A DNA stretch of 64,000 nucleotides from Elioraea tepidiphila DSM 17972. Its GTDB lineage: Bacteria > Pseudomonadota > Alphaproteobacteria > Acetobacterales > Acetobacteraceae. A program made the position numbers and the translations under genes. Numbering within the stretch: the first letter of the stretch is position 1; every line of letters starts with the position of its first letter. Below are positions 1 through 64,000 of the stretch, piece by piece. The notes beneath the pieces are model-generated. The model was given only the letters and a program-made list of their open reading frames with translations. It had not been told where the DNA came from and did not search any database. Where the stretch lies: assembly GCF_000378465.1 (NCBI RefSeq), contig NZ_KB899911.1:186001-250000 (forward strand). Reading direction: 5' to 3'.

Positions 1-810
1 CCGGCGCTCGGGGGTGGCGAACTCGGCGCGCCGCTCCTCGAAGGCCTCGCGCAGCTCGCGGTCCGAGAGGCGGATCTCGCGCGCGACATCCTCGGGCGAG
101 AGCAGGACGAGGTCGAACTGGCGGAACTCGGGCGCGGAGAACAGATCGGCATTGTTCTCGTGGAAGCGCGCGAGCTGCGCCTCGGTCGGCTCGGGCGGGG
201 CGGGGGCGGCCATCAGGGGCAGCTCGACGAGATCGGCCACGCGCTGTTCGGCGTGGAAGGCTTGCACCGCGCGCGCGAGCGTCTGCGGTGCCGCCGCCCC
301 CGCGCGCACCGAGCCCACGAGCTGCTGGCGCGCGAGATCGCTGCGCAGCAGATCGAGGAAGCGCCCTTCGGTCAGCCCGTTGTTGCGCAGGAACGAGTCG
401 AACTGCAGCCGCGAGAACCGCCCGTCCGGCCCCTGGAACCCGGGTGCTGAGAGGATGGTCGCGCGCAAGGCGTCGTCGGTGACCACGACGCCGCGCTGGG
501 CGGCCTCGGCGCTGATCGCGCGCAGCGCGACCAGCCGGGCGACCGTGGCTTCCGCGATCGCGCGGCGCACCTCCTCGGTCGGCTCGAACTGGCCGCCGAA
601 GCTGCGCCGGAGCTGCGAAATCTCGCGCTGGTACGCATCCGTCGCCTCGGCGAGCGACACCTTCTCGCCCGCCACCGTGGCGACCGACCGGTCGGCGCCG
701 CCCCCGCGCACGAAATCCTCGATGCCCCAGACCGCGAAGGCGACGATCAGCAGCAGGAACAGACCCTTGGCGATCCAGTGGTTCAGCGAATTGCGGATGG
801 CGGTCAGCAT
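1..810 (-). CDS. ppiD: PpiD/SurA-like peptidyl-prolyl isomerase, N-terminal part (runs off the left edge)
   Basis: This is a membrane-anchored periplasmic folding factor of the PpiD type (SurA N-terminal domain, then parvulin rotamase), inferred from the visible 270 codons. It begins at ATG 808-810 with a short cytoplasmic N-terminus (MLTAIRNSLNHWIAKG), one transmembrane helix at about residues 17-30 (LFLLLIVAFAVWG), then a helical chaperone domain with the family pattern of VATVAGEKVS followed by QFDSFLRNNGLTEGRF. The parvulin catalytic domain lies beyond the window edge and cannot be judged. It is divergent from tpiA, with 128 bases between the start codons. A folding role on outer-membrane or secreted proteins is known for the family; specificity here is unknown. 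Confidence 0.85.
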   Translation of the reverse strand, partial: MLTAIRNSLNHWIAKGLFLLLIVAFAVWGIEDFVRGGGADRSVATVAGEKVSLAEATDAYQREISQLRRSFGGQFEPTEEVRRAIAEATVARLVALRAISAEAAQRGVVVTDDALRATILSAPGFQGPDGRFSRLQFDSFLRNNGLTEGRFLDLLRSDLARQQLVGSVRAGAAAPQTLARAVQAFHAEQRVADLVELPLMAAPAPPEPTEAQLARFHENNADLFSAPEFRQFDLVLLSPEDVAREIRLSDRELREAFEERRAEFATPERR

Positions 811-938
811 CGGGCGCGGCGGCTCCGTGGGCGCTCTCGAACGGGCGCGGACCCTAGAGCAGCCGGCCGGCCCCGGCAACGCACGGGCTTGCGCGGGGTC
901 GCGCGGCCGTGGGAGAGGCGGGGGCGAGGAGGACCGCC

Positions 939-1688
939 ATGCCGAGACAGTTGATCGCCGGGAACTGGAAGATGAACGGGCTGAGCGTGCCCGGCGCGCG
1001 GCTCGCCGGCGCGATCCGCGAGGCCGTCTCGGCCGCGCCGCCGCCCTGCGACCTGCTGATCTGCCCGCCTTTCACCCTGGTCGGCACTCTCGCGCACGTG
1101 ATGCTGGGCTCGGGCGTGGCAGTGGGCGCGCAGGACTGCCACGCCAAGGTGGCTGGGCCGCATACCGGCGACGTGTCGGCGGCGATGCTGAAGGACGCGG
1201 GTGCGACCGCGGTGATCCTCGGCCACTCCGAGCGCCGCACCGACCACGGCGAGACCGACGCCGAGGTGCGCGCCAAGGCCGCGGCCGCGCTGGCGGCGGG
1301 TCTCGTGCCGATCGTCTGCGTCGGCGAGACCTGGCCCGAGCGCGAGGCCGGGCGGCAGGAGGCGGTGGTGGCGGCGCAGCTCGCGGGGTCGCTGCCGGAC
1401 GGGTTCGCCGGCACGGGCGTGGTGGCCTATGAGCCGGTCTGGGCGATCGGCACCGGGCGCACCCCGACCGAGGCCGACATCGCCGCCATGCACGCGATGA
1501 TCCGCCGCGTGTTGGGCGAGCGGTTCGGCGCGGCCGGCGGGCGCGTGCTGATCCTCTACGGCGGCAGCGTGAAGCCCGCGAACGCGGCGGCGATCCTGGC
1601 GCTGCCGGAGGTGGGGGGGGCGCTGGTGGGGGGGGCCAGCCTGGTGGCGGAGGATTTCCTGGCGATCGCCGCCGCGGCTCAGGTGTGA
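939..1688 (+). CDS. tpiA: Triosephosphate isomerase
   Basis: Interconverts glyceraldehyde-3-phosphate and dihydroxyacetone phosphate in glycolysis/gluconeogenesis; cytoplasmic TIM barrel of 249 residues, normal for the family. All signature residues are present: Lys11 in GNWKMNG, the His of GHSERR, the catalytic Glu in [11 protein letters not shown], the flexible loop following it, and the phosphate-binding [10 protein letters not shown] near the C-terminus. The ATG at 939 is chosen over an in-frame upstream start because [13 protein letters not shown] is the standard N-terminus. It heads the forward run tpiA-secG-pyrG, and the next gene starts 83 bases after its stop. Confidence 0.97.
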
Positions 1689-1771
1689 GCCCGCTGGGGG
1701 TGGCGCCCGCCAGCCCGAGCCGCTACAACCCCGCCGATCGCGCGGGGCCCCCCGCCCGACCCGAGGAACCC

Positions 1772-2086
1772 ATGAGCTCAGTCCTTCTCATCATCCACCT
1801 GCTGGTGACGCTGTCGCTGATCGTCGTCGTGCTGGTCCAGCGCAGCGAGGGCGGCGGCCTCGGCATCGGCTCCTCGGGCGGCATGGGCGGCTTCATGACC
1901 GGGCGCGGCACGGCGAACCTGCTGACCCGCACCACCGCGATCCTCGGCACATTGTTCTTCGTGCTCAGCCTGGCGCTGGCGCTGATCAACCAGGGCACCC
2001 GCCAGCCGCGGTCCCTGCTCGATTCGCCGGCCCCGACCGCGCCGGCGCCGGCGCTGCCGTCGCTGCCCGCCGTCCCGACCAACTGA
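1772..2086 (+). CDS. secG: Preprotein translocase subunit SecG
   Basis: Small non-essential subunit of the SecYEG channel in the inner membrane. The 104-residue protein has two transmembrane helices (about residues 3-22, SVLLIIHLLVTLSLIVVVLV, and about 50-70, AILGTLFFVLSLALALI) joined by the glycine-rich loop typical of SecG (QRSEGGGLGIG, GGMGGFMTGRG). The C-terminal tail is Pro/Ala-rich, as in alphaproteobacterial SecG. ATG 1772 follows a GAGGAACC stretch that can serve as ribosome-binding site. The position between tpiA and pyrG is the conserved alphaproteobacterial arrangement. Confidence 0.95.
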   Translation: MSSVLLIIHLLVTLSLIVVVLVQRSEGGGLGIGSSGGMGGFMTGRGTANLLTRTTAILGTLFFVLSLALALINQGTRQPRSLLDSPAPTAPAPALPSLPAVPTN

Positions 2087-2106
2087 AAATCCGGCCATTT
2101 GGCTGA

Positions 2107-3804
<1,698 letters not shown>

Positions 3805-3815
3805 GCCCGATCGTC

Positions 3816-4265
3816 ATGCGGCCCATCGGCGTGGTGCGCTCGACGCGGGCCGCGCCGACCGATGACGGCTGGGACGCCGAGGCCGCGCGGATCGAGCTCG
3901 ACACCGCGCGCTTCGGCCCCGACGCGCTGCTGGGGCTCGATGCGTTCAGCCATGCCGAGGTGGTGTTCCTGTTCGATCGCGTGGACGAGGCCGGGGTCGC
4001 GACCGGCGCGCGCCATCCGCGCGGCAACGCCGCCTGGCCGCGCGTCGGCATCTTCGCCCAGCGCGGCAAGGACCGGCCGAACCGCATCGGGCTGACGATC
4101 TGCCGCGTGCTGCGCATCGAGGGCACGGTGCTGCACGTCGCCGGGCTGGATGCGATCGACGGCACCCCCGTGCTCGATCTCAAGCCGTGGATGGCGGGCT
4201 TCGCGCCGCGCGGCGCGGTGCGCGAGCCGGGCTGGGCCGATGAGCTGATGCGGGGCTACTGGTGA
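3816..4265 (+). CDS. trmO: TrmO/TsaA (UPF0066) family tRNA methyltransferase-like protein
   Basis: A one-domain, 149-residue protein of the VirR/TsaA/YaeB family, whose characterised member TrmO N6-methylates t6A37 in tRNA using SAM. Visible family marks are the opening [10 protein letters not shown], the acidic [15 protein letters not shown] region, and the signature block [18 protein letters not shown] followed by [11 protein letters not shown]. coli TrmO has an extra C-terminal domain that is absent here, so the exact substrate is uncertain. ATG 3816 is used; GTG 3801 would overlap the pyrG stop (GTGA) and add five residues, and either is possible. The stop overlaps the GTG start of kdsA. 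Confidence 0.8.
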
Positions 4266-5086
4266 GCGCGCGCCTCGTCCGCGTGGGTACGCTCGAGCTC
4301 GGCAACGATCGCCCCCTCGTGCTGATCGCGGGCCCGTGCCAGATCGAGAGCCGCGACCACGCGCTGGAGGTCGCCTCCGCACTCGCGGAGATGGCGCGCA
4401 CGGCCGGGATCGGGCTGATCTTCAAGGCGTCCTACGACAAGGCGAACCGCACGAGCATTTCGGGCGCGCGCGGGGTCGGCATGGAGAAGGGGCTCGCGAT
4501 CCTGGCTGAGATCCGCGAGGCGCTCGGCGTGCCGGTGCTGACGGATGTGCACGCCGAGGACCAGGTGGGACCGGCGGCGCAAGCCGTGGACGTGATCCAG
4601 ATTCCCGCCTTCCTCTGCCGCCAGACCGATCTGCTGCTGGCGGCAGGCCGCACCGGCCGCGTGGTGAACGTGAAGAAGGGCCAGTTCCTCGCGCCATGGG
4701 ACATGGCGAATGTCGCCGCCAAGATCGCCTCCACGGGCAACGACAATATCCTGCTGACGGAACGCGGGGCGAGCTTCGGCTACAACACGCTGGTCGCCGA
4801 CATGCGGTCGCTGCCGATCATGGCCGAGACCGGCTACCCGGTGGTGATGGACGCGACGCACGCGGTGCAGGCGCCCGGCGGGCAGGGCAGCGCCTCGGGC
4901 GGCGATCGCCGCTTCGCGCCCGTGCTGGCGCGCGCGGCCGTCGCGGTCGGCGTCGCGGCGGTGTTCATCGAGACGCATCCCGATCCCGACCGCGCGCCCT
5001 CGGACGGACCGAACATGCTGCCGCTCGCCGCGATGCCGGCGCTGATCGCGCGGCTGATGGCGTTCGACCGGCTGGCGAAGGGGTGA
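4262..5086 (+). CDS. kdsA: 3-deoxy-D-manno-octulosonate 8-phosphate synthase
   Basis: Condenses arabinose-5-phosphate with phosphoenolpyruvate to KDO-8-phosphate, the first committed step of the KDO part of lipopolysaccharide; cytoplasmic TIM barrel. 274 residues. Conserved blocks seen: [89 protein letters not shown] and FIETHPDPD. The start is GTG 4262, overlapping the preceding stop by four bases (GTGA), so translational coupling with the trmO-like gene is likely. The GNAT gene overlaps its stop in the same way. Confidence 0.96.
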
Positions 5087-5598
5087 TCGTCCGGCTGCTG
5101 ACGGCGGCGGATCGCGTCGCGTTCCGGGGTCTGCGCGCCCGCGCGCTCGCCGAGGACCCGGCGAGCTTCGGCCGCACCGCCGAGGAGGAGGCGGGGGTCG
5201 AGCGGCTGCCGATGGAGGCCTCCCTGGAGGCGCCCTGCCCGGCGACCTTCCTGCTCGGCGCCGAGCGCGGCGGCGCGCTGGTCGGCATCTGCGGCACCTA
5301 TCAGGGCCAGACCGCCAAGACCCGCCACACCGCCGAGATCGTCTCGGTCTATGTCGCGCCCGAGGCGCGTGGCGCGGGCATCGGCGCGGCGCTCGTCGAG
5401 GAGGCGCTCGCCCGGCTCGCGCGCGCCGGGATCGCGATTGCGAAACTCTCGGTTGCCGAGGAGTCCGGCGCGGCGCGGCGGCTCTACGAACGGCTCGGCT
5501 TCACGGTCTATGGCCGCGAGCCCGCTGGGTATCGCTGGCGGGGGCGCGACTGGACGCTGCTGCTGATGCGACGGGAGCTCGATCCGCCGCCGTCCTGA
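5083..5598 (+). CDS. GNAT family N-acetyltransferase
   Basis: A 171-residue acyl-CoA-dependent acetyltransferase of unknown substrate. Motif A is clear: [20 protein letters not shown], with RGAGIG as the pyrophosphate-binding turn, followed by the motif B pattern [20 protein letters not shown]. The GTG start at 5083 overlaps the kdsA stop (GTGA), so it is probably co-translated with kdsA. Nothing in the sequence links it to KDO metabolism specifically. It converges on recG, with only four bases between the stop codons. Confidence 0.85.
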
Positions 5599-5602
5599 GC
5601 GG

Positions 5603-7687
5603 TCACCCTGCGCGCAGCGTCCCGATCACCGCCTCGCGCTCGAACAGATGCAGCAAGAGCCGCACCGCCGCCCCGCGCGGCGAGGCGAGCCCGGGGTCGC
5701 GCTCCAGCAGCAGCGCCGCATCGTCGCGCGCGAGCGCGATCAGCTCCTTGTGCGCGGGCAGATCGGCGAGCCGGAACTGCGGCGGGCCGGACTGGCGCGT
5801 GCCCAGCGCCTCGCCGCCGCCGCGCAGGTCGAGATCGGCCTCGGCGATCACGAACCCGTCGTCGGTGGCGCACAGCATCTCGATGCGCTTGCGGGCCGTT
5901 TCGGTCAGCGCCTCGTCGTAGAGCAGCAGCGCGTAGGAGGCCTCGGTCCCGCGCCCGACGCGGCCGCGCAGCTGATGGAGCTGCGCGAGCCCGAAGCGCT
6001 CGGCGTGCTCGATCACGATCACGCTGGCCTCGGGCACATCGACGCCGACCTCGATCACCGTGGTCGCGACCAGGATCGCCGTCCGCCCAGACGCGAAGTC
6101 CGCCATCGCCGTGTCCTTCGCGGGGCCTTTCATGCGGCCATGCACAAGCCCGACCTTGCCGGGGAAGTGGCGCGCGAGATCGGCGAAGCGCGCCTCGGCG
6201 GCGGCGAGATCGGTCTCCTCGCTTTCGGAGACGAGCGGGCAGACCCAATAGACGCGCGCGCCCGCGGCGATGCGCCGCCCCACCGCCTCCACCACCTCGG
6301 CGATCTTGCCGGCGGGCTTGGCCAGCGTGGTGACGGGGCGCCGGCCAGGCGGGCGGCCCGTCAGCCGCGAGACATCCATGTCGCCCCAGGCGGTCAGCAG
6401 CAGCGTGCGCGGGATCGGTGTCGCGGTCATCACCAGCACATCCACATCGCCGCCCTTGGCGCCGAGCAGCAGGCGCTGGTGCACGCCGAAGCGGTGCTGC
6501 TCGTCGATCACGGCGAGGGCGAGGTCACGGAACGACACCGCCTCCTGGAACAGCGCGTGCGTGCCGATCGCGATCGCGGCCGAGCCGTCGGCGAGGGCGG
6601 TGAGGGCGGCCTCCCGCGCGCGGCCCTTCTCGCGGCCGGTCAGCAGCACCGTGCGCACTCCGGCCGCCTCGCAGAGCCGCGCGATCGTCGCGTGATGCTG
6701 GCGCGCGAGGATCTCGGTGGGCGCCATCAACGCCGCCTGCGCGCGGGCCTCGACCGCGCGCAGCATCGCGAGCAGCGCGACGATGGTCTTGCCCGCGCCG
6801 ACATCGCCTTGCAGCAGCCGCAGCATCCGCGTCGGCGCGGCGAGGTCCGCGTCGATCTCGGCGAGCGCGGTCTGCTGCGCGGGCGTGAGCGCATGGCCGA
6901 ACGCCGCGAGCGCGGCCGCGCGCAGCCGCCCGTCGCCCGTCAGCGCCCGGCCGCGCACGGTGCGGAAACGCCGGCGCGACAGCGCGAGCGCCACCTGCTG
7001 GGCGAGCAGTTCGTCGTAGGCGAGGCGGGTCCGCGCCGGGTGCTCCGGGGCAAGCGCGGCCGCCGAGTCCGGATGGTGCGCCGCCCGCACCGCCTCGGCC
7101 CAGGGCGCCCAGCGCTCGCGCCGGACCAGCGCGGGATCGGCCCATTCGGGCAGGTCCGGCAGGACCGCGAGGGCCGCGGCGACCGCGCGGCGCATCTCCC
7201 ACGGCTTCAGCCCCGCCGTCAGACGCCAGACCGGTTCGATCGCGGGCAACTCGTGGGCGCGCTCGGGCGGCAGGATGAAGTCCGGGTGCGGCATCGTCAG
7301 CCGGCCCCGGTCGAGCTTGAGCTCGCCCGAGATGAGCCGCCGCGCGCCCAGCGGCAACTGCTCGGCGCGCACCCCGCCGCGGCCGAACAGCAGGATTTCG
7401 AGCTCGCCCGTGCCGTCCTCGACCGTGATCACCCAGGGGGCGGCATCGCTCCAGGGCTCGCGCCGTCGCCGCACCGTCACCTCCAGTGTCGCCACCTGGC
7501 CCGGCACGGCGGCGTCGAGTCGCGGCCGGGCGGTGCGGTCGATCACGCCTTCGGGGAGGTGCCAGAGCAGGTCGATCGCGCGCGTGCCGCCGACCGCGCG
7601 CGCGAGCAACGCCTCACGCCTCGGCCCGATTCCGGGCAGCGAGGCGAGGGCGGCGAACAGCGGATGCAGGATCTCGGGGCGGCTCAC
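5603..7687 (-). CDS. recG: ATP-dependent DNA helicase RecG
   Basis: Branch-migrating helicase that remodels stalled forks and recombination intermediates. 694 residues, full length. An N-terminal wedge/OB domain (about residues 50-150) precedes two RecA-like motor domains: Walker A GDVGAGKT at 294-301, DEQH box at 395-398 followed by RFGVHQR, TATPIPRT, and the motif VI region LRGRVGRG. The C-terminal TRG region (LGTRQSGPPQFRLADL) is intact. ATG start at 7687. It is divergent from sdhE, and the 96-base gap between them holds a strong hairpin. Confidence 0.97.
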   Translation of the reverse strand: MSRPEILHPLFAALASLPGIGPRREALLARAVGGTRAIDLLWHLPEGVIDRTARPRLDAAVPGQVATLEVTVRRRREPWSDAAPWVITVEDGTGELEILLFGRGGVRAEQLPLGARRLISGELKLDRGRLTMPHPDFILPPERAHELPAIEPVWRLTAGLKPWEMRRAVAAALAVLPDLPEWADPALVRRERWAPWAEAVRAAHHPDSAAALAPEHPARTRLAYDELLAQQVALALSRRRFRTVRGRALTGDGRLRAAALAAFGHALTPAQQTALAEIDADLAAPTRMLRLLQGDVGAGKTIVALLAMLRAVEARAQAALMAPTEILARQHHATIARLCEAAGVRTVLLTGREKGRAREAALTALADGSAAIAIGTHALFQEAVSFRDLALAVIDEQHRFGVHQRLLLGAKGGDVDVLVMTATPIPRTLLLTAWGDMDVSRLTGRPPGRRPVTTLAKPAGKIAEVVEAVGRRIAAGARVYWVCPLVSESEETDLAAAEARFADLARHFPGKVGLVHGRMKGPAKDTAMADFASGRTAILVATTVIEVGVDVPEASVIVIEHAERFGLAQLHQLRGRVGRGTEASYALLLYDEALTETARKRIEMLCATDDGFVIAEADLDLRGGGEALGTRQSGPPQFRLADLPAHKELIALARDDAALLLERDPGLASPRGAAVRLLLHLFEREAVIGTLRAG

Positions 7688-7728
7688 GGGCTGACAGGGG
7701 CGGGGGCCGCGCGTATATGACAGGCCCA

Positions 7729-7755
7729 GGGGGGCTGCCGGAAGGGCAGCCCCCC
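7729..7755. repeat. Perfect 11-bp stem hairpin between recG and sdhE starts
   Basis: GGGGGGCTGCC (7729-7739) and its exact complement GGCAGCCCCCC (7745-7755) are separated by a five-base loop. The hairpin lies in the short gap between two divergent genes, so it would fall in the 5' leader of one or both transcripts rather than act as a normal 3' terminator. No uridine tract follows on either strand. Function is unknown; attenuation or a palindromic repeat remnant are both possible. Confidence 0.6.
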
Positions 7756-7783
7756 GTCGCTGTTCGGATCATAGCTGTTCGCC

Positions 7784-8045
7784 ATGGACGCGAGACGCCG
7801 CCGCATCCTGTACCGGGCCCGCCATCGGGGCACGCACGAGACCGATCTCCTGGTGGGGGGCTTCGTCGCCGAGCGGATCGGGGCGATGGACGAGGCTGGG
7901 CTCGACTCGCTGGAGGCGGTGCTCGATCTGCCCGATCCCGACCTGTTCGACTGGCTGACCGGCCGCCGCGCCGTGCCGGCGGAGACCGAGACGCCGCTCT
8001 TGCGCGCGATGGTGGACTGGGCCCAGGCCCGGCGCGGGGTGTCGC

Positions 8046-8053
<8 letters not shown>
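7784..8053 (+). CDS. sdhE: FAD assembly factor SdhE
   Basis: Promotes covalent flavinylation of succinate dehydrogenase SdhA. The 89-residue, all-helical protein carries the defining RGTHETDLL motif (residues 15-23), with the conserved Arg-Gly, and the later LPDPDLFDWLTGR helix typical of Sdh5/SdhE/YgfY. ATG 7784. Its end overlaps the mfd GTG start by eight bases, suggesting co-transcription; the sdhE-mfd pairing recurs in alphaproteobacteria. Confidence 0.93.
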
Positions 8054-11501
<3,448 letters not shown>

Positions 11502-11598
11502 CGATCCGTCAAGAACGTTCTAATCGACTTAAGAATTTTTTGACCTTCGCCTGCGATGGTCGGCGCCGGTCTTCATCGCAGCGGAGCAACCCCCTCCC
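11502..11598. promoter_or_regulatory. AT-rich intergenic region with a 10-bp palindrome ahead of the globin-coupled chemoreceptor
   Basis: This 97-base gap stands out from its GC-rich surroundings. It contains a perfect palindrome AGAACGTTCT at 11512-11521, followed by TAATCGACTTAAGAATTTTT. The latter part looks like a promoter region for the downstream gene, but no good -35/-10 pair at normal spacing can be assigned with confidence. The palindrome is a possible operator. Confidence 0.4.
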
Positions 11599-12939
11599 AT
11601 GTCCGCCACCGGCGACCGGATCGATAGCCGAACCGCCTTCATGCGCCTCTCGCCCGACTCGCGCGCGGCCCTCGCCGAGGCCTGGGCGATCATTCAGCCC
11701 TCGCTCGATCAGGTGCTCACGGTCTTCTACGACCACATGAAGCGCACGCCCGAGACCGCGGCGATGCTGGAGGCGCACGCGAGGCGCGGGCTCGACTGGC
11801 TGAAGGGCGCGCAGGGCAAGCACTGGGAGCGGCTGTTCGCCGGCACCTTCGACGCGGCCTATGTCGAGGGTGTGCGCCGCGTCGGCACCGCGCATGCCCG
11901 GATCGGGCTCGATCCGCGCTGGTATCTCGGCGGCTATGCGCTCGCGCTGGCGGAGATCGGCCGGCTGGTCGGCGCGCGGCATCGCTGGAACGGCAAGCGC
12001 GCCGCGGAGGTGATGGCGGCCGTCACCGGCGCGGTGTTCCTCGACATGGACCTCGCGCTGTCGGTCTATTTCGAGGAGGCCCAGGCGGCCGCGAAGGCCG
12101 AGCGCGGCAAGGTCGCCGATGCCTTCGATGCGGTGGTCGGCAAGGTGGTCGCCGCGGTCGCCTCGGCCGGCACCGAACTCCAGGCGAGCGCCGACACGCT
12201 GGGCGAGATCGCCGGGCGCACCGGCACGCGCGCGAGCGCGGTCGCCGCCGCCAGCACCCAGGCGAGCGCCAATGTCCAGACGGTCGCCGCGGCGGCGGAG
12301 GAGCTCTCGGCCTCGGTCGGCGAGATCACGCGCCAGGTGAACGAGGGGGCGCGCATCGCGAGCGAGGCCATGGGCCGGGCGCGCGAGACGGACGCCACCG
12401 TGCAGGGACTCGCCGAAGGCGCGAAGCGGATCGGCGATGTGGTGCGGCTGATCAACGACATCGCCGGGCAGACGAATCTCCTCGCGCTGAATGCGACGAT
12501 CGAGGCGGCCCGCGCGGGCGAGGCGGGCAAGGGCTTCGCGGTGGTGGCCTCCGAGGTGAAGAACCTCGCGACCCAGACGGCGAAGGCGACCGAGGAGATC
12601 GGCGCGCAGATCGCCGCCATCCAGGGCGACACGCAGCGGGCGGTCGCCGCCATCCAGGGCATCGCCGGCGTGATCGAGTCGATCGACCGGATCACCGCCG
12701 CGATCGCCGCCGCGGTGGAGCAGCAGGGGGCCGCGACCACCGAGATCGCGCGCAATGTCCAGCAGGCCGCCGCGGGCACGAACGAGGTCAGCGCCTCGAT
12801 CGCCGATGTCAATGCCGCCGTGGCCGAGACCAATGGCGCGGTCACGGATCTGCGCGGCTCGGCCGCCGAGCTTGCCCGCAACGGCGAGACGCTCCGGCGC
12901 GAGCTGACGCAGTTCCTGGGCGCGCTGCGCGCGGCCTGA
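11599..12939 (+). CDS. Soluble globin-coupled methyl-accepting chemotaxis protein (HemAT-like)
   Basis: An oxygen or redox-gas chemoreceptor: an N-terminal protoglobin haem domain (about residues 10-160) fused to a methyl-accepting signalling domain. The likely proximal haem ligand is His99 in [19 protein letters not shown], the standard globin-coupled-sensor motif. The signalling domain runs to the C-terminus, with the conserved hairpin-tip region [19 protein letters not shown]. No transmembrane segment is present, so the receptor is cytoplasmic, like Bacillus HemAT. The 446-residue length is normal. No che genes are nearby. ATG 11599 follows a short AT-rich promoter region. Ligand (oxygen versus others) cannot be read from sequence. 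Confidence 0.92.
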
Positions 12940-12954
12940 TCCGCCGCACCTCGG

Positions 12955-13890
12955 CTATGCCGCGCGCCGCCGTTCGGCCGCGGCGAGCCCCGCGAGGTGG
13001 CGCGCGATCGCCTCCATGCCGGAGACGCCCGCCGCCGCCTCGGCCTCCGGGTTGTAGTTGGTGTTGGTGTTCACGTCGTAGGTCCAGGCGCGGCCGTCGC
13101 GGTCGGTGATGAACTCGATCCCGGCCACACCGATGTCGTTGGCGGCCAGGAACGCTTCCCAGCGCGGGACCAGGGGGTGCGTGAACCCCTCGACGATGCG
13201 GAACTTCGGCCCCTTTGCCTCGGCCGGGCAGACCTCGCCTGCGGCGCACTGGTCGGCCGGGCAGAGCTCGAACCCCTCCGAGGTATCGACGCGCACGGCA
13301 TAGAGGAACCGCCCGCCGACGAACTCGACGCGGGTGATGAAAGGCTCCGGCGCGGCGATGTAGCGCTGGACCAGGGTGATGCCGTCGATCGGCTGCTCGA
13401 ACGCATCCGAGGCGAGATGCTCAGCGAGCGCGGCCGCGGACAGGAACAGCCGTACGCCGAGCCCCTTGCCGCCCCGGTTGTGCTTCAGGATCAGCGGGAA
13501 GCCGAGCCGGTCGGCGGCCGCGGCGATGTGCTCGCGCCCGACCACGGCAAGCGTGTCCGGCGTGGCGATGCCGAACGCGGCGAGCGCCTCGTACTGCGCG
13601 ACCTTGCTGATCTCGAGCGCAAGCGCGCGCGGTCCGTTCACCACGGTGCGGCCGTGCCGGTGTAGCCAGGCGAGGATCGCGCCGGTGTGCTCGGCGGCGA
13701 ATCTGTGGCCGCGCGTGTGCGAGGACGCGCTCATCCGGTTGTAGAACACGCCCTCGGGCGGCGGCGCGCGCAGGTCGAGCACGCCGCGATCGACGAACCA
13801 CTCCCGGAACGGCACGCCGATCCGCGCGAACGCGGCCCGGAGTGGGACGATCCAGGCCTCGTTCTCGTGGATGACATGGATATCGGGCAT
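12955..13890 (-). CDS. ATP-grasp (RimK-like) ligase
   Basis: A 311-residue ATP-grasp enzyme that would join a carboxylate to an amine (or similar) via an acyl-phosphate. Visible elements: N-terminal substrate domain with FYNRMSASSHTRGHRFA, ATP-binding lysine and loop in FPLILKHNRGGKGLGVRLF, ITRVEFVGGRFLYAVRVD, and the metal/ATP-binding C-terminal motif YDVNTNTNYNPEAE. Related proteins are often annotated as alpha-L-glutamate ligases, but the substrate is not established. Eleven bases upstream ends a 63-residue membrane ORF on the same strand, and an Lrp-type regulator is divergent from both. Confidence 0.8.
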   Translation of the reverse strand: MPDIHVIHENEAWIVPLRAAFARIGVPFREWFVDRGVLDLRAPPPEGVFYNRMSASSHTRGHRFAAEHTGAILAWLHRHGRTVVNGPRALALEISKVAQYEALAAFGIATPDTLAVVGREHIAAAADRLGFPLILKHNRGGKGLGVRLFLSAAALAEHLASDAFEQPIDGITLVQRYIAAPEPFITRVEFVGGRFLYAVRVDTSEGFELCPADQCAAGEVCPAEAKGPKFRIVEGFTHPLVPRWEAFLAANDIGVAGIEFITDRDGRAWTYDVNTNTNYNPEAEAAAGVSGMEAIARHLAGLAAAERRRAA

Positions 13891-13900
13891 GGCGGGTCCT

Positions 13901-14092
13901 TCAGGTGGCGGTGTCGTGGGGAGGGGTGTCCGATGCCGGACGGGGGACAGCCGGGTGCGGCGCGCGATCAGGCGGCAGGGCGAGCGCGGTCAGGCCGCCG
14001 ACCGCCGCGACCGCCAGCCAGCGGCGATAGCCGGATGCGGGAACGCCACCGGGAGGCGCGGGCGCATCGTCGGGGAGGAAGCGCGGCTGCAT
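13901..14092 (-). CDS. Small single-span membrane protein, unknown function
   Basis: A 63-residue ORF starting at ATG 14090-14092, with AGGAAA about eight bases upstream as ribosome-binding site. It has a polar N-terminus (MQPRFLPDDAPAPPGG), a likely transmembrane helix YRRWLAVAAVGGLTALALPP at about residues 22-41, and a Pro/Asp/Thr/His-rich tail. The short gap (10 bases) before the ATP-grasp gene implies one transcript. It could be a membrane partner of the ligase or, less likely, a modified-peptide precursor; there is no direct evidence for either. Confidence 0.5.
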   Translation of the reverse strand: MQPRFLPDDAPAPPGGVPASGYRRWLAVAAVGGLTALALPPDRAPHPAVPRPASDTPPHDTAT

Positions 14093-14180
14093 GAAAGGAT
14101 TTCCTCTATGATTGCTGCAAAAAGTCAAACAGAAGATTATTCTTATTCCTGTATGCCATTCTGACAAAGGACCATCTCCC
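14093..14180. promoter_or_regulatory. AT-rich divergent promoter region between the ATP-grasp operon and the Lrp gene
   Basis: These 88 bases are strikingly AT-rich compared with the flanks. They separate two divergent start codons and so must hold both promoters. A short inverted repeat, AAGA-TTAT-TCTT, lies near 14131-14142, within the kind of AT-rich site Lrp proteins favour. No exact box assignment is made. Confidence 0.45.
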
Positions 14181-14654
14181 ATGCCCCGTGCCGCGGAGCT
14201 CGATCACATCGATCGGGCGATCCTGCGCCTGCTGCAGCGCGACGCCTCGCTGTCGCTCGCCGCGATCGCCGAGGAGGTCGGGCTGACCCAGACGCCGTGC
14301 TGGAAGCGCATCCGCCGGATGGAGCAGGCCGGTGTCCTCACCGGTCGCGTGGCGCTGGTGGATCCCGCCGCCGTGGGGCTGCCGCTGACGGCGTTCGTCG
14401 CGATCGAGACGGGCGATCACTCCGCGCCGTGGCTGGAACGGTTCGCCGGCGTGCTGGCGGGCATGCCGGAGGTGATGGATGCCTGGCGCATGGCCGGCGA
14501 CGTGGACTACCTGTTGCGCGTGGTCGTGCCCGACATGGCCGCCTATGACGCGTTCTACCGGCGTCTGATCGCGGCAATCCCGTTGAAGAACGTCTCGTCC
14601 CGCTTCGCGATGGAGCACATCAAGGCCGAGACCGTGCTGCCCGTTCCGGCGTAG
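14181..14654 (+). CDS. Lrp/AsnC family transcriptional regulator
   Basis: A 157-residue DNA-binding regulator. The N-terminal winged HTH reads ELDHIDRAILRLLQRDASLS then LAAIAEEVGLTQTPCWKRIRRMEQAGVL, the classic AsnC_N pattern. The C-terminal RAM/effector-binding domain has VMDAWRMAGDVDYLLRVVVPDM, where the Gly-Asp-x-Asp-Tyr turn is conserved. ATG 14181 gives the standard start; an in-frame ATG further upstream lies inside the AT-rich promoter region. Because it is divergent from the ATP-grasp operon, it is the likely regulator of it, probably with an amino acid as effector (inference). Confidence 0.9.
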   Translation: MPRAAELDHIDRAILRLLQRDASLSLAAIAEEVGLTQTPCWKRIRRMEQAGVLTGRVALVDPAAVGLPLTAFVAIETGDHSAPWLERFAGVLAGMPEVMDAWRMAGDVDYLLRVVVPDMAAYDAFYRRLIAAIPLKNVSSRFAMEHIKAETVLPVPA

Positions 14655-14694
14655 CGGTCGGGGCAATGTTCGCGCCCCGACCGCCGGGCAAGCA

Positions 14695-15540
14695 TCACGC
14701 GGCGAGGGGCATGGTCTGCGCACGCCGCGCCAGAAGCTGCGCGAGCCGGCTCCCGTGGCGGGAGTCGGGCCGCTCCGCCGCCAGGGCTGCGGCCAGCGCG
14801 GCGTTGCCCGAGCGCAAGGCCGTCTCGATCAGCGTCAGATCGAGCACGTCGCGCTCGGCGTGGCTGCCGCCGAACCGGGCCGCGATCGCGCGGATCGGGC
14901 GGAGCAGGCGCACCGTCGCGGCGTAGTCGCCATCGCCGAAGGCGAGGATGGCCCGGCAGACTTGATGGCCGGCATCGCGCATGAACATCGCGTTGTCGTC
15001 TTGGCGCGCCATCGCGTCCCTCTGTGCGGCGATCGCGGATGCCGCGGCGTCACGACGGCCGGCTCCGACGAAGGCCGTCACGGCATGCGCGTCGTCGAAC
15101 GCGTCGTTGACGGGCGTCGCGATTGGCGACCAGTTCTCCGCCACCGCATAGCGATCGCCCATATCGATCCCGCGCAGATGGAGCCGCCAGAGCAGTGCGG
15201 AGGTGTCGATCATGTCGAGCACCGCGCCCGACTTGGTGCCGTAGCTCTCGGTGTCGAACAACCCGAGCACGGCATCGATGTCCCCGCGATCAAGGTGGTA
15301 CAGCGCGCGGTGCCAGCAGTTGTGCGCCTTGAAGAAGGAATCGCCCGCCCACGCATCGGGGCTCGCCGTCATCCACGCGATCCCGTCGGCGGTGCGGTTC
15401 TGCATCTCCAGCACATGCGCGACCGCGTGCTGCGACCAACCGTCGCGCGGCTCGAGTTCGACGCCCCGGCGGGCGGCGGCCTCGGCCCGCGCCTGCTCGA
15501 AGTGATCGAAATCATCCTGCGTGGCAGCGGTGCCGGCAGG
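14695..15540 (-). pseudogene. 5'-truncated tetratricopeptide-type protein
   Basis: The reading frame encodes the C-terminal part of a TPR protein family whose members are normally over 400 residues. It contains the recognisable GVELEPRDGWSQHAVAHVLE, then QNRTADGIAWM, FKAHNCWHRALYHLDRGD and the conserved RHGSRLAQLLARR near the end. The frame continues upstream of the only usable start (GTG 15412-15414) as far as about 15540, still reading family-like sequence (DDFDHFEQARAEAAARRG). It then runs into the 3' end of the deacetylase gene with no start codon. The N-terminal half has therefore been lost, and what remains is probably not functional. A 239-residue product from GTG 15414 cannot be excluded. 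Confidence 0.65.
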
Positions 15541-15550
15541 GCCGCGGCGA

Positions 15551-16450
15551 TCAGGAGCCAGGAACGATCCCCTGTGGCAACGACATCACGTGCCCGGCGA
15601 TCGCGCCCGGCGTGGTGAACCAGACGCGCGAGTCGTCGCGGTGCGCGGCGATGTGGCGGAGCGCGCGCTCCAGGTGCCTGAGCCGGAACGGCGGACCCAG
15701 CACGAAGGTGTGGAGCGCGAAGGCGCAGACCAGCGGGGCGCGCTCGCTCAACCGCAGCATCATGTCGAACTGGTCGATCATGAACTGCGCGAACTCCTCG
15801 GCCGTGTGGCCGCGGTTCAGGATCGCGGGCGAGTCGTTGATCTCGGCCGGGTAGGGCACGCTGAGCAGCGGACCCGCGCGCGTCCTGAGCCAGACCGGCT
15901 GGTCGTCGCAGGGCCACTGCATGGTGAAGCGGTAGCCCTCCTCCTTCAGCAGGTCGGAGGTGACGGCGCTCTCCGAGATCCAGGGCCCCATCCAGCCATA
16001 GGGGCGGCGGCCGAGATGCGCTGCGATCGTGTCGGTGGTCTCGCGGATCAGCCGGCGCTCGTCATCCTCGTGGTAGTCGGCTTGGCGTTCGGAGTTGGTG
16101 CGGCCGTGGCCGATCACCTCCTCGCCGCGCGCGGCGATCGCCTCGACGATGCGCGGGGCGTGGTCGCACACGGTGCTGTTGAGCAGGTGACAGCAGCCGA
16201 GCCCCGCCTCGTCCAGCACCGAGAGGATGTTCCAGAAGCCGACGCGCAGCCCGTAGTCGCGCCAGGCGGCGTTGCGCTGGTCGTTCGGGTTGCCCCAGTT
16301 GTGCGTCATGTGGCCGCCGCCGCGACCCCAGGCGAAGTGCTCGACATTCAGCCCCAGATAGACGGCGAGCCGGGCGCCGCCGGGCCAGTCATAGGCCGGG
16401 CGATCGACGATCGCGGAGTAGTCGTAGCGGGGGTTGGGGGGGAGGTGCAC
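15551..16450 (-). CDS. Polysaccharide deacetylase (PuuE/NodB-fold) family protein
   Basis: A 299-residue cytoplasmic (no signal peptide) NodB-fold hydrolase of the allantoinase-like/PuuE group. Marks: opening RYDYSAIVDRPAYDWPGGAR with LGLNVEHFAWGRG, the EEVIGHGRTNSERQADYHED block, GWMGPWISESAVTSDLLKEE, and PLVCAFALHTFVLGPPFRLR. A close paralogue lies at 55919-56815 and shares these blocks. The likely substrate is a small amide or cyclic amide rather than a polysaccharide, from the sub-family and the cytoplasmic location (inference). The start ATG is at 16450. Its 3' end abuts the truncated TPR gene. Confidence 0.85.
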   Translation of the reverse strand: MHLPPNPRYDYSAIVDRPAYDWPGGARLAVYLGLNVEHFAWGRGGGHMTHNWGNPNDQRNAAWRDYGLRVGFWNILSVLDEAGLGCCHLLNSTVCDHAPRIVEAIAARGEEVIGHGRTNSERQADYHEDDERRLIRETTDTIAAHLGRRPYGWMGPWISESAVTSDLLKEEGYRFTMQWPCDDQPVWLRTRAGPLLSVPYPAEINDSPAILNRGHTAEEFAQFMIDQFDMMLRLSERAPLVCAFALHTFVLGPPFRLRHLERALRHIAAHRDDSRVWFTTPGAIAGHVMSLPQGIVPGS

Positions 16451-16500
16451 GGGCGGGTCCTCGCGGCAGCGACAGAGGCGGCGAGGATACGCGCCGGGGC

Positions 16501-16574
16501 TGGCTGGGGGACCTGGATTCGAACCAAGGCTGCCCGGTTCAGAGCCGGGAGTTCTACCGCTAAACTATCCCCCA
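16501..16574 (-). tRNA. tRNA-Gln (CTG anticodon)
   Basis: Read on the minus strand, 74 nt including an encoded CCA end. The acceptor stem TGGGGGA pairs with TCCCCCA. The anticodon stem CCCGG/CCGGG encloses the loop CTCTGAA, giving anticodon CTG (Gln). The T arm contains GGTTCGAATCC. The U at position 1 is typical of bacterial tRNA-Gln. It lies 20 bases from a tRNA-Glu gene on the same strand. Confidence 0.95.
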
Positions 16575-16594
16575 AGCGCCGGCCTTGGTGCGCT

Positions 16595-16670
16595 TGGCGT
16601 CCCGTAGGGGATTCGAACCCCTGTTGCCGCCGTGAGAGGGCGGTGTCCTAGGCCTCTAGACGAACGGGAC
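16595..16670 (-). tRNA. tRNA-Glu (CTC anticodon)
   Basis: Read on the minus strand, 76 nt including an encoded CCA. The acceptor stem GTCCCGT pairs with ACGGGAC. The anticodon stem CCGCC/GGCGG encloses the loop CTCTCAC, giving anticodon CTC (Glu). The T arm contains GGGTTCGAATCCCC. It is upstream of tRNA-Gln in the transcription direction and probably forms one transcript with it. Confidence 0.95.
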
Positions 16671-16779
16671 GGCGCCGAGGCGGGACATACAGCCCCGCCC
16701 CCTGAGGATCAAGCCGCTTCGACGCCTGTCCGTGCCGCGCCGGGTGCAACCGCGTGTGCGGCCAGCCTGCACGTCTTCC

Positions 16780-16808
16780 TTGACAGATTCGCGCGGCTGT
16801 CATATTGA
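16780..16808 (+). promoter_or_regulatory. Promoter of the TetR gene
   Basis: A perfect -35 hexamer TTGACA at 16780-16785 is followed, after exactly 17 bases, by TATTGA at 16803-16808 as a weak -10 (three of six matches to TATAAT). The start codon at 16832 lies only 23 bases after the -10, so the leader is very short. The -10 overlaps the palindrome at 16805-16824. Confidence 0.6.
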
Positions 16809-16824
16809 TTAAACGTTCGTTCAA
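16805..16824. promoter_or_regulatory. 20-bp operator palindrome at the TetR promoter
   Basis: TTGA-N3-AACGTT-N3-TCAA is an imperfect palindrome (14 of 20 positions symmetric) that begins on the -10 hexamer and ends seven bases before the TetR start codon. The position suits autorepression by the TetR protein encoded next to it, which is the usual arrangement for this family. The repressor identity is inferred from adjacency. Confidence 0.55.
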
Positions 16825-16831
16825 AAAAGCC

Positions 16832-17422
16832 ATGGCACCCCGACGCTACCGCCCCGACCGCCGCGCCGAGACCACCGAAGCGACCCGCCGTCGCATCGTC
16901 GAGGCGACCTTCGCGCTGCACACCGAGCAGGGCATCGCGACCACATCGATGAAGCAGATCGCCGCGCGCGCGGGCGTGAGCGTCGGCACGGTCTATCACC
17001 ACTTCCCGACCTACGAGGACGCGGTGCGCGCCTGCGGCGCGCACACGCTCGCGCTCGCGCCGCCGCCCGGTCCGGACATCTTCGATGGCGCTGCGGCCGT
17101 GCCGGACCGTCTCCGCCGTCTCGCCCGCGCGGTGTTCGCCTGGTATGCACGCTTGCCGGCCTTCGAGCGCGCGCGCTGCGACCAGCATCTCGTGCCGGCG
17201 CTGCGCGGCTTCGTCGCCGAGGAGGAGCGGAACCGCCTGGCCCTCACGCGCGAGGCGCTGCGCCCGGCCGGCATCGCCGAACCCCGCGTGGCGGTGGCGG
17301 CCGCGCTGCTGGATGCGGCCGTGCTCGCGAACCTCACCCGCAACGGTTTCACCCCTGAGGACGCCGCCGACGAGATCGCGCGCGTCATCACCGCCGCGCT
17401 GCCGGGCGCGCAATCCCCGTAG
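16832..17422 (+). CDS. TetR/AcrR family transcriptional regulator
   Basis: A 196-residue one-component regulator. The N-terminal HTH is standard: RRRIVEATFALHTEQG, ATTSMKQIAARAGVSVGTVY, then HHFPTYEDAVRA. The C-terminal ligand domain is divergent, as usual, and its ligand is unknown. ATG 16832 is preferred; an in-frame TTG at 16805 lies within the operator. No clear Shine-Dalgarno sequence precedes the ATG. The MBL-fold gene starts 37 bases downstream on the same strand and is the likely co-regulated partner. Confidence 0.9.
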   Translation: MAPRRYRPDRRAETTEATRRRIVEATFALHTEQGIATTSMKQIAARAGVSVGTVYHHFPTYEDAVRACGAHTLALAPPPGPDIFDGAAAVPDRLRRLARAVFAWYARLPAFERARCDQHLVPALRGFVAEEERNRLALTREALRPAGIAEPRVAVAAALLDAAVLANLTRNGFTPEDAADEIARVITAALPGAQSP

Positions 17423-17459
17423 CCCCGAACCGACCGGCGCGCGCCGGTAAGGAGACGTC

Positions 17460-18188
17460 ATGGACCCCCGCATCGCCGAGATCGCCGACGGCATCTACCG
17501 GATCTCGATCTACGTGCCCGAGATCGCCCCGCCAGCGGGCTTCACCTTCAACCATTTCCTGGTGCTGGGCGACGAGCCGCTGCTGTTCCATACCGGTTTC
17601 CGACGGATGTTCCCCCACGCGCGCGGCGCGCTCGCGCGCATCATCCCGCCGGAGCGGCTGCGCTGGATCAGCTTCGGCCACTACGAGGCGGATGAAAGCG
17701 GGGCGCTCAACGAATGGCTCGCGGTCGCGCCGCAGGCCCAGGCCGTTCACGGCCAGACCGGCGTGATGGTCTCGCTGAACGACGTCGCCGATCGCCCGCC
17801 GCGCATTCTCGCGGATGGCGAGGTGCTGGAGATCGGCGGGCGGCGCCTGCGCTGGATCGACACGCCGCACATCCCGCACGGCTGGGATGCCGGGGTGCTG
17901 TTCGACGAGCGCACCGCCACGCTGCTCTGCGGCGATCTGTTCACCCATGTCGGCGACGGACCGGCGGTGACCGACGGCGACGTGGTCGGGCCCGCGATCG
18001 CCGCCGAGGACATCTTCCGCTATTCGAGCCTGAACCCGGGCATGGCGGCGACGATCCGCCGGCTCGCCGATGCCGCGCCGCGCACGCTCGCGATCATGCA
18101 CGGCTCGTCCTTCGCCGGCGACGGCGCGGCCGCCCTGCGCGCGCTGGCGGCCGACTACGATCGCCGCGTGCGCGCCGCGCTGGCGTAG
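17460..18188 (+). CDS. MBL-fold metalloprotein of the di-iron oxygen-binding (ODP/flavodiiron-like) type
   Basis: A 242-residue beta-lactamase-fold protein. In place of the hydrolytic HxHxDH motif it has His74-Tyr-Glu76-Ala-Asp78, the H-x-E-x-D signature of flavodiiron and ODP di-iron centres. Further ligands are probably His137 (TPHIPH), Asp159 (CGDLF) and the His of IMHGSS. It has no flavodoxin domain, so it resembles stand-alone ODP proteins that bind or reduce oxygen or NO rather than hydrolases. It is preceded by GGAGAC 4-9 bases before ATG 17460. It is probably co-transcribed with the TetR gene. Substrate and electron donor are not visible. Confidence 0.8.
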   Translation: MDPRIAEIADGIYRISIYVPEIAPPAGFTFNHFLVLGDEPLLFHTGFRRMFPHARGALARIIPPERLRWISFGHYEADESGALNEWLAVAPQAQAVHGQTGVMVSLNDVADRPPRILADGEVLEIGGRRLRWIDTPHIPHGWDAGVLFDERTATLLCGDLFTHVGDGPAVTDGDVVGPAIAAEDIFRYSSLNPGMAATIRRLADAAPRTLAIMHGSSFAGDGAAALRALAADYDRRVRAALA

Positions 18189-18197
18189 CGGGGCAGC

Positions 18198-19253
18198 TCA
18201 GGCCGCTGCGGCGGTCGCACGCGCGGCCGCGCGCAGGAACGCCTCGACATCCTCGGCGCGGGTGTTCCAGGCCGTGACGAACCGCACCAGGTTCGGATCC
18301 TCCGGGCGCGGCCGCACCGGAAAACCGCACGCGGCGAGCCCGGCGCGGATCGGCTCGGGCATGTGCACGAACACCTCGTTGATCTCGGTCGGGTGGATCA
18401 GCCGCACGCCGGGCAGCGCGCCCAGCCCCGCCGCGAGCCGCGCGGCTGTGGCGTTCGCGTGCGCCGCATTGCGCGCCGCGACGCCGGTCTCGACCATGGC
18501 CAGCAGCTGCGCCGAGAGGTAGCGCATCTTGCTGAACACCTGCCCCGCGCGCAGGCGGCGCTGGCCCATGAAGCGGTTTAGCCGCTCGGCATGCGGCGAG
18601 GCCCGGAAGATCACCACCGCATCGGCGCACATCGCGCCGTTCTTGGTGGCCCCGTAGCTCAGGATGTCCACGCCCGCGCGCCAGGAGAGCTCGGCCGGGG
18701 TGCAGCCGAGACGCGCGCGCGCGTTCTCGAACCGCGCGCCGTCCATGTGCAGCACGAGCCCGCGCGCGTGGCAGACGCCCGCGATCGCGGCAATCTGGTC
18801 GAGCGCATAGACCGTGCCCGCCTCGGTTCCTTGTGTCAGCGTGACAACGGTGGGCGGGGCCGATTGCAGGCGGTCGGGCGGCAGGGAGGCGAGCAGCCGC
18901 TCGATCGCCGCGGGGTCGAGCTTGCCGTGCGCGCCGTCGAGCGTGATCAGCTTGCCGCCGCCGGAGAAGAACTCCGGCGCGCCTGACTCGCTCGTGTTCA
19001 CATGGGCGTTGACGTGGCAGAGAGCGGCCCCCGGCGGCGGCATGGCGGCGGCGAGCGAGAGCGCGTTGGCGGCGATGCCGGTCGCCACGGGATGGACATG
19101 CACCGGCGCCTCGAAATAGGCGCCGAACGCGCTGTCGAGCTTCGCCGTCACCTCATCGGCGCCGTAGGGTGCGGCGTCACCCTGGTTCACCGCCAGGATC
19201 GCCTCGATCACCTCCGGGCACACCGCGGTCACGTTATCGCTGCGGAACAGCAT
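18198..19253 (-). CDS. ltaE: Low-specificity L-threonine aldolase
   Basis: PLP enzyme that splits threonine/allo-threonine to glycine and acetaldehyde. 351 residues, fold type I. The N-terminus MLFRSDNVTAVCPEVIEAI and the block GDAAPYGADEVTAKL are typical. The Schiff-base lysine is Lys204 in DILSYGATKNGAMCAD, and LHMDGARFENA holds the Asp that binds the pyridine nitrogen. ATG at 19251-19253. It converges with the MBL gene (nine bases between stops) and follows the isochorismatase-type gene on the same strand. Confidence 0.93.
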   Translation of the reverse strand: MLFRSDNVTAVCPEVIEAILAVNQGDAAPYGADEVTAKLDSAFGAYFEAPVHVHPVATGIAANALSLAAAMPPPGAALCHVNAHVNTSESGAPEFFSGGGKLITLDGAHGKLDPAAIERLLASLPPDRLQSAPPTVVTLTQGTEAGTVYALDQIAAIAGVCHARGLVLHMDGARFENARARLGCTPAELSWRAGVDILSYGATKNGAMCADAVVIFRASPHAERLNRFMGQRRLRAGQVFSKMRYLSAQLLAMVETGVAARNAAHANATAARLAAGLGALPGVRLIHPTEINEVFVHMPEPIRAGLAACGFPVRPRPEDPNLVRFVTAWNTRAEDVEAFLRAAARATAAAA

Positions 19254-19326
19254 GGCGTCACTCCCGTCTCGCGCCGCGCCGGGCACGGCTCTCCGTGTCA
19301 CACTAGGCCGCGCGGCCGCATCGCGC

Positions 19327-19962
19327 CTAGGGCGCGTTCTGCCGGTGCCACTCCTCGAGATACGCCAGCACGGTCGCGAGATCGCTGACATCGACATAGC
19401 GCCGGCCGATGTCGCGCAGGTTGTCGCGGTGCGGCTGCTCCTCGATGTCGCCGACGCAGTCCTCCGGCACGATGGTGCGGTAGCGGTGGCTGAAGCTGTC
19501 GACCGCCGAGGCGCGGATGCAGCCCGAGGTGTTGCAGCCGGTGACGATCACCGTGTCCACGCGCTCCTTGGTGAAGTAGTCGGCGACGCCCGTGTTGAAG
19601 AAGATCGAGGGCGCCTTCTTGCAGACCGTGAGGTCGTAGCTCGCGTCGTGGATGCGTGGATCGAAGGCGGAGCTCGGGTGATCGTGCAGGAAGGTCTCGC
19701 GCACGGCGGTGATCTTCCAGTACGGCATCTCGCGCGCGCTCATGTAGGCGGTGTTGCAGTTCGCCACCGGCACGCCGTAGCGGCGCGCAACCGCGAGCAG
19801 CCGTGCGGTGTTCTCGACCGCGCGCAGCACGAGCGGGGCACCGCCGAGCGGATAGGCCGGATCGGTGAACGCGGTCTGGAAATCGACCACGACGATCCCG
19901 GGCTTGCGGCCGAACCCGACCGGGATCTCGCCGTAGCTGCGCTTCGCATAGTCGTCCATCAC
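19327..19962 (-). CDS. Isochorismatase-family hydrolase (N-carbamoylsarcosine amidase-like)
   Basis: A 211-residue cysteine hydrolase with the triad Asp27 (VVDFQTAF), Lys116 (CKKAPSIFF) and Cys148 in VTGCNTSGCIRASA. The cis-peptide region before the Cys and the SGCxRA context are closest to N-carbamoylsarcosine amidase/nicotinamidase-type members. The likely reaction is amide hydrolysis of a small carbamoyl or ureido compound (inference). The start ATG is at 19962 (MMDDYAKRSY; a second ATG follows directly). It lies upstream of ltaE on the same strand, and a link to glycine/sarcosine breakdown is possible. Confidence 0.85.
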   Translation of the reverse strand: MMDDYAKRSYGEIPVGFGRKPGIVVVDFQTAFTDPAYPLGGAPLVLRAVENTARLLAVARRYGVPVANCNTAYMSAREMPYWKITAVRETFLHDHPSSAFDPRIHDASYDLTVCKKAPSIFFNTGVADYFTKERVDTVIVTGCNTSGCIRASAVDSFSHRYRTIVPEDCVGDIEEQPHRDNLRDIGRRYVDVSDLATVLAYLEEWHRQNAP

Positions 19963-19969
19963 GGCTCCT

Positions 19970-20401
19970 TCACGAGTGATCGTGTGCGTGCTGCGTTGCG
20001 GCCAGGGACAGGGTGGCGGGGACGAAGCCCTGGCCGTTGCCCAGTGCCCGCCAGGCGGTCGTTTCCTCGCCCGACGTGATCAGCCAGGCAAGCCCAGCTT
20101 CCCATGCGCCCTCGGCATCGCGCGCAGACGGCACGGGCGCGCCCGCGGGATGGCTGTGCCACACCCCGACCACGCCCTCGCCGCTGCCGCGCAGGCGCCG
20201 TTGCAGCGCGAGCTGCAAGGCGGTGTCGATCTCGAACGCATCGTCCTCCGCGGCGAGGTTGCGGCTGGGGGCGAGCCCCGTCACGGTCACACCGTCCGCG
20301 GTCGCACGCCCCACCAGCAGCCCGCAGGCCTCCCGCGGCCGGGCGGCGGCCGCGAGCCGGGGCAGGGCGGGACCGAGATCGGGCGGCAGCGCGACGATCA
20401 C
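19970..20401 (-). CDS. M67 family (JAMM/MPN+) metallopeptidase
   Basis: A 143-residue JAB1/MPN+ zinc protease domain. The JAMM residues are all present: Glu24 (REACGLLVG), His82 and His84 (WHSHPAG), Ser92 and Asp95 (PSARD). Bacterial stand-alone forms remove C-terminal residues from ubiquitin-like sulfur carriers or act in siderophore/cysteine pathways; the substrate here is unknown. The start is GTG 20399-20401, which overlaps the stop of the upstream DUF6476-like gene by four bases, so the two are translationally coupled. The stop is eight bases before the isochorismatase-type gene start, suggesting one operon through ltaE. Confidence 0.85.
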   Translation of the reverse strand: MIVALPPDLGPALPRLAAAARPREACGLLVGRATADGVTVTGLAPSRNLAAEDDAFEIDTALQLALQRRLRGSGEGVVGVWHSHPAGAPVPSARDAEGAWEAGLAWLITSGEETTAWRALGNGQGFVPATLSLAATQHAHDHS

Positions 20402-20676
20402 GGGGTGCCGGGCACCAGCCGGCCGAGCACGCGATGGCTCGCGGGATCCACGATGACGATCCGATCGTCGGCGCCGCCGCCCGTGACATGCACCGCCAGC
20501 CGGTCGCCGGTCGCGGCAATGCCGAGGATGCGGCTGCCCGCAGGCTCGCCGAGCCCGCTGACCGCCGGCGGGGGCGGGCGGTTGCCGAGACGGTTGGCAA
20601 TCGTCACCGCAACCACCACCGTGCCAGCGACGATCAGAACGCCCATGATGATCACCGCCGCCTTGAGTGCCCGCAT
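20398..20676 (-). CDS. DUF6476-like small membrane protein
   Basis: A 92-residue protein with one N-terminal transmembrane helix (AAVIIMGVLIVAGTVVVAVT, about residues 6-25), then a short periplasmic domain with repeated beta-like stretches (GSRILGIAATGDRLAVHVTG, RIVIVDPASHRVLGRLVPG). This matches a conserved alphaproteobacterial family of unknown function often found beside rluD and rpoH. ATG at 20674-20676. It is coupled to the M67 peptidase by a four-base overlap. Its start codon shares bases with the first possible start of rluD on the other strand. Confidence 0.75.
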   Translation of the reverse strand: MRALKAAVIIMGVLIVAGTVVVAVTIANRLGNRPPPPAVSGLGEPAGSRILGIAATGDRLAVHVTGGGADDRIVIVDPASHRVLGRLVPGTP

Positions 20677-21676
20677 GCCAGACCCGTCCACGATCTCCGA
20701 CCCCGCTGCCACCGTCCGCGCGATGGTGGCGGATCGCGACGCCGCCGGCCAGCGGCTCGACCGCTGGCTCGCCTCGGTGTTTCCGGAGCTGTCGCGCTCG
20801 CGCGTCAAGGCGCTGATCGAGGCCGGACAGGCGAGCCGCGACGGCGCGGTGACGCGCGATCCGTCCGAGCCGGTGCGCGAAGGCTCCACCTATCGCCTCG
20901 GCGTGCCCGCTCCGGCGCCGGCCGCGCCCGCGGGGCAGGCGATCCCGCTCGTGGTGCTCCACGAGGACGACGACCTGATCGTGATCGACAAGCCGGCCGG
21001 GCTGGTGGTCCATCCCGCCCCCGGCAACCCCGAGGGCACGCTGGTCAATGCGTTGATCGCGCATTGCGGCAACAGCCTGAAGGGAATCGGCGGCGAGGCC
21101 CGGCCCGGGATCGTGCACCGGCTCGACAAGGACACCTCGGGCGTGATGGTGGCGGCCAAGACCGAGCGGGCGCACCACGCGCTGTCGGCGGCCTTCGCGC
21201 GGCGCGACCTGGAGCGCTCTTATCTCGCCCTGGTCTGGGGCGTGCCCGCGCCCGCCGAGGGGCGGATCGAGGCGCCGATCGGCCGCCATCCGGTGGACCG
21301 CAAGCGCATGGCGGTGGTGCCGCGCGGCAAGCCGGCCGCGACGCGCTACCGCGTGCTGCGGGCCTTCGGCACGGCGGCCGCGCTGCTGGACTGTCGGCTG
21401 GAGACCGGGCGGACGCACCAGATTCGCGTCCATCTCGCCCATCTCGGTCACCCGCTGGTCGGCGATCCGGCCTATCTGCGGCGCCTGCCGGCGGCGGCGC
21501 GCGCGCTCGACCCGACACTGCGCGCGGCACTCACCGGCTTCCCCCGCCAGGCCCTGCATGCGGCCAGCCTGGGCTTCACCCACCCCGCGACCGGGGCGAG
21601 GCTTCGCTTCGACTCGCCCCTGCCGCCGGACATCGCCGCACTGCTGTCACGGCTCGGTGATGGGCGCGACGAATGA
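20675..21676 (+). CDS. rluD: RluA/RluD-family 23S rRNA pseudouridine synthase
   Basis: Converts uridines to pseudouridine in 23S rRNA (helix 69 for RluD). 333 residues from ATG 20675. An N-terminal S4 RNA-binding domain (QRLDRWLASVFPELSRSRVK) is followed by the catalytic domain with VIDKPAGLVVHPAPGN and the active-site Asp151 in GIVHRLDKDTSGVMV. TGRTHQIRVHLAHLGHPLVG is also standard. The ATG at 20675 interlocks with the opposite-strand start at 20676 (CATG), so the in-frame ATG at 20723 (MVADRDAAGQRLDRW, 317 residues) may be the true start. No strong ribosome-binding site decides between them. Confidence 0.92.
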   Translation: MPDPSTISDPAATVRAMVADRDAAGQRLDRWLASVFPELSRSRVKALIEAGQASRDGAVTRDPSEPVREGSTYRLGVPAPAPAAPAGQAIPLVVLHEDDDLIVIDKPAGLVVHPAPGNPEGTLVNALIAHCGNSLKGIGGEARPGIVHRLDKDTSGVMVAAKTERAHHALSAAFARRDLERSYLALVWGVPAPAEGRIEAPIGRHPVDRKRMAVVPRGKPAATRYRVLRAFGTAAALLDCRLETGRTHQIRVHLAHLGHPLVGDPAYLRRLPAAARALDPTLRAALTGFPRQALHAASLGFTHPATGARLRFDSPLPPDIAALLSRLGDGRDE

Positions 21677-21680
21677 TCCA

Positions 21681-21704
21681 AATCAGGACCAGGATGGTCC
21701 GGTT
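21681..21704. promoter_or_regulatory. Palindromic motif upstream of rpoH, similar to the suf operator
   Basis: AATCAGGACC (21681-21690), five bases, then GGTCCGGTTT form an imperfect palindrome (8 of 10 symmetric). The left half is identical to the half-site of the perfect palindrome before the Rrf2 gene at 33642-33672 (AATCAGGAC). It may be a binding site for the same Fe-S regulator, or a hairpin ending the rluD transcript; no uridine tract follows immediately, only GGTTTTGCTT. Confidence 0.45.
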
Positions 21705-21745
21705 TTGCTTGCGAAGCCGTGCAGGTTTGGGGCAGGATGTCGCCG

Positions 21746-21772
21746 TTGGCACTCTAAGGGAGAGAGTGCCAT
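21746..21772. promoter_or_regulatory. CIRCE element (HrcA operator) upstream of rpoH
   Basis: TTGGCACTC (21746-21754), exactly nine bases, then GAGTGCCAT (21764-21772). This matches the CIRCE consensus TTAGCACTC-N9-GAGTGCTAA in geometry and in 15 of 18 arm positions, with the G/C change at the third position compensated on both arms. CIRCE is the binding site of the heat-shock repressor HrcA, known from groESL and dnaK promoters. It lies 129 bases before the rpoH ATG and implies HrcA control of sigma-32 synthesis. Confidence 0.8.
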
Positions 21773-21900
21773 CACGCTCCCGTGACGGTCGCGTCGCCGG
21801 TTCGTGACCACCCCCGGAACCCGGCCGTGACAGAGTGCGTTGCGTCGACTCCCCCGATCGGCACGCCGGAGATCCGCTCCGGCCTTGCAGAGAGAGGTCC

Positions 21901-22791
21901 ATGGCAACGTCCTACGCGATCCCTGTCGCACCGGAAGGGAACCTCACCCGGTATCTTCAGGAGATCCGGAAGTTCCCCATGCTGTCGCCGGAGGAGGAGA
22001 GCGCGCTCGCCCGCCGCTGGCGCGACGAGGGCGATCTCGAGGCCGCGCACAAGCTGGTCACCAGCCATTTGCGGCTCGTGGCGAAGATCGCCATGGGCTA
22101 TCGCGGCTACGGGCTGCCGGTGGGCGAGCTGATCTCCGAGGGCAATGTCGGCATGATGCAGGCGGTGAAGCGGTTCGATCCGGACCGCGGATTCCGCCTC
22201 GCCACCTACGCCATGTGGTGGATTCGCGCCGCCATCCAGGAATACATCCTGCACTCCTGGTCGCTCGTGAAGATGGGTACCACGGCGGCGCAGAAGAAGC
22301 TGTTCTTCAACCTGCGCCGGCTGAAGGGCCAGATGCAGGCGATCGACGACGGCGACCTGAAGCCCGAGCAGGTGGCGAAGATCGCGCGCGCGCTCGATGT
22401 GCCCGAGCAGGACGTGATCTCGATGAACCGACGGCTCGCGGCCCCGGACCACAGCCTCAACGCGCCGGTGCGCGCCGAGAGCGAGGGCGAGTGGCAGGAC
22501 TGGCTGATGGACGAGTCCGAGAGCCAGGAGGAGACGCTCGCCGAGGCCGAGGACATGGGCCAGCGCAAGGCGCTGCTGAACAGGGCGCTCGGCACGCTGA
22601 ACGAGCGCGAGCGGCACATCTTCATCGAGCGCCGCCTGAAGGACGAGCCGACCACGCTCGAGGACCTCTCGCAGCAATACGGCATCAGCCGCGAGCGCGT
22701 GCGCCAGATCGAGGTGCGCGCCTTCGAGAAGGTCCAGAAGAGCATGAAGGCCCAGATGGCGGAGCGCCGCGCGGGGGCCGCCGTCACCTGA
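21901..22791 (+). CDS. rpoH: RNA polymerase heat-shock sigma factor RpoH (sigma-32)
   Basis: Directs RNA polymerase to heat-shock promoters. 296 residues. Region 2 is seen in LVTSHLRLVAKIAMGYRGYG, then FDPDRGFRLATYAMWWIRAA. The RpoH box QKKLFFNLRR, which separates RpoH from other sigma factors, is present. The region 4 HTH is LEDLSQQYGISRERVRQIE. ATG 21901 follows GAGAGGTCC. A CIRCE element lies upstream, and a 22-base perfect palindrome follows directly after the stop. A separate membrane protein/pseudokinase pair converges from downstream. Confidence 0.97.
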   Translation: MATSYAIPVAPEGNLTRYLQEIRKFPMLSPEEESALARRWRDEGDLEAAHKLVTSHLRLVAKIAMGYRGYGLPVGELISEGNVGMMQAVKRFDPDRGFRLATYAMWWIRAAIQEYILHSWSLVKMGTTAAQKKLFFNLRRLKGQMQAIDDGDLKPEQVAKIARALDVPEQDVISMNRRLAAPDHSLNAPVRAESEGEWQDWLMDESESQEETLAEAEDMGQRKALLNRALGTLNERERHIFIERRLKDEPTTLEDLSQQYGISRERVRQIEVRAFEKVQKSMKAQMAERRAGAAVT

Positions 22792-22797
22792 CCGGGT

Positions 22798-22819
22798 CCC
22801 GGTCCTGATCAGGACCGGG
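22798..22819. terminator. 22-base perfect palindrome between rpoH and the converging membrane-protein gene
   Basis: CCCGGTCCTGA-TCAGGACCGGG is perfectly self-complementary and starts six bases after the rpoH stop; its right end overlaps the last codons of the opposite-strand gene. It can fold as a strong hairpin in either transcript, so a bidirectional terminator is likely, although there is no uridine tract. It also contains ATCAGGACC, the half-site seen upstream of rpoH and suf. Confidence 0.5.
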
Positions 22820-23294
22820 GGCGCTCGACCTCCACACCCCAGGTCTCGCGCAGCGCGGCGCGGCGCTGCTCGAGCGCCTGCACCGTGCGGTAGGCGCGCG
22901 CCTCCAGCACCGCCAGCACCGCCCAGGCGAGCACCTGCGGCAGCAGGAAGCCGATGATGGCCGCCGAATAGGCGAGCGGCAGGGCCTCCAGGCGGCCGAG
23001 GATCGCGGCGAGCGTGATCAGGTCGTGACCTTCGAGCCAGAGCGCGCGGATCGACGGCAGCAGTCCCGCCAGGTTGAGCGCCAGCACGGTGCGCGCCGTG
23101 CCCCGTCCGGCGGAGCGATCGACCGCCAGCGCGACCGCCGCCGGCAGCAGCCCGATCGCGAGCAGCAATCCCGTCGGCAAGGCAATGCCGAGCACGGCGC
23201 CCGTGACCACCCCGAGGCCCCAGAAGCCGAGCGGCGCCCGCCCGCCCGCCTTCGCCTCGCCGGCCCGCTTGGCCGGCTTTGCCGCCGCCGCCAT
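22809..23294 (-). CDS. Hypothetical multi-span membrane protein partnered with a pseudokinase
   Basis: A 161-residue inner-membrane protein, not recognised as a named family. After a basic, Ala/Lys-rich N-terminus (AAAAKPAKRAGEAKAGGR) come about four hydrophobic segments (GFWGLGVVTGAVLGIALPTG; LLLAIGLLPAAVALAV; RTVLALNLAGLLPSIRALW; AAIIGFLLPQVLAWAVLAVL), then a short cytoplasmic C-terminal helix rich in Arg/Glu. Its start lies only three bases from the stop of the large pseudokinase gene upstream, so the two are certainly co-transcribed and probably functionally linked. Function is unknown. Confidence 0.65.
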   Translation of the reverse strand: MAAAAKPAKRAGEAKAGGRAPLGFWGLGVVTGAVLGIALPTGLLLAIGLLPAAVALAVDRSAGRGTARTVLALNLAGLLPSIRALWLEGHDLITLAAILGRLEALPLAYSAAIIGFLLPQVLAWAVLAVLEARAYRTVQALEQRRAALRETWGVEVERPRS

Positions 23295-23297
23295 GGC

Positions 23298-25286
23298 TCA
23301 GCTCCCGGCCACGGCGAGCAGCGTCAGGGCCAGCACCACCAGCCCCGCACCCTGGGCGATGCTGCCGCCGATGCGCGCCGCCTCGGCCGCGCGCCGGGCC
23401 CGCGCGCCGGCGACCGCGGCGATCGCGCGCGCCGCCTCGGCCGAGGCCATGGCGGCGGCGGCGAAGCCCGCCTGGTCGCGCTGGCGCAGCACCGGGTCGG
23501 CGAGCAGCGCATGCAGGGCGGCCAGATCGCCCGAGGCGGCGACGCGCGACAGTTCCGCCACCGCGCGTTCGCGCCGCGCCGTCTCGTGCCAACTGCGCGC
23601 CGCCGGGCCCGCGAGATCGCCGAGTACGCGGCCGAGCGCCGGCATCGGCTCCCCCGCGTGCATGCGTTGCAACAGGGCGAACACGCGGATTGTCGCGACC
23701 GCCGCCTCGGCGACCGAGCCCGCCTCGTCGATCGCCGCCAGCTCGCCATCGAGCCGGCCATCGACCTGCACGGCGATGAAGGCGGCAATGTGCCGGTCGA
23801 GCGGCAGGGTGCCGGCCGGCAGTGTCGGCGCGATGGCCTCCACCGCGCGCAGCAGCGCCGGCAGCGTGGTCGCCATCCTCCCGCCGAGCAGCGGCGACAG
23901 GCAGGGGAGGGCCGGGTTGAGCTGATAGAGCAGCCGCTCGGTGCCCGACCCGAGGGCGGAGGAGCGGCGGATCAGCCGGTACTGCCGTGCCATCCGGTCG
24001 AGCGCCACCGGATCGACGCGGCGGTCGCCGCAGGCCGCGCCCCAGCGGCCGATCGCGAGGCTGTCGATCAGGTCTTCGAGATCGCCGAGCGCGAAGGCGT
24101 GTTGGCCGTGGCCGAGCACGGTCTCGGCCAGCACCGGGCCGAGCGCGTCCGGCATCAGCGCGGCGCCGCGCCAGAACATCGGCGCGCGCGGGTCGATCAG
24201 CGCGATCGTGCGGCAGAGCATCGTGTCGAGCACCAGCGGATCGACCGCGCCGGCCTCGTCCTCGGTCGCCTCGCGCAGCCGGGAGGCGAGCTGGCTGTCG
24301 CCGAGGGCGCGCTCGATCCAGACCGCGACCGCGCCGCTGCGCGCGGCCGCGACACCCTCGGCCCAGTGGGTACCGAGGGCGGCGGCCAGGCTGTGGCTGT
24401 CGCGCGGCTGGCTCGGGCCGATCGGCAGCGGGCGGCTCGCCTTGCGGATCGGCCGGGCGCTGATCGAGCGCGTGCGCGCCGAGCCGGGCCAGCCGGCGAG
24501 TTCGGCCGGGGTCGGCCGGTGGTCCGGGTCCTCCGCCAGCAGGCCGCGCACGAGCGTGACGAGCCCTCCGGGCAGGCGCTGGTCGCCCAGCACCGCGACC
24601 AGGCTGCCGCACTCCAGCTTGGCGCATGTGGCGGCGTCGTCAGCCAGACCGGCCATCGGCCAGGCGCCGGTGGCTAGGGCGACCAGGGTCACGCCGAGGG
24701 CGTAGAGATCATCGGCGATCGTGCCCTCGCCGCGGCCGATCGGCAGGCAGAGCGCGGAGGACGGCGGTTCGACCACGGCGGGCTGGGCGAAGGCTGCCGG
24801 CAGGGCCCAGGCCTCGCCCAGCATGACCGGGCCGCCGGCGGCCGGACGGAACAGGTTGTCGGGGCGGATGCCGCGATGGGGAAGGCCGAGATCGGCGAGC
24901 GCCAGCAGGGCCGCGCCGATCGGGCGGACCACGTTCTGGATCAGGTCGCCCTCGCGCAGGGGCGCGCGCCGCTCGCCCGCCGGCAGCAGCGGCGGGCCGG
25001 GCGGCAGGGGATAGACGATCAGCCGCTGCTCGGCGCCCTCCCACGCCACGACGTCCTGCGCGAGCGGGCGCATCAGGTGCGGGATGTCGTCCTCGGCCAC
25101 CAGGCGTTCGACCGCGCGGATGCGTGGCGGGTGGTGGGTGCGGCAGACCGCGGCGAGGCCGGGCGGCGCATCGGCTGCAAGCGGGCGCGCGGCGAAGGCG
25201 GCAAGCCCGCCGCCGACCATGCCGCGGATCGGGGTCAGCGGATCGACGGCGTGATTGCCGACTCTCGGCTGCCCTCCGCTCGCCAT
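23298..25286 (-). CDS. Membrane-anchored protein-kinase-like protein, probable pseudokinase
   Basis: 662 residues. An N-terminal eukaryotic-type kinase fold (about residues 30-280) is recognisable from HRGIRPDNLF (residues 137-146, in place of HRDxxxxN), ADDLYALGVTLVALATG (the subdomain IX Asp and following helix) and GLLAEDPDHRPTPAELAGWP (subdomain XI). The catalytic Asp is Gly139, the DFG motif is replaced by LGEAW, and no clear ATP-binding lysine is visible, so phosphotransfer is unlikely. A long helical region follows, then a single C-terminal transmembrane segment (about 638-660). The start chosen is ATG 25286; 11 more residues are possible upstream. It is co-transcribed with the four-span membrane protein. 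It probably acts as a scaffold or sensor (inference). Confidence 0.7.
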   Translation of the reverse strand: MASGGQPRVGNHAVDPLTPIRGMVGGGLAAFAARPLAADAPPGLAAVCRTHHPPRIRAVERLVAEDDIPHLMRPLAQDVVAWEGAEQRLIVYPLPPGPPLLPAGERRAPLREGDLIQNVVRPIGAALLALADLGLPHRGIRPDNLFRPAAGGPVMLGEAWALPAAFAQPAVVEPPSSALCLPIGRGEGTIADDLYALGVTLVALATGAWPMAGLADDAATCAKLECGSLVAVLGDQRLPGGLVTLVRGLLAEDPDHRPTPAELAGWPGSARTRSISARPIRKASRPLPIGPSQPRDSHSLAAALGTHWAEGVAAARSGAVAVWIERALGDSQLASRLREATEDEAGAVDPLVLDTMLCRTIALIDPRAPMFWRGAALMPDALGPVLAETVLGHGQHAFALGDLEDLIDSLAIGRWGAACGDRRVDPVALDRMARQYRLIRRSSALGSGTERLLYQLNPALPCLSPLLGGRMATTLPALLRAVEAIAPTLPAGTLPLDRHIAAFIAVQVDGRLDGELAAIDEAGSVAEAAVATIRVFALLQRMHAGEPMPALGRVLGDLAGPAARSWHETARRERAVAELSRVAASGDLAALHALLADPVLRQRDQAGFAAAAMASAEAARAIAAVAGARARRAAEAARIGGSIAQGAGLVVLALTLLAVAGS

Positions 25287-25356
25287 TCCACCCTCCGATC
25301 CGCGCCTGCGCGCACACACTGGCGCATGACGGTTGACCGGTCGTTAAGGAGGGAAG

Positions 25357-25440
25357 GGTTTCGTTGGCGCGTGGCCGCCCCACCCGCGCCCCACGCGCGA
25401 TACCCGGCTGCCAAAGGTCGAGCCTTTGGCAGCCGGGTAT
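25357..25440. repeat. Palindromic repeat unit 1 (18-bp perfect hairpin)
   Basis: The first of two tandem, diverged 84-85-base units. A GC-rich stretch beginning GGTTTCGTTGGCGCG leads into the hairpin at 25400-25440: left arm ATACCCGGCTGCCAAAGG, five-base loop, exact right-arm complement. The copy is about 80 percent alike to unit 2. It resembles REP/BIME-type extragenic palindromes. It lies between the pseudokinase start and the 3' end of purA. Confidence 0.75.
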
Positions 25441-25442
25441 GA

Positions 25443-25524
25443 GGTTTCCTTTGGCGCGCAGCCGCCACACCAGCCCTGCGCGCGATACCGGGCTGCCAAA
25501 GGTCAAACCTTTGGCAGCCCGGTA

Positions 25525-25527
<3 letters not shown>
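25443..25527. repeat. Palindromic repeat unit 2 (20-bp perfect hairpin), overlapping the purA stop
   Basis: The second tandem copy, beginning GGTTTCCTTTGGCGCG. Its hairpin at 25484-25526 has left arm GATACCGGGCTGCCAAAGGT, a three-base loop and an exact 20-base complement. The right arm overlaps the purA stop codon (25525-25527, read on the minus strand), so it forms at the end of the purA message and could protect or terminate it. The arms differ from unit 1 by compensated changes (CCCGG versus CCGGG), which argues that folding is conserved. Confidence 0.75.
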
Positions 25528-26814
<1,287 letters not shown>

Positions 26815-26818
26815 AGGA

Positions 26819-27958
26819 TCAATCCTTGAGCGGGACAGCCTCGCCGGCTCGGGCGAGGTGGGTGCAGCCGAGCCGGCGCGCCTCGGCGGCGGCGTCCGCG
26901 ACCGGGCCGAGGGCGGCGACGGTCGCGAAGCCGGCCGCGCGCAGCCGTGCCGCGGCATCGGCCGGCGTGCCGGCGGGGACGAACACGCGGGGGCGCATCG
27001 GCCGCGGCCGTGCCGCCGTCAGGGCCGCATCGGGGTAGAGCGTGACCCCGGTGGCGGGCTCGTCCCCTGCGCGGTAGCCGCCGCCGCGCCCGAGCTCGTC
27101 CGACAGCACGGCCGAGAAGATCGAGAAGGCGACGTTGCGGTGATAGCGGAGGCCGCGGAACTCCAGCGGGTCGGCGGTCAACCGGATCGACGGGTCGCGC
27201 GCGCGCACCGCCGCGACCGTGGCGGCCAGCCGGTCCGCGAGCGCGCGCGCCGGGGCCGGCAGGGTGGCGGCGGCCAGCGCCTCCAGCGCGCGATCGGCCG
27301 CACCCGCGGCGTGCAGCAGCTCGTCGAGCGTATCCGCGATCGGGCCGGCCAGCGCCGCGACCTCGGCCGCGTCCTTGCGGTCAATGGCGTGGCGCAGCGC
27401 GGCCTCGCGCTCCGGCGGCAGGCCGAGCGGCGAGAGCAGCTCGTCGGCGAGCGTCGGCAGCATCAGGTCGAAGCTGACCGAGGGCACGCCGAGCACCGCG
27501 AGCGCCTCGGCCGCGACCGCGATCACCTCGGCATCCGCCTCGGCGCAGTCCGCGCCGATCAGCTCGATCCCGGCCTGGGCGAACTGGCGTGCGGCGCGCA
27601 GCTCCGAGCCGCGCACCCGCAGCACCTGGCCGGAATAGGAGAGCCTGAGCGGCCGGGGCGCGCGGCCGAGCCGCACCGCGGCGATGCGCGCGACCTGCGG
27701 CGTGATGTCGGCGCGCAGCCCCATCATGCGCTGGCTGACCGGGTCCATCAGCCGGAAGGTGACGTCCGCCGTGGCGGCACCCGAGCCGCCGAGCAGCCCC
27801 TCCTCGAACTCGAGCAAAGGGGGCTTCACCCGCTCGTAGCCGTGCGCGGCGAACACCGCGCCGATCGCCTCGATGGCGGCGGCCTCGGTCTCGGCGTCGG
27901 GCGGCAGGAGGTCGCGCAGGCCGGGCGGCAGCAGCGCGATCGCGGCGGGATCGGTCAT
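26819..27958 (-). CDS. hisZ: ATP phosphoribosyltransferase regulatory subunit HisZ
   Basis: A histidyl-tRNA-synthetase paralogue that forms the regulatory subunit of the short-form HisG in histidine synthesis. 379 residues. The class II core is recognisable: [15 protein letters not shown] at the start, [20 protein letters not shown] (motif 1 region), [18 protein letters not shown] and [20 protein letters not shown] (motif 2). It lacks the histidine-specific motifs and the anticodon-binding domain of true HisRS, as expected. ATG at 27956-27958. Operon with purA. Confidence 0.92.
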
Positions 27959-28098
27959 CGGCGCCGCGTCTAGCAGGGATCGGCGCGCATGGTGAGGGGG
28001 CACGGCGCGGTGCCGACAACCGCGCCCGGTCCTCCGTCTTCGCGCGACGGCGCGGCCGCTGTAAGAGGACCGTCACATTCACCACCGGAACGACGCGC

Positions 28099-28944
28099 GT
28101 GCCGGCCGACGTCATGCTGCTGGTCCTGTTCGGCGCGGCCCTGCACGCGGGCTGGAACGCGCTGGTCAAGGCCGGCGCCGACAAGCTGCTCGACATGGTG
28201 GCGGTGGCGGTGGGCTCGGCCCTGCTCTGCGCCGCGTGCGTGCCGTTCCTGCCGATCCCGGCGCGCGAGAGCTGGCCCTGCATCGCCGCATCGGTGGTGA
28301 TCCATGTCGGCTATTTCGCGCTCGTGGCCGCGGCCTATCGCGCCGGCGAGATGAGCGTCGCCTACCCGCTGATGCGCGGCACCGCGCCGCTGATCGTCGC
28401 CGGGCTGAGCGGGATGCTGCTCGGCGAGGCGCTGAGCCCCGGCGGGTGGGCCGGGGTCGCGCTGATCTCGGGCGGCGTGCTCGCCTTCGCCGTGCCGCGC
28501 CGGGGCGGCGCCGCGCCGGGCGGCGGCCGCGCGCTGGCGCTCGCACTCGGCAATGCCGCGGTGATCGCAGGCTACACGCTGGTGGACGGGCTTGGCGCGC
28601 GGCTTTCCGGCCATGCGGCCGCCTACACGCTCTGGCTGCTGCTGCTCGCCGCGCCGCCCCTGCTGGTCTATGCGCGGCTGCGGCGGCCCGAGGGGCTCGG
28701 CGTTAAACTCATGCAGCGCTGGCGGGTCGCCGCCCTCGGCGGGATCTGCACCACGGCCTCCTACACGCTCGCCCTCTGGGCGATGACGCGCGCGCCGATC
28801 GCGACCGTGGCCGCACTGCGCGAGACCTCGATCCTGTTCGCCATGCTGCTCGCGTCGGTCGCGCTGAAGGAGCGGTTCGGCCTCAAGCGTCACGCCGCGG
28901 CGGCGGCGATCGCCTGCGGTGCCGCGATGCTCCGGCTCGCCTGA
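28099..28944 (+). CDS. EamA (drug/metabolite transporter) family permease
   Basis: A 281-residue inner-membrane protein with about ten hydrophobic segments in the two-fold EamA/DMT repeat arrangement. The first repeat contains AAYRAGEMSVAYPLMRGTAPL and the second ALWAMTRAPIATVAALRETS, both typical EamA signatures with the conserved Pro and Glu. It is probably an exporter of a small metabolite or amino acid; substrate unknown. The start is GTG 28099; ATG 28114 is a shorter alternative. It is divergent from hisZ across 140 bases and converges on emrB (three bases between stops). Confidence 0.88.
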   Translation: MPADVMLLVLFGAALHAGWNALVKAGADKLLDMVAVAVGSALLCAACVPFLPIPARESWPCIAASVVIHVGYFALVAAAYRAGEMSVAYPLMRGTAPLIVAGLSGMLLGEALSPGGWAGVALISGGVLAFAVPRRGGAAPGGGRALALALGNAAVIAGYTLVDGLGARLSGHAAAYTLWLLLLAAPPLLVYARLRRPEGLGVKLMQRWRVAALGGICTTASYTLALWAMTRAPIATVAALRETSILFAMLLASVALKERFGLKRHAAAAAIACGAAMLRLA

Positions 28945-28947
28945 CCG

Positions 28948-30465
28948 TCAGCCCGTCGCGCCGACCGGGCGGCGCGGCCCGGGCCGGCGCAGCAACGCCG
29001 TCATCGGCATGGCCGCGAGGGCCAGCAGGGCGAGCAGGCGGAAATCGTTCATGTAGGCGATCGCGCGCGCCTCACGGTACACCATCTCCGCGAGCGCCAT
29101 CCGCCCCGCGACGGTATCGAGACTCCAGAGCTCGGCGACACCCGGCAGGCGCAGCGCCGGATTGAACGGGGTCACGTGCTGCACGAGCGTCGCGTTGATC
29201 ACCTGGGTGTCGCGCACCAGCAGGAAGATCACCACGGCGATGCCGATCGAGGCGCCGACATTGCGCATCAGCGCGTACATCGCGGTCGCCTGGTTGCGCA
29301 GCTCCGGCGCGAGCGTCGAGAAGGTCATGGTGGTCAGCGGCACGAACATGAAGCCGAGCCCGAAGCCCTGCACCATGCCGGTGCGGATGATCGCCGCCTG
29401 CGAGACCTGGGGCGTGAAGCCCGACATCTCCCAGAGCGACACGGCGGCGCAGCCGAAGCCGAAGGACAGCAGCAGGCGCGGATCGACCCGCGTGATCAGC
29501 CGTCCGACCAGCAGCATGGAGATCATCGTGCCGAGCCCGCGCGGCGAGGTGATCAGTCCCGCCGTCAGCACCGGGTAGCCGAGCATGGTCTGGAGGAAAG
29601 GCGAGAGCAGCGCGATCGTGGCGAGCAGCAGGATGCCGACCACGAAGATGAAGCACATCCCGAGGGTGAAGTTGCGGTCCTGGAACAGGCGCGGATCGAT
29701 GAAGGGCCGGCGCGCGGTCGCGGTGTGCACCACGAACAGGTAGAAGCTGAGGGCGGCCGCGAAGGCGAGCGTCGTGATCAGCGTGGAGTTGAACCAGTTC
29801 AACCGCTCGCCGCGGTCGAGCATGAGCTGGAACGAGCCGACCGCGATGCCCAGGGTCGCGAAGCCGAACCAGTCGAACCCGATCGGCTTCGGCTCGGTGC
29901 GCGGCATCGCCGCCGAGAGGCCGAGGAAGGCGACGATCCCCACCGGCACGTTGATGGTGAACACCCAGCGCCAGTGGAAGAACTCGGTGAGGATGCCGCC
30001 CAGCGTCGGGCCGAGCACGGGGCCGACCATCACGCCCACGCCGAACAGTGCCATCGCCGAGCCGTGCTGTTCGCGCGGATAGGTGTCGAGCATGGTCGCC
30101 TGCGAGAGCGGCACCAGCGGCGCACCGAACATGCCCTGCATCAGGCGGAACACCACCATCTGCTCGAGCGAGGTCGCCATGCCCGACAGCATCGAGGCGA
30201 TGGTGAAGCCCGTGATGGTCGTCATCAGAACCCTGCGCCGGCCGAACCGGTTGGCGAGGTAGCCGCTGAGCGGCGTCGAGATCGCCGCGGCGACGATGTA
30301 GGAGGTGAGCACCCAGTTGATCTGGTCGAGCGTCGCCGAGAGCTCGCCCATCATGTAGGGCAGCGCGATCGTCGCCATGGTGGTGTCGAGGATCTGCATG
30401 ATGACGGCGAGCATCACGCAGGGGATCAGGATGGTGCGGTTCGGCGCGCCCGGCACGCCCGTCAT
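28948..30465 (-). CDS. emrB: DHA2 (EmrB/QacA) family MFS multidrug efflux permease
   Basis: A 505-residue, 14-span major facilitator that exports hydrophobic compounds by proton antiport, working with an EmrA adaptor. Marks: first helix VMLAVIMQILDTTMATIALP with the DHA2 motif D1 Asp-Thr, motif A LANRFGRRRVL, and motif C in GVGVMVGPVLGPTLGG. It follows emrA by six bases on the same strand, so marR-emrA-emrB is an operon. No TolC-type outer-membrane channel is encoded nearby. Confidence 0.93.
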   Translation of the reverse strand: MTGVPGAPNRTILIPCVMLAVIMQILDTTMATIALPYMMGELSATLDQINWVLTSYIVAAAISTPLSGYLANRFGRRRVLMTTITGFTIASMLSGMATSLEQMVVFRLMQGMFGAPLVPLSQATMLDTYPREQHGSAMALFGVGVMVGPVLGPTLGGILTEFFHWRWVFTINVPVGIVAFLGLSAAMPRTEPKPIGFDWFGFATLGIAVGSFQLMLDRGERLNWFNSTLITTLAFAAALSFYLFVVHTATARRPFIDPRLFQDRNFTLGMCFIFVVGILLLATIALLSPFLQTMLGYPVLTAGLITSPRGLGTMISMLLVGRLITRVDPRLLLSFGFGCAAVSLWEMSGFTPQVSQAAIIRTGMVQGFGLGFMFVPLTTMTFSTLAPELRNQATAMYALMRNVGASIGIAVVIFLLVRDTQVINATLVQHVTPFNPALRLPGVAELWSLDTVAGRMALAEMVYREARAIAYMNDFRLLALLALAAMPMTALLRRPGPRRPVGATG

Positions 30466-30471
30466 CGGCGG

Positions 30472-31656
30472 CTAGAGTCCCAGCCAGCGGCGGAGGTCGC
30501 GGAACAGCCCGGCGAGGCTGCGCTCCTCGCCCGTGTCGATCTCGACCACGACGCTCATGCCCGCACGCAGTTTCGGCGCGTCCGCCGGCAGGTCGAGCGC
30601 CAGGCGCAGCGGGATGCGCTGCACCACCTTCACCCAGTTGCCCGAGGCGTTCTGCGGCGGCAGCACCGCGAACTCGGCCCCCGAAGCCGGGCTGATCGAG
30701 GCGACGCGCGCGGCGAAGCGCACCCCGGGATAGGTGTCCACGCGCACGGTCGCGGGGTTGCCGACCCGCACATGCGTGAGCGCCGTCTCCTTCGGGCTCG
30801 CCTCGACCCAGATGTTGTCGGTCGCGACCAGCACGAAGGCCGCGCGCGCGGCCGGCAGATAGGCGCCCTGCGGCAGATGGTGCACATGCGTCACGACGCC
30901 GCCGACCGGGGCGTGCACGCGGGTGCGGCGCAGGTCGCGCTCGGCACGGTCCACCTCGGCGCGCGCCTCCTGGAAGCGCGGATGCAGTTCGGGATCGAGA
31001 TCGGCCGATCCGCCGAGGGCCGCAAGCGTCGCCTCGGCTTGGCGTTCGGCCACCGCGACGCGCGCGCGCGCCGCGTCGACATCGCGCCGCGCCTGATCGA
31101 GCGCCATCTGTGCCGCGACCCCGCGCGCCTGGAGTTCCTGCTGGCGGCGGAACTGCGCCTGGTAGAAGGCGACATCGGTGCGCGCCTGGTCGAGCTCGGC
31201 GAGCTTCTCGCGATAGGTCGCGCGCAGCGTGGTGAGCTCGTTGCGCACGCTTTCGAGCCGCGCGAGCGCCGCGGCGAGCGCGATCCGATAGGACTCGTCG
31301 TCGAGCCGGAACAGGAGCTGTCCCTGTTCGACGATCTGGTTCTCCGCCACCGCCACCTCGGCGACGAAGCCGGGCACGTCGGTCGCGATGTCGATCCGCT
31401 CGGCGCGGACATAGGCGTTGTCGGTGGAGACGATGCGCCCCCCGGCGAGATAGAGGTGCAGACCGAGGGCCAGCAGGGCGAGCGGCCCGAGCAGCAGCAG
31501 CACGACGCGCCGGCGCTGGCGCTGCGCGACGGTCGGGCGCGTGGGTGCGGGCGGATCGCGCGGCGGCGCCTCGGCCTCGCGCAGCCGCGCCACCGCCTGC
31601 TCGGCGCGTTCGCCCGTCTCGCCGGGCGGCAGGGCGCGGGCGCGCGCGTCAGCCAA
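30472..31656 (-). CDS. emrA: HlyD/EmrA family membrane-fusion (periplasmic adaptor) protein
   Basis: 394 residues; links the EmrB permease to an outer-membrane channel. A cytoplasmic Pro/Arg-rich N-terminus precedes one transmembrane helix (VVLLLLGPLALLALGLHLYLAG, about residues 49-70). The biotinyl-lipoyl half-motif IDIATDVPGFVAEVAVAENQ is followed by a long coiled-coil hairpin (about 120-220). The second half-motif is RTRVHAPVGGVVTHVHHLPQ, and the beta-barrel follows. Its ATG overlaps the MarR gene end by eight bases. Confidence 0.93.
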   Translation of the reverse strand: MADARARALPPGETGERAEQAVARLREAEAPPRDPPAPTRPTVAQRQRRRVVLLLLGPLALLALGLHLYLAGGRIVSTDNAYVRAERIDIATDVPGFVAEVAVAENQIVEQGQLLFRLDDESYRIALAAALARLESVRNELTTLRATYREKLAELDQARTDVAFYQAQFRRQQELQARGVAAQMALDQARRDVDAARARVAVAERQAEATLAALGGSADLDPELHPRFQEARAEVDRAERDLRRTRVHAPVGGVVTHVHHLPQGAYLPAARAAFVLVATDNIWVEASPKETALTHVRVGNPATVRVDTYPGVRFAARVASISPASGAEFAVLPPQNASGNWVKVVQRIPLRLALDLPADAPKLRAGMSVVVEIDTGEERSLAGLFRDLRRWLGL

Positions 31657-32116
31657 GACGCGCGACCTTCTCGGCCGTGCCGTTCGCCGAGGCCGCGATC
31701 AGGTTCTCCTTCATCGTCGTCAGGATGTGGATGAGCTGCTCGCGCTCGGCCTCCGGCACGCCGGCGAGCGCCTCGGCGCGCGTCGCCGCACCGATCGCGC
31801 GCATCTTCTCCAGCACGGGATGCGCCTTGGGACGCAGATAGAGCAGCCACACGCGCCGGTCCTTCGGGTGCGGGCGGCGCTCGGCGAGGCCGGCGGCCTG
31901 GAGCCGGTCGAGGATGCGCCCCAGCGAGATCGGTTCGAGTTCGAGAATCTCGGCGAGCCCGCCCTGGTGGATGCCCTCGTTGCGCGCGAGATGCGCGAGC
32001 ACCTGCCATTGCGCGCGGGTCAGGCCGAGATCGCGCGCGTTCTGCTCGAAGCGCTTGCGCAGCAGGCGCGCGACATCGTGCAGCAGGAAACCGAGGGTGC
32101 GTTCGGGGTTGTCCAT
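31649..32116 (-). CDS. MarR/EmrR family transcriptional regulator
   Basis: A 155-residue winged-helix regulator that heads the emrA-emrB operon and most likely represses it until an exported compound binds. Visible: [19 protein letters not shown], the recognition helix region [17 protein letters not shown], and the wing [17 protein letters not shown] with the conserved Asp-Arg-Arg. ATG at 32114-32116, preceded on the minus strand by GGAGAC. The 137-base gap to rpe holds both promoters; ATAAGCATGGCTATCAT around 32141-32157 is AT-rich and partly symmetric and could be the operator. Confidence 0.9.
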
Positions 32117-32253
32117 GTCTCCGTCCCGTCCCGGGCGCAGACCATAAGCATGGCTATCATAGACCTGCTCAGGAGGAAGTCGAGCCCCCGCCGCGCGCTT
32201 GCGCACGCGCAGCGCGCAGGCCAGAAGGGCGGCGCCCAGGGAAGGATGGTTCG

Positions 32254-32907
32254 ATGCGTGACGTGCTGATCGCCCCCTCGATCCTGGCCTCGGACTTCGC
32301 GCGGCTCGGCGAGGAGGTGCGCGCGGTGGACGCGGCCGGGGCGGACTGGATCCATCTCGACGTGATGGACGGGCATTTCGTGCCGAACATCACCTTCGGC
32401 CCCGAGGTCGTGCGCGCGCTGCGCCCGCATTCGGCGAAGTGCTTCGACACGCATCTGATGATCGAGCCGGTCGATCCGTATCTGGAGGCCTTCGCCAAGG
32501 CCGGCGCTGACCGGATCATCGTGCATGTCGAGGCGAGCACGCATCTCGACCGCACGCTCCAGGTGATCGCGGCCCTCGGCAAGACAGCCGGCGTGTCGCT
32601 CAATCCGGCCACGCCCGCCTGCATGGTCGCGCATGTGCTGGATCGGGTCGACCTGGTGCTGGTGATGACGGTGAACCCCGGCTTCGGCGGGCAGCGTTTC
32701 ATCCCCGCACAGCTCGAGAAGATCCGCGAGCTCCGGCGGATGATCGGCGACCGGCCGATCCGCATCGAGGTCGATGGCGGCATCACGCCCGAGACCGCGC
32801 CGCTCGTGGTGGAGGCGGGGGCGAGCGTGCTGGTGGCGGGCTCGGCGGTGTTCGGCGCGGGCGACTACGCCGCCGCGATCGCCGCGCTGCGTCCGGTCAC
32901 GGCGTAG
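32254..32907 (+). CDS. rpe: Ribulose-phosphate 3-epimerase
   Basis: Interconverts ribulose-5-phosphate and xylulose-5-phosphate (pentose phosphate pathway; Calvin cycle where present). 217 residues, TIM barrel. Signature blocks: [61 protein letters not shown] and [12 protein letters not shown], which hold the two catalytic Asp residues and the metal-binding His residues. ATG 32254 follows GAAGGATGGTTCG. Its last 11 bases overlap the end of gph on the other strand. Confidence 0.96.
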
Positions 32908-33562
32908 CGCGCGCCGCCACCAGCCGCTCGAGCAGCGCGGGCAGCTCGGCGGGCGTGCGCGCGACCGCGGCGGCGCCCTTGGCCATCTCGGCCGGTCCGT
33001 AGCCCCAGGCCGCGAACACGCAGGGGATGCCCGCGCCCGCCGCCCCGGCGATGTCGTTGCGGTGATCGCCGATCATCACCGCGCGCGCGGGCGCGCCGCC
33101 GGCCGCGCGCAGGGTCGCGAACAGATGCTCGGGATCGGGCTTGCGCACCGGGAACGTGTCGCCGCCGCCGATCGCGGCGAAGCGGTCGAGCAGGCCGAGC
33201 GCGGCGAGCAGCACCCGGGCGGCGTGCTCGTGCTTGTTGGTGCAGACCGCCATGCGCCAGCCGGATGCCGCGAGCGCATCGAGCGCCTCGAGGATGCCGG
33301 GGAAGGGCCGGGTGGCGACCGCGGCGTTGGCGGCGTAGTCCTCCAGGAAGCCCTGATAGACGGCCTGGTCGAAGGGCCGGCCGCGCGCGGCGAGCGCCCG
33401 CTCGATCAGCACATGCACGCCGTCGCCGATCATGCCGATGATCTCCTCCAGCCGGTAGGGCGCGAGACCGAGCCGGGCCGCCATGCGGTTGGCGGCGGCG
33501 TGGAGGTCGGGCGCACTGTCCACCAGCGTGCCGTCGAGGTCGAACAGGGCTGTCGGCTGCAT
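32897..33562 (-). CDS. gph: Phosphoglycolate phosphatase (HAD family)
   Basis: Hydrolyses 2-phosphoglycolate. 221 residues, HAD fold. Motif [15 protein letters not shown] with the nucleophile Asp, motif [16 protein letters not shown], the motif III lysine in [12 protein letters not shown], and motif [18 protein letters not shown]. The cap region [17 protein letters not shown] is Gph-like. ATG at 33560-33562. It is convergent with rpe and overlaps it by 11 bases; the rpe-gph neighbourhood is common in proteobacteria. It is divergent from the suf regulator. Confidence 0.92.
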
Positions 33563-33613
33563 GGGCCTTGCTGTATGGGAGCACGCCGCCGGGTGCAACC
33601 CGCCGGCCGCGCC

Positions 33614-33672
33614 TTGACATTCGCGACTCGTGGGCGCATCTCGCAATCAGGACCAAGGCCGTCCTGATTGCG
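33614..33672 (+). promoter_or_regulatory. suf promoter and perfect-palindrome operator
   Basis: A consensus -35 TTGACA is at 33614-33619; the matching -10 is poor (CATCTC at 17-base spacing), which suggests a regulated promoter. Immediately downstream is a perfect palindrome: CGCAATCAGGAC (33642-33653), seven bases, GTCCTGATTGCG (33661-33672). It would cover the transcription start and lies 11 bases before the Rrf2 GTG start, so autorepression by the Rrf2 protein is the natural reading. Confidence 0.7.
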
Positions 33673-33683
33673 TGGAGAGCGCC

Positions 33684-34136
33684 GTGTTCAGGTTGTCCAA
33701 GCTCAGCGATTACGCGGTGGTGGTGCTCAGCGAGCTCGGCCGGACGGCGGATGGCGCCGTGCGCAACGCCTCGGGCCTCGCGACCGCGACCGGCATCGCC
33801 GAGCCGACCGTCGCCAAGGTGCTGAAGCTGCTCGCCTCGGGCGGGCTGGTGACCAGCCAGCGCGGGGCCTATGGCGGGTATCGCCTGGCCCGGCCGCTCA
33901 GCGCCATCCCGATCGCGGACGTGATCGCGGCGATCGAGGGGCCGATCGCGCTGACCGCCTGCGTGGACGGCCATGTGGGCAGTTGCGAGGTGGAGTGCTC
34001 CTGCCCCGTGCGCGGCCGCTGGGACCCCGTGAACAGCGCGATCCGCCGCGCGCTCTCCGAGATCACGCTCGCCGACATGGCCTGCCCGGCCTGGGCCTTG
34101 CCCGCGACGGCGCGCCTCGCCGAGCCGGTCGTTTGA
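33684..34136 (+). CDS. Rrf2-family Fe-S cluster-sensing regulator of the SUF operon
   Basis: A 150-residue winged-helix regulator heading the suf operon, related to IscR/SufR. DNA-binding part: [20 protein letters not shown], then [20 protein letters not shown] and the wing [13 protein letters not shown]. Four cysteines cluster at Cys93, Cys101, Cys105 and Cys107 ([18 protein letters not shown]), suited to binding an iron-sulfur cluster. The start is GTG 33684, with GGAG at 33674-33677; an upstream ATG at 33630 would read through the operator and is rejected. It probably represses suf when its cluster is intact (inference from the family). Confidence 0.88.
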
Positions 34137-34155
34137 GACGGAAGGAAGATCGATC

Positions 34156-35613
<1,458 letters not shown>

Positions 35614-35630
35614 GAATGGGATACGCAACG

Positions 35631-36377
<747 letters not shown>

Positions 36378-36384
36378 GGCGGCG

Positions 36385-37722
36385 ATGAACGCCCCTGTCG
36401 TTGTGCCGGCCGTGGCGCCGGCGGTCTCGGCGCTGCTCGACCGGTACGCCGGGCTGAAGGATCGCCTGCCGGGCGCGCGCATCGCCTGGGTGGAGGCGTG
36501 GCGGCAGCGCGGCGCCGAGGCGTTCCGCGCCGGCGGCTTCCCGACCAAGCGGGTCGAGGCGTGGAAGTACACGGACCTCTCCGCCCTGCGCGAGACCCGC
36601 TTCGAGGAGGCGCTGGTCGCGACGGACGCGCATCCCGTCCTGCCGGAGCAGGCCGGCGGCGAGGAGGCGCGCATTGTGCTGCTGGATGGCCGCTTCCGCG
36701 CCGATCTGTCCCGCCTCGATGGACTGGCCGACGGCGTGCGGATCGAGAGCCTGGCGGACCTGCTCAGCTCCGATGATGACGCGCTCCGCGAGGTGCTGGG
36801 CGCGATCGCGCCGGCGGATCTGCCGCTGCCGGGGCTGAACGCGGCCCTCGCCGAGGACGGCGCGGTGATCCGCATCGCCCCGGGTGTGGACGCCGGTCGC
36901 ATCCGCATCGTCTCGCTCGGCATCGCGCCGAGCAACCACGCCGTGGCGTTCCACCCGCGCAACCTCGTCGTGCTCGGCGCGGGTGCGTCGCTGACGCTGC
37001 TCGACGGCGCGCATGGCGCGGGCAAGGGCACCTACTGGCAGAACCTGGTCGCCGAGATCGCGCTCGGCGAGGGCGCCCGGCTGACGCATGTGCGGTTGCA
37101 GGACGAGGCGCGGGATGCGTTCCACACCGCGCTGGTCGCGGTGCGGGTCGAGGCGAAGGCCGAGTACGACAGCTTCACGCTGGTGCGCGGCGCGCGGCTC
37201 GCGCGCAACGAGGTGCACGCGGTGCTGACGGGGCCGAAGGCGGCGCTGCATCTCAACGGCGCGCAGCTCGTGGACGGCGAGCGCCATGCCGACACCACCA
37301 CGGTGATCGACCACGCGGCGCCGGACTGCGAGAGCAACCAGACGGTCAAGACCGTGCTGACGGGCCGCGCGCGCGGCGTGTTCCAGGGCAAGATCCACGT
37401 CCATCGGGTCGCGCAGAAGACCGACGGCTACCAGATGAACCAGGCGTTGCTGCTCAGCCCGGAGGCGGAGATCAACGCCAAGCCGCAGCTCGAGATCTAC
37501 GCCGACGACGTGAAGTGCAGCCATGGCGCGACGGTCGGCGAGCTCGATCACGACCAGCTCTTCTATCTGCGCAGCCGCGGCATCCCCGAGGTCGAGGCGA
37601 AGTCGATCCTGGTCCAGGCCTTCCTGACCGACGCGGTATCGCTCGTGTCCGACGAGGCGCTGCGCGAGACCCTGCTCGCCGCGACCGATGCCTGGTGGGA
37701 CGAGGTGGAGCATCCCGCATGA
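36385..37722 (+). CDS. sufD: SUF scaffold subunit SufD
   Basis: Paralogue and partner of SufB in the SufBC2D scaffold, implicated in iron acquisition. 445 residues. Recognisable blocks: FPTKRVEAWKYTDLSALRE, RNLVVLGAGASLTLLDG, HLNGAQLVDGERHADTTTVI, GRARGVFQGKIHVHRVAQKT and YADDVKCSHGATVGELDHDQ with LFYLRSRGIPEVEAKSIL, the last holding the conserved Cys and His. ATG 36385. Its stop overlaps the sufS ATG (ATGA). Confidence 0.95.
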   Translation: MNAPVVVPAVAPAVSALLDRYAGLKDRLPGARIAWVEAWRQRGAEAFRAGGFPTKRVEAWKYTDLSALRETRFEEALVATDAHPVLPEQAGGEEARIVLLDGRFRADLSRLDGLADGVRIESLADLLSSDDDALREVLGAIAPADLPLPGLNAALAEDGAVIRIAPGVDAGRIRIVSLGIAPSNHAVAFHPRNLVVLGAGASLTLLDGAHGAGKGTYWQNLVAEIALGEGARLTHVRLQDEARDAFHTALVAVRVEAKAEYDSFTLVRGARLARNEVHAVLTGPKAALHLNGAQLVDGERHADTTTVIDHAAPDCESNQTVKTVLTGRARGVFQGKIHVHRVAQKTDGYQMNQALLLSPEAEINAKPQLEIYADDVKCSHGATVGELDHDQLFYLRSRGIPEVEAKSILVQAFLTDAVSLVSDEALRETLLAATDAWWDEVEHPA

Positions 37723-38966
37723 ACGACGCCCCGCCCGTCGCCGCCGGTTTCGACGTCCAGGCGATCCGCGCCCAGTTCCCGATCCTGAAGGAGCAGGTGC
37801 GCGGCAAGCCGCTGGTGTTCCTGGACAGTGCGGCCTCGGCGCAGAAGCCGCGGGCGGTGATCGAGGCGATGGTGCACGCGATGGAGCACCAGTACGCGAA
37901 CGTCCATCGCGGCCTGCATTGGATGAGCGAGCGCACGACCGAGGCGTTCGAGTCCTGCCGCGACGCGGCGGCGCGGTTCCTGAATGCGGGCTCGCGCGAC
38001 GAGATCGTGCTGACGCGCAACTCCACCGAGGGCATCAACCTGGTCGCGCACAGCTATGGCCGCGGGGTGATGACGCCGGGGCAGGCGGTGGTGATCAGCG
38101 AGATGGAGCACCACAGCAACATCGTGCCGTGGCAGATGCTGCGGGATGCGCACGGGATCGAGCTCCGCATCGCGAAGGTGACGGATGCGGGCGAGCTCGA
38201 CATGGACGCGTTCGCCGCGCTGCTCGCCGACGGCAAGGTCGGGCTGGTTGCGATCACGCACATGTCGAACGTGCTCGGCAGCTACACCCCGGCGGAGCGG
38301 ATCGTGCGGCTTGCGCACGAGGCGGGGGCGAAGGTGCTGTTCGACGGCAGCCAGGCGGCGGTGCACCGGCGTGTGGATGTGCAGGCGCTGGATGCCGATT
38401 TCTATGTGTTCACCGGCCACAAGCTGTACGGGCCGACGGGGATCGGCGTGCTCTATGGGAAGGCGGCGCTGCTGGACCGCATGCCACCCTTCCTCGGCGG
38501 CGGCGACATGATCTCCACGGTCTCGTTCGAGCGCAGCGAGTGGGCGCGCGTGCCGCACAAGTTCGAGGCGGGCACGCCGCCGATCCTGGAAGGCATCGGG
38601 CTGAAGGCCGCGATCGAGTGGGTCGAGCGGATCGGTTTCCCGGCGATGGAGTCCCATGAGCGGGCGCTGACCGACCATGCGCTCGCGCGGCTCTCTGCGA
38701 TCGAGGGCGTGACGGTGATCGGCCGGGCGCAGGATCGCGGCGGGGTGGTGTCGTTCACGCTCGATCGGGCGCATGCGCATGACGTGGCCACGCTGCTCGA
38801 CCGGCAGGGCATCGCGGTGCGCGCGGGGCATCATTGCGCCGAGCCGCTGATGCGCCGCTTCGGGCTCGACAGCACCGCGCGGGCGTCCTTCGGCGTCTAT
38901 ACGACGCGATCCGAGATCGACGCGCTCGCCGAGGCGCTGACGCGCGTCAGGACGTTCTTCCGATGA
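37719..38966 (+). CDS. sufS: Cysteine desulfurase SufS
   Basis: PLP enzyme that supplies sulfur as a persulfide to SufU. 415 residues, group II desulfurase. FLDSAASAQKP near the N-terminus, PLP-contacting EMEHHSNIVPW, the internal-aldimine lysine Lys235 in FTGHKLYGPTG, and the persulfide-forming Cys373 in RAGHHCAEPLM. The short Cys loop fits the SufS/SufU type rather than IscS. Start ATG 37719 overlaps the sufD stop, and its own stop overlaps the sufU start, so translation is coupled. Confidence 0.96.
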   Translation: MNDAPPVAAGFDVQAIRAQFPILKEQVRGKPLVFLDSAASAQKPRAVIEAMVHAMEHQYANVHRGLHWMSERTTEAFESCRDAAARFLNAGSRDEIVLTRNSTEGINLVAHSYGRGVMTPGQAVVISEMEHHSNIVPWQMLRDAHGIELRIAKVTDAGELDMDAFAALLADGKVGLVAITHMSNVLGSYTPAERIVRLAHEAGAKVLFDGSQAAVHRRVDVQALDADFYVFTGHKLYGPTGIGVLYGKAALLDRMPPFLGGGDMISTVSFERSEWARVPHKFEAGTPPILEGIGLKAAIEWVERIGFPAMESHERALTDHALARLSAIEGVTVIGRAQDRGGVVSFTLDRAHAHDVATLLDRQGIAVRAGHHCAEPLMRRFGLDSTARASFGVYTTRSEIDALAEALTRVRTFFR

Positions 38967-39433
38967 GCGAGGCGTTCGAGGAGCTGCGCGATCTCTACCA
39001 GGAGGTGATCCTGGACCACGGCCGCCATCCGCGGAACTTCCGCCGGCTGGACGGCGCGCTGCACGCGAAGGGCGACAACCCGATGTGCGGCGACAAGGTC
39101 GAGGTCTGGCTGAAGCTCGGCGCGGGCGAGCGGATCGAGGATGCCGCGTTCCAGGGCCGCGGCTGCGCGATCTCGATCGCCTCGGCCTCGCTGATGACCG
39201 AGGTGCTGCGCGGCAAGACGAAGGATCAGGCGCGCAGCCTGGCGGATGCGTTCCGCACGCTCGCGCGCACCGGCGCCTGCCCGGTCTGCGGCGAGGTGCA
39301 CGCGGAGGACATGGAACGCTTGCAGCCGCTCTCCGGCGTGGCGGAGTATCCGTCGCGCGTGAAGTGCGCCACGCTCGCGTGGCATGCGATGGAGGCGGCG
39401 CTGAAGGGCGAAGGGAGCGCGACGACGGAATGA
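38963..39433 (+). CDS. sufU: SufU-type sulfurtransferase/scaffold with an extra CPVC pair
   Basis: Receives sulfur from SufS; zinc-dependent sulfurtransferase of the IscU fold. 156 residues. Ligands expected for SufU are present: Cys42 and Asp44 (NPMCGDKV), Cys68 (GRGCAISIAS) and Cys135 (VKCATLAWHA). An additional Cys106-Pro-Val-Cys109 pair sits in the variable region between the third helix and the last ligand, followed by GEVHAEDMERLQPLSGV. This pair is not part of the standard SufU site. ATG 38963 overlaps the sufS stop. Confidence 0.93.
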   Translation: MSEAFEELRDLYQEVILDHGRHPRNFRRLDGALHAKGDNPMCGDKVEVWLKLGAGERIEDAAFQGRGCAISIASASLMTEVLRGKTKDQARSLADAFRTLARTGACPVCGEVHAEDMERLQPLSGVAEYPSRVKCATLAWHAMEAALKGEGSATTE

Positions 39434-39801
39434 GCGAAGGGACGCATGCTCCGGCGGGCACGGTCTGGACGCCCGAGGGCGAGGTGCCGGCGAGCCAGGG
39501 TGTGAGCGAGCAGGCGGTGATCGACGCGGTCTCGACGGTCTATGATCCCGAGATCCCGGTGAACATCTACGAGCTCGGCCTGATCTACGCGATCGACATC
39601 GAGGATGACGGCGCGATCAAGGTGGAGATGACGCTGACGGCGCCCGGCTGCCCGGCGGCGCAGGAGCTGCCCGAGCAGGTGCGCCAGGCGATCCTGTCGG
39701 TGCCGGGGGTGACGCGCTGCGACGTGGATGTGGTGTGGGATCCGCCCTGGGATCCGAGTCGGATGAGCGAGGAGGCCCGCCTCGCCGTGAACATGTTCTG
39801 A
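39430..39801 (+). CDS. sufT: SUF maturation factor SufT (DUF59/MIP18 family)
   Basis: A 123-residue MIP18/DUF59 protein that helps cluster maturation or transfer. The family core is intact: AVIDAVSTVYDPEIPVNIYE, LGLIYAIDIEDDG, and the Cys-containing MTLTAPGCPAAQELPEQV followed by DVVWDPPWDPSRMSEEAR. A 25-residue N-terminal extension (GTHAPAGTVWTPEGEVPAS) precedes it. ATG 39430 overlaps the sufU stop by four bases. sufA follows after 17 bases. Confidence 0.92.
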   Translation: MSEGTHAPAGTVWTPEGEVPASQGVSEQAVIDAVSTVYDPEIPVNIYELGLIYAIDIEDDGAIKVEMTLTAPGCPAAQELPEQVRQAILSVPGVTRCDVDVVWDPPWDPSRMSEEARLAVNMF

Positions 39802-39818
39802 TGTGCTAGGATGATGCG

Positions 39819-40187
39819 ATGAGCACGGCAACCGCTGGAACGAAGCCCGCGCGCAGCCTGCCGCCGCTGATGCGCCTGACGGATGCGGCGGCCGAGCGCG
39901 TGCGTGCGCTCTATGCCCGTCCCGGCGCGAAGAAGTATCTGCGCATCGGCGTGAAGACCAAGGGCTGCTCGGGTCTGTCCTACGAGATGAGCTATGTGGA
40001 CGAGCCCGGCCCGACCGACGAGGTGGTGACGGATCAGGGGCTGACGATCCTGGTGGACCGTCGCGCCTCGCTGTTCCTGATCGGCACGGTGATGGACTAC
40101 CAGACCGGCACGCTGTCGTCGGGCTTCACCTTCGTGAACCCGAACGAGAAGGGTCGTTGCGGTTGCGGTGAGAGCTTCCACGTCTGA
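39819..40187 (+). CDS. sufA: A-type Fe-S carrier SufA/IscA
   Basis: Carries newly made clusters to target proteins. 122 residues with a 12-residue N-terminal extension before the A-type domain. The three conserved cysteines are Cys50 (TKGCSGLSYEM), Cys114 and Cys116 (GRCGCGESFHV). SGFTFVNPN is also family-typical. ATG 39819 is preceded by AGGATG. Last gene of the suf operon; a strong hairpin follows 25 bases after the stop. Confidence 0.95.
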   Translation: MSTATAGTKPARSLPPLMRLTDAAAERVRALYARPGAKKYLRIGVKTKGCSGLSYEMSYVDEPGPTDEVVTDQGLTILVDRRASLFLIGTVMDYQTGTLSSGFTFVNPNEKGRCGCGESFHV

Positions 40188-40212
40188 CGCCGTTCCCGGG
40201 ATAGGGGGTTTT

Positions 40213-40242
40213 GGGGGAAAGGGCCTTCCGGCCCTTTCCCCC
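40213..40242 (+). terminator. Hairpin terminator after the suf operon
   Basis: GGGGGAAAGGGCC (40213-40225), four-base loop TTCC, exact complement GGCCCTTTCCCCC (40230-40242): a 13-bp perfect stem directly after sufA. There is no long uridine run after it (ATCGTTCT), so termination may be Rho-assisted, but it is the only such structure between suf and the next gene. Confidence 0.7.
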
Positions 40243-40262
40243 ATCGTTCTCTGGGTGATGTG

Positions 40263-40907
40263 ATGGACCCGCTCGCTCCGCTCGACTCGTCGGCCCGCGA
40301 CGCTGTGCGCTCGGCTGCCCGGCTCGTGCATCTGCCGCCGGGCGCGGCTGCGTTCCGTCCAGGCCAGCCTTGCGCGCACTGGCTGATCGTTGCCTCGGGG
40401 CAGGTGCGGGTCTCGCGCGTGTCGGAGGACGGGCGTGAGATCGTGCTGTACCGCGTCCATCCCGGCGAGAGCTGCGTGCTGACGACGGCCGGGCTGCTCG
40501 AAGGCGCGAGCTACGATGCCGAGGCGATCGCCGAGACGGAAGTGGAGGCGCTGCTGCTGCCGGCGGCGGAATTCCTCCGCCTCGTTGCCGAGCAGCCGTC
40601 GTTCCGCCGCTTCGCCTTCGCGGCCTACGCGGCCCGTATCGCGGGGCTGATGGAGCTCGCCGAGGAACTGGCGTTCGACGAGGTGGGCACGCGGCTCGCG
40701 CGGCGGCTGCTGGCCCTGCGCGCGGCCGACGGCACGGTGCCGGCGACGCACGAGGCGCTGGCGGCGGAGCTCGGCACCGCGCGCGAGGTGGTGAGCCGCC
40801 GGCTGAAGGCGTTCGAGCGTGCGGGTCATGTGGCGCTGGCGCGCGGGCGCATCGTCGTGACCGATCCCAAGGGTCTGGCTGGGGCCGCGCATGCCTCGGT
40901 GACCTAG
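40263..40907 (+). CDS. Crp/Fnr family transcriptional regulator
   Basis: A 214-residue regulator with an N-terminal cyclic-nucleotide-like beta barrel (LVHLPPGAAAFRPGQPCAHW, then VASGQVRVSRVSEDGREIVL) and a C-terminal Crp HTH (THEALAAELGTAREVVSRRL). It lacks the N-terminal Cys cluster of FNR, so its signal is not an FNR-type [4Fe-4S] cluster; single cysteines at the barrel (Cys37 and Cys72 in the HPGESCVLTTAGL loop) could sense redox or sulfide. It is followed by a DUF2892 gene, a pairing seen with sulfide-responsive regulators (inference). ATG 40263; GTG 40260 is equally placed. Confidence 0.88.
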   Translation: MDPLAPLDSSARDAVRSAARLVHLPPGAAAFRPGQPCAHWLIVASGQVRVSRVSEDGREIVLYRVHPGESCVLTTAGLLEGASYDAEAIAETEVEALLLPAAEFLRLVAEQPSFRRFAFAAYAARIAGLMELAEELAFDEVGTRLARRLLALRAADGTVPATHEALAAELGTAREVVSRRLKAFERAGHVALARGRIVVTDPKGLAGAAHASVT

Positions 40908-40912
40908 GTCAC
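40899..40912. promoter_or_regulatory. 14-bp perfect palindrome between the Crp/Fnr gene and the DUF2892 gene
   Basis: GTGACCTAGGTCAC is fully symmetric and overlaps the stop codon of the Crp/Fnr gene. It lies 62 bases before the ATG of the DUF2892 gene, at a distance suited to activation or repression of that gene. It could be the site of the adjacent regulator; that is inference from position only. Confidence 0.4.
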
Positions 40913-40974
40913 GGACCGCGCGTGGCGGATCGGCTCTGCTGCCCTTCAGGGTCACAGGCAACGGAGTGCAGACC

Positions 40975-41166
40975 ATGACGAAGAACATGGGCATGGTGGA
41001 CCGCGCCGTGCGCGCGGTGGTCGGCGTGGCGCTGGTCGCACTCGCGGCGACCGGCACGATCGGCGTGTGGGGCTGGATCGGCGTGGTGCCGCTGGCGACC
41101 GCGGCGATCGGCTGGTGCCCGGCCTATGCGCCGTTCGGCATCAGCACCTGCCCGTCCAAGGCGTGA
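40975..41166 (+). CDS. DUF2892 (YgaP membrane-domain-like) small membrane protein
   Basis: 63 residues with two hydrophobic segments: AVRAVVGVALVALAATGTIG and IGVVPLATAAIGWCPAYAPF. The opening MGMVDRAVRAVVG and the ending WCPAYAPFGISTC are standard for DUF2892, found alone or as the membrane part of YgaP rhodaneses. ATG 40975 is preceded by ACGGAG. The two cysteines in the second half may take part in sulfur chemistry, but no rhodanese domain is present. It is probably controlled by the upstream Crp/Fnr regulator. Confidence 0.85.
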   Translation: MTKNMGMVDRAVRAVVGVALVALAATGTIGVWGWIGVVPLATAAIGWCPAYAPFGISTCPSKA

Positions 41167-41202
41167 GCGGGGAGGGGCCGGCGCGGGCCGGCCCCGTCGC
41201 GC

Positions 41203-42759
41203 TCAGCTCGCGGGGCGGATCATCAGCGCGTTGAAGCGCCGTTCCGGCCGCGGGGTGACGGTCAGCGTCCGCCGAGCGGCGTAGTCCCAGGTCGGGTGGA
41301 ACACCGGGATCAGCGCCTGGTCTTCAAACGCTGCCTCGATCGCCGCGGCCACCTTGGCGATGCGCTTCTCGGGGTCCATCTCGCCCAGCGCATCGACGAT
41401 CAGCGCATCGACGCGCGGGTTCGAGTAGCGGGTGCGGTTGGCCGCGCCGAGGCCCTTCTGCGCGTCGTTGGTGTGCAGGACAGCGCGCGGACCCTCGGAG
41501 GCCTCGATCGTGCCGTACTGCGCGATGAAGGCCGAGTATTCCTGCCGCGTCGCCGCGCCGAAGAACACCTGGCCGGGCACGCCCTCGACCGCCACCTGAA
41601 GCCCGAGCCGCGTCCACATCTGGCCGATCGCCTGGGCGATCTGGCTGTCCTTCGGATAGCGGTCGGTGGTGGTGTGCAGGGCGAGGCGGAAGCCGTTCGG
41701 CACGCCCGCCTCGGCGAGCAGCGCGCGCGCGCGGTTGAGGTCGAGCGGGTCGGGCTGGAGCCGCTGGCTGGTGCCCGGAAACGAGGGTGGCAGCATCTGC
41801 GAGGCCGGGGTGCAGCTTCCCTCCATCAGCCGGTCGCAGATCGCGGCGCGGTCGATCGCGAGCGAGAGCGCGCGGCGCACGCGCGGGTCCTGAAGCGGGT
41901 TGCGCGCGAGCGCGGGCTGGCCGTCCTTCGCGCCGACATGCGGGCTCTGCTCGCGCGCGGAGTCGAGCGCGATGTAGTGCACCACCGCGGCCGGGCCGCT
42001 GAACAGCGCGAGCCGCTGGTCCTGCTGGATGCGCGCCTTGTCGGCCGTGGGTACGAGATCGATCGCGTCGAGTTCGCCGGCGAGCAGTGCCGCGACGCGC
42101 GAGGGGTCGCGCGTGATCACGCGCTCGGTCACGCGCTCCCAGGTCGCGGGGCCGCGCCAGTGGCGGTCGAAGCGCTGGAGCACCAGCCGGTCGGCGTTCA
42201 CCCACTCGACGTGGCGATACGGGCCCGTGCCGTTCACCTTGCCGGCGTTGAACTCGCTGGTGGTCTGCCCGGCATCGGCGGCGCGGATGATGAAGACGCG
42301 GCTGAGGTCGAGCGGCAGCAGCGGGTTGGGCGAGGAGGTGCGGATGCGGATGGTGTGGTCGTCGATCTTGTCGATCGCGGCGATCGCGCGGGTGAACACG
42401 GTGAACAGCGCGGGGCTGTTCGGCACGTTGGGCAGCCGCGCATAGGTCGCGATCACGTCGTCGGCGGTGAAGGGCGAGCCGTCGTGGAACACCACGCCCT
42501 GGCGGAGCTTGAACTCCCAGGTCAGGTCATCGATCAGGCGCCAGCTTTCGGCGAGCGCGGGTTCGAGCTGCTGGCGGTCGTTCTGATAGGTCAGCCCGTC
42601 GAAGATCTGGCTGTGGCTGGAGGCCTGGGGGAAGCCGTTGAAGAAATGCGGATCGAGCGTGTTGAGCTCGAGCTTGGTGCCGAGCGTCAGCGTCTGCGCC
42701 GAAGCCCCGCCGGCCGCCAGCGCGATCGCGGCCACGGCCGCGCACACCATCCGTCGCAT
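41203..42759 (-). CDS. Peptide/opine-type ABC transporter substrate-binding protein (SBP_bac_5)
   Basis: A secreted 518-residue periplasmic binding protein. The signal peptide is residues 1-22 (MRRMVCAAVAAIALAAGGAS, cut after ASA). Family blocks: LGTKLELNTLDPHFFNGFPQ, SHSQIFDGLTY, KLRQGVVFHDGSPFTADDVI, PRVRRALSLAIDRAAICDRL and the NRTRYSNPRVDALI region near the C-terminus. No cognate permease or ATPase genes are in the window, so it is either an orphan or served by distant genes. It is divergent from an M81 metallopeptidase gene, suggesting import of a peptide-like or amide substrate that the enzymes next to it process (inference). Confidence 0.9.
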   Translation of the reverse strand: MRRMVCAAVAAIALAAGGASAQTLTLGTKLELNTLDPHFFNGFPQASSHSQIFDGLTYQNDRQQLEPALAESWRLIDDLTWEFKLRQGVVFHDGSPFTADDVIATYARLPNVPNSPALFTVFTRAIAAIDKIDDHTIRIRTSSPNPLLPLDLSRVFIIRAADAGQTTSEFNAGKVNGTGPYRHVEWVNADRLVLQRFDRHWRGPATWERVTERVITRDPSRVAALLAGELDAIDLVPTADKARIQQDQRLALFSGPAAVVHYIALDSAREQSPHVGAKDGQPALARNPLQDPRVRRALSLAIDRAAICDRLMEGSCTPASQMLPPSFPGTSQRLQPDPLDLNRARALLAEAGVPNGFRLALHTTTDRYPKDSQIAQAIGQMWTRLGLQVAVEGVPGQVFFGAATRQEYSAFIAQYGTIEASEGPRAVLHTNDAQKGLGAANRTRYSNPRVDALIVDALGEMDPEKRIAKVAAAIEAAFEDQALIPVFHPTWDYAARRTLTVTPRPERRFNALMIRPAS

Positions 42760-42843
42760 CGAACCCTCCCTTCGTCTCCCTGAGCCATCATGCCGCGCCG
42801 GGGGCGTTGTGCAAAGCGGGCAGCCGTCGCAGTCTCCGCGCCC

Positions 42844-44373
42844 ATGACGCGCACGATCCCCCGCATCGCCCTCGGCGGCTTCATGCTCGAGAGCAACGGC
42901 CACGCGCCACCGGCGCCCAAGGCCGAGTTCGAGGCGACCTATTGGCTGGAAGGAGAGAAGCTGCTCGCCGACCTGCGCGCACCCGCGCCGCGTGCCTCGG
43001 CCTGTCTGAGCGGCTTCCTCGCCGGCATGGACCAGGGCGAGGCCTGGACGCCCCTGCCTCTGCTCGCGACGGGTGCCGGCGCCTCGGGCCCGGTCGAGCA
43101 GGCCGTGTTCGACGAGGTGGTGGCGCGCATCACGTCCGGCCTGCGCGCGGCCCTGCCGGTGGACGGGGTGTTCCTCGCGCTGCACGGGGCCGCGACCGCG
43201 ACCGCGGAGCCCGATCCCGACGGCGTGCTGCTCGCCGCTGTGCGCGCGGTGGTGGGGCCGGACGTGCCGGTGATCGCCACGCTTGACCTGCACGCGAACG
43301 TGTCGCGGAAGATGGTGGAGGAGGCGAGCGTGCTGATCTCCTACCGGACCAATCCGCATGTGGACATGATCGAGCGCGGCATGGACGCGGCCTTCGCCAT
43401 GCGCGCGATGCTCGGCGGGATGCAGCCGAAGGCCGCGTTCGTGAAGCTGCCGATGATCACGCCGGCGGTGTCGATGAACACCGACCAGGGGCCCTATGCC
43501 GACATCATCGCCTATGGCCAGTCGCTGATCGATCACACGATCCTGGACGTGTCGGTGGTGGCGAATTTCTCGCTCGGGGACACGCCGAAGAACGGGCTGT
43601 CGGTGATCGTCACCGCGAAGGGGGATCGGGCGCGCGCCGAGGCGGTCGCGCACGACGTGGCGGCGAAGCTCTGGTCGATGCGCGAGCGGTTCCGCATCAC
43701 GCTGACACCGCTGGAGACGGCGGTCGCGATGGCGAAGCAGGCGGGTGCGGACCCGTCGCGCCAGGCGCTGCTGTTCGCCGATGTCGCCGACAATCCAGGG
43801 GGCGGCGGGCGCGGCAACACGAGCTCCATCCTGCGCGCGTTCCATGCCGCCGGCGTGGAGGGAGCGCTGTTCGGTATCCACAACGACCCGCCGCTCGCGG
43901 CCGAGGCGCATGAACGCGGCATCGGCGCGCGCTTCACGGCGCGCTTCAACCGCGCCGAGCCGCATCCGATGAGCGAACCCTTCGAGGCCGAGGCCGTGGT
44001 CGAGGTGCTGTCTGACGGCGAGTTCGTCGGCCGGCGCGGCATCTATGCGGGGCGGCGCGTCTCGCTCGGCAAGACGGCGCTGCTGCGCCTGGGCGGCATC
44101 CGCGCGATCGTGGTGACGCATCGCCGCCAGTTCGCCGAACCCGCGATGGCCGAGCATCTCGGCGTCGATCTGCGTGCCGTGCGGTCGTTGGTCGTCAAGT
44201 CGCGCGGGCATTTCCGCGCCGGCTTCGACGACATCTTCCCGCGCGACGCGATCGTCGAGGTGGACGTGCCCGGCCTCACCTCGGTGGTGCTGGAGCGCGT
44301 GCCCTACCGCAACATTCCGCGCCCGATCTGGCCGCTCGATCCCGACACCACCTGGGCGCCCGCGGATGCCTGA
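42844..44373 (+). CDS. M81 family (MlrC-like) metallopeptidase, copy 1
   Basis: A 509-residue cytoplasmic protein of the family named for MlrC, which breaks down linear microcystin products. N-terminal DUF1485 domain: RIALGGFMLESNGHAPPAPK, VFLALHGAATATAEPDPDGV, VIATLDLHANVSRKMVEEA and VLISYRTNPHVDMIERG, with the putative metal ligands in HGA and DLHAN. The C-terminal MlrC_C domain has LLFADVADNPGGGGRGNTSS and VKSRGHFRAGFDDIFPRDAI. The actual substrate here is unknown. ATG 42844; its end overlaps the xanthine-dehydrogenase-type gene by eight bases. Confidence 0.88.
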   Translation: MTRTIPRIALGGFMLESNGHAPPAPKAEFEATYWLEGEKLLADLRAPAPRASACLSGFLAGMDQGEAWTPLPLLATGAGASGPVEQAVFDEVVARITSGLRAALPVDGVFLALHGAATATAEPDPDGVLLAAVRAVVGPDVPVIATLDLHANVSRKMVEEASVLISYRTNPHVDMIERGMDAAFAMRAMLGGMQPKAAFVKLPMITPAVSMNTDQGPYADIIAYGQSLIDHTILDVSVVANFSLGDTPKNGLSVIVTAKGDRARAEAVAHDVAAKLWSMRERFRITLTPLETAVAMAKQAGADPSRQALLFADVADNPGGGGRGNTSSILRAFHAAGVEGALFGIHNDPPLAAEAHERGIGARFTARFNRAEPHPMSEPFEAEAVVEVLSDGEFVGRRGIYAGRRVSLGKTALLRLGGIRAIVVTHRRQFAEPAMAEHLGVDLRAVRSLVVKSRGHFRAGFDDIFPRDAIVEVDVPGLTSVVLERVPYRNIPRPIWPLDPDTTWAPADA

Positions 44374-46723
44374 CGACATCCGTCCCGTGGACACGGGCGG
44401 CATCGGCGCGCCCGTCCGCCGCGTCGAGGATCGACGGCTGCTGCGCGGCCTTGGCCGCTACACCGACGATCTCGCGATCCCCGGGGTCACGCACATGGCG
44501 ATCGTGCGCAGCCCGCACGCCCATGCGGCGATCCGCGCCATCGACACCGAGGCCGCGCGTGCGGCGCCCGGCGTGCTCGCCGTGCTGACCGGGGCGGATG
44601 CGCAAGCGGATGGGCTCGGCACGCTCCAGACCGTGGTGCAGCGCCACCGTCCCGACGGCAGCCCGATGCCGCGCCCGCCCTATCGCGTGCTCGCCACGGG
44701 GGCTGCGAAGTTCGTGGGCGACCCGGTCGCGGTGGTGGTGGCGGAGACGCGCAACGCCGCCAAGGACGCGGCCGAGCTCGTGGCGATCGACTGGCAGCCG
44801 CTGCCGGCGGTGACGGATGCGGTGGCCGCCCTCGCGCCGGGTGCGCCCGCGGTCTGGCCGGGGCTCTGCGACGACAATCTCTGCTTCCTGTACGGGCTCG
44901 GCGATGCGGCGGCGGTGGATGCGGCCTTCGCGCGCGCGGCGCATGTGGTCTCGCTCGACTTCCGGGTGACGCGCGTCTCGGCCAATCCGCTGGAGCCGCG
45001 TGCGGCGGTCGGTGCGTGGGACGCGGCGGAGCAACGTTACACGCTCTGGTCGGGCGTGCAGGCGCCGCACAAGATCCGCTCGGAGCTCGCCGAGACCGTG
45101 CTCGGCGTGCCGCATCATGCGCTCAGGCTCGTTTCGCCGGACATGGGCGGCGCCTTCGGCATGCGCGGCTCGCCGACGCAGGAGCACGCGCTGGTGCTGT
45201 GGGCGTCGCGCCGTGTCGGACGGCCGGTGAAGTGGGTGGCCGACCGCACCGAGTCCTTCCTCTCGGACTTCCACGCGCGCGACAATGTCTCGACGGTCGA
45301 ACTGGCCCTGGATCGCGAGGGCATGTTCCTGGCGCTGCGCATCCGCACCGTCGCCGGGCTCGGCGCCTATCTCGCGTTCAACACGCCGCACTCGCCGACC
45401 AACAATCTCGGCGGGCTTGCCGGCGTCTATCGCACCCCGGCGATCCGCGCCGAGGTGCGCGGCGCCTTCACCAACGCGCAGCCCACCGCGCCCTATCGGG
45501 GCGCCGGCAGGCCCGAGGCGACCTACGCGATCGAACGCGTGATCGATGTCGCGGCCGACCGTCTCGGCATCGATCCGGTGGAGCTGCGCCGGCGCAACCT
45601 GATCCAGCCCGGGCAGATTCCGTTCCGCACCGGCCTCGTGTTCACCTACGACAGCGGCGACTTTCCGGCCGGGATGCGGCTGGCGATGCAGGCCGCCGAC
45701 TGGGACGGGTTCGCCGCCCGCCGCGTAGGTTCCGAGGCGCGCGGCCTGCTGCGCGGCCGGGGCATCGCCAACGCGATCGAGATCGCGGCCGGGCCGCAGC
45801 GCGCGCCGAACGAGGAGGGGGTGGAGATCCGCTTCGATCCGGGCGGCGATGCGACCCTGCTGCTGGGGACGCACAATCACGGCCAGGGTCACGAGACCGC
45901 CTTCCGCCAGATGGCGATGTCGCTGCTCGGCCTGCCGTTCGAGCGCGTGCGCATCCTCGCCGGCGACACGGACGCGGTGACGCATGGGCGCGGCACCTTC
46001 GGCAGCCGCTCGGTCATCGCCGGCGGCTTCGCCCTGCGCCAGGCCGCGGAGGCGATCATCGCGCGCGGCAAGCGGATCGCGGCCCATCTGCTGGAGGCGG
46101 CGGAAGGCGATATCGAGTTCGATGCCGGGTCGTTCCGGGTCGCCGGCACCGACCGCGCGCTCCGCATCGAGGATGTGGCGCGCGCGTCGTACCGGCTGGG
46201 CGCGCTGCCGAAGGGCGAGCCGATGGGGCTCGCGGCCCTCGCCGTCACCACCACCGACGAGGCGACGTTTCCGAACGGCTGCCATGTCTGCGAGGTCGAG
46301 ATCGATCCCGAGACGGGCGTCGTCCAGATCGACCGCTACGTGGTGTGCGACGATGTCGGCGCGGTCGTGAATCCGCTGCTGCTGAAGGGCCAGATCCATG
46401 GCGGCATCGCCCAGGGCGCGGGCCAGGCGCTCGGCGAGGCGATCGCCTATGACGAGGCCGGGCAGATCGTCACCGCGAGCTTCATGGACTACCGCATGCC
46501 GCGCGCATCCGACTTCCCGCCCTTCGAGGTGATCGGCAACCACGTGCCCACACCCAACAACCCGTTCGGCATCAAGGGCGCGGGCGAGGCCGGCACGGTC
46601 GGCGCGCTGCCGGTGGTGATCAGCGCGATCGTCGATGCGCTGCGCCCGTTCGGGGTGACGCATCTCGACATGCCGGCGACCCCCGAACGGGTGTGGCGCG
46701 CGATCCGCGCGGCACGGTCGTGA
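44366..46723 (+). CDS. Xanthine-dehydrogenase-family molybdopterin-binding (large) subunit
   Basis: 785 residues, the molybdenum-cofactor subunit of a hydroxylase of the aldehyde oxidase/CO dehydrogenase family. An a/b hammerhead domain ([20 protein letters not shown]) is followed by the cofactor-binding domain with [56 protein letters not shown] and the catalytic Glu741 in [15 protein letters not shown]. The small [2Fe-2S] and FAD subunits normally encoded beside it are not in the window, so it is an orphan or uses distant partners. It is translationally coupled to the M81 gene. Substrate unknown; N-heterocycles or aldehydes are typical. Confidence 0.88.
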
Positions 46724-46739
46724 CCCGACCCGCCGCCGC

Positions 46740-47021
46740 CTACGGTATCAGCAGCCCGCCATTCACCTCGATCACCTGGCCGGTGACGTAGCCGCTCATC
46801 GCCGCTGAGCAGAGGAACAGGAAGGCGCCGACGCACTCCTCGGCGGTGCCGACGCGACGCATCGGGATCTGCGCGACCGCGCGCGCCTCGGCCTCGCCCG
46901 TGCGGTAGTGCACGGCCACGCGCGCGCCGCTCGCCCCGAGCCCGCGTGCGACCGCCGCGCCGATGCCGCGGCTCGATCCGGTGACGAGGCAGGCCTTGCC
47001 GGCAAGATCGCTGATGCGCAT
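46740..47021 (-). pseudogene. Short-chain dehydrogenase with an in-frame deletion of its catalytic core
   Basis: The 93-residue frame joins a normal SDR N-terminus ([21 protein letters not shown], then [15 protein letters not shown]) directly to a normal SDR C-terminus ([20 protein letters not shown], then [17 protein letters not shown]). About 150 residues that would hold NNAG, the catalytic Ser and Tyr-x-x-x-Lys are missing, without frameshift. Full-length relatives are about 250 residues. The product could not be an oxidoreductase. The start is ATG 47019-47021 after GGACACC. It is divergent from the Xre/RES operon. Confidence 0.7.
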
Positions 47022-47107
47022 GGGGTGTCCTTCCCGCTCCGCGGTCGGCATGACCGATCGCGCGCGGTGCGGCAAGCGGGCAGGGAGCGCTTCCTCTTGC
47101 CGTCGGC

Positions 47108-47163
47108 CTGCGCCAATTGGCTGAAAAGTGTCGCTTGACGCCATTTGGCGCAGACCCCATAGT
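47108..47163 (+). promoter_or_regulatory. Promoter and paired operators of the Xre/RES toxin-antitoxin operon
   Basis: Two 14-base inverted arms, CTGCGCCAATTGGC (47108-47121) and GCCATTTGGCGCAG (47140-47153), are complementary apart from one base and are separated by 18 bases. Each contains its own near-palindrome around CCAATTGG/CCATTTGG. Between and over them lies a -35 TTGACG (47135-47140) and, 17 bases on, CATAGT (47158-47163) as -10. This is the layout expected for autorepression by an antitoxin dimer binding two sites. Confidence 0.65.
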
Positions 47164-47185
47164 GTCCATGAGAGGAGACCTCTCC

Positions 47186-47599
47186 GTGGCAGCGACCCCA
47201 CACGCGCTGGCGCCGGCGGCCTCGCCAGGCGCCGAGATCACCGCCGAGGAGGCCAGAGCCATGCTGCGCGCCTGCCTCGCCCTGTTCGACCGCTGGGGCC
47301 TGAGCGCGGGCGAGGCGCGGCGGCTGCTCGGTGAGCCGTCGCCCCGCACTTATCAGCGCTGGCGCAGCGGCGAGGTCGCGTCCGTTCCGCACGACACCGT
47401 CTTCCGCCTCGGCACGCTGCTCGGCATCCACAAGGCGCTGCGCTTCATGTTCGCCTCGCCCGCGCAGGGCTATGCCTGGGTGCGCCGGCCGAACGCCGCG
47501 TTCGGCGGACGGAGCGCGCTCGATCGGATGCTGCAAGGCGCGCCGACCGATCTCGCCGCGGTGCGCGCCTATCTCGACGCCGAGCGCGCCGGCTGGTGA
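47186..47599 (+). CDS. Xre/MbcA/ParS-type antitoxin (DUF2384)
   Basis: 137 residues; neutralises the RES-domain toxin that follows and represses the operon. An N-terminal HTH of the Xre_N type ([20 protein letters not shown]) is followed by the toxin-binding DUF2384 region: [36 protein letters not shown] and [16 protein letters not shown], all standard. GTG 47186 is chosen because AGGAG lies eight bases before it and because the promoter's predicted transcript begins near 47170; ATG 47168 would leave no leader. Its stop overlaps the toxin start (GTGA). Confidence 0.9.
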
Positions 47600-48276
47600 G
47601 GCTGCGCCGCGTCCGTTGGCGAGTGTCGCACCGGATCATCCGCACGATCTATCCGCCGATCGACATCTTCGAGGACATCGCCGATCCGGCCGACTGGGAG
47701 CTGCTCGTTGCGGCCGAGGCGAAGCTCAATCCGCGCATCCGCGACCAGGTCGGCAATCTCGCGCTCGTGCCGGTCGCGCGGCGCGTCGCCGGCCCCACGG
47801 CCTCGATCGTGATGGGCGCGTTCACGCATGTCTCGCGCGATCGCCCGGGCCGCTTCTCCGACGGCAGCTACGGCGTGTGGTCTTGCGGCGACCGGTTCGA
47901 GGTGGCGCTGGCCGAAACCGCGCATCATTTCGAGCGCTTCATGCGCGCGACCAACGAGCCGGCCGGCGAGGCCGACTACCGCGAGCTCGTCGCCGCCGTG
48001 CAGGGGCGGGTGGCGGACGGGGCCGATCCCGCCCTGCTCGCACCGGACGACTGGCGCCCGGGGCAGGCGTTCGGCAAGCAGGTGCGTGAAGGCGGCGGCG
48101 ACGGCGTGCTCTATCCGAGCGTGCGCTACCCCGCCGGCAAGGCGCTCGCGCTGTTCTGGCCCGACTGCATCACCCTGCCCGTGACCCAGGCGCGCCAGTT
48201 CCGCTATTCGTGGGACGGGGCGCGGATGCACCGCTACCTGGTGCATGGCACGCGCGAGTGGGTTGCGTATCCGTGA
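47596..48276 (+). CDS. RES-domain toxin
   Basis: 226 residues. The RES family (e.g. MbcT, ParT) degrades NAD+ or ADP-ribosylates targets, arresting growth. The N-terminal Arg region (WRVSHRIIRTIYPP), the core PGRFSDGSYGVWSCGDRFEV, the conserved Glu in ALAETAHHFERFM and the late Ser/Arg region FRYSWDGARMHRYLVHG fit the R-E-S active-site pattern. GTG start at 47596 overlaps the antitoxin stop, so the pair is translationally coupled. The 226-residue length is larger than minimal RES proteins but normal for this Xre/RES group. Confidence 0.88.
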   Translation: MRLRRVRWRVSHRIIRTIYPPIDIFEDIADPADWELLVAAEAKLNPRIRDQVGNLALVPVARRVAGPTASIVMGAFTHVSRDRPGRFSDGSYGVWSCGDRFEVALAETAHHFERFMRATNEPAGEADYRELVAAVQGRVADGADPALLAPDDWRPGQAFGKQVREGGGDGVLYPSVRYPAGKALALFWPDCITLPVTQARQFRYSWDGARMHRYLVHGTREWVAYP

Positions 48277-48310
48277 GTGGACCGACCGATCCGCAGTGAA
48301 CGCCGGAGAG

Positions 48311-48604
48311 CTATCGCGGTAAGTACTGCCGTCGTCCGCTCTGCGTGTAGTAGTAAAGCCCGCCCCGCGGGCCGACACAGGGATTGCTTCGCGTGCACGA
48401 TCCGCCCGTCGATGGTGCGGGTGCGGGTGCGGGTTGGGCAGCACGTGGTGCTGGCCGCTGAGTCTGCGCCCGATCATAGCATTCCAGCCGCGCGGCGGGA
48501 TTGGCGATAGACGCGCAATCAGAGAATTGCGCAGCGCCGAGCGACGGCCAAAAGGCAACCGCGAGCATCGCGCCAAGGAAGCGGCATGGGCCTGAATTGA
48601 CCAT
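48311..48604 (-). CDS. Secreted small protein with a PBCV-type basic adaptor tail
   Basis: A 97-residue protein with a likely signal peptide (FLGAMLAVAFWPSLGAAQ, residues 9-26). Next comes the motif FSDCASIANPAARLECYDR, a short Cys-containing helix often found in small periplasmic proteins. A proline-rich linker and the C-terminal stretch PCVGPRGGLYYYTQSGRRQY follow. The last part matches the pattern of the PBCV_basic_adap domain (GPRGGxYYxTxSGxKxY), known from algal viruses and bacteria and of unclear role. ATG 48604. The surrounding 48277-48310 and 48605-48732 are non-coding and somewhat AT-richer. Confidence 0.55.
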   Translation of the reverse strand: MVNSGPCRFLGAMLAVAFWPSLGAAQFSDCASIANPAARLECYDRAQTQRPAPRAAQPAPAPAPSTGGSCTRSNPCVGPRGGLYYYTQSGRRQYLPR

Positions 48605-48732
48605 GAGAGAATATTATCACAAAGACACAAAGAGTCCATACCGACGGAGGCACCGCTATCCTGAAATCGCCGGTATCGGCGCTGGCGGTGTTCGGACACG
48701 ACATCGAAATGGCTACGCGCGTATGGTGCTGC

Positions 48733-50229
48733 TTATGCAGATGGATCCGCCGGCCCGCCATAGGGATAGAAGTCGCACAGGGTGAGGTTGCGGTAGGGCA
48801 GCGCCTCCAGCCGCACCGTGCCGAGGAAGGGCTCGTCCGGTTCGACCAGCAGGATGGTCGGCGCGAAGCCGCTGTCGTCGAAGCCGCGGCGGAAATGCAC
48901 GCGCGACTTGATCGCGATCACGTCGTAGTCGGCCGCCGAAAGCCCGAGCGCCCAGAGCTCCTCCGGGTGCGTGATCTGCACCAGGAACGGGCTGAGCACG
49001 ACCACGTTGCCCTCGCCGAACGCGATCGAGAGCCAGGTCTGCCCGCGCCCCTGCGCGCGCTTCGTGCTGGCATCCGCGATCGCCAGCACGCGCCCGGTGA
49101 CGCGTACAGGCTCGCCGGCGGACGGATCGACGCGGCCGCCGATCTCCATGTCGAACGGATCGCCGGGTTTCGCGCCGCGCGCCGTCAGCGCCTCGATCGC
49201 CTGCGGGGCCGCGATGGTCGCGACCAGGGTGCGCGACAATCCCTGGGCGATGATCTCGCGCAGCAGCCAGGTGGCGTAGCCGGAACGGTCGCTGTGATCG
49301 GCGAGCACCACCGGCGCGCGGCCCTCCGCCACCGCCTGCCGCGCGAGCGCCACGCCCGCAGGGATGCGGTGCACCGTGGTGCTGCCGAGCAGCGCCTCGC
49401 GCCTCCGCCAGATCCACTGCGCCATGTCGCGCGCGACGCGCTCGGCGAGGGCGGGATCGTCGTTGGTGAGCACCTGGATCGCCATGCCGGCATCGGGCAC
49501 GTCGGCCCAGGGGAACCCGAAGAACACGTTGACGAACAGGTCGGGCTCGCGCGCCTCCCAGACCAGCGCGCGCTGCACGAGATCGGACCAGGGGGAGGCT
49601 CCGGTCCATTGCAGCACGGTGGGCGAGAGGATCGGCACCTTGCGCGTGACATGGGCGGGGCGGAACGAACCGCGGATCGCGCGCACCAGCATCCGTGCGG
49701 CGCGCTCGCCTTGCAGGTGCATGTCGTAGTGCGGGAAGTACTTCACGCAGAACGCCATGTCGGCGTGGCGGAGGAACGCCTCGTCCTCGTTGCCGTGCGG
49801 ATCGAAGGTGCCGACGATGCGCGCGGACGGTCCCAGCACCGCGCGCACGCGCCGCGCGATCTCGGCCTCGGGCCGCGGCACGCCGCGCACCGCCATCGCG
49901 CCGTGCAGCGCGAGATACGCGCCGTCGAACGGTCCCTGCGCGCGCAACTGTTCGATCATCCGGCCGAGGAAGGTCTCGAACGCCTCGGTCGTGATCCAGC
50001 CCGAACCGGTGCCGGTCTTCGGCCAGAGGGGCGATTCGATGCCGACCAGCTCGACGCCGTCGAACTCGCGCGCGACCTGCACGAACCCGCCCATGTAGCC
50101 CTTGGGGTCGGAGCCGAGCAGCGCCTCGCCGGCCGCGGGCGAGCCGGGATAGAGGAAATCGTCCAGCGTGGTGTCGTTCGGCAGGAACGTCACCGTCTCG
50201 TGGCTGAACTGGAGCACGGCGATGCGCAT
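48733..50229 (-). CDS. M81 family (MlrC-like) metallopeptidase, copy 2
   Basis: A 498-residue paralogue of the protein at 42844-44373 but only distantly alike. N-terminal domain: MRIAVLQFSHETVTFLPNDT, YLALHGAMAVRGVPRPEAEI, GTFDPHGNEDEAFLRHADMA with the putative metal ligands. C-terminal domain: PVVLADHSDRSGYATWLLRE and VIAIKSRVHFRRGFDDSGFA. ATG 50229. It follows the CnbZ/RidA-like gene by 36 bases on the same strand, so the two are probably co-expressed. Substrate unknown; a peptide or amide ring-opening step is plausible. Confidence 0.87.
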   Translation of the reverse strand: MRIAVLQFSHETVTFLPNDTTLDDFLYPGSPAAGEALLGSDPKGYMGGFVQVAREFDGVELVGIESPLWPKTGTGSGWITTEAFETFLGRMIEQLRAQGPFDGAYLALHGAMAVRGVPRPEAEIARRVRAVLGPSARIVGTFDPHGNEDEAFLRHADMAFCVKYFPHYDMHLQGERAARMLVRAIRGSFRPAHVTRKVPILSPTVLQWTGASPWSDLVQRALVWEAREPDLFVNVFFGFPWADVPDAGMAIQVLTNDDPALAERVARDMAQWIWRRREALLGSTTVHRIPAGVALARQAVAEGRAPVVLADHSDRSGYATWLLREIIAQGLSRTLVATIAAPQAIEALTARGAKPGDPFDMEIGGRVDPSAGEPVRVTGRVLAIADASTKRAQGRGQTWLSIAFGEGNVVVLSPFLVQITHPEELWALGLSAADYDVIAIKSRVHFRRGFDDSGFAPTILLVEPDEPFLGTVRLEALPYRNLTLCDFYPYGGPADPSA

Positions 50230-50265
50230 CGCAACCTCGGCAGGGGTGAAACGGGCAGGCGCGGG

Positions 50266-51021
50266 TCAGACGACGATCGTGCGCGCCGGGCCCATCACGT
50301 CCATCTCGTACTCGAGCCCCACCACCGGCGGGCGCGCGTAGTGCCACACCACGCCTGGGCGCAGCGCGCCGCGCGGGCCGAAACAGAGGCCGAGCAGGTG
50401 GCCGATGTCGAGCACCGTGTAGATCTGCGCGTACACCGCATCGGCCCAGGTGAGGCCGAGCGCGGCCATCCGCTGCTCCATCGTGCCGAGCACGAACTCG
50501 ACCTTCTCGCGCAGCGCTTCCGGATGCGTCTCGCCGTACCGCACGGTGCGCTCACGGTACGAGCCCGCGCCCTCGGCCGCCTCGCCGCCGCCGGCGATCA
50601 CGAAGCTCGGACGCGTCGCGGGCCCGCGCGCGGGCACGGTGTAGGAGAAGGCGAACATCACCGGCTCGGCGGGCGCGTCGTAGAGCGGGCAGACATTGGT
50701 GCGCGCGACCGGGTTGACGCCGTCCTTGTAGATGCCCCAGCGCTCCAGCGTCTGCACATAGACGCGGTTGAACTCGGTGAAGCCGGCATCGGTGAAGGGC
50801 GCGGGCGAGCGCAGCTCGCAGGCGGCAAAGGCGGTGCTCGGCCTGCCGATCGCCGCGAGATGGCGCTCGACGAACCCGTAGGCCTGCGCGAGCGGCAGGG
50901 GCGTGTGCAGGCAGGCGCGCTCGACCTCGAACCCGTCCAGCGCCGCGATCCCGGCCGAGTACTGGAACACCGAGGGGATGTAGCGATAGCCGCCCGCCTC
51001 GAAACGAACCGCATCCTTCAT
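50266..51021 (-). CDS. CnbZ/RidA-superfamily deaminase-like protein
   Basis: 251 residues, resembling the group that includes 2-amino-5-chloromuconate deaminase CnbZ (two RidA-type folds). Conserved stretches: FEAGGYRYIPSVFQYSAGIA, FAACELRSPAPFTDAGFTEF, GINPVAR-like GVNPVARTNVCPLYD, FVIAGGGEAAEGAG and HYARPPVVGLEYEMDV. The likely role is hydrolysis of an imine/enamine intermediate. ATG 51021 is chosen for its strong GAGGAGG ribosome-binding site eight bases upstream; a GTG nine bases before it lies inside that region. It forms an apparent operon with the M81 copy 2 gene. Confidence 0.75.
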   Translation of the reverse strand: MKDAVRFEAGGYRYIPSVFQYSAGIAALDGFEVERACLHTPLPLAQAYGFVERHLAAIGRPSTAFAACELRSPAPFTDAGFTEFNRVYVQTLERWGIYKDGVNPVARTNVCPLYDAPAEPVMFAFSYTVPARGPATRPSFVIAGGGEAAEGAGSYRERTVRYGETHPEALREKVEFVLGTMEQRMAALGLTWADAVYAQIYTVLDIGHLLGLCFGPRGALRPGVVWHYARPPVVGLEYEMDVMGPARTIVV

Positions 51022-51202
51022 GAGCAGCACCTCCTCGGCCTTTGCGCGATCCTAGGGTTCGGCGGCACGGGCGGCAATCCGGGGCGGTCGCGTGATCCGC
51101 CTCACCACGCGCGCAACGGCGCGCCCATAAGCTGGGCATGTCGCAAGGGCAGGCGGTACCCGCACCGCATCGGCGCACCGGACACATCGGAGGAGCAGCA
51201 CG

Positions 51203-52045
51203 ATGAGCGATCCCGGGCAGAACGGCACGAGCTGGGGTTCGCGCCTCGTCGGCGGGATCCAGGTGATCGGCGGGGGGCTGGAGATCGCGCTCGGCGTCGG
51301 CGGCATCGTGCTGCCGGAACCCGCCACCACCGTGGGGGGCGTGATCCTGGTCGCGCATGGCGCCGATACGGTGGTCGCCGGGTTCCGCACCCTGTGGCAC
51401 GGCGAGGTGCAGCACAGCTACACGCAACAGCTCGGCACCGCGGCGGCGCTTGGTCTCGGCGCCTCGCCGCAGACCGCGCGCGGCATCGGCACGGCGGTGG
51501 ACATCGCGGCCGGCGTCGGGCCGGGGATGGCGATCGGGGTCTCCCGCCGGCTGGCGATCGCCGGGGCCGAGCAGGCGACGGAGCGCGTGGCCGTCGCCTA
51601 TCTGCATCGCAGCGCCCTGCAGATGGGGCACAACGCGGTCGGCGTGACCGCGGGCGGCAGGACGGCGTGGGTGCATTTCGCCGGCACCTCGCCCGGGCGT
51701 GTCGTGCCGCTGTTCGGCGGACCCGGGAACGGCTACATCCTCACCGAGCTTGCCGTGACGACGCAGCAGGCGACCCGTGCCTCGACCGCCTTGCAGACGC
51801 TGCGCGCCGGCGCGCCCCAGACCTGGGGTCTGTTCGGGCCGAACTGCACGACCGTGGCGACGCGCGTGCTCCAGGAGGCCGGCGTCGTGGTTCCCGCCTG
51901 GTCGCGCACGCCCTATCTGTTGCATCTGGGCGTCAACTACGGGGCGGAGATCACGGTCGTTGCCGGCACCGCCGCGACGACCATGCCGGTGCTGCTTGCG
52001 CCGCAGGGCGCGCCGCGGCCGGTGATCGTGGCGCCACCACGCTAG
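51203..52045 (+). CDS. Pretoxin-like protein with a papain-like (permuted) C-terminal domain, candidate effector
   Basis: 280 residues. The N-terminal third (about residues 14-65) is glycine-rich and hydrophobic (GGIQVIGGGLEIALGVGGIV, then GGVILVAHGADTVVAGFRTL), like the pretoxin segments of polymorphic toxins. The C-terminal part has GHNAVGVTAGGRTAWVHFAG with His143, and GPNCTTVATRVLQEAGV with Asn214-Cys215, the His-then-Cys order of permuted papain/NlpC-P60-type hydrolases or acyltransferases. No signal peptide or delivery domain is seen. A 141-residue gene starts 11 bases later. ATG 51203 has GGAGGAG upstream. An interbacterial toxin is an inference, not shown. Confidence 0.55.
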   Translation: MSDPGQNGTSWGSRLVGGIQVIGGGLEIALGVGGIVLPEPATTVGGVILVAHGADTVVAGFRTLWHGEVQHSYTQQLGTAAALGLGASPQTARGIGTAVDIAAGVGPGMAIGVSRRLAIAGAEQATERVAVAYLHRSALQMGHNAVGVTAGGRTAWVHFAGTSPGRVVPLFGGPGNGYILTELAVTTQQATRASTALQTLRAGAPQTWGLFGPNCTTVATRVLQEAGVVVPAWSRTPYLLHLGVNYGAEITVVAGTAATTMPVLLAPQGAPRPVIVAPPR

Positions 52046-52056
52046 ACGAGGGCGAG

Positions 52057-52482
52057 ATGGGGCTGGTGGTCGGCGAGTGGCGGTTTCCGTCCGGGACAGC
52101 GCCCGGGGTCGCGGCGATCGCCGAGGCGCTGGCGCGCGCCACCGGGCTGGAGGTTCGACGGGAGGGGCCTGGCGAGGACGGTGCGCTGCGCGTGCCGGCG
52201 CTGCGGGAGCGGCTGTTCGACTGGCGCATCGACGATGCATTGGTGACGGTGCATGGCTTCGTCCCGGCGCATCCGTATCTGTGGGAGATGCTCGACGCGG
52301 TGATGGCCTCGCTCGGCGGGCGCGTCGGCGAGGCCGTCCATCTCTGGCGCCCCGATCCGGCGCATGCGGCGCTGCGCCGACCCTGGCAGGCATTGACACC
52401 CGCCGAGCGCGTCATCCTGCGGATGCCGACCGTTGGCGCGTGGCGGCCGCTGGATCGTCTGCTGGCCCGGAAGGCGTCCTGA
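52057..52482 (+). CDS. Small protein downstream of the toxin-like gene, candidate immunity protein
   Basis: 141 residues, unrecognised family. It is acidic/aromatic, with LVVGEWRFPSGTAPGVAAIA, the conserved-looking LRERLFDWRIDDALVTVHGF, VPAHPYLWEMLDAVMASLGG and RPLDRLLARKAS. No signal peptide or membrane segment, so it is cytoplasmic. It starts 11 bases after the pretoxin/papain-like gene, with GAGGGCGAG just before ATG 52057 as ribosome-binding site. The size, location and co-orientation fit an immunity protein for the upstream candidate toxin; the assignment rests on context alone. It converges on comM (seven bases between stops). Confidence 0.55.
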   Translation: MGLVVGEWRFPSGTAPGVAAIAEALARATGLEVRREGPGEDGALRVPALRERLFDWRIDDALVTVHGFVPAHPYLWEMLDAVMASLGGRVGEAVHLWRPDPAHAALRRPWQALTPAERVILRMPTVGAWRPLDRLLARKAS

Positions 52483-52489
52483 GCGGCCG

Positions 52490-54004
52490 CTACGCCACCT
52501 CGCGCACGCCGCGCGCCCGCCACGTCAGCGCCTCGGCGACGTGCAGCCGCTTCACGGTCTCGCTGCCCGCGAGATCCGCCAGCGTCCGCGCCACGCGCAG
52601 CGTGCGTGCGAAGCCGCGCGTCGAGAGCCGGAGCCGCACGGCGGCCTGCTCGGCGAGGGCGAGCGCCTCGGCTTCGGCGTTCAGCGTCGTGCGCAGCACC
52701 TCGCCGTCCGCTTCGGCGTTGCTCGCGGGGCCGTCGGCGCCGTAGCGCGCCCGCTGCCGTGTCCGCGCCTCCGCCACGCGCGCCGCCACCGCAGCCGAGG
52801 CCTCGCCCGGCCGCACGCGCGTGAGTTCCGCGGGCGCGATCGGCTGCACCTCGACGAACAGGTCGATGCGGTCCAGCAAGGGACCGGACAGCCGCCCCTG
52901 GTACTCCTCGCCGCAGCGCGGGGCCTTGGCGCATTCGCGCGCCGGGTCGCCGAGATGGCCGCAGCGGCACGGGTTCATCGCCGCGACGAGCTGGAACCGT
53001 GCCGGATACGTCACATGCGCCGAGGCGCGCGCCACCGTGGTCCGCCCCGTCTCCAGCGGCTGGCGCAGCGCCTCGAGCGTCTGGCGCGGGAACTCGGGCA
53101 GCTCGTCGAGGAACAGCACGCCGCGATGGGCGAGGCTGATCTCGCCCGGCCGCGCGCGATGCCCGCCGCCGGTCAGCGCGGCCTGGCTCGCCGAATGGTG
53201 CGGGTCGCGGAAGGGAGGGCGCGTGACCAGCCGCCCGTCGCGCAGCATGCCGGCGACGGAATGGATCATGCTGACCTCCAGCGCCTCCGCCGGCGCGAGG
53301 TCGGGCAAGAGGCCGGGCAGGCGCGCGGCCAGCATCGACTTCCCGGCACCGGGCGGGCCGATCAGGATCAGGTTGTGCCCCCCCGCGGCCGCCACCTCGA
53401 GCGCGCGCTTCGCGGTCTCCTGGCCCTTCACGTCGAGCAGGTCGAGCCCGGGCGGCGCGGGCGGCAGGGCAGGGGGGTCGGGCGGGCCGATGATCTGGTC
53501 GCCGCGGAAATGGTTGATCAGGTGCAGGAGCGACTCGGCCGGCAGCACGCGCGCATCGCCGGCCCAGGCGGCCTCGGCGCCCTGGCTCGCCGGGCAGATC
53601 AGGCCAAGGCCGCGCGACGCGGCACCGATCGCCGCCGGCAGCACGCCGGCCACTGGGGCGAGCCGCCCGTCCAGACCGAGTTCCCCCAACGCCGCGTGTT
53701 CGGCGATGTCCTCGATCGGCACGATGCCCATGGCGGCGAGCAGCGCGAGCGCGATCGGCAGGTCGAAATGGCTCCCCTCCTTCTGGAGATCGGCCGGGGC
53801 GAGATTCACCAGGATGCGCTTGGGCGGCAGCGAGAGGCCGATCGAGGTCATCGCCGCGCGGACGCGCTCGCGGCTCTCGCCCACCGCCTTGTCCGGCAGT
53901 CCGACGACCGCGAAGGCCGGCAGCCCGGGTGCCACCTGCACCTGGATCTCCACCGGAACGGTCTCGATGCCCTGGAAGGCGAAGCTGGCGAGGCGGGCGA
54001 GCAT
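52490..54004 (-). CDS. comM: ComM/YifB-family Mg-chelatase-like AAA+ ATPase
   Basis: 504 residues, full length. ComM is a hexameric branch-migration helicase that helps integrate transformed DNA. An N-terminal Lon-protease-like fold (FQGIETVPVEIQVQVAPGLP, DKAVGESRERVRAAM) is followed by the AAA+ core with Walker A IGPPGAGKSMLA, RPFRDPHH-like RPPFRDPHHSASQAAL, Walker B GVLFLDELPEF and AAMNPCRCGHLGDP. The C-terminal Mg_chelatase_C ends RLHVAEALTWRARGVREV. ATG at 54002-54004; a longer upstream start would read through the palindrome at 54018-54049 and is rejected. Confidence 0.95.
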   Translation of the reverse strand: MLARLASFAFQGIETVPVEIQVQVAPGLPAFAVVGLPDKAVGESRERVRAAMTSIGLSLPPKRILVNLAPADLQKEGSHFDLPIALALLAAMGIVPIEDIAEHAALGELGLDGRLAPVAGVLPAAIGAASRGLGLICPASQGAEAAWAGDARVLPAESLLHLINHFRGDQIIGPPDPPALPPAPPGLDLLDVKGQETAKRALEVAAAGGHNLILIGPPGAGKSMLAARLPGLLPDLAPAEALEVSMIHSVAGMLRDGRLVTRPPFRDPHHSASQAALTGGGHRARPGEISLAHRGVLFLDELPEFPRQTLEALRQPLETGRTTVARASAHVTYPARFQLVAAMNPCRCGHLGDPARECAKAPRCGEEYQGRLSGPLLDRIDLFVEVQPIAPAELTRVRPGEASAAVAARVAEARTRQRARYGADGPASNAEADGEVLRTTLNAEAEALALAEQAAVRLRLSTRGFARTLRVARTLADLAGSETVKRLHVAEALTWRARGVREVA

Positions 54005-54017
54005 GCGCGGGCACCCT

Positions 54018-54049
54018 AGAGCCGTTTCCACATGAGTGGAAACGGCTCT
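54018..54049. repeat. 14-bp perfect palindromic repeat of alphaproteobacterial type
   Basis: AGAGCCGTTTCCAC (54018-54031), loop ATGA, exact complement GTGGAAACGGCTCT (54036-54049), preceded by CT. The CTAGAGC-GTTTCC...GGAAAC-GCTCT pattern is like a dispersed palindromic element common in alphaproteobacterial intergenic DNA. It lies just upstream of comM. Only one copy was noticed in this window. Confidence 0.7.
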
Positions 54050-54171
54050 GGTCATTCCCTGCGAGCATCTTCACGCACACGGCCGAGTCGAGCCGTGTGC
54101 GATCTGCTCTGGCCGCGCGCCCCGGCTGCCTCAACCGCGGTGCAAATGGCCCGGCACGCGGCGCGAGCGCG

Positions 54172-55122
54172 CTATTCCTCCACGGCTTCGTCGAGGATCG
54201 GCGGGGCGCGTTCGGCCTCCAGCCAGAGCGGGTCGAGCAGCGCCGCCAGGCCCATCTGCGCATCGAACGCCACCTGGTCGGCGCCCTCGCGATCGGTCCC
54301 CGCGCACAGCACCGCGCAGAGCCGCCGGTCCAGTTCCGCGGCACCTCCATGCTCGCCCAGCAGCGCCGCCAGGTCGGCGCCCAACGCGCCCTCCGCCGGC
54401 AGCAGGTAGCGGTTCGAGCCGGACGGATCCTCGGCCACCCGGGCCGCGACGAACCGTGTCGCGGACGGCAGCGGCTGCGGCCCGACGGCGGTCGCGCCGG
54501 ACAGGATGCCGCACAGGACGCTGCCCGGCGCGCCTGCCATCAGCAGGGAGAGGAACAGCGGCGACACCTCGTCGGGTCCGCGCAGCGCGATGTGCAGCGT
54601 GTTGCCGGTGACCAGCGGTTCGCCGCTGAAGCCGACCGCGCGGCCGAGCAGCCGTTCCCGGTACAGCGCCTCGTCATGCCCGCGCGCGCCGCGCCGGATT
54701 TCCAGCGCGCCGCGGATCACGTGTCCCCGGTAATAGGGCGACCAGGCCCAGGAATAGCAGGCATAGTGTCCGTACAGGGCGAAGCCGGCGGCCGGTCCGG
54801 CCTCGGCGGCGGGCGCATCGGCCAGTCGGCGCAGCGCGGCGGGGTCGGCGTTGAACAGGGAGACGAGCTCGGCCGCGAACGCCTCTACCGGGCAGCGGGC
54901 CAGCCAGTCGGCCCCGCGCTCCGTCCCCAGAACCCGCGCCCAATCGGCATAGATCTGCGGGTTGCGGGGCAGCGCCCGGCCCTGCATCCACTTGTTGGCG
55001 CGTTCCAGGTCGAACTGGGTGTCGGGGTTCACCTTGCGGAAGCGGGCGCACAGATCTTTGCGGGATGCGCAGCCAAGCACCAGCGCGGTCATGCGCAGTT
55101 TGGCGGCAAGCTCGTACGCCAT
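54172..55122 (-). CDS. Unrecognised protein with an N-terminal HTH-like segment
   Basis: 316 residues, soluble. The first about 65 residues (LAAKLRMTALVLGCASRKDL, CARFRKVNPDTQFDLERANK, WMQGRALPRNPQIYADWARV) look like a Xre-type DNA-binding segment that matches a growth-phase or repressor HTH. The rest (residues about 100-316) is an unassigned alpha/beta region with an aromatic-rich stretch (GHYACYSWAWSPYYRGHVIR). That suggests a one-component sensor (inference). It is divergent from the carbohydrate-binding-like gene at 55319, with a 22-bp palindrome in between. Start ATG at 55122 without a strong ribosome-binding site. Confidence 0.55.
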   Translation of the reverse strand: MAYELAAKLRMTALVLGCASRKDLCARFRKVNPDTQFDLERANKWMQGRALPRNPQIYADWARVLGTERGADWLARCPVEAFAAELVSLFNADPAALRRLADAPAAEAGPAAGFALYGHYACYSWAWSPYYRGHVIRGALEIRRGARGHDEALYRERLLGRAVGFSGEPLVTGNTLHIALRGPDEVSPLFLSLLMAGAPGSVLCGILSGATAVGPQPLPSATRFVAARVAEDPSGSNRYLLPAEGALGADLAALLGEHGGAAELDRRLCAVLCAGTDREGADQVAFDAQMGLAALLDPLWLEAERAPPILDEAVEE

Positions 55123-55166
55123 CGGCAGGCCCGTAAGTCACCAGCAGAACGGTCGGGGAGAGTGCA

Positions 55167-55188
55167 CTGGAATCTCCGGAATTTCCAG
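55167..55188. promoter_or_regulatory. 22-bp imperfect palindrome in the divergent promoter region
   Basis: CTGGAA-TC-TCCGGA-AT-TTCCAG (18 of 22 positions symmetric) lies 45 bases upstream of the HTH-like gene start and 131 bases before the opposite gene. A second partial copy, CTGGAATTCC, follows at 55197-55206. A pair of sites between divergent genes fits an operator for the adjacent HTH-like protein (inference). Confidence 0.45.
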
Positions 55189-55318
55189 GCGGGTCGCTGG
55201 AATTCCGTGAAAGTTCCTTGCCCGGCACGGCCCGCGGGGCGCGCAATGCCGCACGCCGGATGGTGGCTGCCTGGACCGGAGTGTCGCGCCGGTGCCGGGA
55301 CGATCGACGGAGGACCGC

Positions 55319-55882
55319 ATGACCCGCCTGCTCCCGCTGCCACTGGCAGATGTCAGCCCTGCCCTGGCCGAGTCGCGCACCAACCTGATCATCAACCCCG
55401 GGTTCGAGACCGGGGACTTCACCGGCTGGACCCAGTCGGGCGACACGGGGTTCACCTTCGTCAATGCGGCCAGCCCCGTCGTTCACAGCGGCGGATACGG
55501 CGCCCTGCTGGGGCCGAGCGACCTGGGCATGCTGGAACAGGGTTTTGACGCGCCTCCGGACGCGGTGCTGGCGATCGGCTTCTGGCTGAGGAACCTGGCC
55601 ACGGCGGCCAACTTCTTCAGCGCGTCGCTGAACGGCACCGAACTGTTAAGGTGTCGGAACGAGGCGGCCTTCGACTTCACCGGGTACCGGTTCGTCGCGA
55701 CCGGCAGCGCGTCCGGCCGTAACACGCTGACCTTCGCGGCGCGGCATGGGGTTTCCTATTTCGCCCTCGATGCGGTGTTCGTCGTCGTCGCGTCGGCGCC
55801 CGCCGCCGTGGCGCCGCCGGAGGAAGGGCTGCCTGTGCGCGCGGCGCTGCGCCGCCACGGGCTCCGAGCCGAAGGCGCCTGA
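55319..55882 (+). CDS. Carbohydrate-binding-like beta-sandwich protein
   Basis: 187 residues. The motif NLIINPGFETGDFTGWTQSG (residues about 22-41) is the standard opening of CBM/DUF642-like jelly-roll domains, and FYPV-type strands follow (GFTFVNAASPVVHSGGYGAL, ASLNGTELLRC, YRFVATGSASGRNTLTFAAR). The domain ends at about residue 165 (YFALDAVFVVVAS). The N-terminus MTRLLPLPLADVSPALAES is only weakly like a signal peptide, and no PEP-CTERM sorting tail is found, unlike many relatives; the ends may have decayed. GGAGGA lies just before ATG 55319. The role is unknown. Confidence 0.6.
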   Translation: MTRLLPLPLADVSPALAESRTNLIINPGFETGDFTGWTQSGDTGFTFVNAASPVVHSGGYGALLGPSDLGMLEQGFDAPPDAVLAIGFWLRNLATAANFFSASLNGTELLRCRNEAAFDFTGYRFVATGSASGRNTLTFAARHGVSYFALDAVFVVVASAPAAVAPPEEGLPVRAALRRHGLRAEGA

Positions 55883-55918
55883 GGCTTCGGCCACCGCAGG
55901 CCCCGGGGGGCCGCCCGA

Positions 55919-56815
55919 TCAGCGCGGATCGCCCGGCACGATGCCGGCGGGCAGTGCTGCCACATGGTCGTGGATCGCGCCGGCCGTGGTGAGCCAGATC
56001 CGTTCGCGCTCGCGGACGATGTGGCGCAACGCGCGGCGAAGCTGCCTCAGCCGGTGCGGCTGGCCGACGATGTAGGGGTGCAGCGCGATCCCCATCACCA
56101 GCGGCTGGCGCGCGGACTGCGCTAGCATCTCGTCGAAGGTGTCGATCAGGATGTCGGCGAACTGCGCCGCCCCGTCCTTGCGCGCGACGATCGAGGGGAT
56201 GTCGTTCGCCTCCTGCGGATAGGGGATCGAGAGGAGGGGACCGGCGCGCGTGCGCATCCACACCGGCTGGTCGTCCATGCACCAGTTCAGCGTGTAGGCG
56301 TAGCCGGCTTCCTTCAGCAGATCGGGCGTGACGGCGCTCTCGGCGATCCAGGGGCTGAGCCAGCCGCGCGGCGCGCGCCCCGCGTGGCGCGTGATCGTCT
56401 CCGTCGCCTCGGCGATCAGCGCACGCTCGGCCGGCTCGTCGAGCACCGACTGGCGCTCGCTGTTGGTGCGCCCATGGCCGACGATCTCGTCGCCGCGGGC
56501 CTGGATCGCGGCCATCAGGCCCGGCGCGTAGGCATACATCGCGCTGTTCACCAGCATCGAGGCGGGCAGGCGCAGCTCGTCGAGCAGCTCCAGCAGGCGC
56601 CACGCGCCAACGCGGTTCCCGTAGTCGCGCCAGGCGAAGTTCAGCACGTCGGGCGGCGGCCCGCCGGGGGCGAGCTCGGCGCCGAGGCCCTCGCCGAAGG
56701 CGAAATGCTCCAGGTTGATGCCCAGATAGACGGCAAGCCGCCTGCCCTGCGGCCACGCATAGTCCGCCCGTTCGGTGATGCCCGAGTAGTCGTAGCGGCC
56801 GTGGCTTCGCAGCAT
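55919..56815 (-). CDS. Polysaccharide deacetylase (PuuE/NodB-fold) family protein, second paralogue
   Basis: 298 residues, clearly related to the gene at 15551-16450: RYDYSGITERADYAWPQGRR, LGINLEHFAFGEGLGAELAP, DEIVGHGRTNSERQSVLDEP, GWLSPWIAESAVTPDLLKEA and PLVMGIALHPYIVGQPHRLR. The His-Pro-Tyr of the last block is nearer to characterised allantoinase-type members than the other copy (His-Thr-Phe). Cytoplasmic. ATG 56815. It lies downstream of the Crp/Fnr gene on the same strand (69-base gap). Confidence 0.85.
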   Translation of the reverse strand: MLRSHGRYDYSGITERADYAWPQGRRLAVYLGINLEHFAFGEGLGAELAPGGPPPDVLNFAWRDYGNRVGAWRLLELLDELRLPASMLVNSAMYAYAPGLMAAIQARGDEIVGHGRTNSERQSVLDEPAERALIAEATETITRHAGRAPRGWLSPWIAESAVTPDLLKEAGYAYTLNWCMDDQPVWMRTRAGPLLSIPYPQEANDIPSIVARKDGAAQFADILIDTFDEMLAQSARQPLVMGIALHPYIVGQPHRLRQLRRALRHIVRERERIWLTTAGAIHDHVAALPAGIVPGDPR

Positions 56816-56884
56816 GTGCCCCCCCTCCGCCTGCGGTGCGCGTCGGAACGCAAGCGCCGTGCCGCAGCGCCGGCCCGAGCGCAG

Positions 56885-57640
56885 CTACAGCATCTCGCGC
56901 GGCACCAGGTACTCGTCGCGCCAGCCGCAGAGCGCCGCCAGCCGGTCGGGGTCGCGGATGATCAGCACGCCGCGCGCGATCTGCTCGAGCCCGTGCGCGC
57001 GCAGCCGGGTCGCGGCGCGGCTCACCGCCTCGGCCGACAGTCCGAGCGCGTCGGCCAGATGCCGGTGCGTCGGCGGAAAGGGCAGCGGCCCGCCGACATC
57101 GACCCGCCGGCGCAGACGGATGCGCGCGGCGAGTTCGAGCGCGAGATGGGCGAGCCGTTCCTCGGCGCTGCGTCGGCCGAGCGAGAACAGCCGCTCGTGC
57201 AGCATCGCCTCGTCGCGCGCGAGCAGCCAGGCGATCGAGGCCGAGAGCGCCGGATTGTGCTCCATCTCCGCGAGCACCTTGCGGCGCGGAAACACGCAGG
57301 CGGAGACCGCCGTCAGCGCTTCGACGAGAGTGTCCGTCCCCTTCACCGCGAGATGCTCGGCGCCGACCAGGTCGCCCGGCAGGTGGAAGTCGAGGATCTG
57401 GCGCGCGCCGTCGTCGGAGGTGGTGTGGCTGAACGCCCAGCCGGCATAGATGGTCATCAGCGGCGCGTCGTGGGCGCTGTGGCGCATCAGTTCGGTGCCG
57501 GGAGGTGCGCGGCGGATCGCGCTGCGCAGACGCTGCACCTCGGCGAGCTGCTGCGGACCGAACGGACGGAACATCGCGAGCCGCCGGATCCCGCAATCCG
57601 CGCAGCGGGCGGGCGGCGCCGGCGGCTGCCCCTCGTCCAT
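56885..57640 (-). CDS. Crp/Fnr family regulator with an incomplete FNR-type cysteine set
   Basis: 251 residues. Near the N-terminus it has Cys13-x2-Cys16 (ARCADCGIRRLAMFRPF), and Cys115 (AVSACVFPRR) is at the place of the fourth FNR cluster ligand; the third cysteine position (residue 22) is Ala. The cyclic-nucleotide-like barrel is seen in AGWAFSHTTSDDGARQILDF, then HLPGDLVGAEHL. The HTH is THRHLADALGLSAEAVSRAA. With three of the four ligands, it may bind a cluster unusually or sense redox. ATG at 57638-57640. It lies upstream of hsp20, near an FNR-type box. Confidence 0.85.
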   Translation of the reverse strand: MDEGQPPAPPARCADCGIRRLAMFRPFGPQQLAEVQRLRSAIRRAPPGTELMRHSAHDAPLMTIYAGWAFSHTTSDDGARQILDFHLPGDLVGAEHLAVKGTDTLVEALTAVSACVFPRRKVLAEMEHNPALSASIAWLLARDEAMLHERLFSLGRRSAEERLAHLALELAARIRLRRRVDVGGPLPFPPTHRHLADALGLSAEAVSRAATRLRAHGLEQIARGVLIIRDPDRLAALCGWRDEYLVPREML

Positions 57641-57747
57641 GACCGTCTCCCCGTCGGCGCGGCCATGCGTTCCCGCCGCGCGGCCCAGCGACAAGACGTA
57701 GACGAGGTGGACGGGTCCCGGCAATGCACCCGGGCAACCCATGCTCG

Positions 57748-57781
57748 CCGCCCCACGCGCGGCAGGCGCGGCGTGGGGCGG
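57748..57781 (-). terminator. Hairpin downstream of hsp20
   Basis: CCGCCCCACGC (57748-57758) and GCGTGGGGCGG (57771-57781) form an 11-bp perfect stem around a 12-base loop. It lies 13 bases after the hsp20 stop on the minus strand and is the likely end of that transcript; no uridine tract follows. Confidence 0.55.
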
Positions 57782-57793
57782 AGGGGGGCCGTC

Positions 57794-58258
57794 TCAGCCG
57801 GCCGGCTTGATCTCGATCCGGCTCGCGGGCTTGGCGGCCTCGGGCGGCTTGGGCAGCGTCACCGTCAGCACGCCCCTGGCGAACTCGGCCTTCACCTCGT
57901 CGGGCTTCGGCGCGAAGGGCAGCTGCAGGCTGCGCACGAAGGCGCCGTAGCTGCGCTCCTGCACGTGCCAGCCCTTCTCGTCCTTGGCGCTCTCGCTCTT
58001 CTTCTCGCCCTTGATGGTGAGCACGTCGTCATCGACCGACAGTTCGACGTCCTGCTCCGACATGCCGGGCAGTTCGGCCGTCACGGTCAGGCCGGTCTCG
58101 GTCTCCTTCACGTCGATCGCCGGGCGCCAGTCGGCGCGCATCACCGGCAGCGGCGCCATGGTTCCGAAAGCCTGCTCGATACGCTCCTGCATCCGCCGCA
58201 TGTCTTCGAGCATCCGGTCGATACCGCCCGTGCCGAACAGCGATGGCAGCATGGCCAT
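57794..58258 (-). CDS. Hsp20/alpha-crystallin family small heat-shock protein
   Basis: 154 residues; ATP-independent holdase that keeps unfolded proteins soluble. An N-terminal helical region (GTGGIDRMLEDMRRMQERIE) is followed by the alpha-crystallin domain: RPAIDVKETETGLTVTAELP, GMSEQDVELSVDDDVLTIKG, and ERSYGAFVRSLQLPFAPKPD. The closing ARGVLTVTLPKPP and a C-terminal Ile-Glu-Ile anchor motif (RIEIKPAG) follow. ATG at 58256-58258. An FNR-type box lies 110 bases upstream. Confidence 0.93.
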   Translation of the reverse strand: MAMLPSLFGTGGIDRMLEDMRRMQERIEQAFGTMAPLPVMRADWRPAIDVKETETGLTVTAELPGMSEQDVELSVDDDVLTIKGEKKSESAKDEKGWHVQERSYGAFVRSLQLPFAPKPDEVKAEFARGVLTVTLPKPPEAAKPASRIEIKPAG

Positions 58259-58367
58259 GAGTGCACTCCTCTCGCATGATGTTCCGGAGCCCGCGCCGGC
58301 GCGACGACCGGGTCGTCCGGCGCCCGCGCGGTACGGCAAACGCTAGCCAGCGTGCCGCGTAACGACC

Positions 58368-58381
58368 TTGATGCAGGTCAA
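58368..58381. promoter_or_regulatory. FNR/FixK/DNR-type binding box
   Basis: TTGATGCAGGTCAA matches the FNR consensus TTGAT-N4-ATCAA at nine of ten fixed positions (G for A at the first right-half base). It sits in the 203-base gap between the divergent hsp20 (ATG 58258) and the gene starting at 58462. A Crp/Fnr-family gene lies just beyond hsp20, so local control by oxygen is possible. Confidence 0.65.
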
Positions 58382-58461
58382 CTTCGATGGCGCGGCCCGG
58401 CGCCGTATGCATGGGCGCAGGCGCCTTGCGACAGCGAAAGCGCCGGCGCAACACTGCGCGC

Positions 58462-59454
58462 ATGGGGATCGATCCCAACCTCGCGTATCTGCTGCAGGCC
58501 GCGGCGGGGGCGCATCCGCCGCCGCCGGGCCCGGTCGTCACGCTCGGCGTGCAGACCCTGCGCGGCGCGCCCGATCCGTTCGTGGCGATGGGTCTCGGCC
58601 CGGTCGAGAGCATCGACGTGTCCGATTTCGAGGGGTGCACGCATCTCTTCGATCTCAACGCCACCGAGCTGCCGCCCGGCCTGCGCGAGCGCTACAGCCT
58701 CGTCTATGACGGCGGGACGCTGGAGCACGTGTTCGATACGCGCGCGGCGCTGAGGAACATCTTCGGCCTGTTGCGCACGGACGGCGTGGTCGTGCACGCC
58801 TCGCCGGTGAACGGCTGGGTCGAGCACGGGTTCTACCAGTTCAGCCCGACCTTCTTCGTGGACTACTACCATGCCAATGGCTGGGTGCCGCTCGGCGCCT
58901 TCCTGCTGAAGCTGCAGGGCGGCGGCCGCGTGACCGTCCACCCTTACGTGCCCGGAATGTGGGACGCGCTGCCCGCCGGGGCGATCACCGGCCTCTGGCT
59001 CGGTCTGACGGTCTTCCGCAAGGCCCCCGGCGCGCGCTGGGACGCGGTGCCGCAGCAGAGCCTCTACTGCAAGATCTACGGCGATCCGTCATCGACGCCG
59101 ACGGAAGCCGGCCTCGCCTATGCGCCGCCTTTCGAACTGGCCGACGGCGTGGTCGTGGCGGAGGATCGCGTGATGCGCCCTCTGCCGCCGCCGAGACCCG
59201 GCGTCGGGCACGAATGGCACGCCCACCTGCCGGAGCTCGAGCGGCTGGCCGACACGAGCGAGGGGCGGCTGTCGCCGCTGCTGCTGTTCGAGGACGGCCG
59301 GCCGCTGGGTCCGCCGCATGCCGCGCACGAGGCGATCCGGACACGCGGCCGCGGGCTCTACAGCCATTGGGGCGCGTGGCTGCATTTCTCGACCTCGGAC
59401 AACGCGCCGCCGGGGGACCGCATCTATACCTACGCGCTGCCGCGGCCGCCCTGA
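58462..59454 (+). CDS. Methyltransferase-like protein, function unknown
   Basis: 330 residues. The middle part (about residues 75-150) reads like the second half of a class I SAM methyltransferase: DLNATELPPGLRERYSLVYD, then GTLEHVFDTRAALRNIFGLL and TDGVVVHASPVNGWVEHGFY. The expected glycine-rich motif I (E/DxGxGxG) is not obvious, so SAM binding is uncertain. The C-terminal half is unassigned. Start ATG 58462 (MGIDPNLAYL); upstream starts overlap the hsp20 promoter region. No clear operon partner. Confidence 0.6.
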   Translation: MGIDPNLAYLLQAAAGAHPPPPGPVVTLGVQTLRGAPDPFVAMGLGPVESIDVSDFEGCTHLFDLNATELPPGLRERYSLVYDGGTLEHVFDTRAALRNIFGLLRTDGVVVHASPVNGWVEHGFYQFSPTFFVDYYHANGWVPLGAFLLKLQGGGRVTVHPYVPGMWDALPAGAITGLWLGLTVFRKAPGARWDAVPQQSLYCKIYGDPSSTPTEAGLAYAPPFELADGVVVAEDRVMRPLPPPRPGVGHEWHAHLPELERLADTSEGRLSPLLLFEDGRPLGPPHAAHEAIRTRGRGLYSHWGAWLHFSTSDNAPPGDRIYTYALPRPP

Positions 59455-59500
59455 ACGGAAACGAGAACGAAACGGAATGGCGCTCCGGCGCAGGCCGTCG

Positions 59501-60115
59501 TCACGCCAGTGGCGCGTAGCGCCAGACCGAGGCGGGCGGGAAGTTCGCCGGCGTCCAGGCGATGCGCGCACCGCTCAGCCCGAGCCGGCGCGCCGGCAGC
59601 GGCGAGGTGATGCAGTAGGTGTAGTGCAGGAAGCCGCGCCCGGGCGCGACCGCCTCGATCGCCTCGACCAGCGCGCGCTGGCGTGCGCGCGGCAGCAGCA
59701 CGAGCGGGATGCCGCACACCACGGTGCCGATGCGGCCGCGCGTCTCGGCGCCGAGCAGCGCCGGCAACTGCCAGGCATCGCCGCAGAGCACCGTCACGCC
59801 GGGGTATGTCGCGCGCAGAATTGATGCCATCTCCGGCACGATCTCGATCACAGTCAAGCGCGCGGGTGCGATCCCGCCCTCCAGCATCGCGCGGGTGATC
59901 GCGCCGGTTCCGGCGCCGAGTTCGATCACCGCCCCGGCTGGCCCCGCACGCACCGCGGCGGCCACGCGCCGGCCCAGCGCGGGCGAGGAGGGCACGATTG
60001 AGCCCATTTCCAGCGGGTTGGCGAGCCAGCGGCGGAAGAAGACCCAGGTCCGCCCGGCCGCCGAAGGCGCGGCATGGTCGGAGATCTCGGCGTCATGAAC
60101 ACGGGCTGGCGGCAT
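59501..60115 (-). CDS. Class I SAM-dependent methyltransferase (phospholipid N-methyltransferase/PmtA-like)
   Basis: 204 residues. The opening VFFRRWLANPLEMGSIVPSS with ALGRRVA is characteristic of the PmtA/phosphatidylethanolamine N-methyltransferase group, which makes phosphatidylcholine. SAM motif I is VIELGAGTGAITRAML, followed by LTVIEIVPEMASILR (motif II) and VLCGDAWQLPALL. The end region FLHYTYCITSPLPARRLGLS also fits. ATG at 60113-60115. It is divergent from pleD with 176 bases between starts; no particular motif was seen there. Related rRNA methyltransferase-like proteins cannot be fully excluded. Confidence 0.78.
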   Translation of the reverse strand: MPPARVHDAEISDHAAPSAAGRTWVFFRRWLANPLEMGSIVPSSPALGRRVAAAVRAGPAGAVIELGAGTGAITRAMLEGGIAPARLTVIEIVPEMASILRATYPGVTVLCGDAWQLPALLGAETRGRIGTVVCGIPLVLLPRARQRALVEAIEAVAPGRGFLHYTYCITSPLPARRLGLSGARIAWTPANFPPASVWRYAPLA

Positions 60116-60291
60116 GTCTGGGACTCGGCTGAGGAGGGACGAACCGGACGGGCCGCGGTGTGAAACACGCGCTTGAAGGCAGTTCTATCTCAGTTCGATG
60201 ATGATTGCGACCGCGCCGGGCCGAAGATTTGCGGGGTGCAACCGGCGCGCGTTCGTGTCATGTTCGTGCCGTCTCACCCCAGCCAGGATCC

Positions 60292-61698
60292 ATGAGCGCA
60301 CGCATCCTCGTCGTTGACGACGTGATCCCCAATCTCAGGCTGCTGGAGGCCAAGCTCAGCGCCGAATACTACGAGGTGCAGACCGCGCAGGACGGCGTGG
60401 CCGCGCTCGCGATCGCGCGCGACTGGCTGCCCGATCTGATCCTGCTCGACGTGATGATGCCGGGGATGGACGGGTTCGAGGTCTGCCGCCGCCTGAAGGC
60501 CGACCCGGCCACCGAGCACGTGCCGGTGGTGATGGTCACCGCGCTCGGCGAGACCGCCGAGCGTGTCCGCGGCCTGGAAGCGGGGGCGGATGATTTCCTC
60601 ACCAAACCGGTGGACGACGAGACGCTGTTCGCGCGCGTGCGCGCGCTGGTGCGGCTGAAGCGCCTGCTGGACGAGTGGCGGCTGCGCTCCGAGACCACGC
60701 ATCAGCTCGGCGTGCAGCCCGAGAGCCAGACCCTGCCGAGCGTGCGCGGCTGCCGCGCGCTGCTGGTGGACGACACCGATCTGGACGCCGAGCGCATCCT
60801 GGAGGCGCTCGACGCCGAGGGCATCCGCTGCGACCGTGCCGCCTCTCCGGCCGAGGCGGTCGAGCGTCTCGCCGCGGCCCCGTACGACCTCGTCGTGCTC
60901 GATCTCCAGCTCGCCGGCGAGGACCCGCTGCGGCTGACCTCGCGGTTGCGCGCCGACGGGGCGACCCGCGAGACCCCGGTGCTGATGGTGGCGGAGGCGG
61001 ATCTGCGCCGGCAGCTGCACCGCGGGCTCGATCTCGGCGCGAACGACTATATCCTCCGCCCGATCGATCCGAACGAGCTGCGCGCGCGCGCGCGCAACCA
61101 GATCCGCCGCAAGCTCTACCAGGACCGGCTGCGCGCCGATCTCGCCTACTCGATCTCGCTCGCGCTGACCGATCCGCTCACCGGCCTGCACAACCAGCGC
61201 TACCTGCGCGGCCATCTGCGCTCGCTGGTCGCTTCCGTGCGCGCCTCCGGCGGGTCGCTCGCGGCGATGATGCTCGATCTCGACCACTTCAAGGCGATCA
61301 ACGACCTCTACGGGCACCCGGCCGGCGATGCGGCGCTGCGCGCGGTCGCCGGCTGCATCCGCGCCCATGTGCGGCTGTTCGACACGGTCTCGCGCTATGG
61401 CGGCGAGGAGTTCGCGGTGGTGATGCCGGGCGCGACCTTGGCGGACGCGGTGGCAGCGGCCGAGCGGCTGCGCCGCGAGGTGGCGACCCTCGCCTACCAG
61501 CCGGCGGCGGCGGATCGGCATCCGCTGACCATCAGCATCGGTGTCTCGGCGCTGACGGCGGATGCGTGCGGCACGGACGAGGCGCTGGCCGAAGGCCTGC
61601 TGAAGCGGGCCGATCAGGCGCTGTACGAGGCCAAGCGCCAGGGGCGCAACCGCGTGGTCGCGCTGGAGGTGGACGGCGAGGTGGTCCCGGCGGGCTGA
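60292..61698 (+). CDS. pleD: PleD-type response regulator diguanylate cyclase
   Basis: 468 residues: two receiver domains and a GGDEF domain making c-di-GMP, as in Caulobacter PleD. REC1 (1-125) has Asp9-Asp10, phosphoacceptor Asp53 (ILLDVMMPGMDGF) and Lys105 (FLTKPVD). REC2 (about 153-275) has Asp204 (VVLDLQLAGED), but the conserved Lys is Arg256 (YILRPIDP), so it is probably an adaptor domain. The GGDEF domain has GGEEF at 370-374 and the product-inhibition I-site RLFD at 361-364, exactly five residues before it. ATG 60292. It is adjacent to rpmG, as often in alphaproteobacteria. Confidence 0.94.
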   Translation: MSARILVVDDVIPNLRLLEAKLSAEYYEVQTAQDGVAALAIARDWLPDLILLDVMMPGMDGFEVCRRLKADPATEHVPVVMVTALGETAERVRGLEAGADDFLTKPVDDETLFARVRALVRLKRLLDEWRLRSETTHQLGVQPESQTLPSVRGCRALLVDDTDLDAERILEALDAEGIRCDRAASPAEAVERLAAAPYDLVVLDLQLAGEDPLRLTSRLRADGATRETPVLMVAEADLRRQLHRGLDLGANDYILRPIDPNELRARARNQIRRKLYQDRLRADLAYSISLALTDPLTGLHNQRYLRGHLRSLVASVRASGGSLAAMMLDLDHFKAINDLYGHPAGDAALRAVAGCIRAHVRLFDTVSRYGGEEFAVVMPGATLADAVAAAERLRREVATLAYQPAAADRHPLTISIGVSALTADACGTDEALAEGLLKRADQALYEAKRQGRNRVVALEVDGEVVPAG

Positions 61699-61711
61699 CC
61701 CCGCGGCCGGA

Positions 61712-61879
61712 CTACTTGATCTTCGCTTCCTTGAAGACGACGTGCTTGCGCGCGACCGGGTCGTACTTCTTGAACTCGAGCTTGCCGGTCGCGGTGCGTG
61801 CGTTCTTCTTGGTGACATAGAAATAGCCCGTGTCGGCCGAGCTCACGAGCTTGATCAGCACGGTGTTGGCTTTCGCCAT
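61712..61879 (-). CDS. rpmG: 50S ribosomal protein L33
   Basis: A 55-residue ribosomal protein of the large subunit. The minus strand encodes [20 protein letters not shown] followed by [20 protein letters not shown] and [15 protein letters not shown], the standard L33 sequence of the cysteine-free (non-zinc) type. ATG at 61877-61879 with GAGAGACC upstream. It converges with pleD; the 13 bases between stops together with flanking GC-rich complementary bases may form a shared terminator. Confidence 0.96.
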
Positions 61880-61911
61880 GACGGTCTCTCCTCGCCCGGC
61901 CTGCGGCGCAG

Positions 61912-63429
61912 CTAGCGGACAACCTCCGCCGGCGCGGGCCGGCGCGCGCTTTCATCGGGCCCGCGGAGAAGCCACAGGGCGGCGGTGATGTCAAGCGCGC
62001 CGCCCTCCGCCGCCGGGCAGGCCTCGCGCAGCCGCGCCGCCTCGGCCGCCGGCAGCACCCGTCCGCCGGTCGCGCGCCAGAGCGAGGCGGCCTCGGAGAC
62101 CTGACCCGCGGCGATGCGCGCCAGCGCCGCGCGCGCGGGTCCGGCGCCGAGGCTGGTGCACACGGCGGGCAGCACGCCGAGGCCCTGAAGCGCATAGCCG
62201 CCCGGCGCGATCAGGTTCGACCAGGTGACATGCAGTTCGCTCTCGTCGGGCAGCGGCACGACCGTCTGGATCAGCCCCTTGCCGGTGGTGACCGAGCCGA
62301 TCACCACCGCGCGGCCGTTGTCCTGCAAGGCGGCGGCCAGCACCTCGGCCGAGGAGGCCGAGCCGCCGTCCACCAGTACGGCGAGGCGCAGCCCGCCGGC
62401 GATGTCGGCACCATCGGCGCGATGCGTGCGCGAGGCGTCGGGGTGGCGGCCCTCGGCCACCGCGATCACGCCCCCCGTGAGGAACAGGTCGGCGGTCGTG
62501 ATCGCCTGGCGCAGCAGCCCGCCGCGGTTGCCGCGCAGGTCGAGCACCAGTCCGGGCGGGGCGGGGTCGCGATGCGCGACCGCGATCACCGCGCGCGCGA
62601 GGCGGCGGTCGGTCAGGCGGTTGAAGGCGGAGACGCGCAGGATCGGCACACCCGCCTGCCAGGAGAGCGTCACGGTCTCCGGCGCCACCATGGCGCGGGC
62701 GAGCACGATCGTCTCGGTCCGCCCGCCGTCGCGCCGGATGGTGAGGCTGACCGGGGCGCTCTCCTCGCCTTCCAGCATGCGCGCGAGCTGCTCGGCGGAG
62801 AGCCGCGCCGTGGGGCGGCCATCGATCGCCAGCACGCGCTCGCCTTCCATCAGGCCGGCCGCCCAGGCCGGCGCGTCGTCGATCACGCGCGCGATCACCG
62901 CGCCGCCCGGATCGGGCTCCAGCACCAGCCCGAGTCCGGCCTCGCCGAGTCGGCGGGTTCGCCCGAGCCGCGCCTCCTCGGCCGGGACGTAGCGGGTATA
63001 GGGGTCGAGGGTCGCGACCGCCTCGTCGAAGAAGGCGCGCAACATCGCCTCCTGCGACTTGCGCGCGAGCGCGGGCGAGGCGGCCGAGCCGGCGGCGATC
63101 AGCCGCGCGGCCGCCTCGGCCCAGGAGGCGGGGGCGTCGCGCGGCGGGGCGGGGATGCGATCGAGCGTCCTGCCGTCGGCGCGCAGCTCCACCATGCCGC
63201 CTGCGAACGCCGGAACGATCCGGCGGTCGGCGAGCGAGAGGCCGCGCAGTCCGGCCAGCGTGAGCGCGGCGAGATCGACCGGCTCGACATGCCGCTCGTA
63301 CAGCGCGCCGAGCCCGGCCCGCAGCACCGGGCCGAGCAGCGGACGCGGCTCCACCGCAGCAGCCTCCGCCCGGCCGAGCAGCGCAAGCGCGGCGAGCAGG
63401 CCGAGACCCAGGCTCCGCAATCTGCCCAT
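61912..63429 (-). CDS. S41 family carboxy-terminal processing protease (CtpA-like)
   Basis: 505 residues, secreted: a signal peptide at 1-24 ([19 protein letters not shown]). An N-terminal helical region is followed by a PDZ domain at about residues 155-245 ([40 protein letters not shown]). The S41 catalytic core has [17 protein letters not shown], the nucleophile Ser in [16 protein letters not shown], and the general-base Lys in [16 protein letters not shown]. Substrate is unknown; family members trim periplasmic proteins. ATG 63429. It follows upstream of rpmG with 32 bases between. Confidence 0.92.
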
Positions 63430-63546
63430 GCCGACTCGTCCCCGAGAGCCACCATGGTAGGATGCGGCACTGCACCACGAAAGCGTTCGTTGCGCTGTTG
63501 TGATCGCTTGGCGCTGCCTCTGCGGCGCGCCCCGCTGGCACCCCGC

Positions 63547-63909
63547 TCAGGTCACCCAACGCACCAGATGGCGGGCCGCTCCCTTCGGCCAGTCCTTGCA
63601 GAGCCGCGGGATGAACCCGCCAAGGCAGCCCTGCGGCGCGGCAGAGACGGCGTCGATCTCGGCCTGGGTCTCGACCGGGACCAGGGTGACGTATTGCGGA
63701 TCGTCACCGTCCGCCCAGTCCACCTCCTCGTGGAACTCGTAGACATAGCGCTGCCCGCACTCGCGGCATTCCAGGAGGTAGCGCCACCAGTGGCTCTCCT
63801 CGACGAAGGTGGCGTGCAGCGCGAAGTGCTGTTTCAGGGGGTTGGCCAGCGTCGCTTCCGGGTCGGTCCAGAGCGCGCACTGGGTGGGTGGCTTCAGCAT
63901 CAGTGGCAT
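63547..63909 (-). CDS. Hypothetical CxxC protein
   Basis: 120 residues, unrecognised. Cysteines Cys-x2-Cys in LLECRECGQRYVYEFHEEVD may bind zinc; the rest is rich in aromatic and acidic residues (HATFVEESHWWRYLLECREC, DWADGDDPQYVTLVPVETQA). No signal peptide or membrane segment. ATG 63909 is chosen because GGAGG lies five bases before it; in-frame ATG 63924 and a GTG at 63966 are longer options. Nothing in the neighbourhood suggests a role. The window's last 90 bases beyond it hold no complete gene that can be supported. Confidence 0.55.
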   Translation of the reverse strand: MPLMLKPPTQCALWTDPEATLANPLKQHFALHATFVEESHWWRYLLECRECGQRYVYEFHEEVDWADGDDPQYVTLVPVETQAEIDAVSAAPQGCLGGFIPRLCKDWPKGAARHLVRWVT

Positions 63910-64000
63910 CAATACCTCCACCATGACCCGCCGGCGGTTCGGCAGAACCCGCACGCCGCCCTGCACGTGGATCGCAGGATCGGCACGGCCTCTCGTGACG

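Follow-up and report, generated by a model that had tools for sequence, protein, structure and literature searches.

The heat-shock sigma factor gene rpoH is preceded by a predicted HrcA operator and by a second palindrome shared with the suf operon

Introduction

Heat-shock circuits built on the HrcA repressor and those built on the sigma-32 activator are usually described as parallel. The stretch of DNA analysed here (64 kb, referred to as the window) raises the question of whether the two are joined, as an inverted repeat resembling CIRCE, the operator of HrcA, lies upstream of rpoH, the gene for sigma-32. A first-pass annotation of the window had proposed that HrcA governs rpoH, with the two systems in series. 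By comparing sequences we find this reading supported, with HrcA binding and the serial order as its predicted elements, and conclude that rpoH is probably repressed by HrcA and perhaps by an Fe-S regulator also. The features on which the argument depends are listed in Table 1.

Table 1. Features of the rpoH and suf regions, in positions of the window
Feature	Position	Strand	Sequence or evidence
RluD-type pseudouridine synthase, 3' part	20800..21676	+	HRLDKDTSG motif; family named from sequence
Palindrome, predicted operator of the suf Rrf2-family regulator	21681..21705	+	AATCAGGAC-CAGGATG-GTCCGGTTT; two genomic sites at <=2 mismatches
Probable rpoH promoter	21708..21738	+	CTTGCG (-35-like, 21708-21713), CAGGAT (-10-like, 21733-21738); phylogenetic footprint only
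CIRCE (predicted HrcA operator)	21746..21772	+	Arms 21746-21754 and 21764-21772; 9-base spacer
rpoH, heat-shock sigma factor sigma-32 (296 aa)	21901..22791	+	TIGR02392, 375.7 bits; PRK06596, 409.6 bits
Perfect palindrome before the suf regulator	33645..33669	+	AATCAGGAC-CAAGGCC-GTCCTGATT; also conserved upstream of the orthologue in relatives
Rrf2-family SUF system Fe-S assembly regulator	33684..34136	+	TIGR02944, 128.3 bits (cut-off 110.65); GTG start assumed
sufB, first structural gene of the suf operon	34156..35613	+	PRK11814, 928.5 bits

The CIRCE element and the rpoH promoter

The product of rpoH clears the curated TIGR02392 equivalog cut-off (375.7 vs 323.1 bits), and its closest named relatives are found in the Acetobacteraceae and Roseomonadaceae. 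Upstream and in the same direction lies an RluD-type gene (stop at 21676, rpoH ATG at 21901), and CIRCE is located in the gap between them with rpoH as the sole gene downstream, 128 nt from its start codon. The element reads TTGGCACTC TAAGGGAGA GAGTGCCAT, which differs from the strict consensus TTAGCACTC-N9-GAGTGCTAA at three positions, or at just one, a T in place of A at the very end, once the frequent R/Y variation at arm position 3 is permitted. The A-to-G and T-to-C changes in the arms are symmetric, as the first-pass annotation had noted in describing a compensated change, while the outermost pair is a non-complementary T/T. The site is thus a 9-N9-9 inverted repeat that fits the consensus in the promoter or leader region of a heat-shock gene, as expected of a CIRCE. 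The window has no other CIRCE-like site, and no matches were obtained in 100 dinucleotide shuffles of that sequence, bearing out the close resemblance to the HrcA operator reported previously. The element was also considered as a terminator for rluD and rejected, as no T run follows it.

A search of the sequence upstream of rpoH for sigma-70 promoters matching at least 9 of 12 positions was negative. A phylogenetic footprint (TCGGTTTTnCTTGC) occurs at the same place in many Acetobacteraceae and marks the probable promoter, and from the spacing of its -35- and -10-like boxes the transcription start would probably fall roughly at 21746, where CIRCE begins. Since the footprint is seen both with and without CIRCE, a promoter already in place seems to have gained the element, or to have lost it. 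Several lineages have a TTGAC -35 box 30 to 40 nt upstream of their rpoH CIRCE, which places the element at about +1 in those genomes. We consider it very probable that 21746-21772 is an HrcA operator sited where transcription from the main rpoH promoter begins and limits that transcription, having counted against this reading the loss of the site in three congeners, its 128-nt spacing from the gene and the lack of a recognised strong sigma-70 promoter.

In Bacillus, HrcA is kept active by GroEL. In unstressed cells, HrcA held active by this chaperonin would occupy CIRCE and hold down transcription of rpoH, as at groESL, most simply by occluding RNA polymerase. Heat or protein misfolding would then inactivate HrcA, leading to direct derepression of groESL and, via rpoH, to a rise in the sigma-32 regulon.

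HrcA and its predicted regulon

The genome (G000, 4.3 Mb) encodes a single intact hrcA in an open frame (G000:C6:10566-11234; PF01628, 192.7 bits), as the first-pass proposal requires. The genome-wide scan that it had called for returned two CIRCE sites at up to three mismatches, one before rpoH and one before groESL, with no control matches and no convincing site at a third locus. The two sites together with the intact repressor gene therefore define a predicted HrcA regulon comprising groESL and rpoH. An hrcA gene was likewise found in ten of the 11 tested genomes with CIRCE before rpoH; the assembly of the eleventh is 84% complete. At groESL, the present genome has a single CIRCE (up to three mismatches) as opposed to pairs of sites ~64 nt apart, probably at groESL, in many members of the family (L008, L016, L017, L019, L023, L024). 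Perfect or near-perfect CIRCE elements located off the rpoH contigs were also noted in the relatives L005 (G023:C4:5761), L021 (G012:C119:19199), L020 (G016:C39:4) and L022 (G020:C236:45743).

CIRCE-controlled rpoH is not new as a wiring, having been predicted in 2004 for Geobacter sulfurreducens, in which CIRCE precedes rpoH at position -51 (Rodionov et al. 2004, PMC545781, Table 8). As in the present genome, the same operator stands at the same sigma-factor gene and also at groESL, but the Geobacter site is a perfect TTAGCACTC-N9-GAGTGCTAA at -51, and a further CIRCE is found at hrcA-grpE-dnaKJ (PMC545781). In our genome the distance to the start codon is 128 nt, and no third CIRCE locus was found. 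In Bradyrhizobium, Rhizobium and Agrobacterium the same repressor family and operator are found at groESL, as here; the accessible portions of these reports place CIRCE at groESL and mention none at rpoH (PMC3989490, PMC3557214). We found no report of CIRCE at an alphaproteobacterial rpoH in the searchable literature, the coverage of which leaves out most subscription journals.

A second palindrome shared by rpoH and suf

A second palindrome, absent from the first-pass annotation, is located 40 nt upstream of CIRCE (21681-21705). It resembles the perfect palindrome directly upstream of the Rrf2-family SUF regulator, a gene followed by sufB, from which it differs at one of 18 specified bases on the better strand and at two on the other. 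These are the only two copies (AATCAGGAC-N7-GTCC) in the genome at up to two mismatches, the next-best site being no closer to the suf palindrome than three. The regulator belongs to TIGR02944 and fails the IscR cut-off (58.1 vs 207.55 bits). In relatives, GGAC-N7-GTCC precedes the orthologous suf regulator. Of 397 genomes of the family, 50, spanning 25 genera, also have it upstream of rpoH at the corresponding position (control 0). When the two palindromes were compared for covariation, both rpoH and suf had this core in the genus under study and in many relatives. In the Roseomonas group the palindromes are CCGAC-N7-GTCGG at rpoH vs GGAC-N7-GTCC at suf, leaving the link between the two loci without support in that group.

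In relatives the palindrome often occupies the whole spacer between the two boxes of a TTGACA-N17-TATAA promoter of rpoH, with TAT at the -10 place in 40 of 48 rpoH sequences examined and a preceding TTGAC in those from outside the genus; within the genus it lies immediately upstream of the -35-like box. We regard as rather unlikely the alternative that 21681-21705 is the intrinsic terminator of the RluD-type gene. The palindrome does start 4 nt past the stop codon and was scored as terminator-like (GGACCAGGATGGTCC then GGTTTTGCTT), and the Roseomonas equivalent, CCGACT-N5-AGTCGG, is followed by TTTTTCTT, but a terminator sits uneasily with the near-identity to the suf operator over 18 specified bases when every other genomic site has at least three mismatches. 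In many relatives, moreover, GGAC-N7-GTCC lies inside the TTGACA/TATAA promoter without a T run; no more than 22 of 48 sequences have a Watson-Crick first spacer pair, and in the congeners G001, G003 and G004 the uninterrupted stem would amount to only four pairs.

On balance we favour a model in which rpoH of this family is gated by the suf Fe-S regulator via the palindrome within or next to its promoter and some lineages gained HrcA control at the start point as well, giving a joint output to Fe-S or iron stress and to chaperone shortage. In the present genome, the Rrf2-family regulator would probably act on the same rpoH promoter as HrcA through the adjoining upstream operator, and rpoH would answer to protein misfolding as well as to Fe-S or iron stress. 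This suf-type input is the more novel part of the proposal and also the less certain. The closest parallel is Caulobacter crescentus, in which IscR binds the rpoH region (PMC11475020) and rpoH is up 5-fold on iron limitation (PMC3751524). Both cases place an Rrf2-family Fe-S regulator at the regulatory region of an alphaproteobacterial rpoH, here by prediction, but GGAC-N7-GTCC is unlike the IscR motifs of Caulobacter (PMC11475020) and our regulator, a TIGR02944 member, scores far under the IscR cut-off. The suf-type palindrome next to CIRCE suggests that, throughout a bacterial family, an Fe-S signal feeds directly into the heat-shock response; such an input could account for a rise of the sigma-32 regulon under iron or oxidative stress.

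Conservation and recurrence of CIRCE before rpoH

The rpoH promoter block can be aligned across the rpoH regions of five congeners. CIRCE is present at the same place in the genome under study and in congener G006, and is missing from G001, G003 and G004, which have an intact hrcA, retain only left-arm remnants and form a separate well-supported group on the RpoH tree. The conservation among near relatives anticipated by the first-pass annotation was thus found in part, holding for G006 and other lineages and failing in three sampled congeners. In another genus of the family (G060, the same sequence as L081), CTGGCACTC-N9-GAGTGCCAA lies at an unchanged distance from rpoH. Comparison of the sites in the present genome, G006 and L081 indicates 16 to 18 of 18 identical arm positions and 3 to 5 of 9 identical spacer positions, the pattern of kept arms and free spacer expected for orthologous CIRCE elements. 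Three loci of related species (L036, L038, L041) retain a left-arm TGGCAG at the aligned position and no right arm, resembling a decayed site or half-site.

Recurrence was assessed by searching for a CIRCE core with the codons for the RpoH WWIR motif at a defined distance downstream of it, with reversed patterns as the control. CIRCE was identified before rpoH in 3 of 397 genomes of the family, in 13 of 385 sampled genomes of the class (8 families), and outside the class in four sampled genomes of family f184, the RpoH proteins of which are 41-43% identical to ours; the reversed control gave no matches in any of these sets. As the distance ranges were limited and an exact core was demanded, the counts are minimum values. 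Positions that the search pattern left free agree with CIRCE as well (T in 10/11; R, Y and A each in 11/11). The best CIRCE scores in a survey of 115 rpoH upstream regions were two-peaked, with 21 at 0-1 mismatch and the rest, bar one, at six or more, and on a tree of the 115 RpoH proteins the CIRCE label requires 10 changes, at least three of which are forced by well-supported branches. Spacing to the rpoH start codon is 128 nt in the genus under study and 32-71 nt in most other lineages. This patchy distribution, apparent already from the missing or decayed sites of the three congeners, fits repeated gain or loss. Recurrence of the element at rpoH in unrelated lineages would make the series arrangement an evolutionary move made several times, and pairs of close relatives, such as G006 and G001, would allow the effect of an rpoH CIRCE to be measured.

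The same patchiness, together with the loss or decay of the site in three congeners, would be compatible with CIRCE at rpoH being a decaying or inert copy and rpoH being mainly under leader RNA, sigma-32 stability and the upstream palindrome; a CIRCE is not necessarily dominant, as one report describes for one of the groESL operons of Rhizobium (PMC3989490). We consider an inert element improbable given that the arms are kept while spacer and flanks diverge between the present genome, G006 and L081, and that our element is intact bar one outermost base. A functional repeat might also work at the RNA level instead of as an operator in the DNA, forming a hairpin in the leader of rpoH that governs transcript stability or senses temperature. 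CIRCE hairpins influence mRNA stability in Bacillus, alphaproteobacterial rpoH genes are often under leader-RNA control, and a 9-pair hairpin of the repeat is predicted in our transcript, but it is the CIRCE sequence itself that is kept, beyond mere complementarity, and the Reyranella left arm TTAGCAGTC, conserved in 9/9 sequences, disrupts a pair. The leader had no match in an Rfam search, so that no ROSE-type thermosensor family was recognised, and its whole fold is only 1.8 sd better than shuffles, making a hairpin role for the repeat very improbable. Chance is a negligible explanation, even for an element with a base off the R/Y consensus (and it has only that one), because matches with at most one mismatch (R/Y allowed, base composition of the window) are expected at ~1.6e-7 in the rluD-rpoH gap and at 0.003 in the whole genome, and the site recurs before rpoH across many lineages with zero control matches.

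Two variations were noted among the more distant sites. A TATAAT-like box lies 3' of CIRCE instead of 5' in three of the four f184 genomes (L214-L217). In the Reyranella group (L096, L108, L112-L115, L151-L153), the left arm is always the asymmetric TTAGCAGTC and the right arm is the normal GAGTGCTAA.
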